Assembly (NCBI RefSeq): GCF_010509075.1
Contig: NZ_CP048433.1
Span: 2,108,001 to 2,172,000, forward strand
DNA: 64,000 nucleotides
From: Collinsella aerofaciens ATCC 25986
GTDB lineage: Bacteria; Actinomycetota; Coriobacteriia; Coriobacteriales; Coriobacteriaceae
Reading direction: 5' to 3'
The notes under the pieces were generated by a model. That model did not search any database. It saw only the letters and a program-made list of their open reading frames with translations, and was not told the DNA's origin. This document shows, in pieces, positions 1-64,000 of the stretch. Every line of letters begins with the position of its first letter. The first letter of the stretch is position 1. The translations under genes were made by a program, and so were the position numbers.

Positions 1-987
1 CTCTTTGTCGTTTCGGGCTGCTTCGCTGTGGCCTCGACCCGTCTGCTCATTAGCCTGGTGACCGCCAACTGGTTTACCGCCAAACGCGGCCTTGCCATTT
101 CCATCGCACTTTCGGGCTCGGGCTTTGGCGGCGCTATTCTGTCTCCCATCGTGAGCTCGCTTATCGTGAGCGTTGGCTGGCGTTCCGCCTTCCTGGTGCT
201 CGCGGCTATCTGCATGGTGGCGGCGCTGCCCATCACGGCCTATTCCTTCCGCACCAAGCCTTCCGAGATCGGCCTTAAGCCGCTCGGCGAGAACCCGGGC
301 GATCCGTCCGTCTCGACGGCTGGCGACAAGGACGAGCACACGGCGCCCGAGGTTAGCGTCGGCTGGTCTCGTATCAAGAAGAGCCCGGCGTTTTGGCTGC
401 TCGTCGTTGCCTTCCTCTTTATGGGCTTGGTCAATGGCGCCATCCTGCCCAACCAGGTTACCAACATGACGAGTGTTACCGTCAACGGTGCCAAGATCGT
501 CACGGGCGGCCACGATCCCATGTGGGCGGGTACCGTGCTTTCGGTCTATATGGTTACCGTCGTTATTGCCAAGATTTCGCTCGGTGCGATCTACGACCGC
601 TTTGGCCTGCGCTTTGGCAATATCCTTGGCTCCGTTGCGTGCATTATCGCCTGCGTGGCGCTGTGCTTCCCGACGACGGACCTCGGTCCTATTGTCGCCG
701 CTGTGAGCTTTGGTATCGGAACGTGTATGGGCACCATCACGCCTACCATCGCCGCGTCCAAGCAGTTTGGCATGGCCGACCTCGGCAAGGTCACGGGCAC
801 CATTACCTCGCTCGAGATGGTCGGCGGCACCGTAGGTGCCATTGTCTCGGGCGTGCTGTTCGATGCCACGGGCTCCTTTGCGAGCACCTGGATCGTGTGC
901 CTGGCGTGCTCCGTGGTCATGCTCGTGTTCCTGCTGGCATCCGAGCCCATCGCCGCCAAGCTGCGCGCGAGCGTGGCGGGGGAGTAG
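1..987 (+). CDS. MFS transporter, 3' part (OFA-like)
   Basis: The reading frame is open from the first base of the window, so the 5' end of the gene lies outside. The visible 328 residues are hydrophobic and contain the second half of a 12-helix major facilitator: paired helices, a long polar loop at about residues 85-120, then six more helices. The GxxxD/R-type loop YDRFGLRFGN lies between helices of the C-terminal half. The pattern resembles oxalate/formate antiporter-like carriers of anaerobes, but the substrate cannot be read from sequence. It ends in TAG and is followed by 300 bases of hairpin-rich DNA, so it probably forms the end of its transcript. Confidence 0.8.
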   Translation, partial: LFVVSGCFAVASTRLLISLVTANWFTAKRGLAISIALSGSGFGGAILSPIVSSLIVSVGWRSAFLVLAAICMVAALPITAYSFRTKPSEIGLKPLGENPGDPSVSTAGDKDEHTAPEVSVGWSRIKKSPAFWLLVVAFLFMGLVNGAILPNQVTNMTSVTVNGAKIVTGGHDPMWAGTVLSVYMVTVVIAKISLGAIYDRFGLRFGNILGSVACIIACVALCFPTTDLGPIVAAVSFGIGTCMGTITPTIAASKQFGMADLGKVTGTITSLEMVGGTVGAIVSGVLFDATGSFASTWIVCLACSVVMLVFLLASEPIAAKLRASVAGE

Positions 988-1030
988 ACGTCCGTCGCTC
1001 TTTTCTGTTCGCCCCGTTCTGTCCGTGGCT

Positions 1031-1078
1031 GCCCTGGAAGCCGAATGGATGCTCGTACCATCATTCGGTTTCCAAGGC
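1031..1078. repeat. Inverted repeat downstream of the MFS gene
   Basis: Two arms of about 20 bases (1031-1051 and 1059-1078) are nearly complementary around a short loop. It is the first of three consecutive hairpins in the 304-base gap between the MFS gene and hisS. There is no T-run, so it is not a simple terminator. Confidence 0.6.
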
Positions 1079-1096
1079 GGCCACGGGCCTACGAAA

Positions 1097-1160
1097 TGAT
1101 CCGTTTTCCTCCGTCCCCAACAGATCACGTGATTCGAAGGGGACGGAGGAAAGCGGATCA
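1097..1160. repeat. Palindromic intergenic repeat, GATCCGTTTTCCTCCGTCCC family
   Basis: Arms of 22 bases (1097-1118 and 1139-1160) pair with one mismatch. The right-arm sequence recurs at 59354-59374 in another intergenic gap, which marks it as a dispersed chromosomal repeat rather than a gene-specific signal. Confidence 0.65.
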
Positions 1161-1166
1161 CAAACA

Positions 1167-1240
1167 GCGGTGGCGCGTCTGGCCGAACGAGCCCCCATAC
1201 CCTCGTTCGGTCAGACGCGCCACCGCGTTTTGTTTTTGTG
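1167..1240 (+). terminator. Large hairpin with T-rich tail before hisS
   Basis: A 25-bp stem (1167-1191 with 1202-1226, a single G-T type mismatch) is followed by a T-rich stretch at 1227-1238. It can end transcription coming from the MFS gene. A TATAAT hexamer at 1244-1249 just downstream is the likely -10 box for hisS. Confidence 0.65.
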
Positions 1241-1291
1241 CCGTATAATGACCACTACCTATGACGCGATACAAAAGAAAGGTGTTTGCCC

Positions 1292-2605
1292 ATGCAGGCA
1301 CAGAAGGCGGAGGGAACCCGCGACCTTATCGGCGCCGAGATGCGCGCCTGGCAAAAGATGCAGCAGATTGCGGCCGGCGTGTTCGAGCCGTTTGGTTTTA
1401 AACCCATCGAGACGCCCGCGATTGAGCAGGTGGACGTGTTTGTCCACGGTATCGGCCAGTCGACCGACGTCGTGCGCAAGGAAATGTTCCGCGTGTTCAG
1501 CGGTGCCAACCTGGAGCGCGTCTTTACCGAGGGCACCGACACCAAACTCAAGCCCAAGCAGCGCCTGGCACTTCGCCCCGAGGGCACGGCCGGCGTGGTG
1601 CGCGCCGTCGTCGAGAACAATCTGGTGCCCCAGGGCTCCACGCCGTTTAAGGCGTACTACGCCGAGGCCATGTTCCGCGGCGAGCGTCCCCAGAAGGGCC
1701 GCCTGCGCCAGTTCCACCAGGTGGGCATCGAGTGGCTCGGCGCTCCCGATCCGGCGGCAGACGCCGAGTGCATCATCATGCTCATGGAGTTCTACAAGCG
1801 CCTGGGCTTCGACCTTTCCAAGCTTCGTCTGCTCATCAACTCGATGGGTGACGCCCAGTGCCGTCCGGCTTACCGCGAGCAGGTTAAGCAGTTCATCCTC
1901 AATCACGCAGACGAGATGTGCGACGAGTGCCGCGAGCGCGCCGAGCTTAACCCGCTGCGCGCCTTCGACTGCAAGAACGACCACTGCCGCGAGATCATGG
2001 CCGAGGCTCCGCTGATGGGTGACAACCTGTGCGACGAGTGCCGCGAGCACTACGAGCAGGTCAAGCGCTATCTGGATGCCGCCGGTATCGAGTATGTCGA
2101 GGATCCCACCCTGGTGCGTGGGCTGGACTACTACACTCGTACTGTCTTTGAGGTCGAGGCCCCTGGCGCCGGTGTCGGCTCCATCGGTGGCGGCGGCCGC
2201 TATGACGGCCTGGTCGAGCTCGAGGGTGGCAAGCCCACGGCGGGCGTTGGCTTTGCCGTCGGTTTTGAGCGCGCCCTGCTGGCCCTTCAGGCTTTTGGTA
2301 ACGACTTGGGTGCCGATGAGGCCCCGTGCGTCTATGTCGCCAACGCCGGCAAGGAGCTGCGCCAGAACGTCTTTGCCATTACGCAGGAGCTTCGCGCCGC
2401 AGGTATCGTGACCGAGGCCGACTATCAGGGCCGTTCGCTCAAGGCCCAGTTTAAGCAGGCCGATAAGGTAGGTGCCAAGCTCATCCTAGTCCTGGGCGGC
2501 GACGAGCTTGCCGTCGGCAAGGTCAAGGTGCGCGACATGGAGAGCCATGAAGAGGTCCTTGCCGATCTGGCCAACGTCGCCGAGGCGGTTCGCGAGCGCC
2601 TGTAG
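1292..2605 (+). CDS. hisS: Histidine--tRNA ligase
   Basis: Charges tRNA-His with histidine in the cytoplasm. The 437-residue length fits bacterial class II HisRS. The family-specific motifs LVRGLDYYTRT (about residue 273) and SIGGGGRYDG (about 296) are intact, and a Cys-rich insert with paired CDEC motifs lies between about residues 210 and 250. The ATG at 1292 is chosen because AAAGAAAGG lies 9 bases upstream; a TTG two codons earlier is in frame but worse placed. It stands alone between a strong upstream hairpin and a terminator at 2663. Confidence 0.97.
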   Translation: MQAQKAEGTRDLIGAEMRAWQKMQQIAAGVFEPFGFKPIETPAIEQVDVFVHGIGQSTDVVRKEMFRVFSGANLERVFTEGTDTKLKPKQRLALRPEGTAGVVRAVVENNLVPQGSTPFKAYYAEAMFRGERPQKGRLRQFHQVGIEWLGAPDPAADAECIIMLMEFYKRLGFDLSKLRLLINSMGDAQCRPAYREQVKQFILNHADEMCDECRERAELNPLRAFDCKNDHCREIMAEAPLMGDNLCDECREHYEQVKRYLDAAGIEYVEDPTLVRGLDYYTRTVFEVEAPGAGVGSIGGGGRYDGLVELEGGKPTAGVGFAVGFERALLALQAFGNDLGADEAPCVYVANAGKELRQNVFAITQELRAAGIVTEADYQGRSLKAQFKQADKVGAKLILVLGGDELAVGKVKVRDMESHEEVLADLANVAEAVRERL

Positions 2606-2662
2606 CGCATCTTTTTGAGCTGCGGACCCGCTAACATGTCCCGCTCGCGGCGAGCGATTGTT

Positions 2663-2700
2663 ACGGGGGTGTTTCGCATTTATGCGGAATGCCCCCGTTT
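2663..2700 (+). terminator. Terminator of hisS
   Basis: ACGGGGG-type stem closing on CCCCCGT with an inner GCAT/ATGC stem, followed by TTT. Confidence 0.7.
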
Positions 2701-2756
2701 GTGTATGCCGTCCACCGAGAAATACGACCATTTAGGGCAAAAACCCTTGCAATGCA

Positions 2757-2818
2757 GAAAATACTTTTGTGTGGTAAAGCGCAATCAGTGTCGAAAGTAT
2801 TTCTCAAGCGCCTATAAT
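2757..2818 (+). promoter_or_regulatory. Promoter region of ppc
   Basis: A TATAAT -10 box lies at 2813-2818. Upstream, AAATACTTT (near 2759) and AAAGTATTT (near 2794) are inverted copies of each other and could be a regulator site; no regulator is assigned. Confidence 0.45.
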
Positions 2819-2862
2819 GAATACCGCATGTTACGTGCATAGAAGGAGGAATGGGAGGAAAC

Positions 2863-5676
2863 GTGGCTGAGAACCTAAGCAACCAGTCTGTACCCGAAGC
2901 CGCGGCGCGCGTCGCTGCCGTGGTCAACCGCCTCGTTAACCGAATCGGCTCGAATGCCGAGTCCAGGGAGCGTCTCGCCGAGATCGAGATCCCCGAGGAG
3001 CTGCGCGACAATCTGGCGTTGTTCCTGCGCCTGGAGCGTCGTGTGCTTAGCGAGTATGATCCTGAGATCGCGGACCTGTTCGACAAGATCCTGTCGGCCG
3101 AGATTGTGGCCAATGCCGGCAACCCCGGTACTCGCGCTGCCGACGAGGCCGTCGACGAGCAGGGCGTGCCCACCGCCGACGAGCCCACCGCCGTGGCATT
3201 TCGTGAAGTCGTCGATCTGATCGACAGCCTGCCGCTCGATAAGCAGCAGGTCATTGTCCGTGCCTTTACGAGCTTCTTCCATCTGGCAAATCTGTCGGAG
3301 GAGAACTACCGTGTGGCGCAGCTGCGCGAGCGCGAGGCCGGTGCGTCGACCGATACCGAGGTCGATCCCGCCAACGAGCTCACCGTCGCCTATCACCAGC
3401 TGGTGAATGAGCTGGGCGTCGAGGGCGCCAACGAGCTGCTCGGCAAGCTTGAGTTCCATCCCGTCTTTACCGCGCATCCCACTGAGGCCCGTCGTAAGGC
3501 CGTCGAGGGCAAGATTCGCCGTATCTCCAACCTGCTGGAGGAGCGTCCGCGTCTGGGCGGCTCCGACCTGGTGGAGAACGAGCGCCATATGCTGCAGGAG
3601 ATCGACGCCCTGGTGCGTACGAGCCCCATCGCGCTCAAGAAGCCCACGCCGGTCGAGGAAGCTGACACCATCATCGACATCTTCGATAACACGCTGTTCG
3701 ACGTTATCCCCGTTATCTATCGTCGTTTTGACGATTGGGTGCTGGGCGACAAGGCCGGTACTGTGCCGCCGCTGTGCCCGGCGTTCTTCCATCCCGGCAG
3801 CTGGATCGGTTCCGACCGCGACGGTAACCCCAACGTCACCGCCAAGGTGAGCCGTGAGGTCGCCGCCAAGTACTTTACGCACATGGTGCTCAAGCTCGAG
3901 GACAAGTGCCGCCGCATCGGCCGCAACCTTACGCTCGAGGCCACCTACAGCAAGCCGTCTGCCGAGCTCATTAACCTGTGGAACCATCAGGTCGAGATGA
4001 GCCCTCGTTACACGGCCCGCGCCGAGCTGATCTCCGAGCACGAGCCGCATCGCGCCGTCATGCTCGTCATGGCCGACCGCCTGAACGCCACCGTCCGTCG
4101 TATCACCGACACCATGTACCACAGCGCCGATGAGTTCCTGGAGGACCTGCGCGTCGTCCAGCGTTCGCTGGCCGCCTGCGGTGCCGTCCGTGCTGCCTAC
4201 GGCCCGGTCCAGACCATCATCTGGCAGGTCGAGTCCTTCGGCTTCCATATGGTCGAGATGGAGTTCCGTCAGCACTCCGTGGTGCATGCCCGCGCCCTTA
4301 AGGATATCCACGAGAACGGTATCCATGGCGACCTGCAGCCCATGACGCGCGAGGTCATCGATACCTTCCGCGCTATCGGCTCCATCCAAAAGCGCTACGG
4401 CAAGAAGATGGCGCACCGCTACATCATTTCGTTCACCAAGAGCGCCCAGCATGTGGCCGACGTCTTTGAGCTCGCCCACCTGTCCTTTGCACACGAGGAG
4501 GATGTCCCCGAGCTCGACGTGATCCCGCTGTTCGAGCAGCTCGAGGACCTCGAGGGCTGCGTTGACGTGCTCGACCAGATGCTTACGCTGCCCGTGGTGC
4601 AAAAGCGCCTTGCCCAGACCAACCGCCGCATGGAGGTCATGCTGGGCTATTCCGACTCCTCTAAGGATGCCGGTCCTACCACGGCCATGCTCGCGCTGCA
4701 CTCCGCGCAGGAGCGCATCGCCAAGTGGGCCGAGAAGAACGATATCGACCTGGTGCTCATGCACGGCCGCGGCGGTGCCGTGGGCCGTGGCGGCGGCCCG
4801 GCCAACAAGGCCGTGCTGGCGCAGCCCAAGGGTTCGGTCAACTGCTTCTTTAAGCTCACCGAGCAGGGCGAGGTCATCTTTGCCCGTTACGGCAACCGCA
4901 CGCTGGCTCAGCGTCATGTTGAGTCCGTTGCCGCCGCAACGCTTTTGCAGTCGGCCCCGAGTGTCGAGAAGACCAACACCGAGACTACTCAGAAGTTCTG
5001 GGATATGGCCGAGAAGCTCAACACCGCAAGCCACGAGCGTTATCTGGACCTGCTGAACACCGAGGACTTTACACCGTGGTTCTCGACCGTGACGCCGCTG
5101 ACCGAGGTCGGTCTGCTGCCGATCGGCTCGCGTCCTGCCAAGCGCGGTCTGGGCGCCAAGTCGCTCGACGACCTGCGTACCATCCCGTGGATCTTCAGCT
5201 GGAGCCAGGCGCGCATTAACCTGGCCGCTTGGTATGGCCTGGGCACCGCCTGCGAGCAGCTTGGCGATCTTGACCAGCTCAAGGCTGCCTACCAGGAGTG
5301 GCCGTTCTTCCGCACCTTTATCGACAACATCGAGATGTCGATCGCCAAGACCGACCAGCGCATCGCCAAGATGTATCTGCACCTGGGCGACCGCCAGGAT
5401 CTGTCCGAGAAGGTCTTTACCGAGATGCAGCTCACGCGTAAGTGGGTCCTTGCCATCGTCGGTGACGAGTGGCCGCTGCAGCGCCGTCGCGTGCTCGGCT
5501 GCGCCGTCCGTGTACGTAACCCCTACGTCGACGCCCTGTCCATCGCCCAGGTCCGCGCCCTTCGCGAGGTGCGTATGAACCAGGACGAGATGGCCGAGGA
5601 GAAGAAGGCCGAGTACATGAGCCTGATTCTTTCGACTGTGACCGGCGTCTCGGCAGGTTTGCAGAACACGGGGTAA
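2863..5676 (+). CDS. ppc: Phosphoenolpyruvate carboxylase
   Basis: Makes oxaloacetate from phosphoenolpyruvate and bicarbonate, feeding the reductive branch to malate/succinate and aspartate. The 937 residues carry the family landmarks in order: FTAHPTEARRK with the catalytic His (about 202), SDRDGNPNVT (about 316), GYSDSSKDAG (about 594), HGRGGAVGRGGGP (about 634) and the obligatory C-terminal QNTG. GTG 2863 is preferred because GGGAGG precedes it by 4 bases; an ATG at 2851 in the same frame has its AAGGAGG only one base away. The gene has its own promoter and is not in an operon. Confidence 0.95.
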   Translation: MAENLSNQSVPEAAARVAAVVNRLVNRIGSNAESRERLAEIEIPEELRDNLALFLRLERRVLSEYDPEIADLFDKILSAEIVANAGNPGTRAADEAVDEQGVPTADEPTAVAFREVVDLIDSLPLDKQQVIVRAFTSFFHLANLSEENYRVAQLREREAGASTDTEVDPANELTVAYHQLVNELGVEGANELLGKLEFHPVFTAHPTEARRKAVEGKIRRISNLLEERPRLGGSDLVENERHMLQEIDALVRTSPIALKKPTPVEEADTIIDIFDNTLFDVIPVIYRRFDDWVLGDKAGTVPPLCPAFFHPGSWIGSDRDGNPNVTAKVSREVAAKYFTHMVLKLEDKCRRIGRNLTLEATYSKPSAELINLWNHQVEMSPRYTARAELISEHEPHRAVMLVMADRLNATVRRITDTMYHSADEFLEDLRVVQRSLAACGAVRAAYGPVQTIIWQVESFGFHMVEMEFRQHSVVHARALKDIHENGIHGDLQPMTREVIDTFRAIGSIQKRYGKKMAHRYIISFTKSAQHVADVFELAHLSFAHEEDVPELDVIPLFEQLEDLEGCVDVLDQMLTLPVVQKRLAQTNRRMEVMLGYSDSSKDAGPTTAMLALHSAQERIAKWAEKNDIDLVLMHGRGGAVGRGGGPANKAVLAQPKGSVNCFFKLTEQGEVIFARYGNRTLAQRHVESVAAATLLQSAPSVEKTNTETTQKFWDMAEKLNTASHERYLDLLNTEDFTPWFSTVTPLTEVGLLPIGSRPAKRGLGAKSLDDLRTIPWIFSWSQARINLAAWYGLGTACEQLGDLDQLKAAYQEWPFFRTFIDNIEMSIAKTDQRIAKMYLHLGDRQDLSEKVFTEMQLTRKWVLAIVGDEWPLQRRRVLGCAVRVRNPYVDALSIAQVRALREVRMNQDEMAEEKKAEYMSLILSTVTGVSAGLQNTG

Positions 5677-5697
5677 TCGATAGCCTTGTAGTCGTCC

Positions 5698-5824
5698 GGG
5701 CCCGCCATTAGTTTTCTTTTAGGCACGTCCTCGGACATGCAAGAAGCCCTCGCTGCGCACTTCGTGCGGCGAGGGCTTCTTGCGTCCTGCGGAGTGTGCC
5801 TAAAAGAAAACTGATGGCGGACCC
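5698..5824. repeat. Composite palindrome, copy 1 (conserved core, private arms)
   Basis: Outer arms of 29 bases (5698-5726 and 5796-5824) pair with two mismatches. Inside lies a 69-base core with a second strong stem (5739-5753 and its partner) flanked by the unpaired blocks GTCCTCGGACAT and GTCCTGCGGAGT. The core is almost identical to that of the palindrome at 8223-8345, whose outer arms are unrelated in sequence. Confidence 0.85.
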
Positions 5825-5986
5825 TGCGATGTCCGGTCTTCGGCGGATTACTGGCTGGGGGAATAATGGCGCGCTTCGCGCGTTTTGGATGGGGTCTGTC
5901 CCGGCGGCGCGTTTGGCGCTTCGCGCCGCGCGCCTTATCGATCGGGATTGAGATGCATGTGGTGCTTCTCGCCTTACGACTGTAGC

Positions 5987-6019
5987 GGCCGCGGTCCCGT
6001 TTGGGATCGCGGCCATTTT
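5987..6019 (+). terminator. Intrinsic terminator upstream of larA
   Basis: GGCCGCGGTCCC pairs with GGGATCGCGGCC around a 4-base loop, followed by ATTTTGTT. The gap 5677-6141 otherwise holds the composite palindrome, some short GC-rich hairpins near 5870-5935 and no gene that I can see. Confidence 0.75.
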
Positions 6020-6141
6020 GTTGTGGGTCAAATATGAACGTTGTGTTAATGAGTCGGTGGACGGTGGTGTTTTTCGGTGAGCGGCGTATCCTTCCAACGG
6101 TTAATCTAGTGTGTCAGTTGAAAGGAAGAGGGCGCTCGTCA

Positions 6142-7419
6142 TTGTTTGAATGTGAACTACCGTTTGACCACAAGACGTTGCATCTGGAGCTCGAGGATAA
6201 GAATTTCGCGGGTGTGATGGAAGGTCATCAAAACGAGTTTAAGACTACAAAATCGCAGGAAGAGCTGGTAGAGGAGTCACTTGCCAACCCTTATGGCTCG
6301 CCTTCGCTCGAGGAGCTTTGTGCTGGCAAGAAGGATATCGTCATCATTAGCTCCGATCATACGCGTCCCGTTCCCTCGCGTGTGACGATGCCTATTCTGC
6401 TGCATCACATCCATTCCGCTGCGCCCGAGGCTCGAGTGCGTATTTTGGTTGCTACGGGTATGCACCGTCCGTCGACGCACGAGGAACTCGTCAACAAGTA
6501 TGGCGAGGAGATCGTTGCCAACGAGGAAATCGTTATGCACGTCGCGACTGACGACAGCATGATGAAAAAGATTGGCACCCTGCCTTCTGGTGGCGAGTGC
6601 ATCATCAACAAGATTGCCGCCGATTGTGATCTGCTGCTTGCCGAGGGCTTTATTGAGCCGCACTTCTTTGCCGGTTTCTCTGGTAGCCGCAAGTCCGTTT
6701 TGCCTGGCATCGCCAGCTACAAGACCATCATGTACAACCACAACGGTCAGTTTGTGAACGATTCCCATTCGCGTGCCGGCAACCTGTGCCACAACCACGT
6801 GAGCGAGGACATGTTTGCCGCTGCCGAGATGGCTCACCTTGCCTTTGTGCTTAACGTGGTGCTCAACGGCAAGCATGAGGTTATCGGCTCCTTTGCAGGC
6901 GACATCCATAAGGCACACGAGGCTGGCTGCGAGTTCGTGAAGAGCCTTGCCGGCGTTGAGCCCGTCGAGTGCGAGATCGCCATCACCACCAACGGCGGCT
7001 ACCCGCTCGACCAGAACATCTATCAGGCCGTGAAGGGCATGTGCTCTGCCGAGGCCACGCTTCCCGAGGGCGGCGTGATCATCGACGTCGCCGGTTGTGC
7101 CGACGGCCACGGTGGCGAGGGCTTCTATCACAACATCGCCGACAACGACCCGGCGGAGTTTGAGCGTGCCTGCATCGACCGTCCTAAGGACGAGACCCTG
7201 CCCGACCAGTGGACGAGCCAGATCTTTGCCCGCATCCTGGCGCATCACCCTGTGATCATGGTCACCGACCTGTGCGATCACCAGATGATCAAGGATATGC
7301 ACATGACGCCGGTCAACACCCTCGATGAGGCGCTCAAGCTCGCCTTTGAGATGAAGGGTGCCGATGCCAAGGTGGCCGTCATTCCCGATGGCCTGGGCGT
7401 TGTCGTCGCACAGCACTAG
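6142..7419 (+). CDS. larA: Nickel-pincer lactate racemase LarA family
   Basis: Interconverts D- and L-lactate (or a related 2-hydroxyacid) with the covalently bound nickel-pincer nucleotide. With TTG 6142 as start the protein has 425 residues, and the catalytic positions fall on the same numbers as in Lactiplantibacillus LarA: His108 in ATGMHRPST, His174 in IEPHFFAGF and Lys184 in SGSRKSVLPG. The motif SSDHTRPVPS is also present. That agreement is the main reason for this start; AAAGGAAG lies 13 bases upstream, and GTG 6109 is an alternative. The gene is followed at 50 bases by the MIP channel gene, and larB and larC lie nearby on the other strand. Substrates other than lactate occur in the family. 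Confidence 0.9.
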   Translation: MFECELPFDHKTLHLELEDKNFAGVMEGHQNEFKTTKSQEELVEESLANPYGSPSLEELCAGKKDIVIISSDHTRPVPSRVTMPILLHHIHSAAPEARVRILVATGMHRPSTHEELVNKYGEEIVANEEIVMHVATDDSMMKKIGTLPSGGECIINKIAADCDLLLAEGFIEPHFFAGFSGSRKSVLPGIASYKTIMYNHNGQFVNDSHSRAGNLCHNHVSEDMFAAAEMAHLAFVLNVVLNGKHEVIGSFAGDIHKAHEAGCEFVKSLAGVEPVECEIAITTNGGYPLDQNIYQAVKGMCSAEATLPEGGVIIDVAGCADGHGGEGFYHNIADNDPAEFERACIDRPKDETLPDQWTSQIFARILAHHPVIMVTDLCDHQMIKDMHMTPVNTLDEALKLAFEMKGADAKVAVIPDGLGVVVAQH

Positions 7420-7468
7420 TACGCGGCCTAAACGAATCGTTTATAACCGACAAGAAAGATAAGGTTTT

Positions 7469-8200
7469 ATGCTTACCAAACTCCTCTGCGAATTCGGCGC
7501 AACGGCCCTCATGATCATCTTTGGCGTGGGCGTGCACTGCGATACCGTGCTTAAGGGTACCAAGTATCAGGGCTCCGGCCATATGTTTGCCATCACCACT
7601 TGGTCTTTTGGCATCTCGGTCTGCCTGTTTGTCTTTGGTGGCGCCGTGTGCATGAACCCGGCTATGGTGCTTGCCCAGTGCATCGTCGGTCTGGTGCCGT
7701 GGAGCAGCTGCATCCCCTTCATGATTGCCGATATGCTCGGCGGCTTTGCGGGTGCCGTGATCGCATGGTTGATGTATGCCGATGAGTTCAAGGCTTCCGA
7801 TGGTGTCATCGATCCCATTGCCCAGCGCAACATCTTCTCGACCAACCCCACCACCGAGGGTACGAACTATGCCCGTAATTTCTTCTGCGAGGCTATCTGC
7901 ACCTTTGTGTTCATCAGCGCCATCCTTGCTGCTGCTAACCGTGCTGGCGAGAACGTCCTGATGCTCGCTATCTGCGTCGGTCTGATCGTTTGGGCTGTTG
8001 GCATGGGCATGGGCGGCATCACCGGCTTCGCCATGAACCAGGCTCGTGACCTTGGTCCTCGCATGGCCTATCAGGTGCTGCCGATCAAGAACAAGGCCGA
8101 CAACAACTGGAAGTACGGCCTGCTCGTTCCTGGCATTGCTCCGTTTGTCGGTGCCGCTCTGGCCGCACTGTTTGTGCACGGTTTCTTGGGCATGTTCTAG
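7469..8200 (+). CDS. larD: MIP-family channel, LarD-like lactic acid facilitator
   Basis: A 243-residue integral membrane protein of the aquaporin/glycerol facilitator family with six predicted helices. The first signature loop is NPA (in CMNPAMVL); the second is NQAR (in FAMNQARDLGPR), a change from the usual NPAR. Position directly after larA matches the larA-larD order of lactobacilli, where LarD passes D- and L-lactate. Glycerol or another small solute cannot be excluded. The next feature is a composite palindrome that may stop transcription from both sides. Confidence 0.85.
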   Translation: MLTKLLCEFGATALMIIFGVGVHCDTVLKGTKYQGSGHMFAITTWSFGISVCLFVFGGAVCMNPAMVLAQCIVGLVPWSSCIPFMIADMLGGFAGAVIAWLMYADEFKASDGVIDPIAQRNIFSTNPTTEGTNYARNFFCEAICTFVFISAILAAANRAGENVLMLAICVGLIVWAVGMGMGGITGFAMNQARDLGPRMAYQVLPIKNKADNNWKYGLLVPGIAPFVGAALAALFVHGFLGMF

Positions 8201-8222
8201 TCCAAGACTACATAGTTGTTCG

Positions 8223-8345
8223 CCGTCCGCATGGGGTAACTTCCCAGCGCGTCCTCGGACATGCAAAAAGGCTCGCTGCGCACTTTGTGCGGCGAGCCTT
8301 TTTGCGTCCTGCGGAGTGCGCTGGGAAGTTACCCCATGCGGACGG
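8223..8345. repeat. Composite palindrome, copy 2
   Basis: Outer arms 8223-8250 and 8318-8345 are perfect 28-bp complements. The 67-base core repeats the copy at 5727-5795 including GTCCTCGGACAT and GTCCTGCGGAGT. The inner stem has A5/T5 ends and could terminate in both directions between the convergent larD and tetR genes. The rest of the gap to 8503 holds nothing I recognise. Confidence 0.85.
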
Positions 8346-8503
8346 CTGCGGGGTCTTTGTTGCGTTCGTACAAGCAACCCAACATATATATCTGAATTTG
8401 GATGGGAGGGGCTTGTTGCTGTTGGGGGGCATTGAAGCGCGAGTGGCACTTTGGGATGCGTGGCGGCCTGGGTTGGGGCGATGCTTTAGGTTGAGCCTCT
8501 TAC

Positions 8504-9043
8504 TTAGTTGAAGAGGGGTTTTATGGCTGATAGGTAGTCTTTGGCTACTTCGGCCTTATCTGCTTGGAAGTTGTGCCAGGCCCACCATTGGACCATTCCT
8601 ACGAAGCTTGAGGCTATGTGGTGTAGTAGGAAGCTGCGGTCCATGGTGCCGGCGGGGCCGTTTGGGTCGGTAGGGACGGTTTCGGCTGCGCGCGACATGA
8701 TGGTCTTGCGGAGACAGTCGGCGAAGACGCGGGAGCCGGCGCCGGCTACGAGGGCTCGAACGCCCTGACGGCGTTCCCAGAGGTTGTTGAGGATATGCTC
8801 GACCTGCACGAGTGGGTCGTCGAGCGGTGTGCCATCGTCGTCGAGGGCGTGGGTGCAGATGTCGCTCACGAGCTCGGACAGTAGGTCGTCTTTGCTCTTA
8901 AAGAGGCCGTAGAATGTCGCGCGGCCTACGTGGGCGCGCGCGATGATGTCGCCGACGGTGATCTTGCCGTAGTCCTCTTCGCGTAGCAGCTCGGAGAACG
9001 CCGCGACGATCGCGGCGCGGCTTTTGGCCTTGCGGGCATCCAT
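8504..9043 (-). CDS. TetR-family transcriptional regulator
   Basis: 179 residues. The N-terminal helix-turn-helix is typical (ITVGDIIARAHVGRATFYGLF, about residues 27-47), followed by an all-helical ligand/dimer domain rich in Trp and His. It starts 2 bases after the larC stop, so it is translated from the larB-larC transcript. Linkage suggests that it controls the lar genes; the perfect palindromes at 10801-10848 before larB are candidate operators. The ligand is unknown. A general efflux regulator is the alternative. Confidence 0.85.
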   Translation of the reverse strand: MDARKAKSRAAIVAAFSELLREEDYGKITVGDIIARAHVGRATFYGLFKSKDDLLSELVSDICTHALDDDGTPLDDPLVQVEHILNNLWERRQGVRALVAGAGSRVFADCLRKTIMSRAAETVPTDPNGPAGTMDRSFLLHHIASSFVGMVQWWAWHNFQADKAEVAKDYLSAIKPLFN

Positions 9044-9045
9044 GG

Positions 9046-9963
9046 CTATGCGTCCTCGTCAACGAGGAGACAACGGAGCGTGCCGGAGCAACCCTCGTAG
9101 GGGCGTTTGCCGGCGCCGCAGCCGACGGCTTTGATGCGGTAACGGGCCGGCAGGTGCTCGGACGTGCGCAGTGCGGCGACGATGGCGGCGCCCGTGGGCG
9201 TCACGAGCTCGCCGGCGACCGGTGCGGGCGTGAGAGCGATATTGCCTGCTTGGCATAGGTTGATGACGGCGGGCACCGGGATGGGCATAAGGCCGTGGGC
9301 GCAGCGGATGGTGCCGTGGCCCTCGGAAAGCGACTCGACCACGATGTCCTCAATACCTAGGTCATCGAGGCAGATGGCGACAGAGCAGACGTCGACGATG
9401 GAATCGACGGCGCCTACCTCGTGGAACATGACGGTGTCGGGCGTTTTGCCGTGAGCCTTGGCCTCGGCAGTAGCGAGTACGGAAAAAATGGCAAGGGCGC
9501 GACGCTTGGCGCCATCGCTTAGCTGTGAGCCGTCGATGATGGCGGTGACGTCCGCCAAAGAACGGTGGTGATGGTGATGGGCGTGATGGTGGTCCTCGTG
9601 GCCATGGCCATGGGCCTCATGGTCATGCTCGTGGCAGTGCTCGTGTTCGTGCTCGTCGTGCTCATGATGGTGGTGCTCGTGCTCGTGCGTGTGCTCGGCA
9701 GCTGCTTCGTTGCCGTAGAGCCAGGCCATATCGTGGTCGTGGTTCTCGAGCTCCTCTGCAAGCTGGACGTCAAAATCACAGGCGTCGATGCCATGCTTGT
9801 TTGCACGCGTGACGGCGATCGTAAAGCCGTCGACCGGCAGCGTAGCGAGCTGTTCGCGCAGGTGCTCCTCGCTGGCGCCCAGGTCGAGCAGGGCCGCGAC
9901 GGTCATATCGCCGCTGATGCCCGAGGTCCCGTCGATGATAAGCGTATGCTGATGGTTAGACAT
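9046..9963 (-). CDS. larC: LarC-type nickel insertion protein, N-terminal domain only
   Basis: LarC inserts nickel into the pincer cofactor of LarA in a CTP-dependent reaction. This 305-residue protein starts with the family opening (DGTSGISGDMTVAALLDLG), carries a long His/Glu/Asp-rich segment at about residues 90-135 with runs of His that can hold nickel, then HEVGAVDSIVDV and LVTPTGAA. It stops at LRCLLVDEDA, where the first domain normally ends; the C-terminal LarC2 domain is not found downstream, because tetR begins 2 bases on. It overlaps the larB end region through its AAGGAG site. Confidence 0.88.
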   Translation of the reverse strand: MSNHQHTLIIDGTSGISGDMTVAALLDLGASEEHLREQLATLPVDGFTIAVTRANKHGIDACDFDVQLAEELENHDHDMAWLYGNEAAAEHTHEHEHHHHEHDEHEHEHCHEHDHEAHGHGHEDHHHAHHHHHRSLADVTAIIDGSQLSDGAKRRALAIFSVLATAEAKAHGKTPDTVMFHEVGAVDSIVDVCSVAICLDDLGIEDIVVESLSEGHGTIRCAHGLMPIPVPAVINLCQAGNIALTPAPVAGELVTPTGAAIVAALRTSEHLPARYRIKAVGCGAGKRPYEGCSGTLRCLLVDEDA

Positions 9964-9973
9964 GGAATGCTCC

Positions 9974-10756
9974 TTAACGGGCGCGGGGCGTGCCAGCGCT
10001 CAGATGATTGATAAGACTTGCCTGGTAGGCGGCACCAAAGCCGTTGTCGATATTGACGACCGAAACGCCGCTGGCGCAGGAGTTGAGCATGGCGAGCAGC
10101 GCGGCTACGCCACCAAAATTTGCGCCGTAGCCCACGCTGGTGGGAACGGCGATGACCGGACAGCTCACCAGACCGCCGATAACGCTCGCCAACGCGCCCT
10201 CCATGCCGGCGATGGCGATGACCACCTGCGCCCGGGCAAGTTCCTCGGCATGTGCGAGCAGGCGGTGCAGGCCGGCGACACCTACGTCGTAGAGGCGGTC
10301 GACCTCGTTGCCATAGAACTCGGCCGTCAGTGCCGCCTCTTCGGCGACGGGCAGGTCGCTTGTGCCGGCGCAGGCGACGACGATGCGTCCGTTGCCGGTA
10401 GGGGAGGGCTTGCCGCCCACGAGGGCGAGCTGTGCGTCCGGGACATATCCCAGGTCGATGCCGTTGTCGAGGAGCTCCGAGGTACGGGCCGCTTTTTCGC
10501 TGTCCAGGCGCGTGACCAGGATGCGCTCCTGGCCGGCATCGCGCAGCGCCTCGATAATGGCGGCAATCTGCTCGGCGGTTTTACCGGCACCGTAGACAAC
10601 CTCGCCGGCTCCCTGGCGTACCCCGCGTGAAAGATCGAGCTGCGCAAAACCCAGATCGGCGGTTGGCGCCGTCTGGATGCGCGTGAGGGCATCGGCCGGC
10701 ATAATGCTTCCGTCTGCCACGTCACTTAGCAATTGCTCAAGATCTCGTTTGTCCAT
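9974..10756 (-). CDS. larB: LarB, pincer cofactor biosynthesis
   Basis: Carboxylates and hydrolyses nicotinic acid adenine dinucleotide as the first step to the nickel-pincer nucleotide. The C-terminal half is PurE-like, with ACAGTSDLPVAEEAA (from about residue 130) and VPTSVGYGANFGG with the conserved glycines. ATG 10756 is preceded by GAAGGGAAC. It heads the minus-strand larB-larC-tetR unit. No larE, which supplies the sulfur, is visible in the window. Confidence 0.92.
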   Translation of the reverse strand: MDKRDLEQLLSDVADGSIMPADALTRIQTAPTADLGFAQLDLSRGVRQGAGEVVYGAGKTAEQIAAIIEALRDAGQERILVTRLDSEKAARTSELLDNGIDLGYVPDAQLALVGGKPSPTGNGRIVVACAGTSDLPVAEEAALTAEFYGNEVDRLYDVGVAGLHRLLAHAEELARAQVVIAIAGMEGALASVIGGLVSCPVIAVPTSVGYGANFGGVAALLAMLNSCASGVSVVNIDNGFGAAYQASLINHLSAGTPRAR

Positions 10757-10800
10757 ATAAGTTCCCTTCGACGCAGAAAAGTTTAGCACGCGAAGGGTTG

Positions 10801-10848
10801 TTTCCGAACATTAGAGCATAATTGTTCGGAAATCTGACATGTCAGATT
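10801..10848. promoter_or_regulatory. Two adjacent palindromes upstream of larB
   Basis: TTTCCGAACA (10801-10810) and TGTTCGGAAA (10823-10832) form a spaced inverted repeat. AATCTGACATGTCAGATT (10831-10848) is a perfect 18-bp palindrome overlapping its end. Both lie 45-92 bases upstream of the larB start and before the end of serB, which reads in the same direction. They look like operators; binding by the TetR protein encoded in the same unit is an inference. Confidence 0.6.
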
Positions 10849-10872
10849 AGATGAAGTTGTGAGGCAAACTGA

Positions 10873-11508
10873 CTAGTCGCGCAGGATGATGTCCATGGCG
10901 AGCATCAGGTTGCGCTCGTCGATGGCAAACGGGGCGGCTTCGCGCGTCTTGGGCTTGGCACAAAACGCGATGCCCGTGCCCGCGGTCTGAATCATAGGGA
11001 TATCGTTTGCCCCGTCGCCGATCGCGACGGTGTGGGCCATATCGACACCGCACTCGACTGCCCAATCCAGCAGCCGGATGAGCTTGGATTCCTTGGTCAC
11101 GATGTCTGCCGCCAGCTTACCGGTGAGCTTGCCGTCCACGACCTCTAGGCGGTTAGCCAGGCAAAAATCGATGCCCGCGGCGGCCACGATCTTGTCGGCC
11201 ACCTCATGGAAGCCGCCGCTTACCACGCCGACCTTCCAGCCCTTGCTGTGCGCTGAGCGCACAAGCTCCAGCGCGCCAGGAGTAAACGTCACGCGCTCAA
11301 AGGTACGCTCGAACACACTCTCGTCCAAGCCGGCAAGCAGCCCCACGCGCTCCTCGAGCGCCTGCTTAAAGTCCAGTTCGCCGCGCATGGCGCGCTCAGT
11401 GATCTTCGCCACTTGCTCGCCTACGCCGGCCTCCTCGCCCAACAGGTCGATGACCTCCTGGTTGATGAGCGTGGAGTCGATATCCATAACAATGAGCCGT
11501 GCAGTCAT
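10873..11508 (-). CDS. serB: Phosphoserine phosphatase
   Basis: Last step of serine biosynthesis. 211 residues of the HAD superfamily: motif I MDIDSTLI with two Asp, motif II SGG in GVVSGGFHEV, Lys in TKESKLIR and motif IV GDGANDIPM. The substrate-specific E-V-I-D-L-L-G segment follows motif I as in SerB. ATG 11508 has GAAAGG 6 bases upstream. It lies divergent from aspS. Confidence 0.93.
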   Translation of the reverse strand: MTARLIVMDIDSTLINQEVIDLLGEEAGVGEQVAKITERAMRGELDFKQALEERVGLLAGLDESVFERTFERVTFTPGALELVRSAHSKGWKVGVVSGGFHEVADKIVAAAGIDFCLANRLEVVDGKLTGKLAADIVTKESKLIRLLDWAVECGVDMAHTVAIGDGANDIPMIQTAGTGIAFCAKPKTREAAPFAIDERNLMLAMDIILRD

Positions 11509-11701
11509 GACGGGCCTTTCCGAGTGCAGTTGTATTGGGGCACATTGTCGCACGTGGCGCGCCTTGGCGACGGCCGCGGTGCGTCAATTGTTTCGTCTCC
11601 GTCAAGTCTTTGGGCAGGAGCCACTTTTCCGCGGCACATCGACACAGGTGCGATAAGATAGAACGCCATGTCTGGCTGCGCGGTTTACGCAGGCTGGGCA
11701 A

Positions 11702-11743
11702 ATCTGTACGACGCCGCCCGGAACGACACGGGGCGGCACAGAT
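11702..11743 (+). promoter_or_regulatory. Hairpin in the aspS leader
   Basis: ATCTGT and GCCGCCC pair with GGGCGGC and ACAGAT, ending 6 bases before the AAAGGAGG site. There is no T-run and no T-box sequence, so translation-level control is possible but unproven. Confidence 0.5.
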
Positions 11744-11764
11744 CCATAAAGGAGGATCACTGGT

Positions 11765-13552
11765 ATGAGCCAGACCCGTCCCATCGACGAGCATTCCATG
11801 CACACCCGTACCTGCGGCGAGCTTCGCCGCGAGAACGTGGGCGAAGAGGTCACCCTCACCGGTTGGGTGAGTCGTCGCCGCGACCACGGCGGCCTTATCT
11901 TCTGCGACCTTCGTGACCGCGAGGGCATCACGCAGCTCACTTTCGACCCCGAGCACTCCGACGGCGACGCCTTTAAGATCGCCGAGACTATGCGTCCCGA
12001 GTGGCCCATCAAGATCCACGGCGTCGTGCGCTCCCGTGGCGAGGAGACCACCAACGCCAAGCTCGCGACCGGCGAGATCGAGGTCCTGACCGACCACGCC
12101 GAGGTGCTCAACACGTCTGTCACCCCGCCTTTCCAGATCGAGGACGGCATCGAGACCAGCGAGGACACCCGTCTGCGCTATCGCTATCTGGACCTCCGCC
12201 GTCCCGAGATGATGGCCAACCTCAAGCTGCGCTCCGACTTCACCTTTGCCATTCGCGAGGCGCTGCACAACCGTGAGTTCATGGAGGTCGAGACGCCCTC
12301 CCTGTTTAAGTCCACGCCCGAGGGCGCCCGCGACTTCATCGTTCCCAGCCGTATTCAGCCGGGCAACTTCTACGCGCTGCCGCAGTCCCCGCAGCTCCTG
12401 AAGCAGCTGCTCATGGTCGGTGGCGTCGAGCGCTACTACCAGGTTGCCAAGTGCTTCCGCGACGAGGACCTGCGTGCCGACCGTCAGCCCGAGTTCACCC
12501 AGGTCGATATCGAGATGTCCTTCGTGGACCAGAACGATGTCATGAGCGCGCTCGAGGAGGTCCTGGCCGACGCCTTCGGCCGCATGGGCGTCGAGATGCC
12601 CACGCCGCTGCGTCGTATGGACTACTGGGAGGCCATGGACACCTATGGCTCCGACAAGCCCGATACCCGCTATGGCATGCACCTGGTCGACCTGACCGAC
12701 ATCTTCGCCAACTCCAAGTTCAAGGTCTTTGCGACTGCCGCAAACGAGGAGGGCTCTGTCGTCAAGGCCATCAACGCCAAGGGCGCCGGTGCCTGGGCAC
12801 GTGCCAAGATCGATAAGCTTGCCGGCGTGGCCTCCACGTTTGGCGCCAAGGGCCTGGCCTGGATTGCTTTCCGCGAGGACGGCTCTATCAACAGCCCCAT
12901 CGTCAAGTTCTTCTCGGACGAGGAGATGGCGGCTCTGCGCGAGCGCATGGATGTCGAGCCCGGCGACCTTGTGATGTTCGCCGCCGGCCCGCGCTTGCTC
13001 TCCGACGAGATCCTGGGCGGCATGCGTTCGCACATGGCCAATGCGCTCGAGATCAAGCGCGAGGGCCACGACTTCCTGTGGGTCGTCAACTTCCCGCTGT
13101 TCCACTGGGACGAGGATCGCAAGGCCTATGCTGCCGAGCACCAGCCCTTTACCCTGCCGACCGAGACCGACATCGCCAAGATCGAGGCCGACCCGTTGGC
13201 AGCCGGTTCTTGCACCTACGACTTTGTCATGGACGGCTTTGAGGCCGGCGGCGGCGGTATGCGTATCCACAACGCCGAGATGCAGATGTCCATGCTCAAG
13301 CTCCTGGGCTTTACCGAGGAGCGTGCCGAGTCTCAGTTCGGCTTCCTCATGGAGGCCCTCAAGTTTGGTGCGCCCCCGATGGGCGGTTTCGCTCTGGGCC
13401 TGGACCGCGTGTGCATGCTGCTCACCGGTTCCGACTCCATCCGCGACGTCATGGCGTTCCCCAAGACGGCCAGCGGCTCCGACCTTATGTCGGGCGCCCC
13501 GAGTGCCGTTTCCGGCGCCCAGCTCAAGGACGTCAGCCTGCGCCTGATGTAG
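11765..13552 (+). CDS. aspS: Aspartate--tRNA ligase
   Basis: 595-residue class II synthetase of the bacterial type. An OB-fold anticodon domain (GWVSRRRDHGGLIFCDLRD, about residues 35-53) is followed by motif 2 (CFRDEDLRADRQPEFTQ, about 232-248), the GAD insertion domain and motif 3 (GFALGLDRV). The AGGAGG site is 9 bases before ATG 11765. Whether it also charges tRNA-Asn cannot be decided here. It has its own terminator at 13576. Confidence 0.96.
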   Translation: MSQTRPIDEHSMHTRTCGELRRENVGEEVTLTGWVSRRRDHGGLIFCDLRDREGITQLTFDPEHSDGDAFKIAETMRPEWPIKIHGVVRSRGEETTNAKLATGEIEVLTDHAEVLNTSVTPPFQIEDGIETSEDTRLRYRYLDLRRPEMMANLKLRSDFTFAIREALHNREFMEVETPSLFKSTPEGARDFIVPSRIQPGNFYALPQSPQLLKQLLMVGGVERYYQVAKCFRDEDLRADRQPEFTQVDIEMSFVDQNDVMSALEEVLADAFGRMGVEMPTPLRRMDYWEAMDTYGSDKPDTRYGMHLVDLTDIFANSKFKVFATAANEEGSVVKAINAKGAGAWARAKIDKLAGVASTFGAKGLAWIAFREDGSINSPIVKFFSDEEMAALRERMDVEPGDLVMFAAGPRLLSDEILGGMRSHMANALEIKREGHDFLWVVNFPLFHWDEDRKAYAAEHQPFTLPTETDIAKIEADPLAAGSCTYDFVMDGFEAGGGGMRIHNAEMQMSMLKLLGFTEERAESQFGFLMEALKFGAPPMGGFALGLDRVCMLLTGSDSIRDVMAFPKTASGSDLMSGAPSAVSGAQLKDVSLRLM

Positions 13553-13575
13553 GCGAGCGGCTACATAATGCCCAC

Positions 13576-13611
13576 AACGAGGGAAGGACGCGTGCCTTCC
13601 CTCGTTTTTTA
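13576..13611 (+). terminator. Terminator of aspS
   Basis: AACGAGGGAAGG pairs with CCTTCCCTCGTT, followed by a T-run. Confidence 0.9.
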
Positions 13612-13694
13612 TGGGACGGGGGTGCGCCGGTAACGTACAATAACTACCACATGGCTGGGTTTGCCGGCCGATGTGCGATGTCGCGGGAGGGGAC

Positions 13695-13943
13695 ATGGTC
13701 GAGTTTACAAAGACGATTAAAGATCCGTTGGGATTACATGCCCGCCCGGTTGCGCTGCTCTATGACATCATTGCCAAGCACCGTAGTGACGTGTCGGTTT
13801 CGATTGGTGACCGCTACACCGATGGCCGCGACGTTATAGGGCTCATGGCACTCTGCGGCGAATGTGGCGAAGACGTCGTGTTCCGCGTTTCGGGCGTAGA
13901 TGAGGCCTCCTGTGTCACATCGATCAGAAATCTCTCGCTTTAA
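13695..13943 (+). CDS. HPr-family phosphocarrier with Asp at position 46
   Basis: 82 residues with the HPr fold. The phosphoryl-accepting His15 is present in PLGLHARPVA, so it could carry phosphate from enzyme I to sugar permeases. The regulatory Ser46 of Firmicutes HPr is replaced by Asp46 in GRDVIGLMAL, and the following segment is rich in Cys (ALCGECGED). ATG 13695 is chosen because GGAGGGGAC directly precedes it. It stands alone between two terminators, away from any PTS gene, so a regulatory HPr-like (Crh-type) role is as likely as sugar transport. Confidence 0.88.
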   Translation: MVEFTKTIKDPLGLHARPVALLYDIIAKHRSDVSVSIGDRYTDGRDVIGLMALCGECGEDVVFRVSGVDEASCVTSIRNLSL

Positions 13944-13950
13944 GCATGAC

Positions 13951-13991
13951 AGGGCGTGGTAAAGGATGGTCCTTTGCCGCGCCCTTTTGTT
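13951..13991 (+). terminator. Terminator of the HPr gene
   Basis: AGGGCGTGGTAAAGG pairs with CCTTTGCCGCGCCCT, followed by TTTTGTTT. Confidence 0.88.
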
Positions 13992-14034
13992 TCGTATAGG
14001 AAACTTTTTCGAAATCTGAATGGGGACCCTTTCC

Positions 14035-14090
14035 AAAAAGTTAACCACGTGTTAGTTTACTAAAGCGAACATAGATGTGGCTAACTTTTA
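14035..14090 (+). promoter_or_regulatory. Putative iron-regulator boxes before feoA
   Basis: TTAGTTTACTAA (14052-14063) is a DtxR-like palindrome. It sits inside a wider inverted repeat, AAAAGTTAACCAC near 14036 and GTGGCTAACTTTT near 14078. A related palindrome lies before feoB. Binding by a DtxR/IdeR-type repressor is inferred from the iron operon context. Confidence 0.5.
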
Positions 14091-14131
14091 CCATGTCGAT
14101 GTGAAGGACGAACTGACGTTAGGAGCCACTC

Positions 14132-14374
14132 ATGTCTTGCGGACCGCAGATGCCGGCAATGCCGCTTTCGATGGTAAAAGCGGGCGAAACCGTGCGCGTG
14201 TCTCGTGTAAAGGGCAATGAGGACATGAAGCACCACCTCAAGGACCTCGGCTTTGTCGAGGGCAGCGAAATCCACGTGGTGAGCTCGAGCGGCGCCAATA
14301 TCATCGTTACGGTGCTGGGCGCACGCTTTGGTATCGATTCCAAGGTTGCCATGCACATCATGACCGTCGGTTAG
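14132..14374 (+). CDS. feoA: FeoA domain protein (first copy)
   Basis: 80-residue SH3-like FeoA protein, a small cytoplasmic partner of the ferrous iron transporter FeoB. The family pattern is visible: GETVRVSRV, then HHLKDLGFVEGSEIHVV and a C-terminal MHIMTVG. It begins with a short Cys/Met/Pro extension (MSCGPQMPAMPLSM) that the second copy lacks. AGGAG lies 6 bases before ATG 14132. First gene of the feo operon. Confidence 0.9.
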   Translation: MSCGPQMPAMPLSMVKAGETVRVSRVKGNEDMKHHLKDLGFVEGSEIHVVSSSGANIIVTVLGARFGIDSKVAMHIMTVG

Positions 14375-14413
14375 TCTGCAGCATTTCATAAAAACCGAAA
14401 GGGGGACAAGAGG

Positions 14414-14635
14414 ATGAAGACGTTGGGTGACGTTAAGGTGGGCGAGAGTTCCACCATCGTCAAGCTTCACGGTGAGGGTGCGCTTCGCCGCCACCTTATG
14501 GACCTGGGGCTCATCAAGGGCACTTCGTTCAAGGTCGTGAAGGTTGCACCGCTCGGTGATCCGGTCGAGATCAACGTGCGCGGCTACGAGCTTTCCATCC
14601 GCAAGGAGGAGGCCGCCGTCGTCGAGGTTCAGTAA
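14414..14635 (+). CDS. feoA: FeoA domain protein (second copy)
   Basis: 73 residues, only distantly similar to the preceding FeoA but with the same layout: VGESSTIVKL, RRHLMDLGLIKGTSFKVV and a final EAAVVEVQ. Tandem feoA genes before feoB are common in anaerobes; the two may form a mixed assembly on FeoB. It follows the first feoA at 39 bases with its own GGGGG-type ribosome site. Confidence 0.9.
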   Translation: MKTLGDVKVGESSTIVKLHGEGALRRHLMDLGLIKGTSFKVVKVAPLGDPVEINVRGYELSIRKEEAAVVEVQ

Positions 14636-14663
14636 GGACTCGCGGCGCATATTTCTGCAGATA

Positions 14664-14683
14664 AAGTTAGGTTTTTCTAACTT
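14664..14683 (+). promoter_or_regulatory. DtxR-like palindrome before feoB
   Basis: AAGTTAG and CTAACTT are separated by 6 bases. This is the second such palindrome in the operon. A GC-rich hairpin (GCCTGCGC with GCGCAGGC, about 14713-14738) follows. Together they suggest a separately controlled feoB start. Confidence 0.5.
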
Positions 14684-14758
14684 AATGCAGCATCTTTGAA
14701 GCACATTATCCAGCCTGCGCGGAGAAAGCAGCGCAGGCACACAAGGAAGAAGGATTGA

Positions 14759-17086
14759 ATGGCGGATTCTCAGATCCATGTCGCGCTGGCGGGTAACCCC
14801 AACTGCGGCAAGACCACGCTTTTCAACCTGATTACCGGCGCCAACGGCTACGTTGGCAACTGGCCCGGCGTCACGGTTGAGAAAAAGGAAGCCAAGCTCC
14901 TAAGCGACAAGAACGTTACCATCACGGACCTCCCTGGCATCTACTCGCTTTCCCCCTACAGCCCCGAGGAGCAATGCTCGCGCGATTACCTCATGAGCGG
15001 CGAGCCCGATGTTGTCGTCCAGGTTGTCGACGCCACCAACCTCGAGCGCAACCTGTATCTGGCGCTTCAGGTTATCGAGACCGGCCTGCCCGTGGTCGTT
15101 GCCCTCAACATGGCCGACCTGGTCGAGAAGAACGGCGACAAGATCGACACGGACAAGCTCTCCAAGAAGCTCGGCTGCCCGGTCATGATGATCTCGGCCC
15201 TTAAGAACAAGGGTATCAAGGAGCTGTTCGAGCAGGTTAAGAAGTCCGCTGCTTCTAAGGGCCAGGTGCCGGAGCACAAGTTCGACTCCTCCATCGAGGA
15301 CGTTCTGGACCACATCGAGAACAACCTGCCGGCGAGCGTTCCCGCTAACAAGCGTCGCTATTACGCCGTCAAGCTGTTCGAGCGTGATGCAGACGCCTGC
15401 AAGCTCATCAACCTCACCAAGGAGAAGGCCGCTCGCGTGGAGGAGCTGGTCGCCCAGTGCGAGCAGGACTGCGACGACGATGCCGAGTCCATCATCACCG
15501 GTGAGCGCTATGGCGTCATCGCGCACATCATCGATGAGTGCATGACCAAGGCTCCGGCTAAGATGAGCACCTCCGAGAAGATCGACCGCGTGGTTACCAA
15601 CCGTATCCTGGGCCTGCCGATCTTTGTGGTCATCATGTTCTGCGTGTACTACATCGCCGTTTCCACCCTGGGCGGCACGGTGACCGACTTCACCAACGAC
15701 CAGCTCTTTGGCACCGACGGCTGGTATGTGCTCGGTCAGGGCCGCGACGCCTACGATGCAGCCGTCGAGGCTGCGGGCGACGATGCCGACTCGGTCGACC
15801 CGGCGCAGTACGGCCCCTATGTCCCGGGTATCACCACCGTGGTGCACGACGCCCTTGTGGCGGGCGGCACCGAGGACGGTGGCCTGGTCGATTCGCTGGT
15901 CTGCGACGGCATCGTCGCCGGCCTGGGTGCCATCTTCGGCTTTGTGCCGCAGATGTTCCTGCTCTTTGTGATGCTGTCCTTCCTGGAGGACTGCGGCTAT
16001 ATGGCCCGCGTCGCCTTCATCATGGATCGCGTGTTCCGCCGCTTTGGCCTGTCCGGTAAGTCCTTTATCCCCATGCTCGTGACCTCGGGCTGCGGCGTTC
16101 CCGGCGTCATGGCCACCAAGACCATCGAGAACGAGAAGGACCGCCGCATGACGGTCATGACCACCACGTTCATCCCCTGTGGCGCCAAGCTGCCGATCAT
16201 CGCCCTGCTCATGGGTTCCATCATCGGCGATTCTTCCACCACCGCCGCGTGGATCAGCCCGCTCTTCTACTTCCTGGGCGTTTTCGCCGTCATCGGCTCG
16301 GGTCTGATGCTCAAGAAGACCAAGCTCTTCGCCGGTCGCCCGACGCCGTTCGTCATGGAGCTTCCTGCCTACCACTTCCCGGCAATCCGCTCTTGGGCGC
16401 TGCACGTGTGGGAGCGCTGCTGGGCCTTTATCAAGAAGGCCGGCACGGTCATCTTCGCGTCCACTGTCGTGGTTTGGTTCCTGTCCAACTTTGGTAGCTA
16501 CAACGGTTCCTTTGGCTACCTGCCCGCGATGGACGGCATCTCCGAGGAGTTCATGGACTACTCCGTGCTTGCCATGCTCGGCAACCTGGTCTCCTGGATC
16601 TTCGCCCCGCTTGGCTTTAGCACCTGGCAGGCAACAGCGCTGTCCGTCTCGGGCCTTGTCGCCAAGGAGAACGTCGTCGCCACCGCCGGCTCGCTGCTGT
16701 CCGTGGCTGATGCCGCCGAGACCGACCCGAGCCTGTGGACCGCGTTTGCCGGCATGTTCCCCACCATGGGCGCTTGCGTCGCCTTTGGCGCGTTCAACCT
16801 GCTGTGCGCTCCGTGTTTTGCTGCCATGGGTGCCATCCGCAACCAGATGGATTCCGGCAAGTGGTTCGCGATTGCCATCGGTTACGAGTGCATCTTCGCT
16901 TGGGTGATCGGCCTGTTCATCAACCAGTTCTATAACCTGCTTGTGTTGGGACAGTTTGGTATCTGGACGGTTGTGGCCATCGTGCTGCTGGTTGCGATGC
17001 TCTTCCAGATCTTCCGTCCCATGCCCAAGCATGCATGGACCGACGAGGACGAGACCAACACTGCGTCCGCCGCAGTTTCCGCTTAA
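14759..17086 (+). CDS. feoB: Ferrous iron transport protein B
   Basis: Fe(II) uptake across the cytoplasmic membrane. The 775 residues start with a G-protein domain: G1 GNPNCGKTTLFN (about residue 12), G3 DLPGIYSL and G4 NMAD; then a helical GDI-like domain and a membrane part with two Gate repeats and conserved Cys (TSGCGVPG, IPCGAKLP). An acidic extra-membrane insert of about 70 residues (around 310-380) separates the first helix from the rest. ATG 14759 follows AAGGAAGAAGGA. Two feoA genes precede it and a Cys-rich partner follows. Confidence 0.96.
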   Translation: MADSQIHVALAGNPNCGKTTLFNLITGANGYVGNWPGVTVEKKEAKLLSDKNVTITDLPGIYSLSPYSPEEQCSRDYLMSGEPDVVVQVVDATNLERNLYLALQVIETGLPVVVALNMADLVEKNGDKIDTDKLSKKLGCPVMMISALKNKGIKELFEQVKKSAASKGQVPEHKFDSSIEDVLDHIENNLPASVPANKRRYYAVKLFERDADACKLINLTKEKAARVEELVAQCEQDCDDDAESIITGERYGVIAHIIDECMTKAPAKMSTSEKIDRVVTNRILGLPIFVVIMFCVYYIAVSTLGGTVTDFTNDQLFGTDGWYVLGQGRDAYDAAVEAAGDDADSVDPAQYGPYVPGITTVVHDALVAGGTEDGGLVDSLVCDGIVAGLGAIFGFVPQMFLLFVMLSFLEDCGYMARVAFIMDRVFRRFGLSGKSFIPMLVTSGCGVPGVMATKTIENEKDRRMTVMTTTFIPCGAKLPIIALLMGSIIGDSSTTAAWISPLFYFLGVFAVIGSGLMLKKTKLFAGRPTPFVMELPAYHFPAIRSWALHVWERCWAFIKKAGTVIFASTVVVWFLSNFGSYNGSFGYLPAMDGISEEFMDYSVLAMLGNLVSWIFAPLGFSTWQATALSVSGLVAKENVVATAGSLLSVADAAETDPSLWTAFAGMFPTMGACVAFGAFNLLCAPCFAAMGAIRNQMDSGKWFAIAIGYECIFAWVIGLFINQFYNLLVLGQFGIWTVVAIVLLVAMLFQIFRPMPKHAWTDEDETNTASAAVSA

Positions 17087-17115
17087 GTCCGAATAAGGAC
17101 CAGCCCCTTTTCACG

Positions 17116-17149
17116 AGCCCGGGTGTCCCAGCGACACTCGGGCTTTTTG
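17116..17149 (+). terminator. Terminator after feoB
   Basis: AGCCCGGGTGTC pairs with GACACTCGGGCT, followed by a T-run. It separates feoB from the Cys-rich gene and may be leaky. Confidence 0.8.
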
Positions 17150-17261
17150 GTGGGGGAGATGTGACGTTTCCGCAGATAAAACCGACCAAAATAAACCTTT
17201 CCCCTTTTGGTAGGTGGAGAATAGGGTAAAGTAAGTGGCGGTTAACTAGAGGAGGCTTGCT

Positions 17262-17462
17262 ATGGCACCTATCGATATTGTTGTACTGGCTGTTATCGGC
17301 GTTGCGTTTGTCGCCGTGTGCGTGCGCATCTACCGCAAGGGCACCTGCGCCGACTGCGCTCAGGGTGGCGTTTGCACGGGGCATTGCTCCAACAAAAAGA
17401 CGTGCGCTGCACTTAAGGGCGTAGACAAAATCGCCGAAGACTTGGGCCGCGGTATCAAATAA
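17262..17462 (+). CDS. FeoB-associated Cys-rich membrane protein
   Basis: 66 residues: one N-terminal membrane helix (about 5-24), then a short cytoplasmic tail with five Cys in CADCAQGGVCTGHC and CAAL. Small proteins of this form occur next to feoB in Firmicutes and Actinobacteria and may stand in for FeoC. AGGAGG lies 7 bases before ATG 17262. A terminator-like hairpin follows at 17476-17511. Confidence 0.85.
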   Translation: MAPIDIVVLAVIGVAFVAVCVRIYRKGTCADCAQGGVCTGHCSNKKTCAALKGVDKIAEDLGRGIK

Positions 17463-17475
17463 GGTCCGGACATCC

Positions 17476-17511
17476 AAGCGCTCCGCGGGCATCCGTTCGC
17501 GGGGCGCTTTG
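17476..17511 (+). terminator. Terminator of the feo region
   Basis: AAGCGCTCCGCGG pairs imperfectly with CGCGGGGCGCTT, followed by TG; the T-run is weak. Confidence 0.6.
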
Positions 17512-17606
17512 TGCATTTGAGGGAGAGCACGGCGAGTCGAAGAGTATTTTTGGGGTATCGTTAACTGGACTATTAATTGGCAACTTATCTATAACGGAGT
17601 AACCGC

Positions 17607-18686
17607 ATGAGCGCTCGCGTAACCATGAAGGACATAGCCGCCGAGCTTGGCGTTTCCATCAATACCGTGCACAAGGCCCTGACGGGAAAGGCCGGCGTGA
17701 GCGAATCCGTGCGCGCCAAGGTGAACGCCAAGGCCGAGGCCATGGGCTATCACCGCAACACAAGTGCCTCAAGCCTGCGCCGCAAGGATATCAATCTGGT
17801 GTTTTGCCTGCCCCGCGCATCGCGCGAGGGAGCGTACTTTTTCCGTTACCTGTGGGAAGGCTGCAATCGCTTTGAACAGGAGGTCATCGACCGGGGCATT
17901 ACGGTTGAGCGCGTTGAATTTGGCGTGGGCGGCTACGCTGATGCGCTCGAGCAAATCGACGAGCGTCTGCAGGTGGGCGAGAAGATTGATGGCTTGCTCG
18001 CCTATGCGCCGGGCGACGATCGTGCGACTGAGCTTTTGGGGCAGATCGCCGAGGCGGGCGTGACGATTGAGCTTGTCGACGGCGACCGTCCGCATTTGAA
18101 TCGTTTGGGTGCGAGCTTGGCCGATTATTCTACGGCAGGCAGCCTTATGGCCGAGCAGGCGGCAAACCTGGTCCATGCTTCTGGGGCCGACGCCCGCGTG
18201 CTCCTTTTGACAGGCGACCCATATACCGATTCGCACTATCTAACCGCCCGCGCCTTCCACAATTACCTGCGCGAACGTGATATTCCATGGCAGGTTGAGG
18301 ATCTTGCAGGTGCCCATGCGCAAGTCAAACAACTCGAGCATGAGCTCGAAAAGCGCTTGAGTGCGCCGGACGCCCCCGAACTTATCTGTAGCGTTTTTGC
18401 CGTTGGTTCCGAAGTGGTTGCCGACGCGCTCGTCTCGACCGGCAAGGCCGGTCGGGTCATGGTGATCGGCAACGACCTGTTTCCCGAAAGCGCCCTGGCC
18501 TTGCGCCGCGGTATCTTTACCAATATTGTCTATAAGGACCCGACGAGCCTGGCGTATCGCGGCGCTAAGACGCTGGGCGATTATCTGCTGTGGGGAAGGA
18601 CCCCGACGGTGCCCGTCCAGAAGGGCGCCGTCGAGATGGTATTTGCCAGCAATGTCGATCGCTACTGCGAGCTCGCCGGAATCTAA
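17607..18686 (+). CDS. LacI-family regulator, candidate master regulator of the uronate regulon
   Basis: 359 residues with an N-terminal LacI helix-turn-helix (TMKDIAAELGVSINTVHKAL, about 6-25), hinge, and a periplasmic-binding-protein-like sensor domain. It is the first gene of the pectin/hexuronate island and is followed by uxaC under two copies of the palindrome centred on GTGAACGTTCAC. That palindrome has the central CG typical of LacI-family operators and recurs at ten places in the island, so this protein is the best candidate to bind it. The inducer is unknown; galacturonate or a breakdown product is plausible. GGAG precedes ATG 17607 by 7 bases. Confidence 0.88.
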   Translation: MSARVTMKDIAAELGVSINTVHKALTGKAGVSESVRAKVNAKAEAMGYHRNTSASSLRRKDINLVFCLPRASREGAYFFRYLWEGCNRFEQEVIDRGITVERVEFGVGGYADALEQIDERLQVGEKIDGLLAYAPGDDRATELLGQIAEAGVTIELVDGDRPHLNRLGASLADYSTAGSLMAEQAANLVHASGADARVLLLTGDPYTDSHYLTARAFHNYLRERDIPWQVEDLAGAHAQVKQLEHELEKRLSAPDAPELICSVFAVGSEVVADALVSTGKAGRVMVIGNDLFPESALALRRGIFTNIVYKDPTSLAYRGAKTLGDYLLWGRTPTVPVQKGAVEMVFASNVDRYCELAGI

Positions 18687-18748
18687 TGTGTTTAGGGAGT
18701 TCCCTACTTGCCGCGTATTTTTTGGTAGGGGATCGAAAAATTGTTTCG

Positions 18749-18790
18749 AAGGCCGCTGATGGCGAATCTGCCGTCAGCGGCCTTTCTTTA
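18749..18790 (+). terminator. Terminator of the LacI gene
   Basis: AAGGCCGCTGATGGC pairs with GCCGTCAGCGGCCTT, followed by TCTTTAT. Confidence 0.88.
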
Positions 18791-18864
18791 TGCCGCTTCA
18801 ACGCAGGATCCATGGCTCGGCAACCGTTAAGCGGTCAAAACCTACCGTTTACCCCGTGGTAGTT

Positions 18865-18919
18865 AGGTGAACGTTCACCTTTTGAGTCGTAATGGATTAG
18901 TATAGTGAACGTTCACCTA
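18865..18919 (+). promoter_or_regulatory. Two uronate operators and promoter of uxaC
   Basis: AGGTGAACGTTCACCT (18865-18880) is a perfect 16-bp palindrome. A second copy with core GTGAACGTTCAC lies at 18905-18916, overlapping a TATAGT -10 box at 18901-18906. Centres are 38 bp apart. The overlap with the -10 box fits repression. Confidence 0.8.
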
Positions 18920-18970
18920 GAGGATGACGAGCGTATTGTGCGCCCGCTCCGCAAACAAAGGGGTTGTTTG

Positions 18971-20398
18971 ATGAAAAACTTCATGGACGATCAGGATTTC
19001 CTGCTGAGCACCAAGACCGGCGAGGAACTGTTCCACAACTTTGCCGAGGGCATGCCCATCGTTGACTACCATTGCCACATTTCTCCCAAGGAGATCTGGG
19101 AGGACAAGCGTTTCGAGAACATCACCGAGGTTTGGCTGGGCGGCGACCACTACAAGTGGCGCCTGATGCGTGCCAACGGCGTCGACGAGCGTTTTATCAC
19201 TGGCGACGCCCCTGCTCGCGAGAAGTTCCAAAAGTGGGCCGAGACCCTGGGTCGCTGCGTTGGCAACCCCGTCTTTGAGTGGAGCCACCTGGAGCTTAAG
19301 CGCTACTTTGGCTACGAGGGCGTCCTCAACGGCAAGACTGCCCAGGAGGTTTGGGACCTTGCCAACGCCAAGCTCGCCGAGGCTAGCTTTACCTGCCGCA
19401 ACCTGATCAAGCAGTCCAACGTCCGCATGATCTGCACTACCGACGACCCCGCCGACAGCTTTGAGTGGCACAAGAAGATTGCCGCCGACGACAGCTTTGA
19501 CGTTCAGGTCGTTCCCGCCATGCGCCCCGATGCCGCTTTGCGCATCGAGCGCGGCCAGGAGTTTGCCGACTACTGCAAGCACCTTTCCGAGGTTGCCGGC
19601 GTTGAGGTCAGCGACTTTGAGGGCATGAAGGCTGCCATTTCCAAGCGCTACGACGTTGCTCACGAGCTGGGCTGCCGCGCCTCCGACCACGCACTCGACT
19701 ACGTTATGTACGTCCCGGCTACCGCCGACGAGATCGAGGCTATCTTTGCCAAGGGTCTGGCTGCCGAGCCGCTTACCGAGGAAGAGGTCCTCAAGTACAA
19801 GACTGCCTTTATGCAGTTCGTTGCCGGCGAGTATGTCCGTCTGGGCTGGGCCATGCAGCTGCACTTTGGCTGCAAGCGCGACAACAACCGCGCCATGTTC
19901 GCCAAACTCGGTCCCGACACCGGCTACGACTGCATCTCCAACTACACGCCGTCCGACCAGCTCGCCGATTTCCTCAACTCCATCCAGGAGACCTGCGGCC
20001 TGCCCAAGACCATCCTGTACAGCCTGAACCCCATCGATAACACCATGATCGATACCGTCATGGGTTGCTTCCAGGAGACTCCGACTGCCGGTAAGATCCA
20101 GAACGGCTCCGCCTGGTGGTTCAACGACAACGAGGTCGGCATGCGCGAGCAGCTTACGGCTCTGGCTAACGAGGGCGTGCTGGGTAACTTTGTCGGCATG
20201 CTCACCGACTCCCGCTCCTTCTTGTCCTACCCGCGCCACGAGTATTTCCGTCGCGTGCTGTGCAGCGTGATCGGCGAGTGGGTCGAGCAGGGCAAGTATC
20301 CGGCCGACATGGAGTTGCTGGGCACCATCGTGCGCGATATCAGCTACAACAATGCGGTCCGCTACTTTGGCTTTGACCTGGACACCGTCGAGGCCTAA
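18971..20398 (+). CDS. uxaC: Glucuronate/galacturonate isomerase
   Basis: Converts D-galacturonate to D-tagaturonate and D-glucuronate to D-fructuronate, the first cytoplasmic step of hexuronate use. 475 residues match UxaC length. The N-terminal metal-site motif DYHCHISPKEIWEDK (about residue 31) and the later KTILYSLNPIDN and DSRSFLSYPRHEYFRR blocks are present. ATG 18971 follows AAAGGGG at 7 bases. It opens the uxaC-uxaB-uxaA operon. Confidence 0.95.
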   Translation: MKNFMDDQDFLLSTKTGEELFHNFAEGMPIVDYHCHISPKEIWEDKRFENITEVWLGGDHYKWRLMRANGVDERFITGDAPAREKFQKWAETLGRCVGNPVFEWSHLELKRYFGYEGVLNGKTAQEVWDLANAKLAEASFTCRNLIKQSNVRMICTTDDPADSFEWHKKIAADDSFDVQVVPAMRPDAALRIERGQEFADYCKHLSEVAGVEVSDFEGMKAAISKRYDVAHELGCRASDHALDYVMYVPATADEIEAIFAKGLAAEPLTEEEVLKYKTAFMQFVAGEYVRLGWAMQLHFGCKRDNNRAMFAKLGPDTGYDCISNYTPSDQLADFLNSIQETCGLPKTILYSLNPIDNTMIDTVMGCFQETPTAGKIQNGSAWWFNDNEVGMREQLTALANEGVLGNFVGMLTDSRSFLSYPRHEYFRRVLCSVIGEWVEQGKYPADMELLGTIVRDISYNNAVRYFGFDLDTVEA

Positions 20399-20492
20399 GC
20401 CCGCATCGAATCACATCGAACCCTGGGCGCCGTTGCCACACGCGGAGCCCCGTTTTGCTTGCACGCTAACAGACATCTAAGGAGACACATAG

Positions 20493-22007
20493 ATGGAGAA
20501 CATCAGCTACGATGCGCTCGAGAAGATCGGCTACAAGGGCTATTTGTTGCCCAAGGATGCTCCCGAGAAGGTTCTGCAGTTTGGCGAGGGCAATTTCCTG
20601 CGCGCCTTCGTCGACCGCTTCTTTGACATGGGCAACGAGGCCACCGGCTGGAACGGCAAGGTCGTCATGGTGCAGCCCATCAGCGGTGCCTTTGGCTTTG
20701 CCGACGGTATCAATGCCCAGGACGACCTGTACACCGTGCTGGTGCGCGGCAAGGAGAACGGCAACACGGTTGACGAGTCCCGCGTGATCAGCGCCTGCAG
20801 CCGCTGCCTTAACCCGTATCGTGAGGACGACTACCGCGCCATGATGGAGGTCGCTGTCTCCGATGACCTAGAGATCATCGTCTCCAACACCACCGAGGCC
20901 GGTATCGCCTATGACCCGTCCTGCAAGGCCGACGACATGCCACCTGCGAGCTTCCCCGCCAAGCTTGCCCAGGTGCTCCACACCCGCTGGGCTGCCGGTA
21001 AGCCGGGCGTCATCGTCCTCGCCTGCGAGCTCATCGATCACAACGGCGAGGAGTTGCTGCGCATCATGAACCAGTATGTGAGCGACTGGGGCTGGGAGGA
21101 CGAGTTTGCGCAGTGGATGGCTAACGACTGCACCGTCTGCACCACGCTCGTCGACACCATCGTACCGGGCCGTATCCGCGACGCATCCGAGGCCGCGGCG
21201 GTTGCCGAGCGTCTGGGCTACGAGGATCCCTTCCTGGCCGTGCGCGAGCCCTTCCAGATGTGGGGCATCCAGGGCGACGAGTCGCTTGCCGAGAAGCTTC
21301 CCTTTGTGAAGGCTGGTCTTCCGGGTGTCTTTGTGACTCCCGACGTCACCCCGTACAAAAAGCGCAAGGTCCGCATCCTCAACGGTGCCCATACCGCCTT
21401 CGTTCCGGGTTCCTGGGTTGCCGGCTTTGATATCGTGCGCGACTGCATGCATGACGAGACCATTCGCGGCTTCATGAACACCATGCTCTACGACGAGGTC
21501 ATTCCGACGCTTGCCGCTGACTTGGATGTCGAGGACTGCAAGGCCTTTGCCGCCGCCGTCGAAAACCGCTTCGACAACCCGTTTATTGATCATGCGCTGC
21601 TCTCCATCTGCCTCAACTCCACGGCTAAGTGGCGCGCTCGCGACCTGCCCACGCTCAAGGACTACGTTGCCGAGACCGGCAACCTGCCCAAGTGCCTGGC
21701 GACGAGCCTCGCTACGCTCATCTCCTTCTACACGCAGGAGCTCGTGTCCCGCGAGGGCGACGGCCTGCACCTGCGTCGCTCCGACGGCACCGAGTACACC
21801 GCTCAGGACGACGCCTTCGTACTCGATTTCTACGCCGCCCACGCCGGTGCCGACGATGCCCAGCTGGTGCACGACGTGCTCACCAACGAGCAGATGTGGG
21901 GCGAGGACCTTACGCAGATCGCCGGTCTTGAGGAGTTTGTCGTCAGTGCGCTCGCCGTCGTGCGCACCGAGGGTGCCAAGCAGGCCTTCGCCAACGCTCA
22001 GGCGTAA
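20493..22007 (+). CDS. uxaB: Tagaturonate reductase
   Basis: NADH-dependent reduction of D-tagaturonate to D-altronate. 504 residues of the polyol-specific long-chain dehydrogenase family; VLQFGEGNFLRAFVDRFF near the N-terminus is the nucleotide-binding start and KRKVRILNGAHTAFVP carries the catalytic Lys and His region. Fructuronate reductase (UxuB) is a relative, but the altronate dehydratase gene that follows supports UxaB. AAGGAG is 8 bases before ATG 20493. Confidence 0.92.
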   Translation: MENISYDALEKIGYKGYLLPKDAPEKVLQFGEGNFLRAFVDRFFDMGNEATGWNGKVVMVQPISGAFGFADGINAQDDLYTVLVRGKENGNTVDESRVISACSRCLNPYREDDYRAMMEVAVSDDLEIIVSNTTEAGIAYDPSCKADDMPPASFPAKLAQVLHTRWAAGKPGVIVLACELIDHNGEELLRIMNQYVSDWGWEDEFAQWMANDCTVCTTLVDTIVPGRIRDASEAAAVAERLGYEDPFLAVREPFQMWGIQGDESLAEKLPFVKAGLPGVFVTPDVTPYKKRKVRILNGAHTAFVPGSWVAGFDIVRDCMHDETIRGFMNTMLYDEVIPTLAADLDVEDCKAFAAAVENRFDNPFIDHALLSICLNSTAKWRARDLPTLKDYVAETGNLPKCLATSLATLISFYTQELVSREGDGLHLRRSDGTEYTAQDDAFVLDFYAAHAGADDAQLVHDVLTNEQMWGEDLTQIAGLEEFVVSALAVVRTEGAKQAFANAQA

Positions 22008-22088
22008 ATTTCCGGCGCAGACGCGGGCGCGGGACGGCGTGCCCGCGTCTCGACTTCTGCTCAACCTGTAGGGTTAGGACCATTTGCA

Positions 22089-23573
22089 ATGAACACTATC
22101 CAGATCAATCCGGCCGACAACGTGATCGTCGCGCTGTCGCCGCTTGCCAAGGGCACCGCCGTCGCGGTTCCCGGGGTGGGCGAGGTCGTGGCCGCGGAGG
22201 ATATTCCGCAGGGCCATAAGATGGCGGTGCGCTCGATTGCCGCCGGCGAGGACGTCATTAAGTACGGCCTTCCTATCGGACACGTGACGGGCGATGTCCA
22301 GCCCGGTCAGTGGCTCCACACGCACAATGTGAAGACCAACCTTTCGGGCGAGGTCGAGTACACCTACAACCCCACGCATCCGGTCGTTGAGTCGGTTGAG
22401 CCCGAGACCTTTATGGGGTTCCGCCGCGCCGACGGTCGTGCCGCGACGCGCAACGAGCTGTGGATCATCCCCACGGTCGGCTGTGTCAACGAAGTCGCCC
22501 GTGCCATGTGCGAGCAGGCCCAGGATCTGGTCGATGGCTCGCTGGAGGGCGTCTACTACTTCCCGCATCCGTTCGGTTGCTCGCAGACCGGCGCCGACCA
22601 TGTCCAGACGCGTCGTCTGCTGGTGGCGCTCTCGCGTCACCCTAATGCGGCCGGCGTGCTGTTCCTGTCGCTCGGTTGCGAGAACTGCACACACCAGCAG
22701 GTGCTCGACGAGCTCGGTGACTTCGATCACGAGCGCGTTCGCTTTCTCACCTGCCAGGATGTAACCGACGAGCAAATCGAGGGCCACAAGATTCTGGCCG
22801 AGCTGGCAGACCTGGCAAAGCAGTCCAAGCGCGAGCCCATTCCGGCCTCCGAGCTGGTCATTGGTCTTAAGTGTGGCGGCTCCGACGGTCTTTCGGGCAT
22901 TACCGCCAACCCCACGATCGGTCGCGTGAGCGATATGGTCGTCGCCCGTGGCGGCACGTCGGTGCTTACCGAGGTGCCCGAGATGTTTGGCGCGGAGAGC
23001 ATCCTGCTCGACCGTTGCGAGAACGAGCAGGTCTTTAACGCTGCCTCCGACATGCTCAATGGATTTAAGGACTACTTTATTAGCCACGGCGAGGTCGTTT
23101 ATGAGAACCCGAGTCCCGGCAACAAGGACGGCGGTATTACCACGCTCGAGGACAAGAGCTGCGGCTGCGTGCAAAAGGGCGGATCTGCCCCCATCGTCGA
23201 CGTGCTACCGTATGCCGGCCAGGCAACTAAACACGGCCTGAACATGCTGTGCGGTCCGGGCAACGACATGGTATCCACCACGGCGTTGACGGCTGCCGGC
23301 TGCCACGTGATTCTGTTCTCGACTGGCCGCGGCACACCGTTTGGCGCGCCGGTGCCTACGCTCAAGGTGTTCACCAATCAGCGTTTGTGTGACCACAAGG
23401 CCAACTGGATGGACTTTAACGCTGGCGTGATTGCCACAGGTGAGCGCACGCTCGACGAGGCAGCCCACGATCTGTACCAGCTGGTGCTGGAGACGGCGAG
23501 CGGTAAACTTACGAGTGCCGAGCGCCGTGGCTGTCACGAGATCAGTATCTGGAAGGACGGCGTCTGCCTGTAG
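22089..23573 (+). CDS. uxaA: Altronate dehydratase
   Basis: Dehydrates D-altronate to 2-keto-3-deoxygluconate. 494 residues: an N-terminal SAF domain (about 1-95) fused to the catalytic domain, with conserved Cys in HPFGCSQTG, LGCENCTHQQ and GLKCGGSDGLSG that suit an iron-dependent enzyme. The product is phosphorylated by KdgK, encoded about 30 kb downstream. Closes the uxa operon before a terminator at 23607. Confidence 0.95.
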   Translation: MNTIQINPADNVIVALSPLAKGTAVAVPGVGEVVAAEDIPQGHKMAVRSIAAGEDVIKYGLPIGHVTGDVQPGQWLHTHNVKTNLSGEVEYTYNPTHPVVESVEPETFMGFRRADGRAATRNELWIIPTVGCVNEVARAMCEQAQDLVDGSLEGVYYFPHPFGCSQTGADHVQTRRLLVALSRHPNAAGVLFLSLGCENCTHQQVLDELGDFDHERVRFLTCQDVTDEQIEGHKILAELADLAKQSKREPIPASELVIGLKCGGSDGLSGITANPTIGRVSDMVVARGGTSVLTEVPEMFGAESILLDRCENEQVFNAASDMLNGFKDYFISHGEVVYENPSPGNKDGGITTLEDKSCGCVQKGGSAPIVDVLPYAGQATKHGLNMLCGPGNDMVSTTALTAAGCHVILFSTGRGTPFGAPVPTLKVFTNQRLCDHKANWMDFNAGVIATGERTLDEAAHDLYQLVLETASGKLTSAERRGCHEISIWKDGVCL

Positions 23574-23606
23574 TGGCAAACAAGTCCGTATAGGGCGCTA
23601 TTGACC

Positions 23607-23646
23607 ATGGCTCCGTCGGGAGTGTTCCCGGCGGGGCCATTTTGTT
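23607..23646 (+). terminator. Terminator of uxaCBA
   Basis: ATGGCTCCG/CGGGGCCAT stem with inner CGGGA/TTCCCG, followed by TTTTGTT. Confidence 0.85.
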
Positions 23647-23690
23647 CTGTCTGTTATGGCGCGTCTTTATAGGGGCACGAGGGGCGAAAT

Positions 23691-23865
23691 AATAAACGTT
23701 CACCTAATTGCTCAAAAAGCATAACCCAGTTAATGCCCCTGTAATCGAGATTGTTTCGAGTTATATATCCGTTCAGCGATAAAAAACGACCGTTCAAGGA
23801 TATTATCCAAGTGAACGTTCACCTATCATAAGTAATCGCGCATAATCTAGCTAAACGTTCACCTT
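23691..23865 (+). promoter_or_regulatory. Three uronate operators before the symporter gene
   Basis: One full palindrome GTGAACGTTCAC at 23811-23822 is flanked by two asymmetric copies that keep the AACGTTCACC half, at 23691-23706 and 23849-23865. The last two are centred 40 bp apart. Weak CGTTCA half-sites lie near 23771 and 23792. The region is AT-rich and lies in a 374-base gap without a gene. Confidence 0.75.
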
Positions 23866-23947
23866 ACCAGTGGACGACATACAGACAGACGTCGGTATGG
23901 ACTCCAGTGTCTTGTTACAAGACAATCGAGAAAAGAGAGGGAGCTCG

Positions 23948-25507
23948 ATGACTAATAAGATCGGAAAAAAGCGTAAGATCACATTCTGGACGCGCTTGGG
24001 CTTTGGTATGGGCGGTATGCTCAATTCCGGTGCCCTGACCTTTACGCACAGCTACATGGTGCTGTTCCTGTCCACGGAGTGTGGCCTGTCCGCAGGCGAG
24101 GCTGCACTGATCAGCTCGTTTGCCATCTATGTCAACGCCATTCTTTGCCCGCTGATGGGTTTTGTGGCCGATAACTTCTATGCCACCAAGATTGGCCGCA
24201 TCTTTGGTCGTCGTCGTTTCTGGATCTTGCTGGCCATCCCGATGATGATCGCCGAGCCGCTCATCTTCGTGGCTACGCCGTTTGGCTTCCCGTACTACTT
24301 TGTGCTGTACCTGATCTACAACGTCGCGTACACGTTCTGCACCGCCAACCTTTCGCCGCTTACCATCGAGATGACCGACGACTTTAAGGAGCGTACGTAC
24401 CTCACCGGCTACAAGCATCTCTTTGGTAACGCCGCCGGCTTCCTGATGGCTGCACTCGTCGGCTTTGGCTTTGGCACCTTCGGCGAGACCAACCCGTTCA
24501 GCTACTTCATCATTGCTACGGTCAACGCTTCGGTCATGGCAATCTCGCTGCTCTGCGTGTACCTGTCCACGTGGGAGCACACCCCCGAGGAGGTCGCTCA
24601 GGAGAAGATCGAGAGCGTCGGCGAGGGCATCAAGAAGTTCTTTATCGACGTTATCTCCACCTTCCGCAACAAGTCCTTCCGCAAGGTCCTGTATGCACAG
24701 GTCTCCACGAAGCTTGCTGCTGCCTGCTGGTCTGCGTGCCTGTCCTTCTTCATCGTCTACTGCCTGCAGATTCCTAAGTCCTACGAGTCCGTGATGGAGA
24801 TGCCTGGCAAGGTCGTCGCTATCGTCTGCACCGCCATCTGGGTCGCCCTCATGGCCAAGAAGGGCTTCCACAAGTCTTGGTACCTGGCAAATGTCGGTTG
24901 CGCTGCGTGCATCATCGCCTTCAACTACTTCGCCTTTGGTCAGATCAACGGCACCTCCACGGTCGCCATCGCCATGATCGCCTACCCCATCATCTTCGCC
25001 ATCTGGAAGTTCTTCTACGTCGGCTTCCAGTACCTGCCCGATGTTCTGCTCAACTACATCCCCGATGTCGATGAGCTCATCACCCTGCGTCGTCGCGAGG
25101 GTATCTACAGCTCCGCTCAGCAGCTCTGCCAGCAGATCGCCCAGGCTATCGCCGTCAACGTATGGGCTATCGTCCTTGCTGCCTCCGGCTTCATTCAGAC
25201 CGCCGGCAATAGCGACGCCGTGACCCAGCCCGCTACCGTGCCTCTGTATATCTGCGGCTACATGATCATCGGCTGCGCCGGCTTCTTCCTGCTTGCAGCC
25301 GTCCTTGCCCGCGGCATCAAGATCGACAAGGAGCAGTGCGACGTCCTTTGCGACGAGATTCACCGAGTCAAGGAGGGTGGCAAGATGGCCGACGTCAAGC
25401 CCGAGGTCAAGGCGCTTTGCGAGGAGCTCTCCGGCTTTAAGTACGAGGACTGCTTTGCCCACAACAACGTTGGCTTCCAGGACGGTAGCGTAACTCCCGC
25501 CGAGTAA
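23948..25507 (+). CDS. GPH-family oligo-uronide:cation symporter
   Basis: 519-residue carrier of the glycoside-pentoside-hexuronide family with twelve predicted helices. The N-terminal helix pair contains FGMGGMLNSGALTF, and the typical charged loop GRIFGRRRFW follows helix 3. An extra cytosolic tail of about 70 residues is rich in Lys/Glu/Asp. Position between the uxa operon and the pectin hydrolases, with three uronate operators in front, points to import of galacturonate or short pectin oligomers. ATG 23948 follows AGAGGGAG. Confidence 0.88.
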   Translation: MTNKIGKKRKITFWTRLGFGMGGMLNSGALTFTHSYMVLFLSTECGLSAGEAALISSFAIYVNAILCPLMGFVADNFYATKIGRIFGRRRFWILLAIPMMIAEPLIFVATPFGFPYYFVLYLIYNVAYTFCTANLSPLTIEMTDDFKERTYLTGYKHLFGNAAGFLMAALVGFGFGTFGETNPFSYFIIATVNASVMAISLLCVYLSTWEHTPEEVAQEKIESVGEGIKKFFIDVISTFRNKSFRKVLYAQVSTKLAAACWSACLSFFIVYCLQIPKSYESVMEMPGKVVAIVCTAIWVALMAKKGFHKSWYLANVGCAACIIAFNYFAFGQINGTSTVAIAMIAYPIIFAIWKFFYVGFQYLPDVLLNYIPDVDELITLRRREGIYSSAQQLCQQIAQAIAVNVWAIVLAASGFIQTAGNSDAVTQPATVPLYICGYMIIGCAGFFLLAAVLARGIKIDKEQCDVLCDEIHRVKEGGKMADVKPEVKALCEELSGFKYEDCFAHNNVGFQDGSVTPAE

Positions 25508-25530
25508 GGCCGACATATCGTCCAAATCAC

Positions 25531-25575
25531 AGGGCCGTGCCACCGGAATTCCGCCGGCAGGCACGGCCCTTTTTC
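25531..25575 (+). terminator. Terminator of the symporter gene
   Basis: AGGGCCGTGCC pairs with GGCACGGCCCT around an inner CCGG pair, followed by TTTTT. Confidence 0.9.
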
Positions 25576-25622
25576 AACAGCGTACAATTTGCCTTTAGAG
25601 CATCTTTTTGAGGGAGAAACCC

Positions 25623-27218
25623 ATGGAGACGAACGTTATCTGGCGCAACGCCCGCGCGGCCGTGATCGAGCTTGACGACGGCGGTTACTTTACCTGCGCC
25701 GATACGTGGGAGATCTTTGTCAACGACGAGCCCGCCGGTACCACGAATACGGTCGAGACCTATGTCGACGGCCTGACCCCCGGCAAGCGCAACCTGGTTC
25801 GTTTTGTTTGTGGCGAGCGTGAGCTGAGCGTAGGTGTCACCACGCCGGCTGAGCCCTTTACCATCAACGTTCGCGACTGTGGCGCCAAGGGCGATGCCGA
25901 GCATGATGACACCACCAACATCCAGGCTGCCATCATGGCCTGTCCCAAGGACGGGCGCGTGCTGATTCCCGCCGGTAGCTATCGTATCAAGTCCCTCTTC
26001 CTTAAGAGCAATATCAACATCGAGCTCGTCGACGGGGCAGTGCTGCTGGCCCGCCACGATCGTGCCGCGCTTGCCTACATTCCGGGCACGGTCACGGGCA
26101 ACGAGGGCGCCGGTTATGCCGGTACCGATATGCTGCCCCTGGGCCGCTGGGAGGGGGAGAGCTTCTCGACCTACTGTTCTACCTTTACGGGTCTGGGCGT
26201 GCACGACGTGTGCATCTATGGTCGCGGCGCGATTGACGGTCAGACCGATTTTGCCGAGGACAACTGGTGGAACAAGGACTTTAAGAACATCTTCCGTCCC
26301 GAGGAGGGCCGCGAGGTCGCCCGTCCGCGCATGATCTTCCTGTCCGAGTGCCAAAACGTGAGCCTTGCCGGCTTTACCGTGCGCAACAGCCCGGCGTGGA
26401 ATATCCATCCCGTCCTGTGCGAGCATGTCGACGCGCTTTGCCTGTCGATCGAGGGTCCCAAGAACTCCCACAACACCGACGGTTTCGATCCCGAGAGCTG
26501 CGGCTTTGTCCGCATCCTTGGCTGTCAGTTCTCGGTGGGCGATGACTGCATCGCCATCAAGAGCGGCAAGCTGGGCATTGAGCCCGAGCTTCGTCCCGCT
26601 ACGCACGACGTGCTGATCTCTCACTGCTACATGCACGATGGTCACGGCGCCGTGGTCCTGGGTTCAGAGGCCGCCGGCGGCATCAAGGACCTTACCGTGA
26701 GCAAGTGCCTCTTTGAGCGCACCGACCGCGGCCTGCGCGTCAAGACCCGCCGCGGGCGCGGCAAGGATGCCGTCAACGAGGGCATTACCTTTGAGCACAT
26801 TCGCATGGACGAGGTGCTCACGCCCTTCGTGGTCAACTCGTTCTACTTCTGCGACAAGGACGGCAAGACCGACTACGTGCAGTCTCGCGAGGCACTGCCC
26901 GTCGACGACCGCACACCTGGCTTTGGTGCCACGACGTTTTGTGATATCGAGGCTACTAACTGCCACGCGGCTGCTGCTTACATCACGGGCCTGCCCGAGA
27001 GCAAAGTGACGCGCCTGACGTTCCAGGATGTCCACGTGACCTTCGCGCCGGATGCCGAGCCCTTTGTCCCGGCCATGGCCTGCGGCGTTGAGCCCATGGT
27101 GCGCCAGGGCATCATCGCGCAAAACGTCAAGGTACTCGACCTGCAAAATGTGGTGATCGAGGGCCAGGACGGCGAGGAACTGCAGCTCCAGAACGTCGAC
27201 AAGGTTGTCCGTTCCTAA
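25623..27218 (+). CDS. Glycoside hydrolase family 28 (polygalacturonase-like)
   Basis: Hydrolyses alpha-1,4-linked galacturonate. 531 residues: an N-terminal fibronectin-like segment (about 1-80), then a parallel beta-helix that begins at INVRDCGAKGDAEHDDT. All four GH28 signatures are present: NTDGFDP (about 285), GDDCIAIKSG (305), GHGAVVLGSE (340) and RVKTRRGRG (371). No signal peptide is visible, so it should act in the cytoplasm on imported oligomers, most likely as an exo-enzyme. ATG 25623 follows GAGGGAG. Confidence 0.92.
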   Translation: METNVIWRNARAAVIELDDGGYFTCADTWEIFVNDEPAGTTNTVETYVDGLTPGKRNLVRFVCGERELSVGVTTPAEPFTINVRDCGAKGDAEHDDTTNIQAAIMACPKDGRVLIPAGSYRIKSLFLKSNINIELVDGAVLLARHDRAALAYIPGTVTGNEGAGYAGTDMLPLGRWEGESFSTYCSTFTGLGVHDVCIYGRGAIDGQTDFAEDNWWNKDFKNIFRPEEGREVARPRMIFLSECQNVSLAGFTVRNSPAWNIHPVLCEHVDALCLSIEGPKNSHNTDGFDPESCGFVRILGCQFSVGDDCIAIKSGKLGIEPELRPATHDVLISHCYMHDGHGAVVLGSEAAGGIKDLTVSKCLFERTDRGLRVKTRRGRGKDAVNEGITFEHIRMDEVLTPFVVNSFYFCDKDGKTDYVQSREALPVDDRTPGFGATTFCDIEATNCHAAAAYITGLPESKVTRLTFQDVHVTFAPDAEPFVPAMACGVEPMVRQGIIAQNVKVLDLQNVVIEGQDGEELQLQNVDKVVRS

Positions 27219-27233
27219 CTCGGGTTGATGACC

Positions 27234-27275
27234 AGGGCTGCATTGTCGGATAAATCGGCAATGCAGCCCTTGTGC
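27234..27275 (+). terminator. Terminator of the GH28 gene
   Basis: AGGGCTGCATTG pairs with CAATGCAGCCCT, followed by TGTG; the T-run is weak. Confidence 0.7.
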
Positions 27276-27322
27276 GATACGGCCGTGTGCGCTGCGCTAC
27301 GCATCATGGTGAAAGGGAATAC

Positions 27323-28132
27323 ATGCTCAATAAAACGATTCCTGTCGGGGTCGATGGCTCGTCTGCCACGATTACGTCTTATGTTTTTGCCCCGACCGAA
27401 GATGCTTATGCTTTAAAACCGCTGCCTGCAGTTGTGGTCGTGCCAGGAGGCGGCTACGATCACGTTTCGCCGCGCGAAGGCGAGCCGGTAGCGCTCCGTT
27501 TGTTGGCGATGGGCTACCAAGCGTTTGTACTGAACTATTCGGTTGCTCCGGCTGTCTATCCGCTGGCATTGCAAGAACTCGCGCGGGCGGTCGATACCGT
27601 CCGAAGCCATGCGGCAGAGTACTGTGTCGATCCTGATCGGATTACGGTCATGGGTTTTTCGGCCGGTGGGCATCTAGTTGGCTTGCTCGGGGCGCTTTGG
27701 GACCAACCCTGGCTTGCAGAGTCGATTTCGGCATCGCCTGAGTCGATTCGGCCTGACACACTTTGCTTGGGCTATCCGGTCGTAAGCTCGGGGGCCTATG
27801 CTCATCGTGGTTCGTTTGAACACCTAACGGGTGCCGATGGCGCTTTGGCTCAAAAGTTGTCGATCGAGAATATGGTGGGCGATGGCTTCCCCCGTACGTT
27901 CTTGTGGCATACCGCCGAGGATGCATCGGTACCAGTTCAAAATAGCCTCCTTCTTGCGCAGGCTCTTGCCGACCACGGGATTGGCTTTAGCCTACATGTC
28001 TTTCCGCATGGAAAGCATGGGGCATCGCTCGCCACGGCCCAAACGGCATTTAAGGGCTGCGCCGAGCATATTCAGCCACAGGTTCAGGGTTGGCCCGAGC
28101 AGTTCGTTGCATGGGAGCGTGATGGACGATGA
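27323..28132 (+). CDS. Alpha/beta-hydrolase, probable carbohydrate acetylesterase
   Basis: 269-residue cytoplasmic esterase/lipase-fold protein. Oxyanion segment VVVPGGGYDHVSPREGEP (about 38-55), nucleophile elbow GFSAGGH (about 111-117) and a late Asp/His pair (TAEDASVPV, PHGKHGASL). Similar to acetyl-xylan esterase-type enzymes. It overlaps the next gene by ATGA, so the two are translationally coupled and it probably removes acetyl groups from pectin or hemicellulose oligomers. AAAGGG is 5 bases before ATG 27323. Confidence 0.85.
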   Translation: MLNKTIPVGVDGSSATITSYVFAPTEDAYALKPLPAVVVVPGGGYDHVSPREGEPVALRLLAMGYQAFVLNYSVAPAVYPLALQELARAVDTVRSHAAEYCVDPDRITVMGFSAGGHLVGLLGALWDQPWLAESISASPESIRPDTLCLGYPVVSSGAYAHRGSFEHLTGADGALAQKLSIENMVGDGFPRTFLWHTAEDASVPVQNSLLLAQALADHGIGFSLHVFPHGKHGASLATAQTAFKGCAEHIQPQVQGWPEQFVAWERDGR

Positions 28133-30318
28133 GCGAAAGTATCTATACGCTGCGCGTTTCGAGGGCTGCGGCAGGAGCGTATCCAACGATTTCCGATGCC
28201 TTGGCGGCAGCCGATCAGCTCTATCCGGATGCCGAGCAACCGGTGATGATTCGCGTCGATCCGGGCGAGTATTGCGAGCGGGTCGAGATTCATCGCTCGC
28301 ATGTGACGATTGAGGGAGAGACGGCCGACAGCGTGCGTATCGTGGGCAGCCTGGGTGCCAAGATGCCTTCGGAGGACGGCTCGGGCGTCGACGGCACGCT
28401 CGGCACGTTTAGGACCTATACCGTTTTGGTCGATGCCGACGACGTACGGCTCGAGAACCTCACGATCGAAAACGATGCGGGCGATGGGCGCGAGGTCGGT
28501 CAAGCGATTGCCCTGTATGCTGATGGCGACCGTCTGGTTGTCGATGCCTGCTGCATTAAGGGACACCAAGACACGCTGTTTTTGGGTCCGCTGCCGCCGC
28601 ATGAGGCCAAACCGGGCGGGTTTATAGGACCCAAACAGTATGCGCCGCGCCGGGTGGGGCGCCAGTATTTTCGACGTTGCCGGATCGAGGGCGATGTCGA
28701 CTTTATCTTTGGCGGCGCGCGTGCCTACTTTGAGGGGTGCGAGATTCGCTCGCTCAACCGCGATATGGACGTGAACGGCTACGTGACGGCGGTGTCGACG
28801 CCCGAAGGCGAGCCGCACGGCTTTGTGTTCCACGGCTGTTCGTTTACAGCTCCGGATGGCGTGGCGCCGGATTCGGTCTACCTGGGTCGTCCTTGGCGCG
28901 AATGGGCGCAAACTGTGCTGATCGATTGCTGGCTGGGGCGACATATCAAGCGCGAAGGCTGGTGGGATTGGAATAAGCCGGCGGCACACAACTGCGTGCA
29001 GTATGCTGGCGCGATTCTGCATGGGCCGGCGGGTGATACTACCGGCTGGGTACCGTGGGCGAATGAACTCGATGTGATGGCTGCCGCCGGGTACGCTCGC
29101 GAGCAGGTGCTTGCCGGTGTGGATGGCTGGGATCCCGAGGGCGGCGACGGTGATGCGGTTGAGACGGCTGAACTGTCTGCCAACGGTCGCACCGTGCACA
29201 TCGAGACGTACTGCGAAGACGAACCTGCGCTGCGTGCCCGGCTGAAGCGCGAGGGGCGTTCGGCTGCTTTTACGGGCAAGACTCCTGCAGATTTTGAGAC
29301 ATGGAAGATTGCGACCAGGACTCGTCTGTACGATGTTTTGGGCCTTTCGCTTATGGACCGCGTCCCGATTGAGATTCGTGAGCTCAGCCGCGTGCGGGTT
29401 GCCGGCGGCATCGTGCGCACTCATGCGATGTTGCAGGTCGAGCGCGATGTTTGGATGCCGTTCTACCTGTTGGAACCGTCTCATCCTAAGCTTGATGAGC
29501 GGGGACTCAAACGCTGTTATATCTGCCCGCATGGCCATCAGGGAGCGGGTGCAGCAAGCGTAGCCGGTGTTGCGGGCGTGCCGGCTGTCGATGATGCCGT
29601 GCGTAAGTTCAATTACGACTACGGTCTGCGTTTGGCACGCATGAGTTACGTAACCGTCTGTCCTGATGCGCGCGGTTGGGGATACCGTCGTGACTGGAAG
29701 GGCCAAGGCGATGACGAGAACAGCTACCTGCGCGGTACGTGTCTGAATCAAGCACGTATGGCCGAGCCGCTGGGTCTTACGGTTGCGGGCCTCAACGTTT
29801 GGGACAACATGCGCTTGATCGATTACTTGGAGGCGCGCGGCGACATTGCCATGGATGACCTGGGTTGCTTTGGTTTTTCGGGTGGCGGCTACATGACGTT
29901 GTACCTGGCCGCACTCGACCCGCGTGTGCGCAAGGCGTTTGTCTCGGGCTATCTGTACGGTGTCGATGATTCGCTGCTGCATCTCAATGGCAATTGCAGC
30001 TGCAACTACACGCCCGGACTTTGGCGCTTACTCGACATGGGCGATATTGCCTCGCTCATCGCGCCGCATCCGCTGCTGGTGCAAAGCTGCGAAGAGGATC
30101 ATCTGAACGGTTCGCGCGGGCTGAAAAATGTTGACGAGCAGCTCGAGATCGTGCGCGATGCCTACAAGTTGCTGGGTCGCAGAGATGGCCTGCGGCACGA
30201 GGTATGTCCGGGTGAACACCATCTGGGCGTGACATATCTTGCCGAGGATATCGAATGGCTCGATTCGCACGTTGCGGAATGCGCCCCCGTGCATAGCCCC
30301 TCGGCATGCTGCGAATAA
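28129..30318 (+). CDS. Pectin methylesterase (CE8) fused to an alpha/beta-hydrolase esterase
   Basis: 729 residues with two catalytic halves. Residues 1 to about 310 are a CE8 pectin methylesterase: GHQDTLFLG (about 145), VDFIFGGARAYFEGC (about 187) with the catalytic Asp, and LGRPWREWAQ (about 251). Residues of about 345-729 form an alpha/beta-hydrolase with GFSGGGYM (about 582) and a final EVCPGEHHLG with His. Demethylation and deacetylation of the same oligomer in one chain is the likely job. There is no signal peptide. Its start overlaps the stop of the upstream esterase (ATGA). Confidence 0.9.
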   Translation: MSESIYTLRVSRAAAGAYPTISDALAAADQLYPDAEQPVMIRVDPGEYCERVEIHRSHVTIEGETADSVRIVGSLGAKMPSEDGSGVDGTLGTFRTYTVLVDADDVRLENLTIENDAGDGREVGQAIALYADGDRLVVDACCIKGHQDTLFLGPLPPHEAKPGGFIGPKQYAPRRVGRQYFRRCRIEGDVDFIFGGARAYFEGCEIRSLNRDMDVNGYVTAVSTPEGEPHGFVFHGCSFTAPDGVAPDSVYLGRPWREWAQTVLIDCWLGRHIKREGWWDWNKPAAHNCVQYAGAILHGPAGDTTGWVPWANELDVMAAAGYAREQVLAGVDGWDPEGGDGDAVETAELSANGRTVHIETYCEDEPALRARLKREGRSAAFTGKTPADFETWKIATRTRLYDVLGLSLMDRVPIEIRELSRVRVAGGIVRTHAMLQVERDVWMPFYLLEPSHPKLDERGLKRCYICPHGHQGAGAASVAGVAGVPAVDDAVRKFNYDYGLRLARMSYVTVCPDARGWGYRRDWKGQGDDENSYLRGTCLNQARMAEPLGLTVAGLNVWDNMRLIDYLEARGDIAMDDLGCFGFSGGGYMTLYLAALDPRVRKAFVSGYLYGVDDSLLHLNGNCSCNYTPGLWRLLDMGDIASLIAPHPLLVQSCEEDHLNGSRGLKNVDEQLEIVRDAYKLLGRRDGLRHEVCPGEHHLGVTYLAEDIEWLDSHVAECAPVHSPSACCE

Positions 30319-30365
30319 ACGGTACGTTCCTGTATGACCGCCGATGGGCGGATGAGGAGAAGATT

Positions 30366-31034
30366 ATGGAAACGAAGAGCTTGAGTGAATCGACCATTTG
30401 CTGCTTTGGCGACTCAACGACCTGGGGCGACAACGGCTGCGGTGGGGGAGGCAACGACATCTCGTGGACCTCGCATTTGGGCGCGTTGCTGGGAGGTGCA
30501 GTCGTCGAGAACTTTGGCATCAAGGGTTCGCGTATTGCCATCAAGGCCGATCGTACCGATTCATTTGTCGAGCGCTTGGACGGCATCGACGATGCGGCCG
30601 ATGTCTATGTTGTCTTTGGCGGCGTTAACGACTTTAGCCGCAACGTGCCGCTTGGCGAGTTGGGCAGCACCGATGCGCATGAGTTCTATGGTGCGGTCGA
30701 CTATCTGATCCGAACCATCACGGCGCGCTCACCTCAGGCAAAGCTCGTGTTTATGACGCCATGCAAGACGAGTGGTAAGCACGAGAAGGATATCCCGGCA
30801 AGCGACGAGCTCAACCACCTGGGGTTGACGCAGGCCGCCTACGTGCGAGCGATGCTTGAAGTCTGCGACCGCTACTCCGTGCCGGTGATTGACCTGTATG
30901 CGCAAAGCGGCATCAGCCCGTTTTTGCCGGAGCACCGCGAGCTCTATATGCCGGACGGTCTGCATTACAGTCCTGCCGGCTATGAGCGCCTGGCGCATCG
31001 CATCGCCGCGGGTCTCACCGCCGTTTGCCGCTAA
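30366..31034 (+). CDS. SGNH/GDSL hydrolase, probable acetylesterase
   Basis: 222 residues. Block I has FGDSTTWGDNG with the catalytic Ser (about residue 17), block III has VFGGVNDFSRN (the GxND motif) and block V has PDGLHYSPAGYERLA with the Asp-x-x-His pair. The family includes rhamnogalacturonan and xylan acetylesterases; the third esterase in a row here fits acetylated pectin. No signal peptide. GAGGAG precedes ATG 30366. Confidence 0.88.
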   Translation: METKSLSESTICCFGDSTTWGDNGCGGGGNDISWTSHLGALLGGAVVENFGIKGSRIAIKADRTDSFVERLDGIDDAADVYVVFGGVNDFSRNVPLGELGSTDAHEFYGAVDYLIRTITARSPQAKLVFMTPCKTSGKHEKDIPASDELNHLGLTQAAYVRAMLEVCDRYSVPVIDLYAQSGISPFLPEHRELYMPDGLHYSPAGYERLAHRIAAGLTAVCR

Positions 31035-31048
31035 AAGTCTGCCGTTTG

Positions 31049-31117
31049 CGGGGAATATAGGGTTAACGTTCACCCTATATTCCCCGTTCGCGTTACACTA
31101 GGGGTAACGTTCACCTA
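31049..31117 (+). promoter_or_regulatory. Uronate operators, hairpin and promoter before GH105
   Basis: A perfect stem of CGGGGAATATAGGG with CCCTATATTCCCCG (31049-31086) carries an AACGTTCA operator core in its loop, and a second operator (GGTAACGTTCACC) lies 41 bp further on, centred at 31108. A TACACT -10-like box at 31094-31099 lies between them. Confidence 0.7.
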
Positions 31118-31141
31118 TCGTTTATGTCAGAGGGGACAGCA

Positions 31142-32380
31142 ATGGGTTGCAATCAAATCCTGGACCGTTATATCGAGCAGTTGATCGAAACCTCTACGCC
31201 GCAGGCGCCGGCTTGGAATATCGAAAAGATTCGCGCCGGCAAGGAGAACACCTGGAACTATATCGACGGCTGCATGATCAAGGCGCTCATCGAGCTGTAC
31301 GAGATCACGGGTGAGCAGCGCTACCTGACCTTTGCCGATGACTACATCGATTTCTTTGTCCAGGACGACGGTACCATCAAGCATTACAACCCGCAGGAGT
31401 ACAACCTCGATAACGTCAATGCGGGCAAGACCCTCTACAAGCTCTATGACCTGGTGGGCAAGCCCAAGTACCGTGCCGCCATGGACACCATCTACCGCCA
31501 GCTCGAGACCCAGCCGCGCACCAAAGAAGGCGTGTTTTGGCACAAGGCCGTCTATCCCAACCAGATCTGGCTCGATGGCATGTATATGGCCCAGCCGTTC
31601 TACATGCAGTACGAGCTGAGCTTCCACAACCGTCGTGCCTGCTCGGACAGCTTCCATATGTTCCAGGTCGTGCATGACCTGATGCGCAACCCCCTCAACG
31701 GTCTGTACTATCACGCTTACGACGCGAGCCGCAAACAGTTCTGGTGCGACCCGGTCACCGGCCTTTCGGCTAACTTCTGGCTGCGCGCCGAGGGCTGGTT
31801 TGCCATGGCACTCATCGATACCTGGGAGCTCATGCCGCCTTCGATGTCAGCCGAGAAGGACGAGATTCGCAAGATGTTCCACGACCTGATCGATGCCATG
31901 CTGCCGTATCAGGACGAGAAGACCGGCATGTGGCATCAGGTCATCAACCTGCCCAATATCGCCCCCAACTACCTGGAGGAGTCTGGTAGCGCGATTTTTG
32001 CCAATGCCATCATGAAGGGCGTGCGTCTAGGCGTGCTGGGCGAGCGTTACTACCAGTACGGCCGTCGCGCCTTCGACGGCATCTGCGAGACCTGCCTGTC
32101 CGAGCATGATGGGCAGCTGGCGCTCGACAACATCTGCCTGGTTGCGGGCTTGGGAAACACCGCGCACCGCGAGGGCACGTTTGGTTACTACATGAGCGAG
32201 CCTATCGTCAAAAACGATGCGAAGGGCGTGGCGCCGCTGGTGCTTGCCTATATCGAGACCATGCATCACGACAAACTGGCCGGCAGGCATGACCCGCTTG
32301 CTCCCTCGGGCGTGTGCTCTATCGAGGACCCGTTTGGCGGATACACCCCGGGCATCAACGCTCATAAGGGATGTGAATAA
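31142..32380 (+). CDS. Glycoside hydrolase family 105 (unsaturated glucuronyl/galacturonyl hydrolase)
   Basis: Removes the terminal unsaturated uronate from pectin-lyase products. 412 residues with an (alpha/alpha)6-barrel pattern; NQIWLDGMYMAQPFYM (about residue 139) holds the catalytic Asp and matches YteR/YesR. It is cytoplasmic, without a signal peptide. The product rearranges to 5-keto-4-deoxyuronate, the substrate of the DhuI/DhuD pair encoded 5 kb away. ATG 31142 follows AGGGGA at 5 bases; ATG 31124 has no ribosome site. Confidence 0.92.
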   Translation: MGCNQILDRYIEQLIETSTPQAPAWNIEKIRAGKENTWNYIDGCMIKALIELYEITGEQRYLTFADDYIDFFVQDDGTIKHYNPQEYNLDNVNAGKTLYKLYDLVGKPKYRAAMDTIYRQLETQPRTKEGVFWHKAVYPNQIWLDGMYMAQPFYMQYELSFHNRRACSDSFHMFQVVHDLMRNPLNGLYYHAYDASRKQFWCDPVTGLSANFWLRAEGWFAMALIDTWELMPPSMSAEKDEIRKMFHDLIDAMLPYQDEKTGMWHQVINLPNIAPNYLEESGSAIFANAIMKGVRLGVLGERYYQYGRRAFDGICETCLSEHDGQLALDNICLVAGLGNTAHREGTFGYYMSEPIVKNDAKGVAPLVLAYIETMHHDKLAGRHDPLAPSGVCSIEDPFGGYTPGINAHKGCE

Positions 32381-32381
32381 C

Positions 32382-33287
32382 GTGGGGGCTATTACTCCGG
32401 GTGTGCGTTTGCACGACCTTCCGCAGGGGACCGTCGAGGAACGCATCCGCATGGCGGGAGAGCTGGGCTTTTCGTGCATTCAGCTGCCGAGCAAGGTGCT
32501 CTACGCATCGATGGGGATCGATCGAGGCGGCCTGACCCGCGAGCTTGCCGACCATTTGCGTGCGGTGCTCGACGAGGCGGGCGTTTCGGTCGCCGTGCTC
32601 GGCTGCTACAAGAATCTGGCGACGCCCGATCGCCAACAGCTCATGGATAACATTGCCGAGTACGAGGCATGCCTGAACTTTGCCCAGATGCTCGGCGGAT
32701 GCCCGGTTGGCACCGAGACCGGTCGCCCCAATGCGCAGAACCGCGTTGCTGACGACCGCATGACCGATGGGGCACTCGAAGCGTTTGCAGACGGACTTGC
32801 ACGCGTCTGCGATCGGGCCGAGGCCGTGGGCGGGCAAATACTGATCGAGCCCGGTTGGAACGAGACGGTCAACACGCCGGATCGCTGCCGTGAGGTGCTG
32901 GAGCGCGTCTCGAGCCCGTCGCTCGGCGTGATCTATGACCCAGTGTCGCTGCTGCACCCCAGCGTCGTTGACGAAGCGCAGGAAATCACCGCGCGCATGC
33001 TCTACTTATGCGGCAGTAAGATCCGCGTGCTGCACGCCAAGGATTTTGAGATCGTTGATAACGAGGACGGAGCCGGATGGTGCGACGGTACGGGTTCGCG
33101 CCTGGTGTGTCATGGCGTGGGCGAGACGGGACGATATGACTTTGAGCCTGTGGTGGCCTGGGCGGCTGCCGCCTGCCCTGGGATTCCCTGCGTGGTCGAG
33201 AACAGCGTACCGGCGACGGCGGCTGACTGCCTGGCGACACTCGAGCACATGTCTGCTTGCTGCGGGGCTTCTCATCGCGAGTTATAG
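32382..33287 (+). CDS. Sugar phosphate isomerase/epimerase (AP-endonuclease 2-like TIM barrel)
   Basis: 301 residues. The TIM-barrel isomerase pattern is seen in MAGELGFSCIQLPS, VLGCYKNLATPD, ILIEPGWNETVNTPD with a metal-ligand Glu, and VLHAKDFEI with His and Asp. The GTG at 32382, one base after the GH105 stop, follows AAGGGATG; the gene is clearly in the GH105 transcript. The substrate is unknown; a keto-sugar acid isomerase is a reasonable guess. It ends before the GTG of the next oxidoreductase at 33392. Confidence 0.82.
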   Translation: MGAITPGVRLHDLPQGTVEERIRMAGELGFSCIQLPSKVLYASMGIDRGGLTRELADHLRAVLDEAGVSVAVLGCYKNLATPDRQQLMDNIAEYEACLNFAQMLGGCPVGTETGRPNAQNRVADDRMTDGALEAFADGLARVCDRAEAVGGQILIEPGWNETVNTPDRCREVLERVSSPSLGVIYDPVSLLHPSVVDEAQEITARMLYLCGSKIRVLHAKDFEIVDNEDGAGWCDGTGSRLVCHGVGETGRYDFEPVVAWAAAACPGIPCVVENSVPATAADCLATLEHMSACCGASHREL

Positions 33288-33391
33288 CATTGGCTTTTGC
33301 CGTGTCGGCAGATTGAGATTACCTGTATGGGGGCGGCGGTGAAGGGTCTTTATCGTCGCCCCCATTGGATTGCATTAAAAAGGGGAGTTGC

Positions 33392-34609
33392 GTGGCTATC
33401 CACATTGTCGAAGAGGCGAATCGTTGCCTAGGTTGTAAAAGGGCGTTCTGTCAGATTAAAGGCTGCCCGGTTCAGACGCCTATTCCGCAGGTCATCGACC
33501 TGTTCAAACAGCGTCGTCTAGAAGAAGCGGGCGAGCTGCTGTTCCAGAACAATCCCATGAGCGCGGTCTGCTCTATGGTGTGCAACCATTCGGGCCAGTG
33601 CGAGGGTGCTTGCATTCAGGGCCGCAAGGGCACACCCGTGCATTTCTCGAGCATCGAGAACTATATCTCCACGGCGTATTTGGATCGTAAGGAGTGGAAG
33701 CCCGCGCCGTCGTGCGGCAAACAGGTTGCCGTGGTCGGTTCCGGTCCCGCCGGTATTACCGTGGCCATTAAGATGGCCCAGCTGGGCTGTGCCGTCACGG
33801 TATTTGAACAGCGCCCCGAGATCGGCGGTGTGCTGGAGTACGGTATCCCCGAGTTCCGCCTGCCCCGTGCGCTCGTACAAAAGTACCGTCACGTGATGTG
33901 CTCGCTTGGCGTGCGCGTGCGCCCCTCGACCACCATCGGCGGCGCACTGCACATCGATGACCTGCTACGTGACGGCTACGACGCGGTCTTTGTCGGTACC
34001 GGTACCTGGCGAGCTCGCAAGTTGGGTATTCCCGGCGAGTCGCGCGGCAACGTGCTGTTTGGTATCGATTACCTGGTTGATCCTTCGAGTGTGGCGATCG
34101 GACAGAATGTGGCGGTCATCGGTGCCGGTAACGTGGCCATGGATGTGGCCCGCACGGCGCTGCGCTCGGGTGCTCGTAAGGTCACCGTGTATGCTCGATC
34201 GCGCCATATCTCGGCCATCGATGACGAGGTGGAGCTGACCGAGCTCGATGGTGCCGAGATTGTGTGCGGCAAGGCGATCTATGCCATCGACGATAACGGT
34301 CCGGTCTTCGAGACGGCTATCTTCGACGAGGACAACAATGTGGTGGGCTACGAGGAAGAGCTTGACCATGTGTCTGCCGACACAGTTGTGATTGCGGCTT
34401 CGCAGGTGCCCAAGGACAAGCTTGTGCTTACGACGGGTGGCTTGGAGACCGACCATCGCGGCCTTCTTTCGGTCGATGAGCGCGGCATGACCACCGTACC
34501 TGGCGTCTTTGCCGCCGGCGACGTGGTTAACGGCCCGCTCACCGTGGTTCATGCCGTGGCAGGTGCTAAGCTCGCCGTCGAAGGCATGACCAGCTACCTG
34601 GGCCTCTAA
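33392..34609 (+). CDS. GltD-like FAD/Fe-S NAD(P) oxidoreductase
   Basis: 405 residues. N-terminal Cys cluster NRCLGCKRAFCQIKGCP (about residues 11-27) and NHSGQCEGAC bind Fe-S centres as in the glutamate synthase small subunit. FAD motif VVGSGPAGITVA (about 113) and NAD(P) motif VIGAGNVAMDVA (about 241) follow. There is no glutamate synthase large subunit nearby, so it is a stand-alone relative. GTG 33392 has AAAGGGGAG 4 bases upstream. The neighbouring enoate-reductase-like gene suggests a redox role, but the substrate cannot be named. Confidence 0.85.
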   Translation: MAIHIVEEANRCLGCKRAFCQIKGCPVQTPIPQVIDLFKQRRLEEAGELLFQNNPMSAVCSMVCNHSGQCEGACIQGRKGTPVHFSSIENYISTAYLDRKEWKPAPSCGKQVAVVGSGPAGITVAIKMAQLGCAVTVFEQRPEIGGVLEYGIPEFRLPRALVQKYRHVMCSLGVRVRPSTTIGGALHIDDLLRDGYDAVFVGTGTWRARKLGIPGESRGNVLFGIDYLVDPSSVAIGQNVAVIGAGNVAMDVARTALRSGARKVTVYARSRHISAIDDEVELTELDGAEIVCGKAIYAIDDNGPVFETAIFDEDNNVVGYEEELDHVSADTVVIAASQVPKDKLVLTTGGLETDHRGLLSVDERGMTTVPGVFAAGDVVNGPLTVVHAVAGAKLAVEGMTSYLGL

Positions 34610-34624
34610 CACATCCCATCCATC

Positions 34625-34691
34625 AGTTGCGGTGAAATACGGACTGTTTTGGCTGTCAAAAGCCTCGATTGCTCCGTATCTCACCGCAACT
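34625..34691. repeat. AGTTGCGGTGA palindrome, copy 1
   Basis: AGTTGCGGTGA and TCACCGCAACT ends with an inner ATACGGA/TCCGTAT pair; followed by TTTTTT. Same family as 37543-37609 and 50548-50614, each in a different intergenic gap. Confidence 0.8.
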
Positions 34692-34807
34692 TTTTTGTGG
34701 GTCGATACGTAGGCAGGGGAGTGCGTGCGGTCGGGTGTTGTGCAGTTGCTGGTACGATAGGTACGTCAGCAACTGCCGCCGAGCGGCTCAAATGAAAGGA
34801 ACCCTGT

Positions 34808-36757
34808 ATGGAGTCCTCCGCCTACCCGATGCTCTTTAGTCCGATCAAGGTCGGTACGACCGAGGTCAAGAACCGCGTCTTTATGCCGCCGGTGTCCACC
34901 AACCTGGCCGATCATGGCTATGTGACCGACGACTTGGTCGATCATTACCGTGCCCGCGCCAAGGGCGGCGTGGGCCTCATCATTACCGAGGTCGTGACGG
35001 TCGAGCCCACCTATACCTATCTGCCGGGTGACATGTGCTGCTACGACGACACGTTTATCCCTGGCTGGGAAAAGCTCGCCGCCGCCGTGCACGAGTACGG
35101 CTGCAAGATCATGCCGCAGCTCTTTCACCCCGCCTACATGGCCTTTAACATTCCGGGCACGCCGCGCCTGATCGCTCCGTCCTTCGTGGGACCGTCCTAT
35201 GCCCGTGAGGCACCGCGTCCTATCACGGTCGACGAGATTCACGAGCTCACGCATCAGTTTGGCGACGCTGCCGTGCGTATGCAGAAGGCCGGTGTCGATG
35301 GCGTCGAGGTCCATGCGGCGCACGCCCACGGCATGCTCGGCGGTTTCTTGACCCCGCTCTATAACAAGCGTACCGATGAGTACGGCGGCTCGCTCGACGC
35401 CCGCATGCGCTTTTTGCTCGAGGTCATCGCCGAGATTCGCGAGCGCTGCGGCAAGGACTTTATCATCGACGTCCGCATCTCGGGCGATGAGTACACCGAT
35501 GGCGGTCTGACCCTCAACGACATGATCTACGTCTCGCGTCGCCTGGAGAAGGCCGGCGTCGACATGATTCACGTGTCGGGCGGCACCACCATCAAGCGCG
35601 GCTCTGCGATTCCCGCCGCCGGTACGCAGCAGGCCTCGCATGCCGCCTGCTCGCGCGAGATTAAAAAGCACGTCAACATTCCCGTCGCCACGGTCGGCCG
35701 CATCAACGAGGCCTGGATTGCCGAGGAGCTGATCGAGGACAGCGCTGCTGACATCTGCATGATGGGCCGCGCCAATCTGTGCGATGCCGAGTTCTGCAAC
35801 AAGGCCGCTGCCGGCAACGCCGACGATATCCGCCCCTGCATCGGCTGCCTGCGCTGCCTGAACGGCATTATGTTTGGCAAGCGCATCTCCTGCACCGTCA
35901 ATCCCGATGTTGAGCGCGACGAGGCCGGTTACGAGCCTGCCGCCGAGGCCAAGAACGTACTGGTTGTGGGCGCTGGTCCTGCGGGCATGGAGGCAGCCTA
36001 CATTGCCGCCAAGCGCGGCTACAACGTGGTGCTCGTGGATAAGCAGGACGAGCCGGGCGGCGAGATGCGTATTGCGGCCGTGCCGCCGGCAAAGCAGGAA
36101 CTCACCCGCGTGATCAAGTATCAGTATCGTCGTCTGGCCGAGGCCGGCGTGAAGTGCGTATTTGGCACCGAGCTTACTGCCGAGGACATTCAGCGTGACT
36201 ACGCGGGCTACGAGGTTGTCCTTGCTTATGGCGCCGAGCCCATCGCCCCGGCCTTCATGCAGGGCTTTAAACAGGTTATGACGGCTGACGACCTGTTGGG
36301 CGGCAAAGCTTTCCCGGGCAAGAAGATTGTCATCGTGGGCGGCGGCACCGTCGGTTGCGAGACGGCCGACTACCTGGCCCCGTTGGTCAACGATCTGTCG
36401 CCGGCCAATCGCGACGTCACCGTCATCGAGATGACCAAGACGCTCGCCGCCAACGAGGGCGGCGCCGGTCGCGCGGTGCTCATCACGCGCATGCTCTCCA
36501 AGGGCGTTCACGTGCTGACCGAGGCCAAGGTGACCGAGATTACCGAGGACACTATCAGCTACGAGAAGGACGGCGAGGTCCACACCATCGCCGATGCCGA
36601 TACGCTGGTGCTTGCCATGGGCTATCGTCCCAATACCAAGCTGGCCGACGACCTTGCCGCTGCCGGCGTTGCCACCCACGTGCTGGGCGATGCCAACAAG
36701 TGCGGCAACATTCGCGACGCCATCGGCGATGGCTACAAGGTTGCCTGCGAGCTCTAG
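34808..36757 (+). CDS. FMN/FAD/Fe-S enoate reductase-like oxidoreductase
   Basis: 649 residues with the layout of 2,4-dienoyl-CoA reductase and 2-enoate reductase: old-yellow-enzyme TIM barrel (1 to about 330, with HAAHAHGMLGGFLTPLYNKR), [4Fe-4S] segment CIGCLRCLNG (about 344), then FAD and NAD domains (VVGAGPAGMEAAY about 383, VGGGTVGCETADY about 510). The family reduces C=C bonds of enoates or dienes. It stands 198 bases after the GltD-like gene, across a palindrome, and is followed by a terminator at 36815. The substrate is unknown. GAAAGGA precedes ATG 34808. Confidence 0.9.
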   Translation: MESSAYPMLFSPIKVGTTEVKNRVFMPPVSTNLADHGYVTDDLVDHYRARAKGGVGLIITEVVTVEPTYTYLPGDMCCYDDTFIPGWEKLAAAVHEYGCKIMPQLFHPAYMAFNIPGTPRLIAPSFVGPSYAREAPRPITVDEIHELTHQFGDAAVRMQKAGVDGVEVHAAHAHGMLGGFLTPLYNKRTDEYGGSLDARMRFLLEVIAEIRERCGKDFIIDVRISGDEYTDGGLTLNDMIYVSRRLEKAGVDMIHVSGGTTIKRGSAIPAAGTQQASHAACSREIKKHVNIPVATVGRINEAWIAEELIEDSAADICMMGRANLCDAEFCNKAAAGNADDIRPCIGCLRCLNGIMFGKRISCTVNPDVERDEAGYEPAAEAKNVLVVGAGPAGMEAAYIAAKRGYNVVLVDKQDEPGGEMRIAAVPPAKQELTRVIKYQYRRLAEAGVKCVFGTELTAEDIQRDYAGYEVVLAYGAEPIAPAFMQGFKQVMTADDLLGGKAFPGKKIVIVGGGTVGCETADYLAPLVNDLSPANRDVTVIEMTKTLAANEGGAGRAVLITRMLSKGVHVLTEAKVTEITEDTISYEKDGEVHTIADADTLVLAMGYRPNTKLADDLAAAGVATHVLGDANKCGNIRDAIGDGYKVACEL

Positions 36758-36814
36758 TCAACCCCTTGGCGCATGTGGGGCCTATCCCCACGGCGTCAGT
36801 CGGTAGATAGCAAA

Positions 36815-36856
36815 AAGCGGCGGTCGTCCCGTACATGGGACGACCGCCGCTTGCGT
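36815..36856. terminator. Bidirectional terminator between convergent genes
   Basis: AAGCGGCGGTCGTCCC pairs perfectly with GGGACGACCGCCGCTT, with A-rich and T-containing flanks on the two sides. Confidence 0.85.
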
Positions 36857-36877
36857 TAGCAGCAATGAACCGTGCGA

Positions 36878-37519
36878 TTAGAGCCCCAGGATCTCCTTGA
36901 CCTTGGCGATGATGGCCTCGTCGGTGGCGTTGGCAAAGAAGTACTCCTGGAAGTGCTCGCCAGCCAGGGCGCCGCGGACCAGGTCCTGATCGATCTCGCC
37001 CAGGACGTCGACGAGCGGGCGCATGGTCACAGCGCGCACGCCGTCGAGGATCTTCTTGTTGCGCTGCTCGGGCTCAACGCGCTCGGCAGGATAGCCGTTG
37101 CCCGAACCAAAGCCGAAGAGCTTCTCGAAGGTGTACTCAAGATTGAGCTCCTGGCCCCAGCCGTTTTTAAGAGCGAAGGGTATGGCGACGGCGTTGCCAT
37201 CGTTGACCTGGGCAAAGGTGTAGGCGTCGAGCGGGTCGGCAACATGGCCGCACAGCACGCCGGGGAAGGAGTTGCAGGCGAGCATGGCGCCCTCGCCGGT
37301 GCCGCAGCCGGTCACGACGTAGTCGGCAGCGCCGGAGTTGAGCAGCACGGCGGCGAGGATGCCGTTCTGCACGTAGGTGAGGGGCTTGGAGTCGGCGTCG
37401 GCATACATGCCATAGTTAAAGACAGTGTGGCCCATGGGCTCGACAACCTTCTTAAGGGCAGCCTCAATCATAGGGTTCTTGGAGTTCTGAGAGTTCTCAT
37501 TGATCAGAGCGATCTTCAT
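36878..37519 (-). CDS. RpiB/LacA/LacB-family isomerase, probable DhuI
   Basis: 213 residues of the ribose-5-phosphate isomerase B fold: ALINENSQNSKNP at the N-terminus, then DYVVTGCGTGEGAMLACNSFPGV with the active-site Cys (about residue 72). Streptococcal DhuI, a protein of this family and size, isomerises 4-deoxy-5-ketouronate from unsaturated uronides and stands in for KduI. The next gene on the same strand is an SDR reductase like DhuD, which makes this assignment likely. AAAGG lies 9 bases before ATG 37519. Galactose-6-phosphate isomerase is the alternative, but no lac or tagatose genes are near. Confidence 0.8.
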   Translation of the reverse strand: MKIALINENSQNSKNPMIEAALKKVVEPMGHTVFNYGMYADADSKPLTYVQNGILAAVLLNSGAADYVVTGCGTGEGAMLACNSFPGVLCGHVADPLDAYTFAQVNDGNAVAIPFALKNGWGQELNLEYTFEKLFGFGSGNGYPAERVEPEQRNKKILDGVRAVTMRPLVDVLGEIDQDLVRGALAGEHFQEYFFANATDEAIIAKVKEILGL

Positions 37520-37542
37520 TGCGAATTACCTTTCTATTTCTA

Positions 37543-37609
37543 ACTTGCGGTGAAATACGGACTGTTTTGCCTGATAGAAGCCAAACCCAATCCTTATCTC
37601 ACCGCAACT
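37543..37609. repeat. AGTTGCGGTGA palindrome, copy 2
   Basis: CTTGCGGTGA and TCACCGCAA ends around a 45-base middle whose first half repeats copy 1 (ATACGGACTGTTTTG). A further single arm, AGTTGCGGTGA, lies at about 37645-37655. Confidence 0.75.
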
Positions 37610-37659
37610 CAAATGAAAAACGAGTGGATGAAACCTGATGTGGGCAGTTGCGGTGACGC

Positions 37660-38469
37660 TTATTGAGGCTGCTTTCCAATGTATGCGAGAATGCCGCCGT
37701 CGACGTAGAGGATGTGGCCGTTGACGAAGTTCGACGCGTCGGAAGCCAGGAACACGGCGGGGCCCTTCAGGTCCTCGGGCGTGCCCCAACGGGCGGCCGG
37801 CGTTTTGGCAATGATGAACTGGTCAAACGGGTGACGGCTGCCGTCGGGCTGCGTCTCGCGCAGCGGCGCGGTCTGCGGCGTGGCGATGTAGCCGGGCCCA
37901 ATGCCGTTGCACTGGATATTGGCCTCGCCAAACTCCGAGCAGATGTTCTTGGTGAGCATCTTCAGGCCGCCCTTGGCCGCAGCATAGCCGGCGATGGTCT
38001 CGCGGCCCAGCTCGCTCATCATCGAACAGATGTTGATGATCTTGCCGTGGCCCTTGGCGATCATGCCGGGCAGGCAGGCCTTGGACACGATAAACGGTGC
38101 GTTGAGGTCAATATCGACGACACGGCGGAAGTCCTCGGCGCTCATGTCGAGCATCGGCGTGCGCTGGATGACGCCTGCATTGTTGACCAGGATGTCGGGC
38201 GTGGTGCCAAAATCGGCCTCGATCTTGGCGATGAGCTCGGCGACGACGGCCTCGTCGGTGACATCGGCAACATAGCCGTGAGCATCAAAGCCCAGCTCGC
38301 GGTAGTGCTTCTCGGCCTCGGTGACCTTGTCGGCATGACGGGCGTTAAAGGCAATCTTGGCGCCGGCTTCGCCGAGCGCCTCGGCAATGGCCATGCCAAT
38401 GCCATAGGTGGCGCCGGTTACCAGTGCGACCTTGCCGTCCAGACGGAAGCTGTCCATAAGATCAGACAT
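37660..38469 (-). CDS. kduD: SDR dehydrogenase, 2-deoxy-D-gluconate 3-dehydrogenase/DhuD-KduD type
   Basis: 269-residue short-chain dehydrogenase: TGATYGIGMA (about residue 19), NNAG (about 97), catalytic Tyr-x-x-x-Lys in AGYAAAKGGLKML (about 161). Residues GPGYIATPQTAPLR and FVNGHILYVDGGI match KduD. It reduces the 2,5-diketo acid formed by the isomerase to KDG. ATG 38469 has GAAAGGA 6 bases upstream. The gene is under two uronate operators. Confidence 0.88.
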   Translation of the reverse strand: MSDLMDSFRLDGKVALVTGATYGIGMAIAEALGEAGAKIAFNARHADKVTEAEKHYRELGFDAHGYVADVTDEAVVAELIAKIEADFGTTPDILVNNAGVIQRTPMLDMSAEDFRRVVDIDLNAPFIVSKACLPGMIAKGHGKIINICSMMSELGRETIAGYAAAKGGLKMLTKNICSEFGEANIQCNGIGPGYIATPQTAPLRETQPDGSRHPFDQFIIAKTPAARWGTPEDLKGPAVFLASDASNFVNGHILYVDGGILAYIGKQPQ

Positions 38470-38482
38470 AGCGATCCTTTCA

Positions 38483-38588
38483 AAAGAAACGTTCATCTAT
38501 ATAAGTCTTGCTTTTCATACAAGGTCAGTATAGGAGAAGAGGAGGATTTAAAAATCAGATTCTCCTAAAATCAGGTGAACGTTCACTT
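38483..38588 (-). promoter_or_regulatory. Uronate operators and promoter of the dhu operon
   Basis: A full palindrome GTGAACGTTCAC lies at 38575-38586 and a half-conserved copy (AAACGTTCATCTA) at 38486-38498. On the minus strand a TATACT -10 box lies at 38527-38532 between them. An inverted repeat AGGAGAA/TTCTCCT (about 38533-38567) overlaps the -35 region. Confidence 0.7.
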
Positions 38589-38629
38589 TTAAAAGGTAAA
38601 CGGTGATCTCGCCCTTGCCGCGCGGACGT

Positions 38630-39322
38630 TTATTCGCTCTGTTCCTGCGTGCTCTCTGCGATCATGTTGCGGTTATACACCAGGTGCAGATACATCGCGT
38701 CGTGCGCGGCGGTGGGATTGCGCGAGGCGATGGCGTCGGCCACATCGCGGTGCGTGCGGATAGTTTCCTCGACGAGCTTTTTGCCGGTCACGTCGATAAA
38801 GAGGGGGACGGATGCCTTGAGCACGCCCATCAGGCGGGGAACGACGAGGTTTCCGGAGCTCTCGGCAATGGCATTGTGGAACGCGGTGTCGGCGGCGGAG
38901 TAATCCTCACCGGCCTCGGCCAGGCGCTCGGATTCGTCGCAGAGCTCTTTGATATAGACGACCTGGTCGTTGGTTGCGTGCTCGGCTGCCATACGTGCAA
39001 TCTGCGGCTCGATCATAAAGCGCACCTCGAGTAGGTCGCGCGCCAGACGCTGCTTGTCGTCGATAAAGGTAAAGCCCAGCGGGTCGTCGGCAACGCCGGG
39101 GTTTGATGCCACATAGGTGCCCGAGCCCTGCTTAATGCGCACGATGTTGCGCGACTGCAGCAGCTTCATGGCTTCGCGTACGGTGCTCCTGCCAGCACCC
39201 AGGCGCTCGACGAGCACAGCCTCCTTGGGCAGGCGGTCGCCTTGCTCAAGATGCTCATCCAGGATCAGTTGAATGATTTTATCTGCTATCTGCTCGGGGA
39301 GTCCCGAATCGGCGCGGGCCAT
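38630..39322 (-). CDS. GntR-family (FadR/FCD) transcriptional regulator
   Basis: 230 residues: winged helix (VERLGAGRSTVREAMKLLQSRNIV, about 38-61) and FCD ligand domain with metal-ligand residues (RFMIEPQIARMAA, DTAFHNAIAESSGN). ATG 39322 follows GAAAGG at 7 bases. It lies divergent from gntP across inverted CATCAGAC/GTCTGATG sites, so it probably controls the permease-dehydratase pair and itself, with a sugar acid as ligand. Confidence 0.88.
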   Translation of the reverse strand: MARADSGLPEQIADKIIQLILDEHLEQGDRLPKEAVLVERLGAGRSTVREAMKLLQSRNIVRIKQGSGTYVASNPGVADDPLGFTFIDDKQRLARDLLEVRFMIEPQIARMAAEHATNDQVVYIKELCDESERLAEAGEDYSAADTAFHNAIAESSGNLVVPRLMGVLKASVPLFIDVTGKKLVEETIRTHRDVADAIASRNPTAAHDAMYLHLVYNRNMIAESTQEQSE

Positions 39323-39447
39323 AGCTATACCTTTCATTACAAAATTCATCTGAGCTATTTTAGCGCACCACGGATGCAATATTGGCCGCTGGATTTGAGT
39401 CGGGCGGCTTAGATATACCGTTCGCAGCGCAAATACGACCGTTCACC

Positions 39448-39543
39448 AAATACATCAGATGTATTTCGAGCAAATTTTAAAATGAAACATCAGACCTTTC
39501 GAAAACACGCTATAGTCATCAGACGAATTCAAAAGGTCTGATG
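39448..39543 (+). promoter_or_regulatory. GntR-type operators and promoter before gntP
   Basis: CATCAGAC at 39488-39495 and 39517-39524 and its inverse GTCTGATG at 39536-39543 surround a TATAGT -10 box at 39511-39516. A separate palindrome AAATAC-ATCAGAT-GTATTT lies at 39448-39466. The shared core ATCAGA/TCTGAT fits one regulator. Confidence 0.65.
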
Positions 39544-39556
39544 AATTGGAGGAAAG

Positions 39557-40918
39557 ATGTCAGACCCAACGTTTATGGCCGACCCCACCAGGCTGGTCAT
39601 CGCCGCCATCGTGGGCATTGCGCTGCTGCTTGCGCTCATCATTAAGTTCAAGCTGCATCCCGTGCTTTCGATGATGGTCTCGGCGCTCGCGATCGGCATC
39701 GGCGCCGGTATGCCGCTCGACCTGGTGGCGGACACTGTCACCAAGGGCGTGGGCACTACGCTGCAAAACATCGCCCTGCTCATTGGCCTGGGCTCGATGT
39801 TTGGTCAGATTCTTGAAGAGAGCGGCGGCGCCAAGAAGATCGCCCAGACCTTCATCGATACCTTTGGGCAGGGTCATTCCAGCTGGGCGCTGGGCATTAC
39901 CGGTCTGGTTATCGGCACTACGGTGTTCTTTGAGGCCGGCGTGGTCGTTTTGATCCCACTTGCGTTTAGCGTGGCATCGCAGACCAAAAAGTCGACGCTC
40001 TACTACGGCATCGCGCTGCTCGCAGGACTTGCCGCTGGCTATGCGTTTGTGCCGCCATCGGCCGGTTCGGTTCTGGTCGCCGGCACGCTCGGTGTCGACC
40101 TGGGCACCATGATTCTCGTCGGTATCCCTACCGCCTTCATCGCTATGGCGATCGCCGGCGTCATCTGGGGTCGCAACGTGGGCAGTCGCATTTTTACCGA
40201 TGTTCCGGAGCACTTTACCTCTGCCGAGGGTGCGAGCGACGAAAAGGAGCTTCCCTCCTTTGGCATGGTGCTTGCCATCGTGCTCACGCCGCTTTGTCTG
40301 ATTTTGCTGGGCACGTTGTCCTCTTATATCCCCATGCCCGCCGAGCTCGCCTCGATTCTCGCCTTCCTGGGCAAGCCGTTTGTCGCTTTGACGCTCGCCA
40401 CGCTCGTCGCGATGTATCTGCTGGGCGCGCGGCGCGGCTACTCCGGCGCCGAGCTCAAGGCCTTGCTCGACCGCTCTCTTAAGCCCGTCGGCATGATCTT
40501 GCTGGTCATTGCCTGCGGCGGTGTGATCCGCTGGATGCTGCAGGACTGCGGCCTGGGCCAGGTTATCGGCCCTATGCTCGAGGCCTCACCGCTGCCTTTG
40601 GTGGTCGTTGCCTTTTTGATTGCCGTCATGGTGCGTGCCTCTGTCGGCAGCTCCATCGTCGCTATGACCATGGCATCGGGCATTATGGCCGCCATGCCTG
40701 CGGTTGCCGGAGCCTCAGTGCTCATGCGTGCCGCTATCTGTCTTGCTATCTGCGGCGGTGCCACGGCCCTCTCGCACGTCAACGATGCCGGTTTTTGGAT
40801 GTGCTCCTCGTTCCTGGAGATTGATGAGAAGACAACCCTCAAGTCCTGGACCGTTATGGAGACGCTCATCGGCCTTTCGGGTCTTGCCTGCGCCCTGGTG
40901 ATCTCGTTCTTCGCCTAG
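39557..40918 (+). CDS. GntP-family gluconate/sugar acid permease
   Basis: 453-residue membrane protein with about twelve helices of the gluconate:H+ symporter family. Family landmarks include IGLGSMFGQILEESGGAKKIA (about residue 75) and AYAFVPPSAGSV-type loop at about 160, and the C-terminal ALSHVNDAGFWM. GGAGG is 4 bases before ATG 39557. A sugar-acid dehydratase gene follows, so gluconate or another aldonate is the likely substrate. Confidence 0.9.
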   Translation: MSDPTFMADPTRLVIAAIVGIALLLALIIKFKLHPVLSMMVSALAIGIGAGMPLDLVADTVTKGVGTTLQNIALLIGLGSMFGQILEESGGAKKIAQTFIDTFGQGHSSWALGITGLVIGTTVFFEAGVVVLIPLAFSVASQTKKSTLYYGIALLAGLAAGYAFVPPSAGSVLVAGTLGVDLGTMILVGIPTAFIAMAIAGVIWGRNVGSRIFTDVPEHFTSAEGASDEKELPSFGMVLAIVLTPLCLILLGTLSSYIPMPAELASILAFLGKPFVALTLATLVAMYLLGARRGYSGAELKALLDRSLKPVGMILLVIACGGVIRWMLQDCGLGQVIGPMLEASPLPLVVVAFLIAVMVRASVGSSIVAMTMASGIMAAMPAVAGASVLMRAAICLAICGGATALSHVNDAGFWMCSSFLEIDEKTTLKSWTVMETLIGLSGLACALVISFFA

Positions 40919-41026
40919 TTCGCGTAGCTAAGCATCTTCCGCCGAGTGCATCGCTCGGTACCCATTTACACCTGATTCATTAACCAACGATTGGTACAAC
41001 CGTTCAAATCAAAAGAGGAGAGCATC

Positions 41027-42805
41027 ATGGACGAGAAGACCAAGGTACAGATTCAGCAGGAGGCAGCCGACCTGGTTGCCAAGCTGCAGCCGCGTTCCGG
41101 CAAGTTTCGCACCATCAGCCCCGAGATGGACCCGCTGCGCCTGGGCTCTGGCTGGTCCATCGAGGACCTGGACAAGCCGCAGGTCATTATCGAGTCGACG
41201 TTTGGCGACTCGCACCCGGGTTCTGCCGGCCTGTTTGAGCTGGTCGAGGAGGTCCGTGCCGGCGTTGCCGAGGCTGGCGGTCACGGTGCCCGTTACTTCT
41301 GCACCGATATCTGCGACGGCGAGGCCCAGGGCCACGATGGCATCAACTACTCGCTGCCCAGCCGCGACATGATCGCCAACATGATCGAGATCCATGCCAA
41401 GGCCACCCCGTTCGACGCCGGCGTCTTTGTCGCCAGCTGCGATAAGGGCCTGCCTGCGAACCTCATGGCCATGGGCCGCATCAACATCCCCTCCATCGTC
41501 GTTACCGGCGGTGTCATGGATGCCGGTCCTGACCTGCTGACCCTGGAGCAGCTCGGCGCGATTTCTGCCCGCTACGAGCGCGGCGAGATTTCCCGCGAGG
41601 AGCTTGAGTTTGCCAAGCACAACGCATGCCCCAGCTGCGGCGCCTGCTCGTTTATGGGCACCGCGTCGACCATGCAGGTTACCGCCGAGGCCCTGGGCCT
41701 TATGCTCCCCGGCACGGCCCTGTTGCCCGCAACCAGCTCCGATCTGTGTGAGTTTGCGCGCGAGGCCGGCCGTCAGTCCGTGTGGCTCTCCGAGCACAAC
41801 CTGTGTCCGCGTGACATCGTGACCAAGGAGTCCTTCGAGAACCTCATCATGGTCCACGGCGCCATCTCGGGTTCCACCAACTCGCTGCTGCATATTCCTG
41901 CTATCGCCCGCGAGTTTGGCATCGAGATGTCCGCCGACGACTTCGACCGCCTGCACCGTGGCGCCCACTACCTGCTCAACGTTCGCCCCGCAGGCGAGTG
42001 GCCGGCGCAGTTCTTCTACTATGCAGGTGGCGTGCCGCGCATCATGGAGGAGATCAAGTCGATGCTCCACCTCGATGTCATGACCATCACTGGCAAGACC
42101 CTTGGCGAGAACCTCGAGGACCTCAAGAACAACGGTTACTACGAGAAGTGCGGTCGTTACCTTGAGAAGTGGAACCTCAAGCGCGAGGACATCATTCGCC
42201 CGTTTGACCAGGCCTTTGGTACCGACGGCTCCATCGCCATCCTCCACGGCAACCTTGCCCCCGAGGGCGCCGTCGTCAAGCACACGGTTGTTCCGCGCGA
42301 GATGTTCCAGGCCGCGCTTAAGGCCCGTCCGTTCGATTGCGAGGAGGACGCCATCCACGCCGTCCTGACGCACGAGGTCAAGCCCGGCGATGCCGTTATC
42401 ATTCGCTATGAGGGCCCCAAGGGTTCCGGTATGCCCGAGATGTTCTACACCACCGAGGCTATCGCCAGCGATCCCGAGCTGGGTGCGAGCATTGCCCTTA
42501 TCACCGATGGCCGCTTCTCCGGCGCCTCCAAGGGCCCGGCTATCGGTCACGTTTCGCCCGAGGCTGCCGTGGGCGGCCCGATTGCCCTGATCGAGGAGGG
42601 CGACCTTATCCAGATCAACATCCCCGAGCGCTCGCTGTCTATTGTGGGCATCGCCGGCAAGGAGATGGAGCCGGCCGAGATCGATGCCGTCCTGGCCGAG
42701 CGCCGAGCCGCTTGGAAGCCCAAGGCTAATCGCTATACCTCCGGCACGCTCAAGTTCTTTACCGAGCATGCAGTTTCCGCCATTCAGGGTGGCTACATGG
42801 AGTAG
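41027..42805 (+). CDS. IlvD/Edd-family dehydratase, probable sugar-acid dehydratase
   Basis: 592 residues of the dihydroxyacid/6-phosphogluconate dehydratase family. Fe-S Cys are visible in ASCDKGLPANL and HNACPSCGACSFMGT; the C-terminal GRFSGASKGPAIGHVSPEA is the catalytic-domain signature. The N-terminal extension and the context (GntP permease, uronate genes, no ilv genes) favour an aldonate dehydratase making KDG from gluconate over branched-chain amino acid synthesis. AAAGAGGAG precedes ATG 41027 by 6 bases. Confidence 0.85.
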   Translation: MDEKTKVQIQQEAADLVAKLQPRSGKFRTISPEMDPLRLGSGWSIEDLDKPQVIIESTFGDSHPGSAGLFELVEEVRAGVAEAGGHGARYFCTDICDGEAQGHDGINYSLPSRDMIANMIEIHAKATPFDAGVFVASCDKGLPANLMAMGRINIPSIVVTGGVMDAGPDLLTLEQLGAISARYERGEISREELEFAKHNACPSCGACSFMGTASTMQVTAEALGLMLPGTALLPATSSDLCEFAREAGRQSVWLSEHNLCPRDIVTKESFENLIMVHGAISGSTNSLLHIPAIAREFGIEMSADDFDRLHRGAHYLLNVRPAGEWPAQFFYYAGGVPRIMEEIKSMLHLDVMTITGKTLGENLEDLKNNGYYEKCGRYLEKWNLKREDIIRPFDQAFGTDGSIAILHGNLAPEGAVVKHTVVPREMFQAALKARPFDCEEDAIHAVLTHEVKPGDAVIIRYEGPKGSGMPEMFYTTEAIASDPELGASIALITDGRFSGASKGPAIGHVSPEAAVGGPIALIEEGDLIQINIPERSLSIVGIAGKEMEPAEIDAVLAERRAAWKPKANRYTSGTLKFFTEHAVSAIQGGYME

Positions 42806-42931
42806 CGCCCATGCGCATCAAATATCTCCTCTCATAGATGTGCGGCACAAAGAACCCCGAGCCACGTCACCGGGGCGCGTTGTTCAGCGCCGCCGGGGCG
42901 CTCCACTCAAACGACAAGAGACGTCTTATGC

Positions 42932-42973
42932 AAGCGCCCGCGTCCGTGGATAAAACCACGGGCGTGGGCGCTT
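42932..42973. terminator. Hairpin between convergent dehydratase and ArsC-like genes
   Basis: AAGCGCCCGCGTCCGTGG pairs with CCACGGGCGTGGGCGCTT with few mismatches and could serve both strands. Confidence 0.75.
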
Positions 42974-42992
42974 CACTTTATTCCCAGCCGCT

Positions 42993-43334
42993 TTATTCCC
43001 AGCCCTTCCACACGTCAGGCTCGTAGCCAACGGTTGCCTGGCGGCCGTTGCGAACGATGGGCTCACGAAGAATTTGCTGGTTATCGAGCACCTTTTCGAA
43101 CTTCTGGTCGGCAGCAAGATACTGTACGAGCGCAACCGTGTCGGCATCTTTCGCCTTTGGATCGATCACAGCGTCGATCCCGCCGACGGCGCGCGCCACG
43201 CTTTCGAGCTCGCCTTTGCTCATCCCCTTTTCCTTCAAGTCGATGAACTGGAACTTCACACGACGTTCCTTGAAATAGCGCTGCGCCTTCTTAGTATCGA
43301 AGCTTTTCTTCGTGCCGAATATCTGGATGTTCAT
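42993..43334 (-). CDS. ArsC/Spx-like protein without cysteine
   Basis: 113 residues with the ArsC/Spx fold (thioredoxin-like with helical insert): MNIQIFGTKKSFDTKKAQRY at the start, FIDLKEKGMSKGEL, and the C-terminal LREPIVRNGRQATVGY with conserved Arg and Pro. In the N-terminal loop the catalytic Cys of arsenate reductases and the CxxC of Spx are replaced (KSFDT), and there is no Cys anywhere in the protein. It therefore cannot be a thiol arsenate reductase; a protein-binding, Spx-like role is possible. It is monocistronic. Confidence 0.85.
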   Translation of the reverse strand: MNIQIFGTKKSFDTKKAQRYFKERRVKFQFIDLKEKGMSKGELESVARAVGGIDAVIDPKAKDADTVALVQYLAADQKFEKVLDNQQILREPIVRNGRQATVGYEPDVWKGWE

Positions 43335-43618
43335 ACGTACCGCCTTCGCTCAATTCTCGTCCGTCCATGATACGACAAGGGAGCCGAGCAAAAACAGAGC
43401 AGGCGGAGATGGAGGAGGACGGCGACCGACCGTCGGCAAGAGTCGGCCGGATCGGACTGGCGCCCAGCGCGCGCCGGCGACACGCTCGCAGCTGCACACA
43501 TAGCCGATGTACAAGCTCGCCGCGGCGTTCCCTCGCCCCGCGGTGTGGCGATAGAGAAGCACGCCACCCGTCAACGATGGCGCCTCGGTGAAGAAAATCA
43601 ACGTCTGGGTTACATCCC
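43335..43618. other. Intergenic stretch without a recognisable gene
   Basis: About 280 GC-rich bases between the divergent ArsC-like gene and the exporter leader. Open frames here have no family signature or ribosome site. I see only short GC-rich inverted repeats. Confidence 0.5.
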
Positions 43619-43647
43619 TTGAAAGGGGCGAAGACGGCTGCTAGAAT
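43619..43647 (+). promoter_or_regulatory. Promoter of the exporter leader
   Basis: TTGAAA (43619-43624) and TAGAAT (43642-43647) are separated by exactly 17 bases. Transcription should start about 43654, only a few bases before an ATG at 43659. Confidence 0.7.
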
Positions 43648-43658
43648 ACCTCCCCGCT

Positions 43659-43772
43659 ATGAAGGATTTGACCAAAGCATACATCGCAATTCGGCGGCCC
43701 CTGGTATACGGGGCCTCTCCTGTTGTTCCCCAAGTGCGCTCTGAGCAGCCGCTTTCTTCCTGTCGTATCTGA
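43659..43772 (+). CDS. Putative 37-residue leader peptide of the drug exporter
   Basis: An ATG that lies 3-6 bases from the predicted transcript start opens a 37-codon frame (MKDLTKAYIAIRRPLVYG...) ending in TGA at 43770. It has no ribosome site, as expected for a near-leaderless message. It overlaps a GGCCCC/GGGGCC hairpin (43696-43715), and further hairpins lie between its stop and the exporter start at 43855. This layout suggests ribosome-controlled induction of the exporter by an antibiotic. No family was recognised; this is a hypothesis from layout. Confidence 0.4.
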   Translation: MKDLTKAYIAIRRPLVYGASPVVPQVRSEQPLSSCRI

Positions 43773-43854
43773 TGCACGCATAGCACGTGCATGTTATTTC
43801 GCCCGTGGGCCGGCGCGCCTTCGGCGAAGAATCGAATAGATACGAAGGAAGCTT

Positions 43855-45294
43855 ATGTCTGATAATTGTACGGTCGCGCCCGCCAATGGGCGCATTACCG
43901 GTACCCAGATCCGCATCGTCGCGGTCGTCGTCCTGGGTGCCTTCTTGGCGCTACTGAACCAAACGGTGATGTCGCCTGCGCTGCCGGTCATCATGTCCGA
44001 TTTCGCCATCGATGCCTCGACTGCCCAGTGGATCATGTCCATATACCCGCTGGTGAGCGGCATCATGGTCCCCGTTTCGGCGTTCCTTATCGACAAGTTC
44101 AGCACCCGCGCGCTATTCTTCGGGGCGACGCTGGTGTTCGCGCTGGGCACGCTGCTGTGCGCCGCAGCCCCTGATTTCCTGTTCCTCATCATCGGTCGCG
44201 TGTTGCAAGCGGCGGGCTCAGGCGTGCTCATGCCGCTTGTCTCGGTGGTTCCCATGCTGGTGTTCCCCGTCGAGAAACGAGGAACGGCTATGGGCATGGC
44301 GGGCATCGTCATGTCGGCGGGTCCCGCGGTCGGCCCCGTCGTAGGCGGCGCGGTGATCGACACGTACGGCTGGCGCACCATGATCGGCGCCATCGTCCCC
44401 CTCGCAATTCTCGTGCTGGTGCTGGGCGTGTTCATGCTGAAAAACGTGGGCGAGCTGAAGAACCCCAAGCTCGACCTGCCCTCGGTCGTCCTCTCCACCA
44501 TCGCCTTCGGCGGACTTCTCTACGGGTTCTCGAGCGCCTCGTCGATGGGTTGGGGCAACCCCGTGGTGCTCGGCTCGATCGTCGCGGGTGTCGTGTGCTT
44601 GGTGCTGTTCGTCGTACGCCAGGGCAAAATCGAGGACCCGCTGCTTCAACTGGGCACGATCAAGACGCGCGAGTTCCGCGTGGCCGCCATCATCGTCACG
44701 CTCATCAACGCCGCATGCCTGGTCACCAACACGCTGTTGCCGTTGCTGCTGCAAACCTCGCTTGGCGCTTCGGCCTTCGAAACCGGCATGGCCATGCTTC
44801 CCGCCGCGGCGGTGGGCATCATCATCAGCCCTATCTCCGGCGTGGTGTTCGACAAGTTCGGTCCGCGTGCCATCTCGATCGTCGGCCTGGCCCTCATGAC
44901 CGGCGCCCTGTTCCTGCTCTCGCTTTCGACGGTAAACACGCCCATCTTGGTGGTTGCGCTGTTCTGCATGCTGCAGTCCGCTGGCCAGTCGCTCGCGAAC
45001 ATGCCGGTGAACACATGGGGTGTCAATGCCTTGAAAAATGACATGATCGCCCACGGCAACGCCATCGCGAACACCGGCCGCCAGGTCGCCGGCGGTTTGT
45101 GCACGGCCCTCATCATCACGGTCATGACAAGCGTCACCGCGTCGGCCGGCGTCGATGCGAGCATCCAAGTAGCCACCGCCGTGGGCGCGGGCGTCGCTTA
45201 CAAGGTGTGCGCGGCAATCGGCCTCGTTTCCCTTATCTGCGCCATATTCAGCGTGCGCACCAAGAAAACCGCACCGAAAACGAAGGAGGCATAA
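43855..45294 (+). CDS. DHA2-family MFS multidrug exporter
   Basis: 479 residues with fourteen predicted helices, the layout of EmrB/QacA-type proton-driven drug exporters. Helix 1 has ALLNQTVMSPALPVI, loop 2-3 and helix 5 carry GRVLQAAGSGVLMPL and motif C-like AGPAVGPVVGGAVID. GAAGGA is 6 bases before ATG 43855. The next gene starts 3 bases after its stop. Codon choice looks somewhat different from the flanking sugar genes, which would suit acquisition from a related actinobacterium, but I did not measure it. Confidence 0.88.
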   Translation: MSDNCTVAPANGRITGTQIRIVAVVVLGAFLALLNQTVMSPALPVIMSDFAIDASTAQWIMSIYPLVSGIMVPVSAFLIDKFSTRALFFGATLVFALGTLLCAAAPDFLFLIIGRVLQAAGSGVLMPLVSVVPMLVFPVEKRGTAMGMAGIVMSAGPAVGPVVGGAVIDTYGWRTMIGAIVPLAILVLVLGVFMLKNVGELKNPKLDLPSVVLSTIAFGGLLYGFSSASSMGWGNPVVLGSIVAGVVCLVLFVVRQGKIEDPLLQLGTIKTREFRVAAIIVTLINAACLVTNTLLPLLLQTSLGASAFETGMAMLPAAAVGIIISPISGVVFDKFGPRAISIVGLALMTGALFLLSLSTVNTPILVVALFCMLQSAGQSLANMPVNTWGVNALKNDMIAHGNAIANTGRQVAGGLCTALIITVMTSVTASAGVDASIQVATAVGAGVAYKVCAAIGLVSLICAIFSVRTKKTAPKTKEA

Positions 45295-45297
45295 GCG

Positions 45298-45804
45298 ATG
45301 TCCGAGATTCTGTCCGAGCGCATCCCGCTCGAGCTCGAGGGGACGCCCGTTTCGAGCATCATGATTGAAGAGCCGTTCACCTGCACGCAGGATTGCACGA
45401 TTTCCGACGTGGTGCGCATGCTCGCCGAAAACGAGGTGAGCAGCATGCCCGTAATCGATGAGCGCAACCAGGTGGTCGGGTTCATCTCCGACGGCGATGT
45501 CATGGGAGCCATCGCGCAGCATCGCGCTCACACCATCTTCACGGGCGGCGACGCGTCCATGCTGTACTTCGACGATCAGAGCCTTGAGCAGCGCATCGAA
45601 GACCTGAAGGATCGCTGCGTCATGGATTTCGCGACGCGCCAGGTAGTGTGTGCCCGTCCCGAGCAGAGCATCGCCCGCGTCGCCGCGCTGCTGGCGAAGA
45701 AGAAGTTCAAGAAGCTTCCTGTGGTTGATGACGAGGGCAAACTCGTGGGGGTCATCCGCCGCTCCGCCATCACCAAATACATCTTCGGCATCCTTTTCCA
45801 ATAG
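45298..45804 (+). CDS. CBS-domain pair protein
   Basis: 168 residues made of two CBS domains (about 17-75 and 105-165; SDVVRMLAENEVSSMPVID and ARVAALLAKKKFKKLPVVD are the two repeat cores). Such proteins bind adenine nucleotides and act as energy or redox sensors. It starts 3 bases after the exporter stop with GGAGG inside the exporter end, so both are co-translated. A role in tuning the exporter is inference. Confidence 0.88.
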   Translation: MSEILSERIPLELEGTPVSSIMIEEPFTCTQDCTISDVVRMLAENEVSSMPVIDERNQVVGFISDGDVMGAIAQHRAHTIFTGGDASMLYFDDQSLEQRIEDLKDRCVMDFATRQVVCARPEQSIARVAALLAKKKFKKLPVVDDEGKLVGVIRRSAITKYIFGILFQ

Positions 45805-45978
45805 GGGCAGGTCGCACTTGAGGCGAACATCTCGAGGCATCGAGCCAGCAACTGGACCAGACAACCTTGATACGCACACGCTTTCCCTCGATGCTTCGGT
45901 AAGGGGAGCTGCGAAAATCGCAGCACGGGTGATCGGCGCCGCGCCCCCGAAGGCAAAAGCGAACACGGGAGCGATACG

Positions 45979-46287
45979 ATGGGAAAAGTCCTGGACGAAG
46001 ATTTGGTTTATGAGATTCTCTCCGTCGTGGCAGAGATTCCGGCGGGATGCGTCGCCTCGTACGGTCAGATAGCGCGCCTCATCGGCAGGGAGAAAAACTC
46101 TCGCCTGGTCGGAGCGGTGCTGAGCGAGGCGGATCGCTACGGCGATTATCCCTGCCACCGCGTCGTCAACCACGCGGGACGCCTCGCGCCAAACTTCCCC
46201 GACCAGCGAGCACTACTGACGGAGGAAGGAGTCGCCTTCCGAGACAACGGCTGCGTCGACATGAAAAAGCACCAGTGGAACGAGTAG
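45979..46287 (+). CDS. MGMT-family alkyltransferase (Ogt-like DNA-binding domain)
   Basis: 102 residues matching only the C-terminal domain of O6-alkylguanine transferases. It contains VASYGQIARLIG with the Arg-finger helix, and YPCHRVVNHAG with the Cys acceptor in PCHR, so it may be an active transferase rather than an ATL protein (which has Trp in place of Cys). GGGAG is 7 bases before ATG 45979. A CGAGGCATCGAG inverted repeat lies in the gap before it. Confidence 0.9.
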   Translation: MGKVLDEDLVYEILSVVAEIPAGCVASYGQIARLIGREKNSRLVGAVLSEADRYGDYPCHRVVNHAGRLAPNFPDQRALLTEEGVAFRDNGCVDMKKHQWNE

Positions 46288-46500
46288 CCAGGCAGCGTAG
46301 CGTCGAAAGGAGCGACGCCACGGGGAACGACCTGCGCCCCGCCGCCGGACAACCTATGGCAAAGTGACACGTCCCACAAAGAGCGGCGCACCAGTACGAG
46401 ACACGACCGCGACGTAAAAGACCCTATGATACTCGTAAGCATCTATCTGATTGCCCGCCTCGAGGTACCCAAAGAACGAGAGATGCCGAAACCCCTAGAC

Positions 46501-46536
46501 AAAGAAAAAGGTCGGGAGCTTTTATGCTTCCGACCT
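46501..46536 (-). terminator. Terminator downstream of the tRNA remnant
   Basis: Read on the minus strand, AGGTCGGAAGC pairs with GCTCCCGACCT and runs into TTTTTCTTT. It belongs to the original tRNA gene. The stretch 46288-46500 holds no other gene that I can see. Confidence 0.85.
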
Positions 46537-46545
46537 GAAGTTTCA

Positions 46546-46590
46546 TGGTCGCGGGGGGCGGATTTGAACCACCGACCTTCGGGTTATGAG
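46546..46590 (-). tRNA. 3' half of a tRNA-Met (CAU), attachment-site remnant
   Basis: Forty-five bases on the minus strand fit a tRNA from the anticodon loop (CTCATAA) through the 3' anticodon strand, the variable loop, a T-arm with TTCAAAT loop and an acceptor strand ending in encoded CCA. The sequence upstream does not fold as a 5' half: the expected partner strands of the anticodon and acceptor stems are missing. It keeps its own terminator. This is the usual picture at one end of an element integrated in a tRNA gene. Confidence 0.85.
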
Positions 46591-46618
46591 GTCGCTACGA
46601 CGTTGTTTCATTCAGACA

Positions 46619-46721
46619 TTTCGACCCAAATTGAAGTCAATATAACTCCAGGTCATTTGATGTTTTCATAGATTTACGAAAGAAAAGTACGCGGAATAAT
46701 TCGACCCAAATTCGACCCACA
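46619..46721. repeat. Repeated TCGACCCAAATT motifs beside the att remnant
   Basis: TCGACCCAAATT occurs at 46621 and 46701 and TCGACCCAC follows at 46712. Short direct repeats between an att core and an integrase gene suit arm-type integrase sites. Confidence 0.55.
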
Positions 46722-46871
46722 ACGAGCTTGAAAGCGGTCAGGCGGAGCATTACCCTTGGGGTGTGACCCCACGCAGGGCCCACCACCAAGGGTAATGCCC
46801 ACCCGCCCCAGCCCTTTGCGCCATTCCGCGCAACCGAGCGCGATTCTCAGGCACTTCAGGCAAGGAACACG

Positions 46872-47580
46872 ATGAACGACCGACCTCTCGTCATAGGCAA
46901 AGGAACGAAGCAACGCCGCGACAAATACACGTGGCGCTACCGTCACAGCCTCGGCAAGGATCCGGTCACGGGCAAATACCGCTATTCGCCGTGGCAGACC
47001 ATACATACCACCAAAAGCCGAGAGGTCGACGCCGCACTCGAAGCCTACAAGGCAGAACTCAACAGCGGCACCTACGTCCAAAAATCGAGGGACACCGTCG
47101 GCTCGTACGCAAAAAAGTTCCACGACAACCGCGAAGGAACCATCACGCCGCTCGCCTACTCGACATCCTACTCAATCGAGAACCGGACGCGCACATCACA
47201 TGCGTGATGCTCATGCTCGACACCGACATGAGAAGGGCGGAAGCCCTCGGGATGACGTGGTCCGATGTCTCCGTCGAGAACAGAAGCATCCTCATTGAGC
47301 AGCAGTTCGCGGCCGATCGAAGCGTTCGCTCGCCCAAAAGCAAGAAAAGCGTGCGGAGGATCTCGATAAGCGAGACGCTGACGTCGTATCTCGAATTCTG
47401 GAAAAAGGAGCAGGCCCGCGAAATGGAAGCCTTCGGCCTGGAACAAGTCAAAGGCACTCCGCTCGTCCACTCATTCGAACGAACGAAAGACAGGCATCCC
47501 CAAGTCAACTTCATGGACCTGAATGGGTTTTCGCGCTGGTTCAGAAACTTCAGCGTCGAGAACGGGTTCGGCAAGTTCGA
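46872..47580 (+). pseudogene. Broken tyrosine recombinase/integrase
   Basis: Residues 1-111 from ATG 46872 form the AP2-like arm-binding start of a phage/ICE integrase (DKYTWRYRHSLGKDPVTGKYRY, split here by family layout into DNA-binding strands) and then hit a stop at 47207. From about 47200 a different frame continues with the catalytic domain (LDTDMRRAEALGMTW with the first catalytic Arg; LEFWKKEQAREMEAFG). The core-binding domain between them is missing, and after GFGKFEG (about 47577) the expected His-x-x-Arg and Tyr boxes are gone. At least one internal deletion and one 3' replacement are needed. It cannot be active. Confidence 0.85.
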
Positions 47581-48226
47581 AGGCGTTCGAACATACCATT
47601 ATGTGAAGGAAACTGTCGACGGGGAAACGATTTCGAAGCGTTATGAGCATAAAGAGTGGCTCGAATTGAGGGATTACCTCAGGAAGCATCCCAAGGTTCG
47701 CGAGGCGAGGCATATCAGCACATATGAGAGCGAGCACCTTCCTTACGGATATTCGGGCCTATCGAGCCACACCGCTACTGCCGCTACTGCCCGCTACTGC
47801 CTGCCAGCTTCCGAACCAGCGGGCGGTAGCAGCACCCCGAACATCTCGCCGACAGCGCAGAGAGTCGTCGACCTGGCGGCCAAGGCCGACATCGAGGACG
47901 TGATGCTGTGCGACCTGCCCGGTGTCCTGTCCTTCCTAGGGCTGCCACCTGAGACGGAGATGCCGCCGGGCAACAAGGGGAAGACGAAGCTCAAGAAGCT
48001 CTACAGGAAGGTGGCGCCGAACAAGGCATACCACTCCGGCGAGCGCGCCAAGGATTTGATCTCGCACCTCGACATGGCAGAGATCAGGGCATCGGCGCCC
48101 GTCCAAGAATTGGGATGCAGTTCAATACGAGCTCGGGGCTCTTTTCGTCTAGATTGGGGACGCATGGCCGGACGAAAACAATTTGCGTCTGGTAATAAGC
48201 GTACGAAAGCGCAATTTACGTCTTAA
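47581..48226 (+). other. Open frame of unknown origin fused to the integrase remnant
   Basis: The catalytic-domain frame stays open for about 215 codons after the integrase similarity ends. It has KEWLELRDYLRKHPKVREARH, then a low-complexity region with CGCTACTGC repeated three times near 47772, then a Lys-rich part (GKTKLKKLYRKVAPNK). I recognise no family and no start codon with a ribosome site; I read it as a patchwork of element debris rather than a gene. Confidence 0.4.
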
Positions 48227-48297
48227 TTCCGTACGCAAATCAAGACGAAAATCGTTTACGTCTGCTTTAAATCCGTACGAAAACGGTTTTCGTCTTG
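48141..48297. repeat. Cluster of short alternating GACGAAA/TTTACGTCT repeats
   Basis: About ten copies of a 9-10 base unit in both orientations: TTTTCGTCT (48142), GGACGAAAAC (48170), TTTGCGTCT (48182), GTACGAAA (48201), TTTACGTCTT (48215), CGTACGCAAA (48230), AGACGAAAAT (48243), TTTACGTCT (48256), CGTACGAAAAC (48274) and TTTTCGTCTT (48287). They lie between the integrase debris and the 3' end of the ATPase gene. Confidence 0.7.
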
Positions 48298-48314
48298 CAG
48301 GGCAGTTGCCGTTT

Positions 48315-49406
48315 CTACAGTTCAACTTCCAGTTCGGCTTTGTGCTCGTAGAGGTAGTCGCGCATGTAGGGGATGGCAAATGAGACCTTGCCGTACGAGG
48401 GAGCCTCGATAATCGATTCTCTTAACAGGCGGCTGCGGACGGAACTCACCTGTTGAGGCGTTTTGTTTAGGGCATCGGCAACCATGCTGGTCGAGCTCGT
48501 CTGCCCCAAAGATGCCATGCTCAGCAGATAAGCGATGCACGTGGGCGGAATGCGCTGTAGCGCGGGCTCAATCACCATGGCACAGAAGCGTTCGCGTGCC
48601 GTTGTAATGCCGCGCTCGGCTTCTTCTTCTCCAATAATCGGTGTATGTGCGCGTCTTGCCAACTGCCATGCGTAGTATCCAACGAGTTGGATCATGAAAG
48701 GATAGCCTTGCGTTGCCTCGGCAAGTTGGCCGGCAATACCTGGCTGCAACTCCATGCCAGACGCTTCAATGGTTTCCTCGAGGGAGTACGACACTTCGGT
48801 TACTGCCACAGCCTTCAGGTCAAAGGGGAGGGCACGGCGCAAAAACGTAAGTGTCTTTCCGTTGATGATGCTTTCAATCATCGAAGGCAGCCCAGCAAAA
48901 ACAAAGGCGATATCAAGGTCTTCGCCGATAACCTGCTGAATCGCAATGGAGAGCGTTCGGACCTCATCGAGCTCTGCGTCTTGAACCTCGTCGAGAGTGA
49001 TGAGCAGGCCATTTCCATTCTTGGATATTGTCTGTCTCATGGCGTCGCGTAGCGATGGGCCGATTCGCTCAATATCTATGCTGCCGATGGATATGCCAGC
49101 TACGGTGGGCTCAAATCTGGCGTGTTTGGCCTGGAATTTGGGCTGCAACTGTTCGAGAATGCGCTGGCAAAGTCCCTCGGTTGCGACCTCTTTTATGACC
49201 GTCCAGCCACGGCTTTGCGCCAAACGTGAGCACTCGTCAAGGAGGACCGTCTTGCCCGTTCCACGGACGCCGGCTATGCGCATTAGGCGCCCAGGGGCAC
49301 CAGGCCCGTTGGTGAGGCCTTCATTGAATTCTTCGAGCACATCTTCGCGGCCGATAATCGTGGGAGGTGTTTTACCTGCTGTGGGCTTAAAAGGGTTTGT
49401 TTGCAT
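48315..49406 (-). CDS. AAA-type ATPase with C-terminal winged helix
   Basis: 363 residues. Walker A GVRGTGKTVLLDE (about 46), Walker B LLITLDEVQDAELDE (about 134), a sensor-like FVFAGLPSMIE, and a C-terminal winged-helix region (ALNKTPQQVSSVRSRLL). Proteins of this form are frequent in gut anaerobes as lone ATPases without a known partner; some belong to mobile elements. ATG 49406 is chosen because AAAGGTGG precedes it by 5 bases. Seven 10-bp repeats lie 15-84 bases upstream in the promoter region. Function unknown. Confidence 0.82.
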   Translation of the reverse strand: MQTNPFKPTAGKTPPTIIGREDVLEEFNEGLTNGPGAPGRLMRIAGVRGTGKTVLLDECSRLAQSRGWTVIKEVATEGLCQRILEQLQPKFQAKHARFEPTVAGISIGSIDIERIGPSLRDAMRQTISKNGNGLLITLDEVQDAELDEVRTLSIAIQQVIGEDLDIAFVFAGLPSMIESIINGKTLTFLRRALPFDLKAVAVTEVSYSLEETIEASGMELQPGIAGQLAEATQGYPFMIQLVGYYAWQLARRAHTPIIGEEEAERGITTARERFCAMVIEPALQRIPPTCIAYLLSMASLGQTSSTSMVADALNKTPQQVSSVRSRLLRESIIEAPSYGKVSFAIPYMRDYLYEHKAELEVEL

Positions 49407-49420
49407 GTGAGCCACCTTTG

Positions 49421-49490
49421 CTCAAGATATAGCAAGATATAGCAAAGTATAGCAAGATATAGCAAAGTATAGTGAGATATAGCAACGTAT
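49421..49490. repeat. Seven tandem 10-bp repeats (AGCAAGATAT/AGCAAAGTAT)
   Basis: Seven units of 10 bp follow each other without gaps; two variants alternate, giving a 20-bp higher unit. On the minus strand they repeat TATACT- and TTGCTA-like hexamers in front of the ATPase gene. Confidence 0.9.
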
Positions 49491-49519
49491 AGCGCTGTTC
49501 GCGGGTTCTTACGGTGGTG

Positions 49520-50200
49520 CTATTTTCCGAATGCCGCGCGGATAAAGCGCTGGGCGAACAGCTTGTTGGCGACGTTGATGACATGGCCCAGGAACAGTGC
49601 CGAGATGGCGGTCGTGACGCCAAAGCCGCCCAGGTTGTACATAAAGATCAGCGACAACGCGAGCGAGGCGGCGACATGTGAGCAGTCAAACACGACTTTT
49701 ACGTCACCAAAGCGGCGTTTAAGCTTTTCGGCAATGACTTGCACCAAGCCGTCGGGCGCGTTGGGGACAACGCCCATGTTGACGACGAGACTTACGCCAA
49801 ATGCGGTGACAGCGAGGGAGAGCAGCATGGTCGCAATCTGTGTGGGGAGTGCCGTGGGATGCAGTGGGTTGACCGCCATGAAGAGGTCGGTCAAGCCGCC
49901 AATCAGCGTTGAGAAGAACAACTCGAGCAGGATGCGCGGCTGGAACTCGCTTCGCAAGATGGCTAATTGCGCCACGATGTAGGCGACGTAGGTTGCGGTG
50001 ATCCAAAAGCCGAGCGTCTTGCCAGTGAGCATGGATAGGGTTGTGGCAAAGCACGTGAGCGCGGCGACGCCCAGGCCGGATGCCGTCTGGAGACTCATAC
50101 CGAGTGCCAGTACTGCAACGCCCACCAGATACATCAGCATTCTGATGACGGTATGGCACCAGTCGATGTTCTCGCCATGCATGATGATGAGCGGTCGCAT
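49520..50200 (-). CDS. YczE/YitT-family membrane protein
   Basis: 226 residues, five to six predicted helices, with GMSLQTASGLGVAAL near the N-terminus and VVNMGVVPNAPDGLVQVIAEKLKRRFGDVK, the two landmark segments of the YitT/YczE group. No transport substrate is established for the group. Its transcript has a LacI-type operator, leader element A and leader element B in front, the same signals as the kdgK and kdgA genes, so it is probably part of KDG metabolism, perhaps an uptake or export protein. AAAGGA lies 11 bases before ATG 50200. Confidence 0.8.
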   Translation of the reverse strand: MRPLIIMHGENIDWCHTVIRMLMYLVGVAVLALGMSLQTASGLGVAALTCFATTLSMLTGKTLGFWITATYVAYIVAQLAILRSEFQPRILLELFFSTLIGGLTDLFMAVNPLHPTALPTQIATMLLSLAVTAFGVSLVVNMGVVPNAPDGLVQVIAEKLKRRFGDVKVVFDCSHVAASLALSLIFMYNLGGFGVTTAISALFLGHVINVANKLFAQRFIRAAFGK

Positions 50201-50227
50201 GTTGCTACCCGTCCTTTCGGTTGTGTG

Positions 50228-50342
50228 AAAAAGCTGACCCGGGCCGGCAAAAGAGGGTTATCGGAGGCACTGCTGCAAAAGCAGAAAAGCCGGCCCCACG
50301 GTCAGTCGTCTAGGAAGTGTCTCGCTGTGCCGGAATGGGACT
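50228..50342 (-). ncRNA. Leader element B, copy 1 (structured RNA candidate)
   Basis: Read on the minus strand it begins AGTCCCATTCCGG and contains AGTGCCTCCGATAACC, both identical in the copy at 52399-52516. Three stems can form: CTGACC/GGGTCAG-type P1, GGGCCGGC/GCCGGCCC P2 and a GCTG-type P3. P1, P2 and P3 differ in sequence from the other copy but pair in both, which is covariation. P1 is followed by CTTTTT here. It ends 28 bases before the YitT start. Confidence 0.65.
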
Positions 50343-50379
50343 AAAGGTCCAACGAGACGGGAAGAAAGCAAATGGCATT

Positions 50380-50437
50380 GCGTGGGCGATAAGATGCCAA
50401 GATGGTAGGGGGCGTCTTAGCATCATATTGCCCACGC
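50380..50437 (-). ncRNA. Leader element A, copy 1 (hairpin)
   Basis: A long hairpin with GCGTGGGC/GCCCACGC base, an imperfect middle and an AAGATG/CGTCTT top closing an 8-base loop (GTAGGGGG on the + strand). The copy at 53678-53735 has the same top and loop but a different, perfectly paired lower stem. It lies just downstream of the LacI-2 operator in the leader of the YitT gene. Confidence 0.65.
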
Positions 50438-50438
50438 T

Positions 50439-50475
50439 CAACGAAATCGGTTTCGTTTGAGCCTAAGTATACGAC
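50439..50475 (-). promoter_or_regulatory. LacI-2 type operator and promoter of the YitT gene
   Basis: AACGAAATCGGTTTCGTT (50440-50457) is an inverted repeat with a CG centre. On the minus strand a TATACT -10 box lies at about 50465-50470, upstream of the operator, so a bound repressor would block elongation or start. The same pair of signals precedes kdgK. Confidence 0.7.
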
Positions 50476-50508
50476 GGGATTTTATTTGCGAAGAGAAAAA
50501 CAATAAAA

Positions 50509-50524
50509 AGGTGAACGTTCACCT
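50509..50524. promoter_or_regulatory. Uronate operator between the YitT and GntR genes
   Basis: Perfect palindrome AGGTGAACGTTCACCT, identical to the one before uxaC, about 40 bases upstream of the YitT promoter. Confidence 0.8.
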
Positions 50525-50547
50525 AATTGCAACAACTCGTTGGCTGT

Positions 50548-50614
50548 AGTTGCGGTGGAATAGTTCCTGTTTTTGCTGCTGAAGGCCTTGAACAGGAACT
50601 ATTCCACCGCAACT
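50548..50614. repeat. AGTTGCGG palindrome, copy 3
   Basis: Perfect 24-bp arms (AGTTGCGGTGGAATAGTTCC start) around an 18-base loop, the most regular copy of the family. A lone arm, AGTTGCGGTGAAATA, lies at 51393-51408. Confidence 0.85.
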
Positions 50615-50686
50615 TATGATGGGGCGGGGGATGCGATAGTATTGCATGGTGGTATTCGATTAACCGAGGCTTCATCCGAGGGCTTT

Positions 50687-51379
50687 ATGGAACAGCACCA
50701 GCATTATCAGAGCCTGCAAGATCAGGCATACAACGCATTGCGCTCCAAGATCATCTATGCCGAGCTCAAGCCCGGCACGCGCCTTTCGGCGATTGGTCTG
50801 GAAAAGGAGACGGGAATCGGGCGCACGCCCATTCGCGAGTCCTTTGTGCGCCTGCGCGAGCAGGAGCTGGTGGAAACGCGTCCCAAAAGCGGGACCTACG
50901 TTTCTAAGATCAGCATGGAACGCGCCGAGAATGCTTGTTTCTTGCGCGAGAAACTCGAGAGAAGCGTGCTTATTAAATGCTGTTCGGCCGCCTCGCCCGA
51001 GCAAAAGCATCGGCTTGAGCAGATTCTTGCCGAGTCCGAGTCGCTCGACCATAGCGAAACGCGTTGCTTTTTCGACCTGGATAACCTGTTCCATGAGACG
51101 TGTTTCGTGATTGCCGGCCGTCACATGTTGTGGGATTGGATGAAGAGCGTCAACACGCATTTTGAGCGATACAACTGGTTGCGCATGGTGTCGCAGGATC
51201 TGGATTGGGAGCCGATTCGTCGGCAGCATCGCCGGATTCTCGAGGCCATTAAGAGGGGCGATACCGATGCGGCGAGTTATCTGGCAGAGACGCACTTGCA
51301 CCTGATGCCCGAGGAGCAGGGCCCGGTTATCGCCTTGCATCCCGACTATTTTGAGCTGTCCAAAGACTCGTTCATCTAA
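50687..51379 (+). CDS. GntR-family (FCD) transcriptional regulator
   Basis: 230 residues: winged helix (LEKETGIGRTPIRESFVRL, about 38-56) and an all-helical FCD domain with the metal/ligand Asp and His (DLDNLFHETCF, QHRRILEAIKRGD). It is only distantly similar to the GntR protein at 38630. ATG 50687 has GAGGG close by; the frame is open further upstream through the palindrome, which I do not take as coding. Placed between uronate genes, it may sense a uronate or KDG. Confidence 0.86.
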   Translation: MEQHQHYQSLQDQAYNALRSKIIYAELKPGTRLSAIGLEKETGIGRTPIRESFVRLREQELVETRPKSGTYVSKISMERAENACFLREKLERSVLIKCCSAASPEQKHRLEQILAESESLDHSETRCFFDLDNLFHETCFVIAGRHMLWDWMKSVNTHFERYNWLRMVSQDLDWEPIRRQHRRILEAIKRGDTDAASYLAETHLHLMPEEQGPVIALHPDYFELSKDSFI

Positions 51380-51422
51380 TCAATCCCCATATAAGTTGCG
51401 GTGAAATAGGGGCACGAAAAAG

Positions 51423-51487
51423 CTGCGGCGCCGCTTGGAGGAAAAGACCGGAAGCAAGGGTCCATTCCTCCAGACGGCACCGCAGCA
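51423..51487 (+). terminator. Hairpin after the GntR gene
   Basis: CTGCGG, GCCG and GGAGGAA pair with TTCCTCC, CGGC and CCGCAG; AGTTTTGG follows. Confidence 0.6.
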
Positions 51488-51549
51488 GTTTTGGTGGCTC
51501 GGCTTTTGTCGAAGTGGCTTAGTTGAGCGCGACGGCCAGCCGAGTAGGC

Positions 51550-51650
51550 AAAGCGGCTTGGAGGCGTGTCGCTTCCGTCACGTTCTATCAGCATACAAGA
51601 CGGTTTTGGTTCTTGTTCGTGACGGAAACGGCGCGCTTCCGAGCCGCTTT
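51550..51650. repeat. Large imperfect inverted repeat
   Basis: Arms of 33 bases (51550-51582 and 51618-51650) match at 28 positions. The 35-base centre is AT-richer. It is not followed by a T-run and resembles none of the other repeat families in the window. Confidence 0.7.
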
Positions 51651-51655
51651 AAAAG

Positions 51656-51687
51656 AAAGGGGGCGAGGTCTAGGGCACGCCCCCTTT
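51656..51687 (-). terminator. Terminator of kdgA
   Basis: AAAGGGGGCG pairs with CGCCCCCTTT; read on the minus strand it follows the kdgA stop. Confidence 0.8.
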
Positions 51688-51705
51688 CACGATAGAGAGC
51701 TAAAC

Positions 51706-52347
51706 CTAGCCGCGGACCTTCTTGACGACGTCCATGGCCTCGCGGGCGATCTGCTCGACCTTGGAGAAGTCGCCGTCGGCAAACAGGGCCGGCTTGACCA
51801 TCCAGGTGCCACCGCAGGCGATGATGGCGGAGGAGCTCAGGTACTCCTCGACGTTGGCGGTGCTCACGCCGCCGGTAGGCATAAAGCGGTGACCGACAAA
51901 CGGAGCGGCGAGGGCCTTGATGGTGTTCAGGCCGCCATACTGGGACGCGGGGAAGAACTTGGTGACCTTGAGGCCCAGGTTTTCGGCTGCGGTGACCTCG
52001 GAGGGGGTCACGGTGCCGGGAAGGACGGGCAGCTCGATGTCGATGCAATGCTTCACGACGTCCTCGTTGTAACCCGGGGAGACGATGAACTTGGCACCGG
52101 CGGCGCGGGCCTGCTCAACCTGCTCGACGGTCAGGACAGTGCCGGCGCCAACGCACATCTCGGGCTCGGCCTCGGCCATAGCGGCGATGCACTCGGCGGC
52201 GCAGGCGGTGCGGAAGGTGACCTCGGCGGACTTCATGCCAGCTGCCATAAGAGCGTGGGCGAGCGGGGCGGCGTCCTCGACCTTGTCGAGCACAACGACC
52301 GGCACGATGCCCAGGGACTCAAGCGTGGTGTAGAACTGATCGAACAT
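51706..52347 (-). CDS. kdgA: 2-dehydro-3-deoxyphosphogluconate aldolase
   Basis: Splits KDPG into pyruvate and glyceraldehyde 3-phosphate. 213 residues with the class I aldolase landmarks: AEVTFRT with the catalytic Glu, CVGAGTVLT, the Schiff-base Lys in LKVTKFFPAS and the phosphate loop FMPTGGVS. ATG 52347 follows GAAAGGAAC. It is the second gene of the kdgK-kdgA unit but has a 253-base gap in front that contains leader element B. Confidence 0.95.
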   Translation of the reverse strand: MFDQFYTTLESLGIVPVVVLDKVEDAAPLAHALMAAGMKSAEVTFRTACAAECIAAMAEAEPEMCVGAGTVLTVEQVEQARAAGAKFIVSPGYNEDVVKHCIDIELPVLPGTVTPSEVTAAENLGLKVTKFFPASQYGGLNTIKALAAPFVGHRFMPTGGVSTANVEEYLSSSAIIACGGTWMVKPALFADGDFSKVEQIAREAMDVVKKVRG

Positions 52348-52398
52348 GATGTTCCTTTCGATGTGTGGCGCGCATGGGCACGTGATTACCAAATGTGC

Positions 52399-52516
52399 TG
52401 GTCAGGAGCCGATTTTGGATTGGTTATCGGAGGCACTGCTTGGGGTTCAAGCAATTCCAAAACCGGCTGCTCGACCAGTCATGTAGGGAATGCCAGGCAA
52501 AACCGGAATGGGACTG
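52399..52516 (-). ncRNA. Leader element B, copy 2 (structured RNA candidate)
   Basis: Lies between kdgK and kdgA, ending 52 bases before the kdgA start. It shares AGTCCCATTCCGG and AGTGCCTCCGATAACC exactly with copy 1. P1 is CTGGTC/GACCAG (CTGACC/GGTCAG in copy 1), P2 is AGCCG-type with TTTTGG/CCAAAA, and P3 is GCTT/AAGC. The paired parts differ while pairing is kept. Confidence 0.65.
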
Positions 52517-52600
52517 GTGGTTTTGCCCGGCCGGAGGAATCGGGGAGCGGGCCGCAGGGGTATGGGATTGGAAAGCTGCGGCCCGCGGAATGGAGACGGA

Positions 52601-53635
52601 CTAGCGCGCGACGCGGGTGCCACCGTCGGCGGCTGATGCTACGGCTGCGATCTCGTCTGCGGTCACCAAGTTGGAGTCGCCCTTGATGGTGAGCTTGAGG
52701 ATCGAAGCCGCAATCGCGTAGTTGACGGCAGCCTGCGGATCGAAGTCGTTGATGAGGGCGTGGACCAGGCCGGCGTTGAAAGCGTCGCCGGCGGCAACAC
52801 CCTCAAGCACGTGCACATCGTGAGCAGGGGAGAACCAGTGCTCGCCGCTCTCGGCGTCATAGAGCATGCCCATCCAGATGGAGCGCTCGACGCAGGAGAT
52901 GTTGCGGACGACCGAGGCGACCTTCTTGCAGCCGTACTCGGCGCAGATCTGACGGGCCATCTCGACATAGGTGTCGCGCTCCTCGATGCCGTGGGCAAGG
53001 GAGCCAGAGACGCAGGTCATACCGAGGCCAGCAGGCGCATCCTCGTCGTTGGCGATGCAGATGTCGACGAGCGGCAGGAGTTCCCTCATGGTGGCCTGCG
53101 ACTTCTCGGGCGACCACATCTTGCCGCGATAGTTCACGTCACACACGGTGGTGATGCCCTTGGCGCGGCAGGCGGCGAGCGCATCCTTGCAGGCGGCGGC
53201 CATCTCATCGGAGACGGCGGGGGTCACGCCGGAGAAATAGAAGACATCGATGCCCTTGAGGATCTCGTCCCAGTCAAAGACGTCGCGCTTGGCCATGTTG
53301 ATGGCAGAGTACTTGCGGTCGTAGACGCAACCGTTGCCGCGCTGCGAGGCACCGACCTCAAACACATAGGAGCCAAGGCGGTCGCCCTGACGCACGACGC
53401 GCGTGGTGTCGACGTCGTAGGCCTTCAGCGAACGCAGGGCGCACTCGCCCAGACGGTTGGCCGGGACAACGGAGACGTAAGCGGCCTTGTCGCCCTGGTA
53501 GGCCAGGGAAAGCGCAGTGTTGGCCTCGGCGCCGCCGTAGCGGACGTCAAACTCGGTTGCCTGCTCAATACGCAGGTGGTCTTTGGGTGAGAGTCTCATC
53601 ATGATCTCGCCGAAGGTAAGAACCGTTTTACCCAT
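52601..53635 (-). CDS. kdgK: 2-keto-3-deoxygluconate kinase
   Basis: 344-residue PfkB-family sugar kinase. N-terminal FGEIMMRLSPKDHLRI and RYGGAEANTALSLAYQG are typical of KDG kinases; the C-terminal signature is GVAAGDAFNAGLVHAL with the catalytic Asp. It phosphorylates KDG from the uxa and dhu branches. AAAGGAG is 10 bases before ATG 53635. It is preceded by tandem LacI-type operators and leader element A. Confidence 0.94.
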   Translation of the reverse strand: MGKTVLTFGEIMMRLSPKDHLRIEQATEFDVRYGGAEANTALSLAYQGDKAAYVSVVPANRLGECALRSLKAYDVDTTRVVRQGDRLGSYVFEVGASQRGNGCVYDRKYSAINMAKRDVFDWDEILKGIDVFYFSGVTPAVSDEMAAACKDALAACRAKGITTVCDVNYRGKMWSPEKSQATMRELLPLVDICIANDEDAPAGLGMTCVSGSLAHGIEERDTYVEMARQICAEYGCKKVASVVRNISCVERSIWMGMLYDAESGEHWFSPAHDVHVLEGVAAGDAFNAGLVHALINDFDPQAAVNYAIAASILKLTIKGDSNLVTADEIAAVASAADGGTRVAR

Positions 53636-53677
53636 GGTCGCGCAGCTCCTTTTACTCGTGCGTACACCTTTGATATG

Positions 53678-53735
53678 GCGTTGGCACGCAGGTGCCAAGA
53701 CGGTAGGGTGCGTCTTTGCACCTGCGTGCCAACGC
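53678..53735 (-). ncRNA. Leader element A, copy 2 (hairpin)
   Basis: A perfect 18-bp lower stem (53678-53695 with 53718-53735), one mismatch, then an AAGACG/CGTCTT stem closing the 8-base loop GTAGGGTG (+ strand). It lies in the kdgK leader, 43 bases before the start codon. The upper stem and loop are shared with 50380-50437; the lower stem is different but paired. Confidence 0.65.
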
Positions 53736-53739
53736 TCGC

Positions 53740-53785
53740 CGAAATCGGTTTACGAAATCGGTTTCGTTTCGAGTTGTAGTATACT
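53740..53785. promoter_or_regulatory. Tandem LacI-2 operators and divergent promoters
   Basis: CGAAATCGGTTT (53740-53751) and ACGAAATCGGTTTCGT (53752-53767) are two adjacent operator copies. AGTATACT (53778-53785) supplies -10 boxes on both strands, for kdgK to the left and the LacI gene to the right; TTGCAA upstream on the minus strand may be the -35 box of kdgK. Confidence 0.7.
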
Positions 53786-53869
53786 CACCTACAGCGTTTT
53801 GCAACCGAGATTTTTAAAAAAATGCCTAAAATGGCTCAGACCGCCGACAATTGGGAAACGGGGTGCGTT

Positions 53870-54892
53870 ATGGCGCAGATGAGAATCAAGGACATTGCCG
53901 CCGAGGCGGGCGTGAGCCCGGCCACGGTCTCGCGCTATCTCAACAACCGCCCCGGGCAAATGACCGAGGAGACCCGTGCTCGCATCGCGGCAGTTATCGA
54001 GCGCACCGGCTATCGCCCACGTGCCGCCGCGCGCAATCTGCGCAGCTCACGCACCAACCTCATCGGCGTGATTCTGGCCGACATCGCCAACCCGTTCTCG
54101 AGCGCCATGCTCGAAGGACTTTCCTCCAGTGCCGCCGCGCGCGGCTGCTCGCTTATGACTGCCATTAGCGGCAACGACCCCGCAAAGGAGGCCGAGTCGC
54201 TCGTCAGACTTATCGATGCTGGCGTGGACGGTCTGGTCGTCAACACCTGCGGAGGCAATGACGAGGCGATTGCCGCGGCAGCGGGACGTCTGCCCGTTGT
54301 GCTGCTCGACCGCGATGTTGTCGACGGCGGTGTCGATCTGGTGACATCTAACAACCGTGAGCTGGTCGCCGGCTTGGTAGACGCCTTGGCCGCCGCTGGC
54401 AGCGAGCGCCTGTGCCTGCTCACCGAGGCAAGCGACGACAGCCCCGTGCGTCGAGAGCGCGCCGAGGCCTTTGCCGACGAGCTTTCGCGCCGCGGCCTTG
54501 CCGGCGAGGTCGTCACCCTGGCCGACGGGGGCGCCACGGGCGTCGGCCGCCTGGACGAGACCATCCGCGGCTATGCAGGTAAAAAGCTCGGCCTCATTGC
54601 CGTCAACGGCCTGGTCTTTCTGCGCCTGACCGAGGCACTGGCACAGCTTGGTCCCTCGCTGCCGGCGGGGCTCAAGATCGCGACGTTTGACGACTACCCC
54701 TGGAACCATGTGCTCTTTGGTGGCGTGACCACGGCCGCGCAGGACACCCTCACCATTGCCGAGCGCGTAGTCGAGCGCCTTTCTGAGCGCATCGACGTTG
54801 TTACCACCACCGTGGGCGAGGCCGCAAAGCTCGCCCCCAAGCGCATCGAGATTCCCGGACACATCGAACACCGCGCTTCGACCTCGCGCTAG
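53870..54892 (+). CDS. LacI-family regulator of the kdg genes
   Basis: 340 residues: HTH (RIKDIAAEAGVSPATVSRYL, residues 5-24), hinge (RNLRSSRTNLIGVIL) and a periplasmic-binding-protein-like domain with GLVVNTCGGND and a C-terminal KIATFDDYPW. It is divergent from kdgK across tandem operators with a CG centre, so autoregulation and control of kdgK, kdgA and the YitT gene are likely. KDG or KDPG is the likely ligand. ATG 53870 is preferred; ATG 53879 is close and ATG 53822 lacks a ribosome site. Confidence 0.88.
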   Translation: MAQMRIKDIAAEAGVSPATVSRYLNNRPGQMTEETRARIAAVIERTGYRPRAAARNLRSSRTNLIGVILADIANPFSSAMLEGLSSSAAARGCSLMTAISGNDPAKEAESLVRLIDAGVDGLVVNTCGGNDEAIAAAAGRLPVVLLDRDVVDGGVDLVTSNNRELVAGLVDALAAAGSERLCLLTEASDDSPVRRERAEAFADELSRRGLAGEVVTLADGGATGVGRLDETIRGYAGKKLGLIAVNGLVFLRLTEALAQLGPSLPAGLKIATFDDYPWNHVLFGGVTTAAQDTLTIAERVVERLSERIDVVTTTVGEAAKLAPKRIEIPGHIEHRASTSR

Positions 54893-54934
54893 TCTGTGTG
54901 ATAATATATAGACAATGTCATACAGGAGGTATCC

Positions 54935-55429
54935 ATGGCTGCGTCTGTGCTGAGTGTGCGAGTGGACTCGTCAATTAAAGACTCATTTGCCGAGCTGTGC
55001 GAAGAGCTTGGCATGACTTCGTCTGTTGCGGTCAATATGTTTATGAGGCAGATGCTGCGCGAGCGCTCTCTGCCGTTTGTTCCTTCACTTGGTAAAAGCT
55101 CTGCGAGCGAAAGCGCCGCGACGGGCATTTTGGATACTGCCCAGATTGAGTCCGCCGTCCGCGAGGCAGCCAGCTCGATTCCCGCCATCAAAACCGTGAT
55201 TCTTTTTGGTTCGTATGCCCGGGGCGAGGCACATGTCGATAGCGATATTGACTTGCGTCTCGAAGTCGATCGCGAGCAGGGCTTTGGTCTTTTCGCGTTG
55301 TCGGCGTTTGGCGAGGCGGTTCGCAAAGAAACCGGGAGGCAGGTTGATCTCGTCTCTAGTGATCATCTTGATGACGAACTTGCCGCGGTAATCGAGCGCG
55401 AAGGAGTGATCCTTTATGATCGCGCGTAA
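54935..55429 (+). CDS. DinJ/RelB-like domain fused to a minimal nucleotidyltransferase
   Basis: 164 residues. Residues 1-55 are a ribbon-helix-helix antitoxin domain of the RelB/DinJ type (SVRVDSSIKDSFAELCEELG, SVAVNMFMRQMLRERSLPF). Residues of about 70-164 are an MNT nucleotidyltransferase with FGSYARGEAHVDSDIDL, that is GS and the two Asp of the active site. MNT proteins normally pair with a HEPN toxin gene; none follows here. AGGAGG is 6 bases before ATG 54935, and TGTGATAAT at about 54897 is an extended -10 box. Confidence 0.85.
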   Translation: MAASVLSVRVDSSIKDSFAELCEELGMTSSVAVNMFMRQMLRERSLPFVPSLGKSSASESAATGILDTAQIESAVREAASSIPAIKTVILFGSYARGEAHVDSDIDLRLEVDREQGFGLFALSAFGEAVRKETGRQVDLVSSDHLDDELAAVIEREGVILYDRA

Positions 55430-55474
55430 GTCAGACTGCCTGTTCGCGCACGTTTTTTGAGCGCTTGATACGCT

Positions 55475-55490
55475 TTAACCCTGCGGAAAC
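55475..55490 (+). promoter_or_regulatory. GlnR-like box before the glutamine synthetase homologue
   Basis: TTAAC, six bases, then GAAAC fits one half of the actinobacterial GlnR pattern (GTnAC-n6-GAAAC). The second half is not visible. It lies about 66 bases before the start codon of the gene that precedes a GlnR-like regulator gene. Confidence 0.4.
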
Positions 55491-55555
55491 ATTTTTCTGC
55501 GATAGTATCTGCGATATAGACCAGTCGAAACCCGCCCGAAAGAAAGGGGAGCGAC

Positions 55556-56893
55556 ATGAACCAGCAGAACATCGATTACGTACTCCGCTCTGTAGAGCAG
55601 CGTGACATCCGCTTTGTGCGTCTGTGGTTTGTCGACATTCTCGGCCGCCTCAAGAACTTTGCCATTAGCCCCGAGGACCTCGAGGTCGCTTTTGAGGAGG
55701 GTATTGGCTTTGACGGCTCCGCCATCGAGGGCTTTGCCACGCCCGAGGAAGCCGACATGCTGGCGTTTCCCGATGCTTCGACCTTCCAGATTTTGCCGTG
55801 GCGCCCGAGCCACAACGGCGTCGCCCGCGTGTTCTGCGACGTGTGTACCCCCGACCGCAAGCCCTTCGCCGGCGACCCGCGCGATGCCCTGCGCCGCATG
55901 TTCTACAAGGCCGAAAAGGCCGGCTATCTGCTCAACGTGGGCGCCGAGCTGGAGTATTACTATTTCCCCGACGAGCACACCCCCGAGCCGCTCGACAACG
56001 TGGGCTACTTCGATCTTTCGGTGAGCGATGCCGCTCGCGACCTGCGTCGCAACACAGTCCTCACGCTCGAGAAGATGTCCGTGCCCGTGGAGTACACCTT
56101 CCATGCCGCCGGCCGCTCGCAGCACGGCATGAGCCTGCGCCACGCCGAGGCCCTGAGCATGTCCGACGCCATCACCACGGCCAAACTCATCATTAAGCAG
56201 CAGGCCTACGAGAGCGGTTGCCACGCATCCTTTATGCCCAAGCCGTTGGCAGGCGAGGACGGCAGTGCCATGTTCCTGTGCCAGTCGCTATTCGACCACG
56301 ACGGCAACAACGTCTTTTGGGGCGAGGACGACGAGAAGTACCATCTCTCCGATATCGCCAAGCACTACATGGCCGGCATCCTGGCGCACGCGCGCGAGAT
56401 CAGCGCCATCACCAACCCCACGGTCAACTCGTACAAGCGCATCACCACGGGCGGCGACTCCGTGCCGCAGTACGCCACGTGGGGCCTGCGCAACCGCGCG
56501 AGCATGGTTCGCATCCCGGTCTACAAGCCCGGCAAGCAGCTGTCCACGCGCATCGAGCTTCGTAGCCCCGACCCCATGGCCAACCCGTACCTGGTCAACG
56601 CCGTCACGTTGGCGGCTGGTCTGGACGGCATCGAGCGCAAGCTGGAGCTCCCGCCCGAGGCCACGGCCGAGACGCTCAAGCTCACCGATCGTCAGATGCT
56701 CGAGGCCGGCTACACGCCGCTGCCGCGTTCGCTCAAAGAGGCGCTCGACGTGTTTGAGGACTCGCAGTTTATGAAGGATGCCCTCGGCGAGCACATCCAC
56801 AGCTTCTTCCTAAAAAAGAAGCGCGACGAGTGGCATAAGTTTGAGTCCACGATCACCGAGTGGGAGATCAAGCACTACCTGGCGAACTCCTAA
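55556..56893 (+). CDS. Glutamine synthetase family protein with lost metal ligands
   Basis: 445 residues aligning along the full length of type I glutamine synthetase (beta-grasp part with GFDGSAIEGF, catalytic barrel with HASFMPKPL and NPTVNSYKR, C-terminal RNR and RSPDPMANPYL). The Glu pair of the ELEYYYF strand (131, 133) is present. However, the HHEVAPGQHE segment reads FHAAGRSQHG (Glu replaced at 184 and 191), the His of GMH is Phe240, and the Glu of the GYEAP loop is Ser302. These residues bind metal and ammonium in true enzymes, so activity is doubtful. AAGGGGAG precedes ATG 55556. A GlnR-like regulator gene follows at 50 bases. Confidence 0.88.
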   Translation: MNQQNIDYVLRSVEQRDIRFVRLWFVDILGRLKNFAISPEDLEVAFEEGIGFDGSAIEGFATPEEADMLAFPDASTFQILPWRPSHNGVARVFCDVCTPDRKPFAGDPRDALRRMFYKAEKAGYLLNVGAELEYYYFPDEHTPEPLDNVGYFDLSVSDAARDLRRNTVLTLEKMSVPVEYTFHAAGRSQHGMSLRHAEALSMSDAITTAKLIIKQQAYESGCHASFMPKPLAGEDGSAMFLCQSLFDHDGNNVFWGEDDEKYHLSDIAKHYMAGILAHAREISAITNPTVNSYKRITTGGDSVPQYATWGLRNRASMVRIPVYKPGKQLSTRIELRSPDPMANPYLVNAVTLAAGLDGIERKLELPPEATAETLKLTDRQMLEAGYTPLPRSLKEALDVFEDSQFMKDALGEHIHSFFLKKKRDEWHKFESTITEWEIKHYLANS

Positions 56894-56943
56894 TCGCGCT
56901 GGCTTGTTCCAGTACGATTGAGCTCATTTCTTTGGAGGCCGAT

Positions 56944-57606
56944 ATGTCCGAAAAGAGTGCCCTGTTCATGGCGCGCACGACGCGCTTCCACGAGTTTGCC
57001 CGCAGTTTGACGACCACCCTGGGTGTCGAGGTGAGCCTGGCCACGCCCGATTCGCCGACTGCGGCGCACGACTTTGACCTGCTGATCCTCGATTCCGACG
57101 GCATCCGCAGCGACCGCATCGATCAGATTGCCAAGTGGCTTGACGATCGCGGCGGCGTCCCCATGTTGGTGATTGTCGACGACGAGGCGCTCGGCACCCT
57201 GCGCCTGCCCAATCACGCGCATGCCGACTTTGTGTGCCCCACGGCGACGCCCAACGAGCTCAAGGCTCGCGCGCAGCGCTTGATGGGCGAGGAGGAGACC
57301 GTCACCGCCGACGATGTGCTCAACATCGATAACCTCGAGATCAACCTGGCTACCTACCAGGTAACGCTCGATAACGAGCCTATTGACCTGACGCTGATGG
57401 AGTACTCGCTGCTGAGCTTTTTGGCGACGCATCCCAACCGTGCCTACAGCCGCGAGGTACTGCTGCACCGCGTGTGGGGCTTTGAGTACTGCGGCGGCAC
57501 GCGCACCGTCGACGTGCACATCCGACGCATCCGCTCCAAGGTGGGCCCGCAGATCGCGGCGCACATCACCACCGTCCGCGGCGTGGGCTATCTGTTTAAG
57601 GACTAG
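56944..57606 (+). CDS. GlnR-like OmpR-family regulator with degenerate receiver
   Basis: 220 residues. The C-terminal winged helix (about 125-220) carries YEFSLL-like helix MEYSLLSFLATHPNRAYS and VWGFEYCGGTRTVDVHIRR, a close match to actinobacterial GlnR. The N-terminal receiver lacks the usual acidic pair after strand 1 and the Thr/Lys of the phosphorylation pocket, although DSD in LLILDSDGIR sits near the phospho-Asp position. Like GlnR it should act without a kinase. It is translated with the glutamine-synthetase-like gene; ATG 56944 follows GGAGG at 6 bases. Confidence 0.86.
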   Translation: MSEKSALFMARTTRFHEFARSLTTTLGVEVSLATPDSPTAAHDFDLLILDSDGIRSDRIDQIAKWLDDRGGVPMLVIVDDEALGTLRLPNHAHADFVCPTATPNELKARAQRLMGEEETVTADDVLNIDNLEINLATYQVTLDNEPIDLTLMEYSLLSFLATHPNRAYSREVLLHRVWGFEYCGGTRTVDVHIRRIRSKVGPQIAAHITTVRGVGYLFKD

Positions 57607-57610
57607 ATTT

Positions 57611-57648
57611 CCACCACAAAGGGGACAGGCACCTTTGTGGTGGTTTTG
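57611..57648 (+). terminator. Terminator of the GS-like/GlnR-like operon
   Basis: CCACCACAAAGG pairs with CCTTTGTGGTGG, followed by TTTT. Confidence 0.9.
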
Positions 57649-57761
57649 CCGCAGGTGCGGGTTCCTTTCGGGCCTGCAGCAGAACTTAAGCCTTCCTAAA
57701 AGATTGCGTTCTCATACACGTTCGCCCGCATATTGGGGTACAACTCAACGTGAACAATGAT

Positions 57762-57793
57762 GGCCCGCCACATGTTTGGCGGGCCTTTGGTTA
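57762..57793 (+). terminator. Hairpin in the htrA leader
   Basis: GGCCCGCCA pairs perfectly with TGGCGGGCC around CATGTT, followed by TTTGGTTATTT. It ends 30 bases before the htrA start and may act as an attenuator or as a second stop for the upstream operon. Confidence 0.6.
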
Positions 57794-57814
57794 TTTGACG
57801 AAAGGATCGCAGCC

Positions 57815-59275
57815 ATGAGCGAGAACGATTCCCAGCGTCCCCAGGATGCGGGCAACGCTGGCGAGACCCAGCAGCAGCCGCGTGTGCAGGTGGAGTCGAC
57901 GCCTGCCGGTAGCAACATTCCCTACGTGCAAGCTTACGACACGCAGACCGGCAAGCCGCTGGGCGGCCAACAGGTCGTGAACAAGCACACGGTGGTCAAG
58001 ACCAAGACCAAAAAGCTGCCGATTTTCATTACGGCGCTCGCCGGCTGCGCCTGCGGCGCCCTGTTGGTCATCGCGCTCATTATGAGCGGCACGCTCGATA
58101 TCGGTGGCGGCAAGAATGCCGTGACGGCGGGTGCTTCGGGCTCATCGACGCAAAAGATTACGATTGATTCCGAGGACACCACGTTGGCCGAGGCCGTTTC
58201 TGCCAAGGCCCTGCCCTCCGTCGTTTCCATCACCGCCACTTCGAGCGGCAGCCAGAATGGCTCGCTTTCGCAGTCTGCTGATGAGTCGGATAGCTCGGGC
58301 AGCGTCGGTTCGGGCGTAGTGCTCGATACCGAGGGCCACATCCTCACCAACAACCACGTGGTCGACGGCTACGACCAGTACGTGGTCACCATGGACGACG
58401 GCACCACCTACGAGGCCGAGTTCGTGGGCAACGATGCCTCGAGCGACCTGGCCGTCATCAAGCTCAAGGACGCCGACGCCTCCAAGCTCACGCCGATCGA
58501 GATCGGTGATTCCTCCAAGCTCAACGTGGGCGAGTGGGTCATGGCAATCGGTTCGCCGTTCGGTAACGAACAGTCTGTCTCCACGGGTATTGTGTCGGCG
58601 CTGTATCGCTCCACGGCTATGAGCTCTACCGGCGGCAACACTATCTATGCCAATATGATTCAGACCGATGCCGCCATCAACCCGGGCAACTCCGGCGGCG
58701 CGCTCGTCAATGACAACGGCGAGCTCGTGGGCATCAACTCGCTCATCGAGAGCTACTCGGGCTCCAGCTCGGGCGTGGGCTTTGCTATTCCCGTTAACTA
58801 CGCCAAGAACATTGCCGACCAGATTATCGACGGCAAGACGCCGGTGCATCCGTACATGGGCGCTACGCTTTCGAGCGTCAATGCGCTCAACGCCCGCATC
58901 AACAAGCTGAGCACCGATAGCGGCGCGTATGTGGCGAGCGTCGTTGAGGATGGTCCTGCCGCCAAGGCCGGCATTCAGGAGGGTGACGTTATCACCAAGC
59001 TGGGCGACGACGAGATCACGAGCGCCGATGGCCTGATCATCGCGCTGCGCAGCCACGAGGTGGGCGAGAAGGTCGAGATCACGCTTATGCGCGGCAAGGA
59101 AGAGAAGAAGGTCACGGTTGAGCTGGGCTCCGATGAGGAACTGCAGAACCAGCAGCAGGACGACAGTTCGACCGACACCGGCAACGGCGGTATTACCGAC
59201 GAGCAGCTGCGCCAGTACCTGGAGGAGCTGTTAGGCCAGCAGGGCCAGGGCCAGGGCTACGGCCAGGGTTTCTAA
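57815..59275 (+). CDS. HtrA/DegP-like membrane-anchored serine protease
   Basis: 486 residues: a charged, Gln-rich cytoplasmic start (1-66), one membrane helix (about 68-91), a trypsin-like domain with His in TNNHVVDGY (about 180), Asp in SSDLAVIKL (about 210) and Ser in NPGNSGGALV (about 292), then one PDZ domain (about 345-440) and a Gln/Gly-rich tail. It performs quality control of extracytoplasmic proteins. GAAAGGA precedes ATG 57815 by 8 bases. A strong terminator follows. Confidence 0.94.
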   Translation: MSENDSQRPQDAGNAGETQQQPRVQVESTPAGSNIPYVQAYDTQTGKPLGGQQVVNKHTVVKTKTKKLPIFITALAGCACGALLVIALIMSGTLDIGGGKNAVTAGASGSSTQKITIDSEDTTLAEAVSAKALPSVVSITATSSGSQNGSLSQSADESDSSGSVGSGVVLDTEGHILTNNHVVDGYDQYVVTMDDGTTYEAEFVGNDASSDLAVIKLKDADASKLTPIEIGDSSKLNVGEWVMAIGSPFGNEQSVSTGIVSALYRSTAMSSTGGNTIYANMIQTDAAINPGNSGGALVNDNGELVGINSLIESYSGSSSGVGFAIPVNYAKNIADQIIDGKTPVHPYMGATLSSVNALNARINKLSTDSGAYVASVVEDGPAAKAGIQEGDVITKLGDDEITSADGLIIALRSHEVGEKVEITLMRGKEEKKVTVELGSDEELQNQQQDDSSTDTGNGGITDEQLRQYLEELLGQQGQGQGYGQGF

Positions 59276-59301
59276 CGAGCTGTATCGCACATACCGATGC
59301 C

Positions 59302-59344
59302 AGAGGGGCTGTCCCATCAACGTGGGACAGCCCCTCTTTTCTTA
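59302..59344 (+). terminator. Terminator of htrA
   Basis: AGAGGGGCTGTCCCA pairs with TGGGACAGCCCCTCT, followed by TTTCTT. Confidence 0.92.
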
Positions 59345-59374
59345 TTGATCCGTTGGGGATGGAGGAAAACGGAT
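59345..59374. repeat. Half copy of the GATCCGTTTTCCTCC repeat
   Basis: GATCCGTT at the left pairs with AACGGATC at the right, and the right 21 bases repeat the right arm of the palindrome at 1139-1160 with one difference from the consensus. Confidence 0.6.
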
Positions 59375-59411
59375 CACTTGGGGCTGACAAGAGGCCTGGT
59401 TCGGAATGGTC

Positions 59412-59615
59412 TGGACAGTTAGTTCAGATACGTATAAATCTGGGGCAGCTTGGGATGCGTTTTGAGCAATTTTTTGATTGAGATGGGGCTCGAATGGGTG
59501 TTTGGAAGGGAGAGTGGGACGATTACATGGTCTCGAGGATCCCAAATTAGTCGAAACAGAGGTGTTCGTATTTGATCCAGCTCTAGGATTTATACGTATC
59601 TGAACTAACTGTCCA
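59412..59615. mobile_element. 204-bp MITE-like element with 29-bp perfect terminal inverted repeats
   Basis: The 29 bases starting TGGACAGTTAGTTCAGATAC (59412-59440) reappear as their exact complement at 59587-59615. The ends are 5'-TG and CA-3', as in many IS3-like elements. The 146-base interior has no coding frame. I see no clear target duplication. It fills most of the htrA-ligA gap. Confidence 0.7.
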
Positions 59616-59651
59616 CCCCCGTCTGGCGGCTGCCGATTCGGTGCGGTTTGA

Positions 59652-61952
<2,301 letters not shown>

Positions 61953-61974
61953 GACATCGATAATCAAATTAGAA

Positions 61975-62016
61975 AACCTCCCGGAAAGGTTGATACTTTC
62001 CGGGAGGTTTTTATTT
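61975..62016 (+). terminator. Terminator of ligA
   Basis: AACCTCCCGGAAAG pairs with CTTTCCGGGAGGTT, followed by TTTATTT. Confidence 0.92.
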
Positions 62017-62080
62017 GGGCGTGGTGGCGGGCAGCATGATCTGCGTCATGTAGGTTGCTGAGGGTGACCCTGCGGAGCGG
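62013..62080 (-). pseudogene. 3' tail remnant of a GyrI-like-domain gene, copy 1
   Basis: On the minus strand the last codons read SATYMTQIMLPATTPK then stop. A near-identical tail (DPATYVTQITVPVAPFR) ends at 63344. Such tails close GyrI-like effector domains of AraC/MerR regulators. Nothing coherent precedes it, so it looks like debris. Confidence 0.4.
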
Positions 62081-62174
62081 TGTCGTTCCGGAGCGATAGA
62101 AGATTCATGCAAAGCAAAGGGGCCCCGCAGTGAGGTCCCACAACGGGCTGCCCCATTGTGATGAGTTTTATACA

Positions 62175-62202
62175 CTTTAACATTAATATTAACGTGTATA
62201 CT
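62175..62202 (+). promoter_or_regulatory. Promoter and palindrome before the toxin-antitoxin pair
   Basis: TTAACATTAATATTAACG contains inverted GTTAAT/ATTAAC halves and is followed by TATACT, a good -10 box. A self-repressing antitoxin would bind such a site. Confidence 0.5.
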
Positions 62203-62235
62203 TAGCAGTGAAGATATATGTTGAGAGGAGCAGTT

Positions 62236-62628
62236 ATGGTTACGGTCGCGTTTTCGGAGCTGCGCCAAAACCTTACGCAGGTGGCCGAAAAGGTTGCCAA
62301 TGAGGGCGAGGAGGTTGTGGTCTTCAAGCGGAGCAAGCCGTTGTTCAAGATCGTACCGCTCGACTATCAAGGCCCGGTTGCAGTGGAATATGACGCTGCC
62401 CAGGAGCGCGGGGGTGCAAAGCCGACGCGCGGCTCGGACAAGCCCAAGCGCGACGTGGGTACGATGTGGCATCCCAAGATTACCTGGAAGGAGATTCGCG
62501 AGATGCTCGCGGAGAATGAGGACTACCAGGAGTATCTCGATATCGTGGCTAACATGCCAAAGGGAACGCCGCTCGATACGATGACGGTTGAAGATGAAAA
62601 GCGCGTCGCGAGGGAGCGCTACCTATGA
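62236..62628 (+). CDS. Phd/YefM-like antitoxin
   Basis: 130 residues. N-terminal MVTVAFSELRQNLTQVAEKV and EEVVVFKRSKPLFKIVPLD are the prevent-host-death fold that binds DNA. The C-terminal half (KDVG-type linker, then KITWKEIREMLAENEDYQEYLDI) should mask the toxin. ATG 62236 follows GAGAGGAG. Its stop overlaps the start of the PIN gene (ATGA). Confidence 0.88.
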   Translation: MVTVAFSELRQNLTQVAEKVANEGEEVVVFKRSKPLFKIVPLDYQGPVAVEYDAAQERGGAKPTRGSDKPKRDVGTMWHPKITWKEIREMLAENEDYQEYLDIVANMPKGTPLDTMTVEDEKRVARERYL

Positions 62629-63047
62629 GGGCATTTCTCGATACCAATTTTCTGCTCGATTGCGTGCTTCCGGGCCGGCCGGAGCACGCAGCGGCGCAAA
62701 CGATCAAGGGGCTCGTCGACGTGGGGCTTATCGAAGGCGTTGTTTCGGCCTGCTCTCTCAAGGACGCGTACTACATTCTCACCAAACAGGCCGGCGAGGC
62801 GCGCGGGCGCGAGGTAGTGCGCGACTGCCTTAAGAGCTACTCGGTAGAGCCTCTCGACCAAGAAGCTTGTTTTACCTCCGCCTATTCCGATGAGCCGGAC
62901 TTTGAGGACGGCTGTATCCGTGCGATGGCCGAGCGTGCCGGCGTGGACTTTATCATCACGCGTGACCGCGCCGCTTTTGTGCGCTCGACCATCAAGACCT
63001 TCTCGCCTGCAGAGTTCATCCGTGCGTTTCCGATTCCGGATGAGTAA
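62625..63047 (+). CDS. PIN-domain toxin (VapC-like ribonuclease)
   Basis: 140 residues with a PIN fold: first acidic residue in FLDTNFLLDCVL (Asp6), Lys-Asp in ACSLKDAYYIL, Glu and Asp in DEPDFEDGCIRAMAE, and the last Asp in FIITRDRAAF. It is predicted to cleave RNA and to be held inactive by the overlapping antitoxin. Pairing a Phd-type antitoxin with a PIN toxin is one of the known mixed arrangements. Confidence 0.9.
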   Translation: MRAFLDTNFLLDCVLPGRPEHAAAQTIKGLVDVGLIEGVVSACSLKDAYYILTKQAGEARGREVVRDCLKSYSVEPLDQEACFTSAYSDEPDFEDGCIRAMAERAGVDFIITRDRAAFVRSTIKTFSPAEFIRAFPIPDE

Positions 63048-63108
63048 AACCGCCATATCGGGGATTGTCCCCGGCGTTTAGCGAGCTTGTTGGGAGGCTC
63101 CTGGTCCA

Positions 63109-63300
63109 GTGACTGTTACAAAAAACGGCTATAGCAAATTTGTTGTACTTCGATCTGAAGACTATGACCTCATGGTTCAGGAACAGGCTAAGGCTCGTCT
63201 GATGGCTCGTATAGCTGTGGCCGAGCGGGAGCGTGCTGCTGGCACGGCGCGTGATGCCTTTGAGGCTCTCGATGACCTTGAGGCAAAATATGGCCTATAA
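63109..63300 (+). pseudogene. N-terminally truncated Phd/YefM antitoxin
   Basis: 63 residues from GTG 63109 match the second half of a Phd/YefM antitoxin (TVTKNGYSKFVVLRSEDYDL and a helical tail with RDAFEALDDLEAKYGL). The same frame upstream keeps only PGPV before a stop at 63079, so about 25 N-terminal residues with the DNA-binding start are missing. It may still be translated (GGGAGG upstream). The truncated toxin that overlaps its end supports decay. Confidence 0.7.
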
Positions 63301-63385
63301 CGTCAAGATTCTGCCTTCAGCCGAACGTTATCTAGGCAGTTCTTATCTGAACGGGGCAACCGGCACCGTGATCTGCGTCACGTAG
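63290..63385 (+). pseudogene. RelE/ParE toxin remnant
   Basis: ATG 63290 overlaps the end of the truncated antitoxin and begins MAYNVKILPSAERYL, the standard opening of RelE/ParE toxins, then drifts into unrelated sequence and stops at 63385. About 80% of the toxin is gone. Confidence 0.7.
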
Positions 63386-63430
63386 GTCGCCGGATCATCG
63401 CTGGCGATGCCATCGATGAGGGCGACCTCG
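63344..63430 (-). pseudogene. 3' tail remnant of a GyrI-like-domain gene, copy 2
   Basis: Minus-strand frame EVALIDGIASDDPATYVTQI then TVPVAPFR and stop. This is the typical end of a GyrI-like effector domain, without the rest of the protein. It overlaps the decayed toxin. Confidence 0.45.
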
Positions 63431-63440
63431 CGTTGCCCCG

Positions 63441-64000
63441 CTACGCTGCCAACTTGTCAAAAGCCCCGCGTCGGTTGAGCACGGTAAACGCGATAACACA
63501 GATGACTGCTGACAAAATCGATCCGCACGGCGAAGCGATGCCCATGGGAAACAACGTATCGGAATAGGCGTTCGACAGTAGCCACGCGCCCGGCACGCGA
63601 ATGAGCGCCACGGCCAGCACGTTGTGCGCAAAGCCGATGTAGCTCTTGCCGTATGCAGCGAAAAAGCCGCTAAAGCAAATGTGGATGCCGGCAAAGATTG
63701 CGTCGAAAATATAGCTGCGCATATAGCCGGTACCGGCGGCGACCACTGCAGCGTCCTTGGCAAAAAAGCCAATAAACGCTGGCGCCACCAGCCACATCAG
63801 CACCGTGATCAGGCAGCCGTACACCACCGAGATTGTCATGGCGTCCTTGAGTACCTGACGTGCGCGGTCGCCCTTGCCCGCGCCGGCATTTTGCGCCGTG
63901 AGCGCGCTGACGGTGGCACCCATGGAACTTGGCACAATGAACAAAAAGCTGATCATCTTTTCGACCAGGCCCACGGCGGCGGCGTCGACGAGCCCTCGGT
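63441..64000 (-). CDS. MATE-family efflux transporter, C-terminal part
   Basis: The gene runs in from beyond the right end; about 186 C-terminal residues are visible. Five to six helices, with ALTAQNAGAGKGDRARQVL, the typical second-half opening of MATE exporters (QNxGAGx-type motif), and a hydrophobic end at FDKLAA. It exports cationic drugs or metabolites using Na+ or H+. The stop lies beside the toxin-antitoxin debris. Confidence 0.88.
   Translation of the reverse strand, partial: RGLVDAAAVGLVEKMISFLFIVPSSMGATVSALTAQNAGAGKGDRARQVLKDAMTISVVYGCLITVLMWLVAPAFIGFFAKDAAVVAAGTGYMRSYIFDAIFAGIHICFSGFFAAYGKSYIGFAHNVLAVALIRVPGAWLLSNAYSDTLFPMGIASPCGSILSAVICVIAFTVLNRRGAFDKLAA

Follow-up and report, generated by a model that had tools for sequence, protein, structure and literature searches.

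What does a glutamine synthetase (GS) homologue do when its metal ligands have been replaced and a GlnR-like regulator is encoded directly behind it? The question is raised by a locus in the window, the 64,000-nucleotide stretch of Collinsella aerofaciens ATCC 25986 DNA analyzed here (host genome label G000; 2.46 Mb in three contigs). The best explanation, to which we assign a probability of roughly 0.6, is that the homologue (hereafter pseudo-GS) would act as a non-catalytic sensor of nitrogen status for the regulator encoded alongside it.

The pair fills exactly the interval, 55556..57606, that an earlier note made from the letters alone had given for it; both genes lie on the + strand, with 50 nt from the GS stop to the regulator ATG (Table 1). 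A longer ORF for the regulator, from a GTG at 56860, runs into the end of the GS gene. Upstream, 54935-55429 (+) is a single ORF in which the N-terminal part of a RelB/DinJ antitoxin (TIGR02384, 56 bits, above cut-off) is fused to an MntA-type nucleotidyltransferase; the latter part scores 51 bits against NF047752, under the cut-off of 60, and such a fusion to an antitoxin is unusual. A LacI-type regulator (53822-54892, +) stands opposite minus-strand ORFs at 51706-52392 and 52601-53698, which were named by eye only as KDPG-aldolase and sugar kinase. After the regulator of the pair, 57815-59275 (+) encodes a trypsin/PDZ (HtrA-like) protease.

Table 1. Positions of the GS–regulator pair and its upstream box in the window
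Feature	Position	Strand	Details
GS homologue (type I, pseudo-GS)	55556..56893	+	ATG to stop, 445 aa
GlnR-like OmpR-type regulator, degenerate receiver	56944..57606	+	220 aa; ATG 56944 is the most likely start
GlnR-type box TTAAC-n6-GAAAC, 5′ of operon	55475..55490	+	coding strand, 81 nt before GS ATG

The pseudo-GS matches the whole Pfam profiles Gln-synt_N (96 bits) and Gln-synt_C (336 bits) at full length, and scores 397.6 bits against TIGR00653, the NCBIfam equivalog for type I GS, under its cut-off of 429.15. Its A184, G191, F240, and S302 stand in the register of E189, E196, H245, and E304 of Bacillus subtilis GlnA (residue numbering follows what we take to be the sequence of that protein), both in an alignment to PDB 8s59 and in an 89-row alignment of GS sequences. 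Further changes are F182 for H187 and T62 for R62; E131, E133, R298, R316, R331, E333, and R335 are retained. The four substitutions and the two kept glutamates E131 and E133 had been read from the sequence alone in the earlier note, and the register now confirms them. Misalignment, with the true ligands shifted elsewhere, is ruled out by the agreement of the two alignments: the ligands of type I GS are replaced, not displaced. These data strongly suggest that the homologue cannot be an ordinary GS, and we predict it to be a catalytically dead pseudoenzyme.

The regulator carries a Pfam Trans_reg_C domain (82.5 bits) whose match reaches residue 218 of 220. The protein thus ends directly behind the winged helix and has no C-tail like the Bacillus one that enters the GS active site. 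Among solved structures its best matches are 8hig (106 bits) and 8hih (100 bits), ahead of MtrA (82 bits), so that the GlnR-like winged helix noticed at first sight is borne out; we take 8hig and 8hih to be GlnR, their names in the PDB table being OmpR-family or transcriptional regulators. The receiver had been described as lacking a phosphorylation pocket. This holds for the conserved-position Lys, absent in an alignment to regX3, and for the acidic pair after the first strand, absent by eye, but the acceptor-like Asp50 itself is retained (among 28 relatives, D in 23 and E in 5). Against Pfam GlnR_1st (PF21695) the window's regulator scores 22.7 bits, under the cut-off of 27, and six other GS-paired regulators score 13.4–23 bits, compared with 104–150 bits for three canonical GlnR rows. 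In a regulator tree, 38 GS-paired regulators split from 13 canonical GlnR rows with support 98/94; with only three outgroup rows, the tree says little on the ties of both groups to other OmpR families. Seven rows (L098, L132, L199, L204, L232, L243, L251) were left out of this tree, the support of the split rising from 80/86; an earlier version had included two short rows that were mis-cut and showed branch lengths of 10. Collinsella sp. 4_8_47FAA has a regulator with 100% identity to that of the window.

Conservation of the pair was surveyed in 246 genomes of the class, comprising 163 of the window's order and 83 others (a split counted from kinship labels). Family names were taken from the record titles of matching loci, from which the window's family (f1) appears to be Coriobacteriaceae, its sister (f2) Atopobiaceae, and f3 Eggerthellaceae. 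A GS match was found in 234 genomes and a regulator match in 223, always one per genome at E 1e-28; within the order the counts are 162/163 and 161/163, respectively. Two order genomes have no regulator: G098, where GS is not matched either, and G134, from which the linked GS is absent too. An assembly gap could explain the absence in G098 (140 contigs), though hardly that in G134 (f3, one contig). The htrA gene is found in G098; in its relative G092 the nearest htrA match sits on a different contig from the pair, so that it is uninformative on co-loss in G098. G134 holds as its sole type I GS a different protein, which shares 43% identity with that of its congener. It was rejected as a broken orthologue, since it is open across 390 matched residues with a stop near the end of the family match; in this GS homologue (L112:3397-4512, −) the loop is shortened and the flap altered.

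The regulator was directly downstream in 30/30 loci of the window's family first examined, and across the 48 non-f2 genomes listed it lies 21–285 nt downstream of GS in 46, 1516 nt downstream in one, and on another contig in one. In the 47 f2 genomes listed, it follows within 300 nt in 4, lies 2.9–9.1 kb downstream in 40, upstream in 1, and on other contigs in 2; it thus falls within 10 kb downstream of GS in 44. Exceptions are G104 and G159, in which the two genes fall on separate contigs, and G092, where the regulator is upstream. The f2 insertion between the two genes encodes an amino-acid-type ABC transporter: solute-binding protein, permease, and ATPase were each tested in G082, and the ATPase in G110 and G084 as well. 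Loss of the partner in f2, suggested by 19/25 loci without a regulator in the stretches first retrieved, was rejected, because all 36 of the 36 f2 genomes searched hold one strong orthologue, mostly downstream of the inserted genes. In some f2 genomes the regulator is followed by a gene start that resembles, by eye, that of the protease gene behind the window's regulator.

GS and regulator occur together in Olsenella, Parafannyhessea, and Adlercreutzia loci. The conserved adjacency that the earlier note had asked about across Coriobacteriia extends beyond them. Among the best 80 regulator relatives in named genomes, a GS ORF lies within flanks of up to 5 kb in 36, with the regulator directly behind GS in 31 (stop-to-stop distance 632 to 926 nt). 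Of these adjoining pairs, 23/31 are from outside Coriobacteriia by title or GS score (Acidimicrobiia, Actinomycetota or Actinomycetes, and one Acidobacteria), and the same arrangement appears in 8/10 further phylum-search stretches, hand-chosen from the listed matches. The GS of the 31 loci keep E189, E196, and H245; H187 is often F or Q, likewise in the Acidimicrobiia-type loci L189–L252. No GS was found near canonical GlnR in 13 rows (Streptomyces, Micromonospora, Amycolatopsis, and others), with up to 5 kb covered on each side. The pair is older than the class Coriobacteriia.

It may still be that adjacency reflects joint expression only. The pseudo-GS would then have no functional relation to the regulator beyond a shared operon, and the regulator would be constitutive or sense by itself. 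The genes that intervene in those 40 f2 genomes would fit such an arrangement, as would the 83 non-order genomes, 12 of which have a GS match without a regulator match (among the matches listed, G008, G011, G014, G020, G026, G061, G075, G093, and G101, nine of the 12) and two a regulator without GS (G085, G109); these counts were obtained partly by subtraction, many of these assemblies are incomplete, and a second, unlinked GS type is present in most outer genomes. However, both genes are present in 161 of the 163 order genomes, regulator and linked GS are both missing from the remaining two, and related pairs occur in other classes of the phylum, all of which makes functional independence unlikely.

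The second GS that the earlier note suggested looking for is indeed in the genome: one additional GS, a full-length type III enzyme of ~700 aa with GSIII_N and C-terminal domains, which is predicted to be able to do the work of glutamine synthesis. GSIII_N is present in 161/163 genomes of the window's order versus 2/83 of the remaining class genomes. All f1 and f2 genomes in the class search have a type III GS; G197 and G227, the two in the order that lack it, both belong to f3. In G072, a relative in the same genus, E189, E196, and H245 are kept, whereas E132 is replaced by Ala and the flap carries Asp. This distribution, with type III GS in every genome of the dead-GS families, would also suit a pseudo-GS that acts on the type III GS, as a member of a mixed oligomer, a chaperone, or an inhibitor, and not on the regulator, the operon merely co-regulating the two. 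Yet the type III GS matches the type I catalytic profile only in part and has different end domains, the two genes are about 62 kb apart (C1:2163556, C1:2225267), and the conserved neighbor of the pseudo-GS is the regulator; we consider an action on the type III GS quite unlikely.

The extent of ligand replacement bears on whether the protein may still be an enzyme. E189, E196, and H245 are all replaced in 35/35 GS of f1 (n = 10) and f2 (n = 25), one f2 row having Asp at E189; E132 is also missing in 20/25 f2 rows, and the flap glutamate (E304) is replaced in 16/35 pseudo-GS, including 9/10 in the window's family. In f3 (19 rows), E189 and H245 are kept in 19/19 and E196 in 18/19, and in other orders 19 linked-type and 12 unlinked-type GS retain all six ligands (E132, E134, E189, E196, H245, E333). 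A duplicate row, L063, was excluded from the tree and the residue counts, and of the linked-type set 18/19 were seen beside a regulator, the remaining one (L139) standing at a contig end. Single f3/f5 genomes (L114, L115, L117) show separate changes, namely E196 to Q, E333 to V or D, and flap changes, as if more losses were under way.

At the same time, the fold is preserved, and D53, H188, Q194, R298, R316, R331, and E333 are kept in 35/35 pseudo-GS and R335 in 34/35. Retention of E333 and of the substrate and phosphate arginines is what would be expected of a protein that still performs catalysis, with other chemistry or another metal arrangement, in the manner of the GS-like ligases for polyamines or ethanolamine; Streptomyces is known to have GS-like proteins with other substrates. 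However, glutamylating GS-like enzymes are not known to lose their metal ligands, and here all 35 pseudo-GS compared have lost both metal glutamates together with the metal histidine, and nearly half the flap glutamate, so that continued catalysis appears very unlikely.

In an 89-row GS tree, f1 and f2 together form one clade (support 100/100, branch 0.42), and the ligand loss therefore most likely happened once. The pseudo-GS is under strong purifying selection and is not decaying. That it should be a decaying glnA relic, made redundant by the type III GS, would agree with the loss of catalytic residues in families holding that enzyme, but is scarcely credible and was rejected on dN/dS, which for the window GS against 20 close relatives is 0.000 to 0.053 (pooled 0.026), while 91 alignment columns are at least 97% conserved in both pseudo-GS and intact linked-type GS and no internal stop codon occurs among the order matches listed, apart from G134's different GS.

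A GlnR-like box had been noticed before the operon, and the window does contain one, TTAACCCTGCGGAAAC (55475-55490, +). A wide pattern ([GT][ATC]AA[CT]-n6-G[AT]AAC, coding strand, at most 250 nt from the GS start) matches 5′ of 57/82 GS genes on the coding strand and 1/82 on the reverse strand, where base shuffling expects 0.28; because the pattern was widened after the sequences from a stricter one had been seen, this expectation flatters the result. By group, the wide box precedes GS in 10/10 of f1, 17/25 of f2, 11/21 of f3–f5, 13/15 outer linked-type, and 6/11 outer unlinked-type genes. The stricter first pattern gave 4/11, 2/25, 9/21, 3/15, and 4/11 in five groups, with 0.15, 0.24, 0.28, 0.19, and 0.19 expected.

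Across the window's genome, the strict form KWAACN6GAAACA has 12 sites, and a reversed control pattern 5. Strict sites precede the GS–regulator operon, the NADP-specific glutamate dehydrogenase gene (gdhA), the N-terminal part of glutamate synthase (gltB), and two branched-chain-type binding proteins; gdhA has a second box of relaxed form, and a relaxed box lies just upstream of the type III GS. The other 7/12 sites are without a clear nitrogen gene (five with no clear gene, one EamA permease, one DUF711 gene). Upstream of amtB-glnK there is no coding-strand box, and one relaxed match is on the other strand (L153:5437). Two further genomes, G064 and G086, have three sites each, including the GS operon in both and, in G064, a gene reading by eye as an amino-acid-binding protein; the reversed control gave 0 in each.

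Taken together, a GS that is not an ordinary one, another full-length GS in the genome, a conserved pair, and boxes before nitrogen genes make the sensor role the best reading of the pseudo-GS. The earlier note had proposed a glutamine or nitrogen sensor; its nitrogen half is favored on these four grounds, and glutamine sensing in the Bacillus manner is not supported. Under the sensor reading, an oligomer of pseudo-GS would bind a small molecule that reports nitrogen supply. The former substrate site could take glutamate or glutamine; the other candidates are a nucleotide, and 2-oxoglutarate in an intersubunit pocket. The ligand-bound pseudo-GS would change shape and contact the degenerate receiver of the regulator directly, and this contact would set the occupancy of GAAAC-type boxes by the regulator. 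The regulator would in turn control its own operon, the type III GS, glutamate dehydrogenase, glutamate synthase, and amino-acid uptake, with no sensor kinase involved.

What the signal might be can be narrowed by comparison with GS of known structure. In Bacillus, glutamine-bound GS takes the C-tail of GlnR into its active site, where R62 and E304 hold the glutamine, according to PMC9249791. These two residues are retained in just 0.06 and 0.54 of the 35 pseudo-GS (window T62, S302), and with a regulator that has no tail the exact Bacillus mechanism is unlikely. Binding of an amino acid or of a nucleotide may still be possible, since the arginines for the substrate carboxylate and the phosphates are retained.

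The type I GS of methanogens bind 2-oxoglutarate at the interface of their subunits (PMC11957540, PMC10799026). Of the seven pocket residues (Methanosarcina mazei F24, R26, S38, R87, R172, R173, S189), 5/7 are identical in the window, where F20, R22, R83, R164, and R165 are kept and N34 and T181 stand in place of Ser. Pocket retention in pseudo-GS is 0.89 versus 0.72 for comparable background columns, which in a test by random column draws, with no kinship correction, is not significant (P = 0.087; f3, P = 0.009). All seven are kept in 19/19 linked-type outer GS, and R26 and R173 are replaced in 12/12 of the unlinked paralogue. R87 is kept in just 11/35 GS from non-Coriobacteriia loci, so that not every pair has this pocket. 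The pocket was dropped as decisive evidence given the P value for pseudo-GS; 2-oxoglutarate is a candidate ligand, not a result.

The proposed circuit resembles that of Bacillus GlnR in that a type I GS and a nitrogen regulator share one predicted operon (same strand, close together). Bacillus GlnR is a MerR-type regulator, whereas the regulator here is OmpR-type and without a C-tail, and its GS is, by sequence, dead. In the Bacillus circuit the GS itself is the sensor, acting by contact (PMC9249791). Actinobacterial GlnR proteins are the closest solved relatives of the window's regulator, and the receiver is atypical in both; they differ in that the window's receiver falls under the GlnR_1st cut-off and the GS-paired regulators split off in the tree. 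In Streptomyces, gdhA and GS genes are among the targets of GlnR (PMC10704036).

On the GS side, the PDB entries that match the pseudo-GS best, 8s59 and 8tfb, are of M. mazei GlnA1, which shares most of the pocket residues. The methanogen type I GS are working enzymes (PMC11957540, PMC10799026), whereas the pseudo-GS is expected to be without catalysis. Streptomyces GlnRII, as PMC10704036 presents it, is OmpR-like and without phosphorylation sites or a neighboring kinase, and its gene number is near that of glnII; the GS there is type II, and the likeness is one of description only. Open-access literature searches found no description on point of this pair or of a dead GS. Bacillus provides a known example of a GS that acts on a nitrogen regulator; the variant in which the GS is dead and the regulator OmpR-type is, as far as these searches go, new.

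A wider scenario can be put forward tentatively. Deep-branching Actinomycetota may possess a GS and OmpR nitrogen circuit, independent of the GS and MerR circuit of Bacillus, in which the coupled GS would be the sensor; in Coriobacteriaceae and Atopobiaceae a type III GS would have taken over synthesis, and the coupled GS would then have shed catalysis to become a pure sensor, perhaps of 2-oxoglutarate and not glutamine. The signals and kinases for actinobacterial GlnR were still called unknown in a 2023 review (PMC10704036). GS-coupled sensing, if true, would account for the kinase-free action of a GlnR-like regulator, and a pair of proteins with a single DNA box is enough to put the question of GlnR activation to the test. 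A dead GS selected beside such a regulator would be an instance in which nature has separated two functions, keeping the sensing and dropping the synthesis. If this is true, a GS would have become the sensor of a nitrogen regulator a second time, independently, and in gut bacteria.
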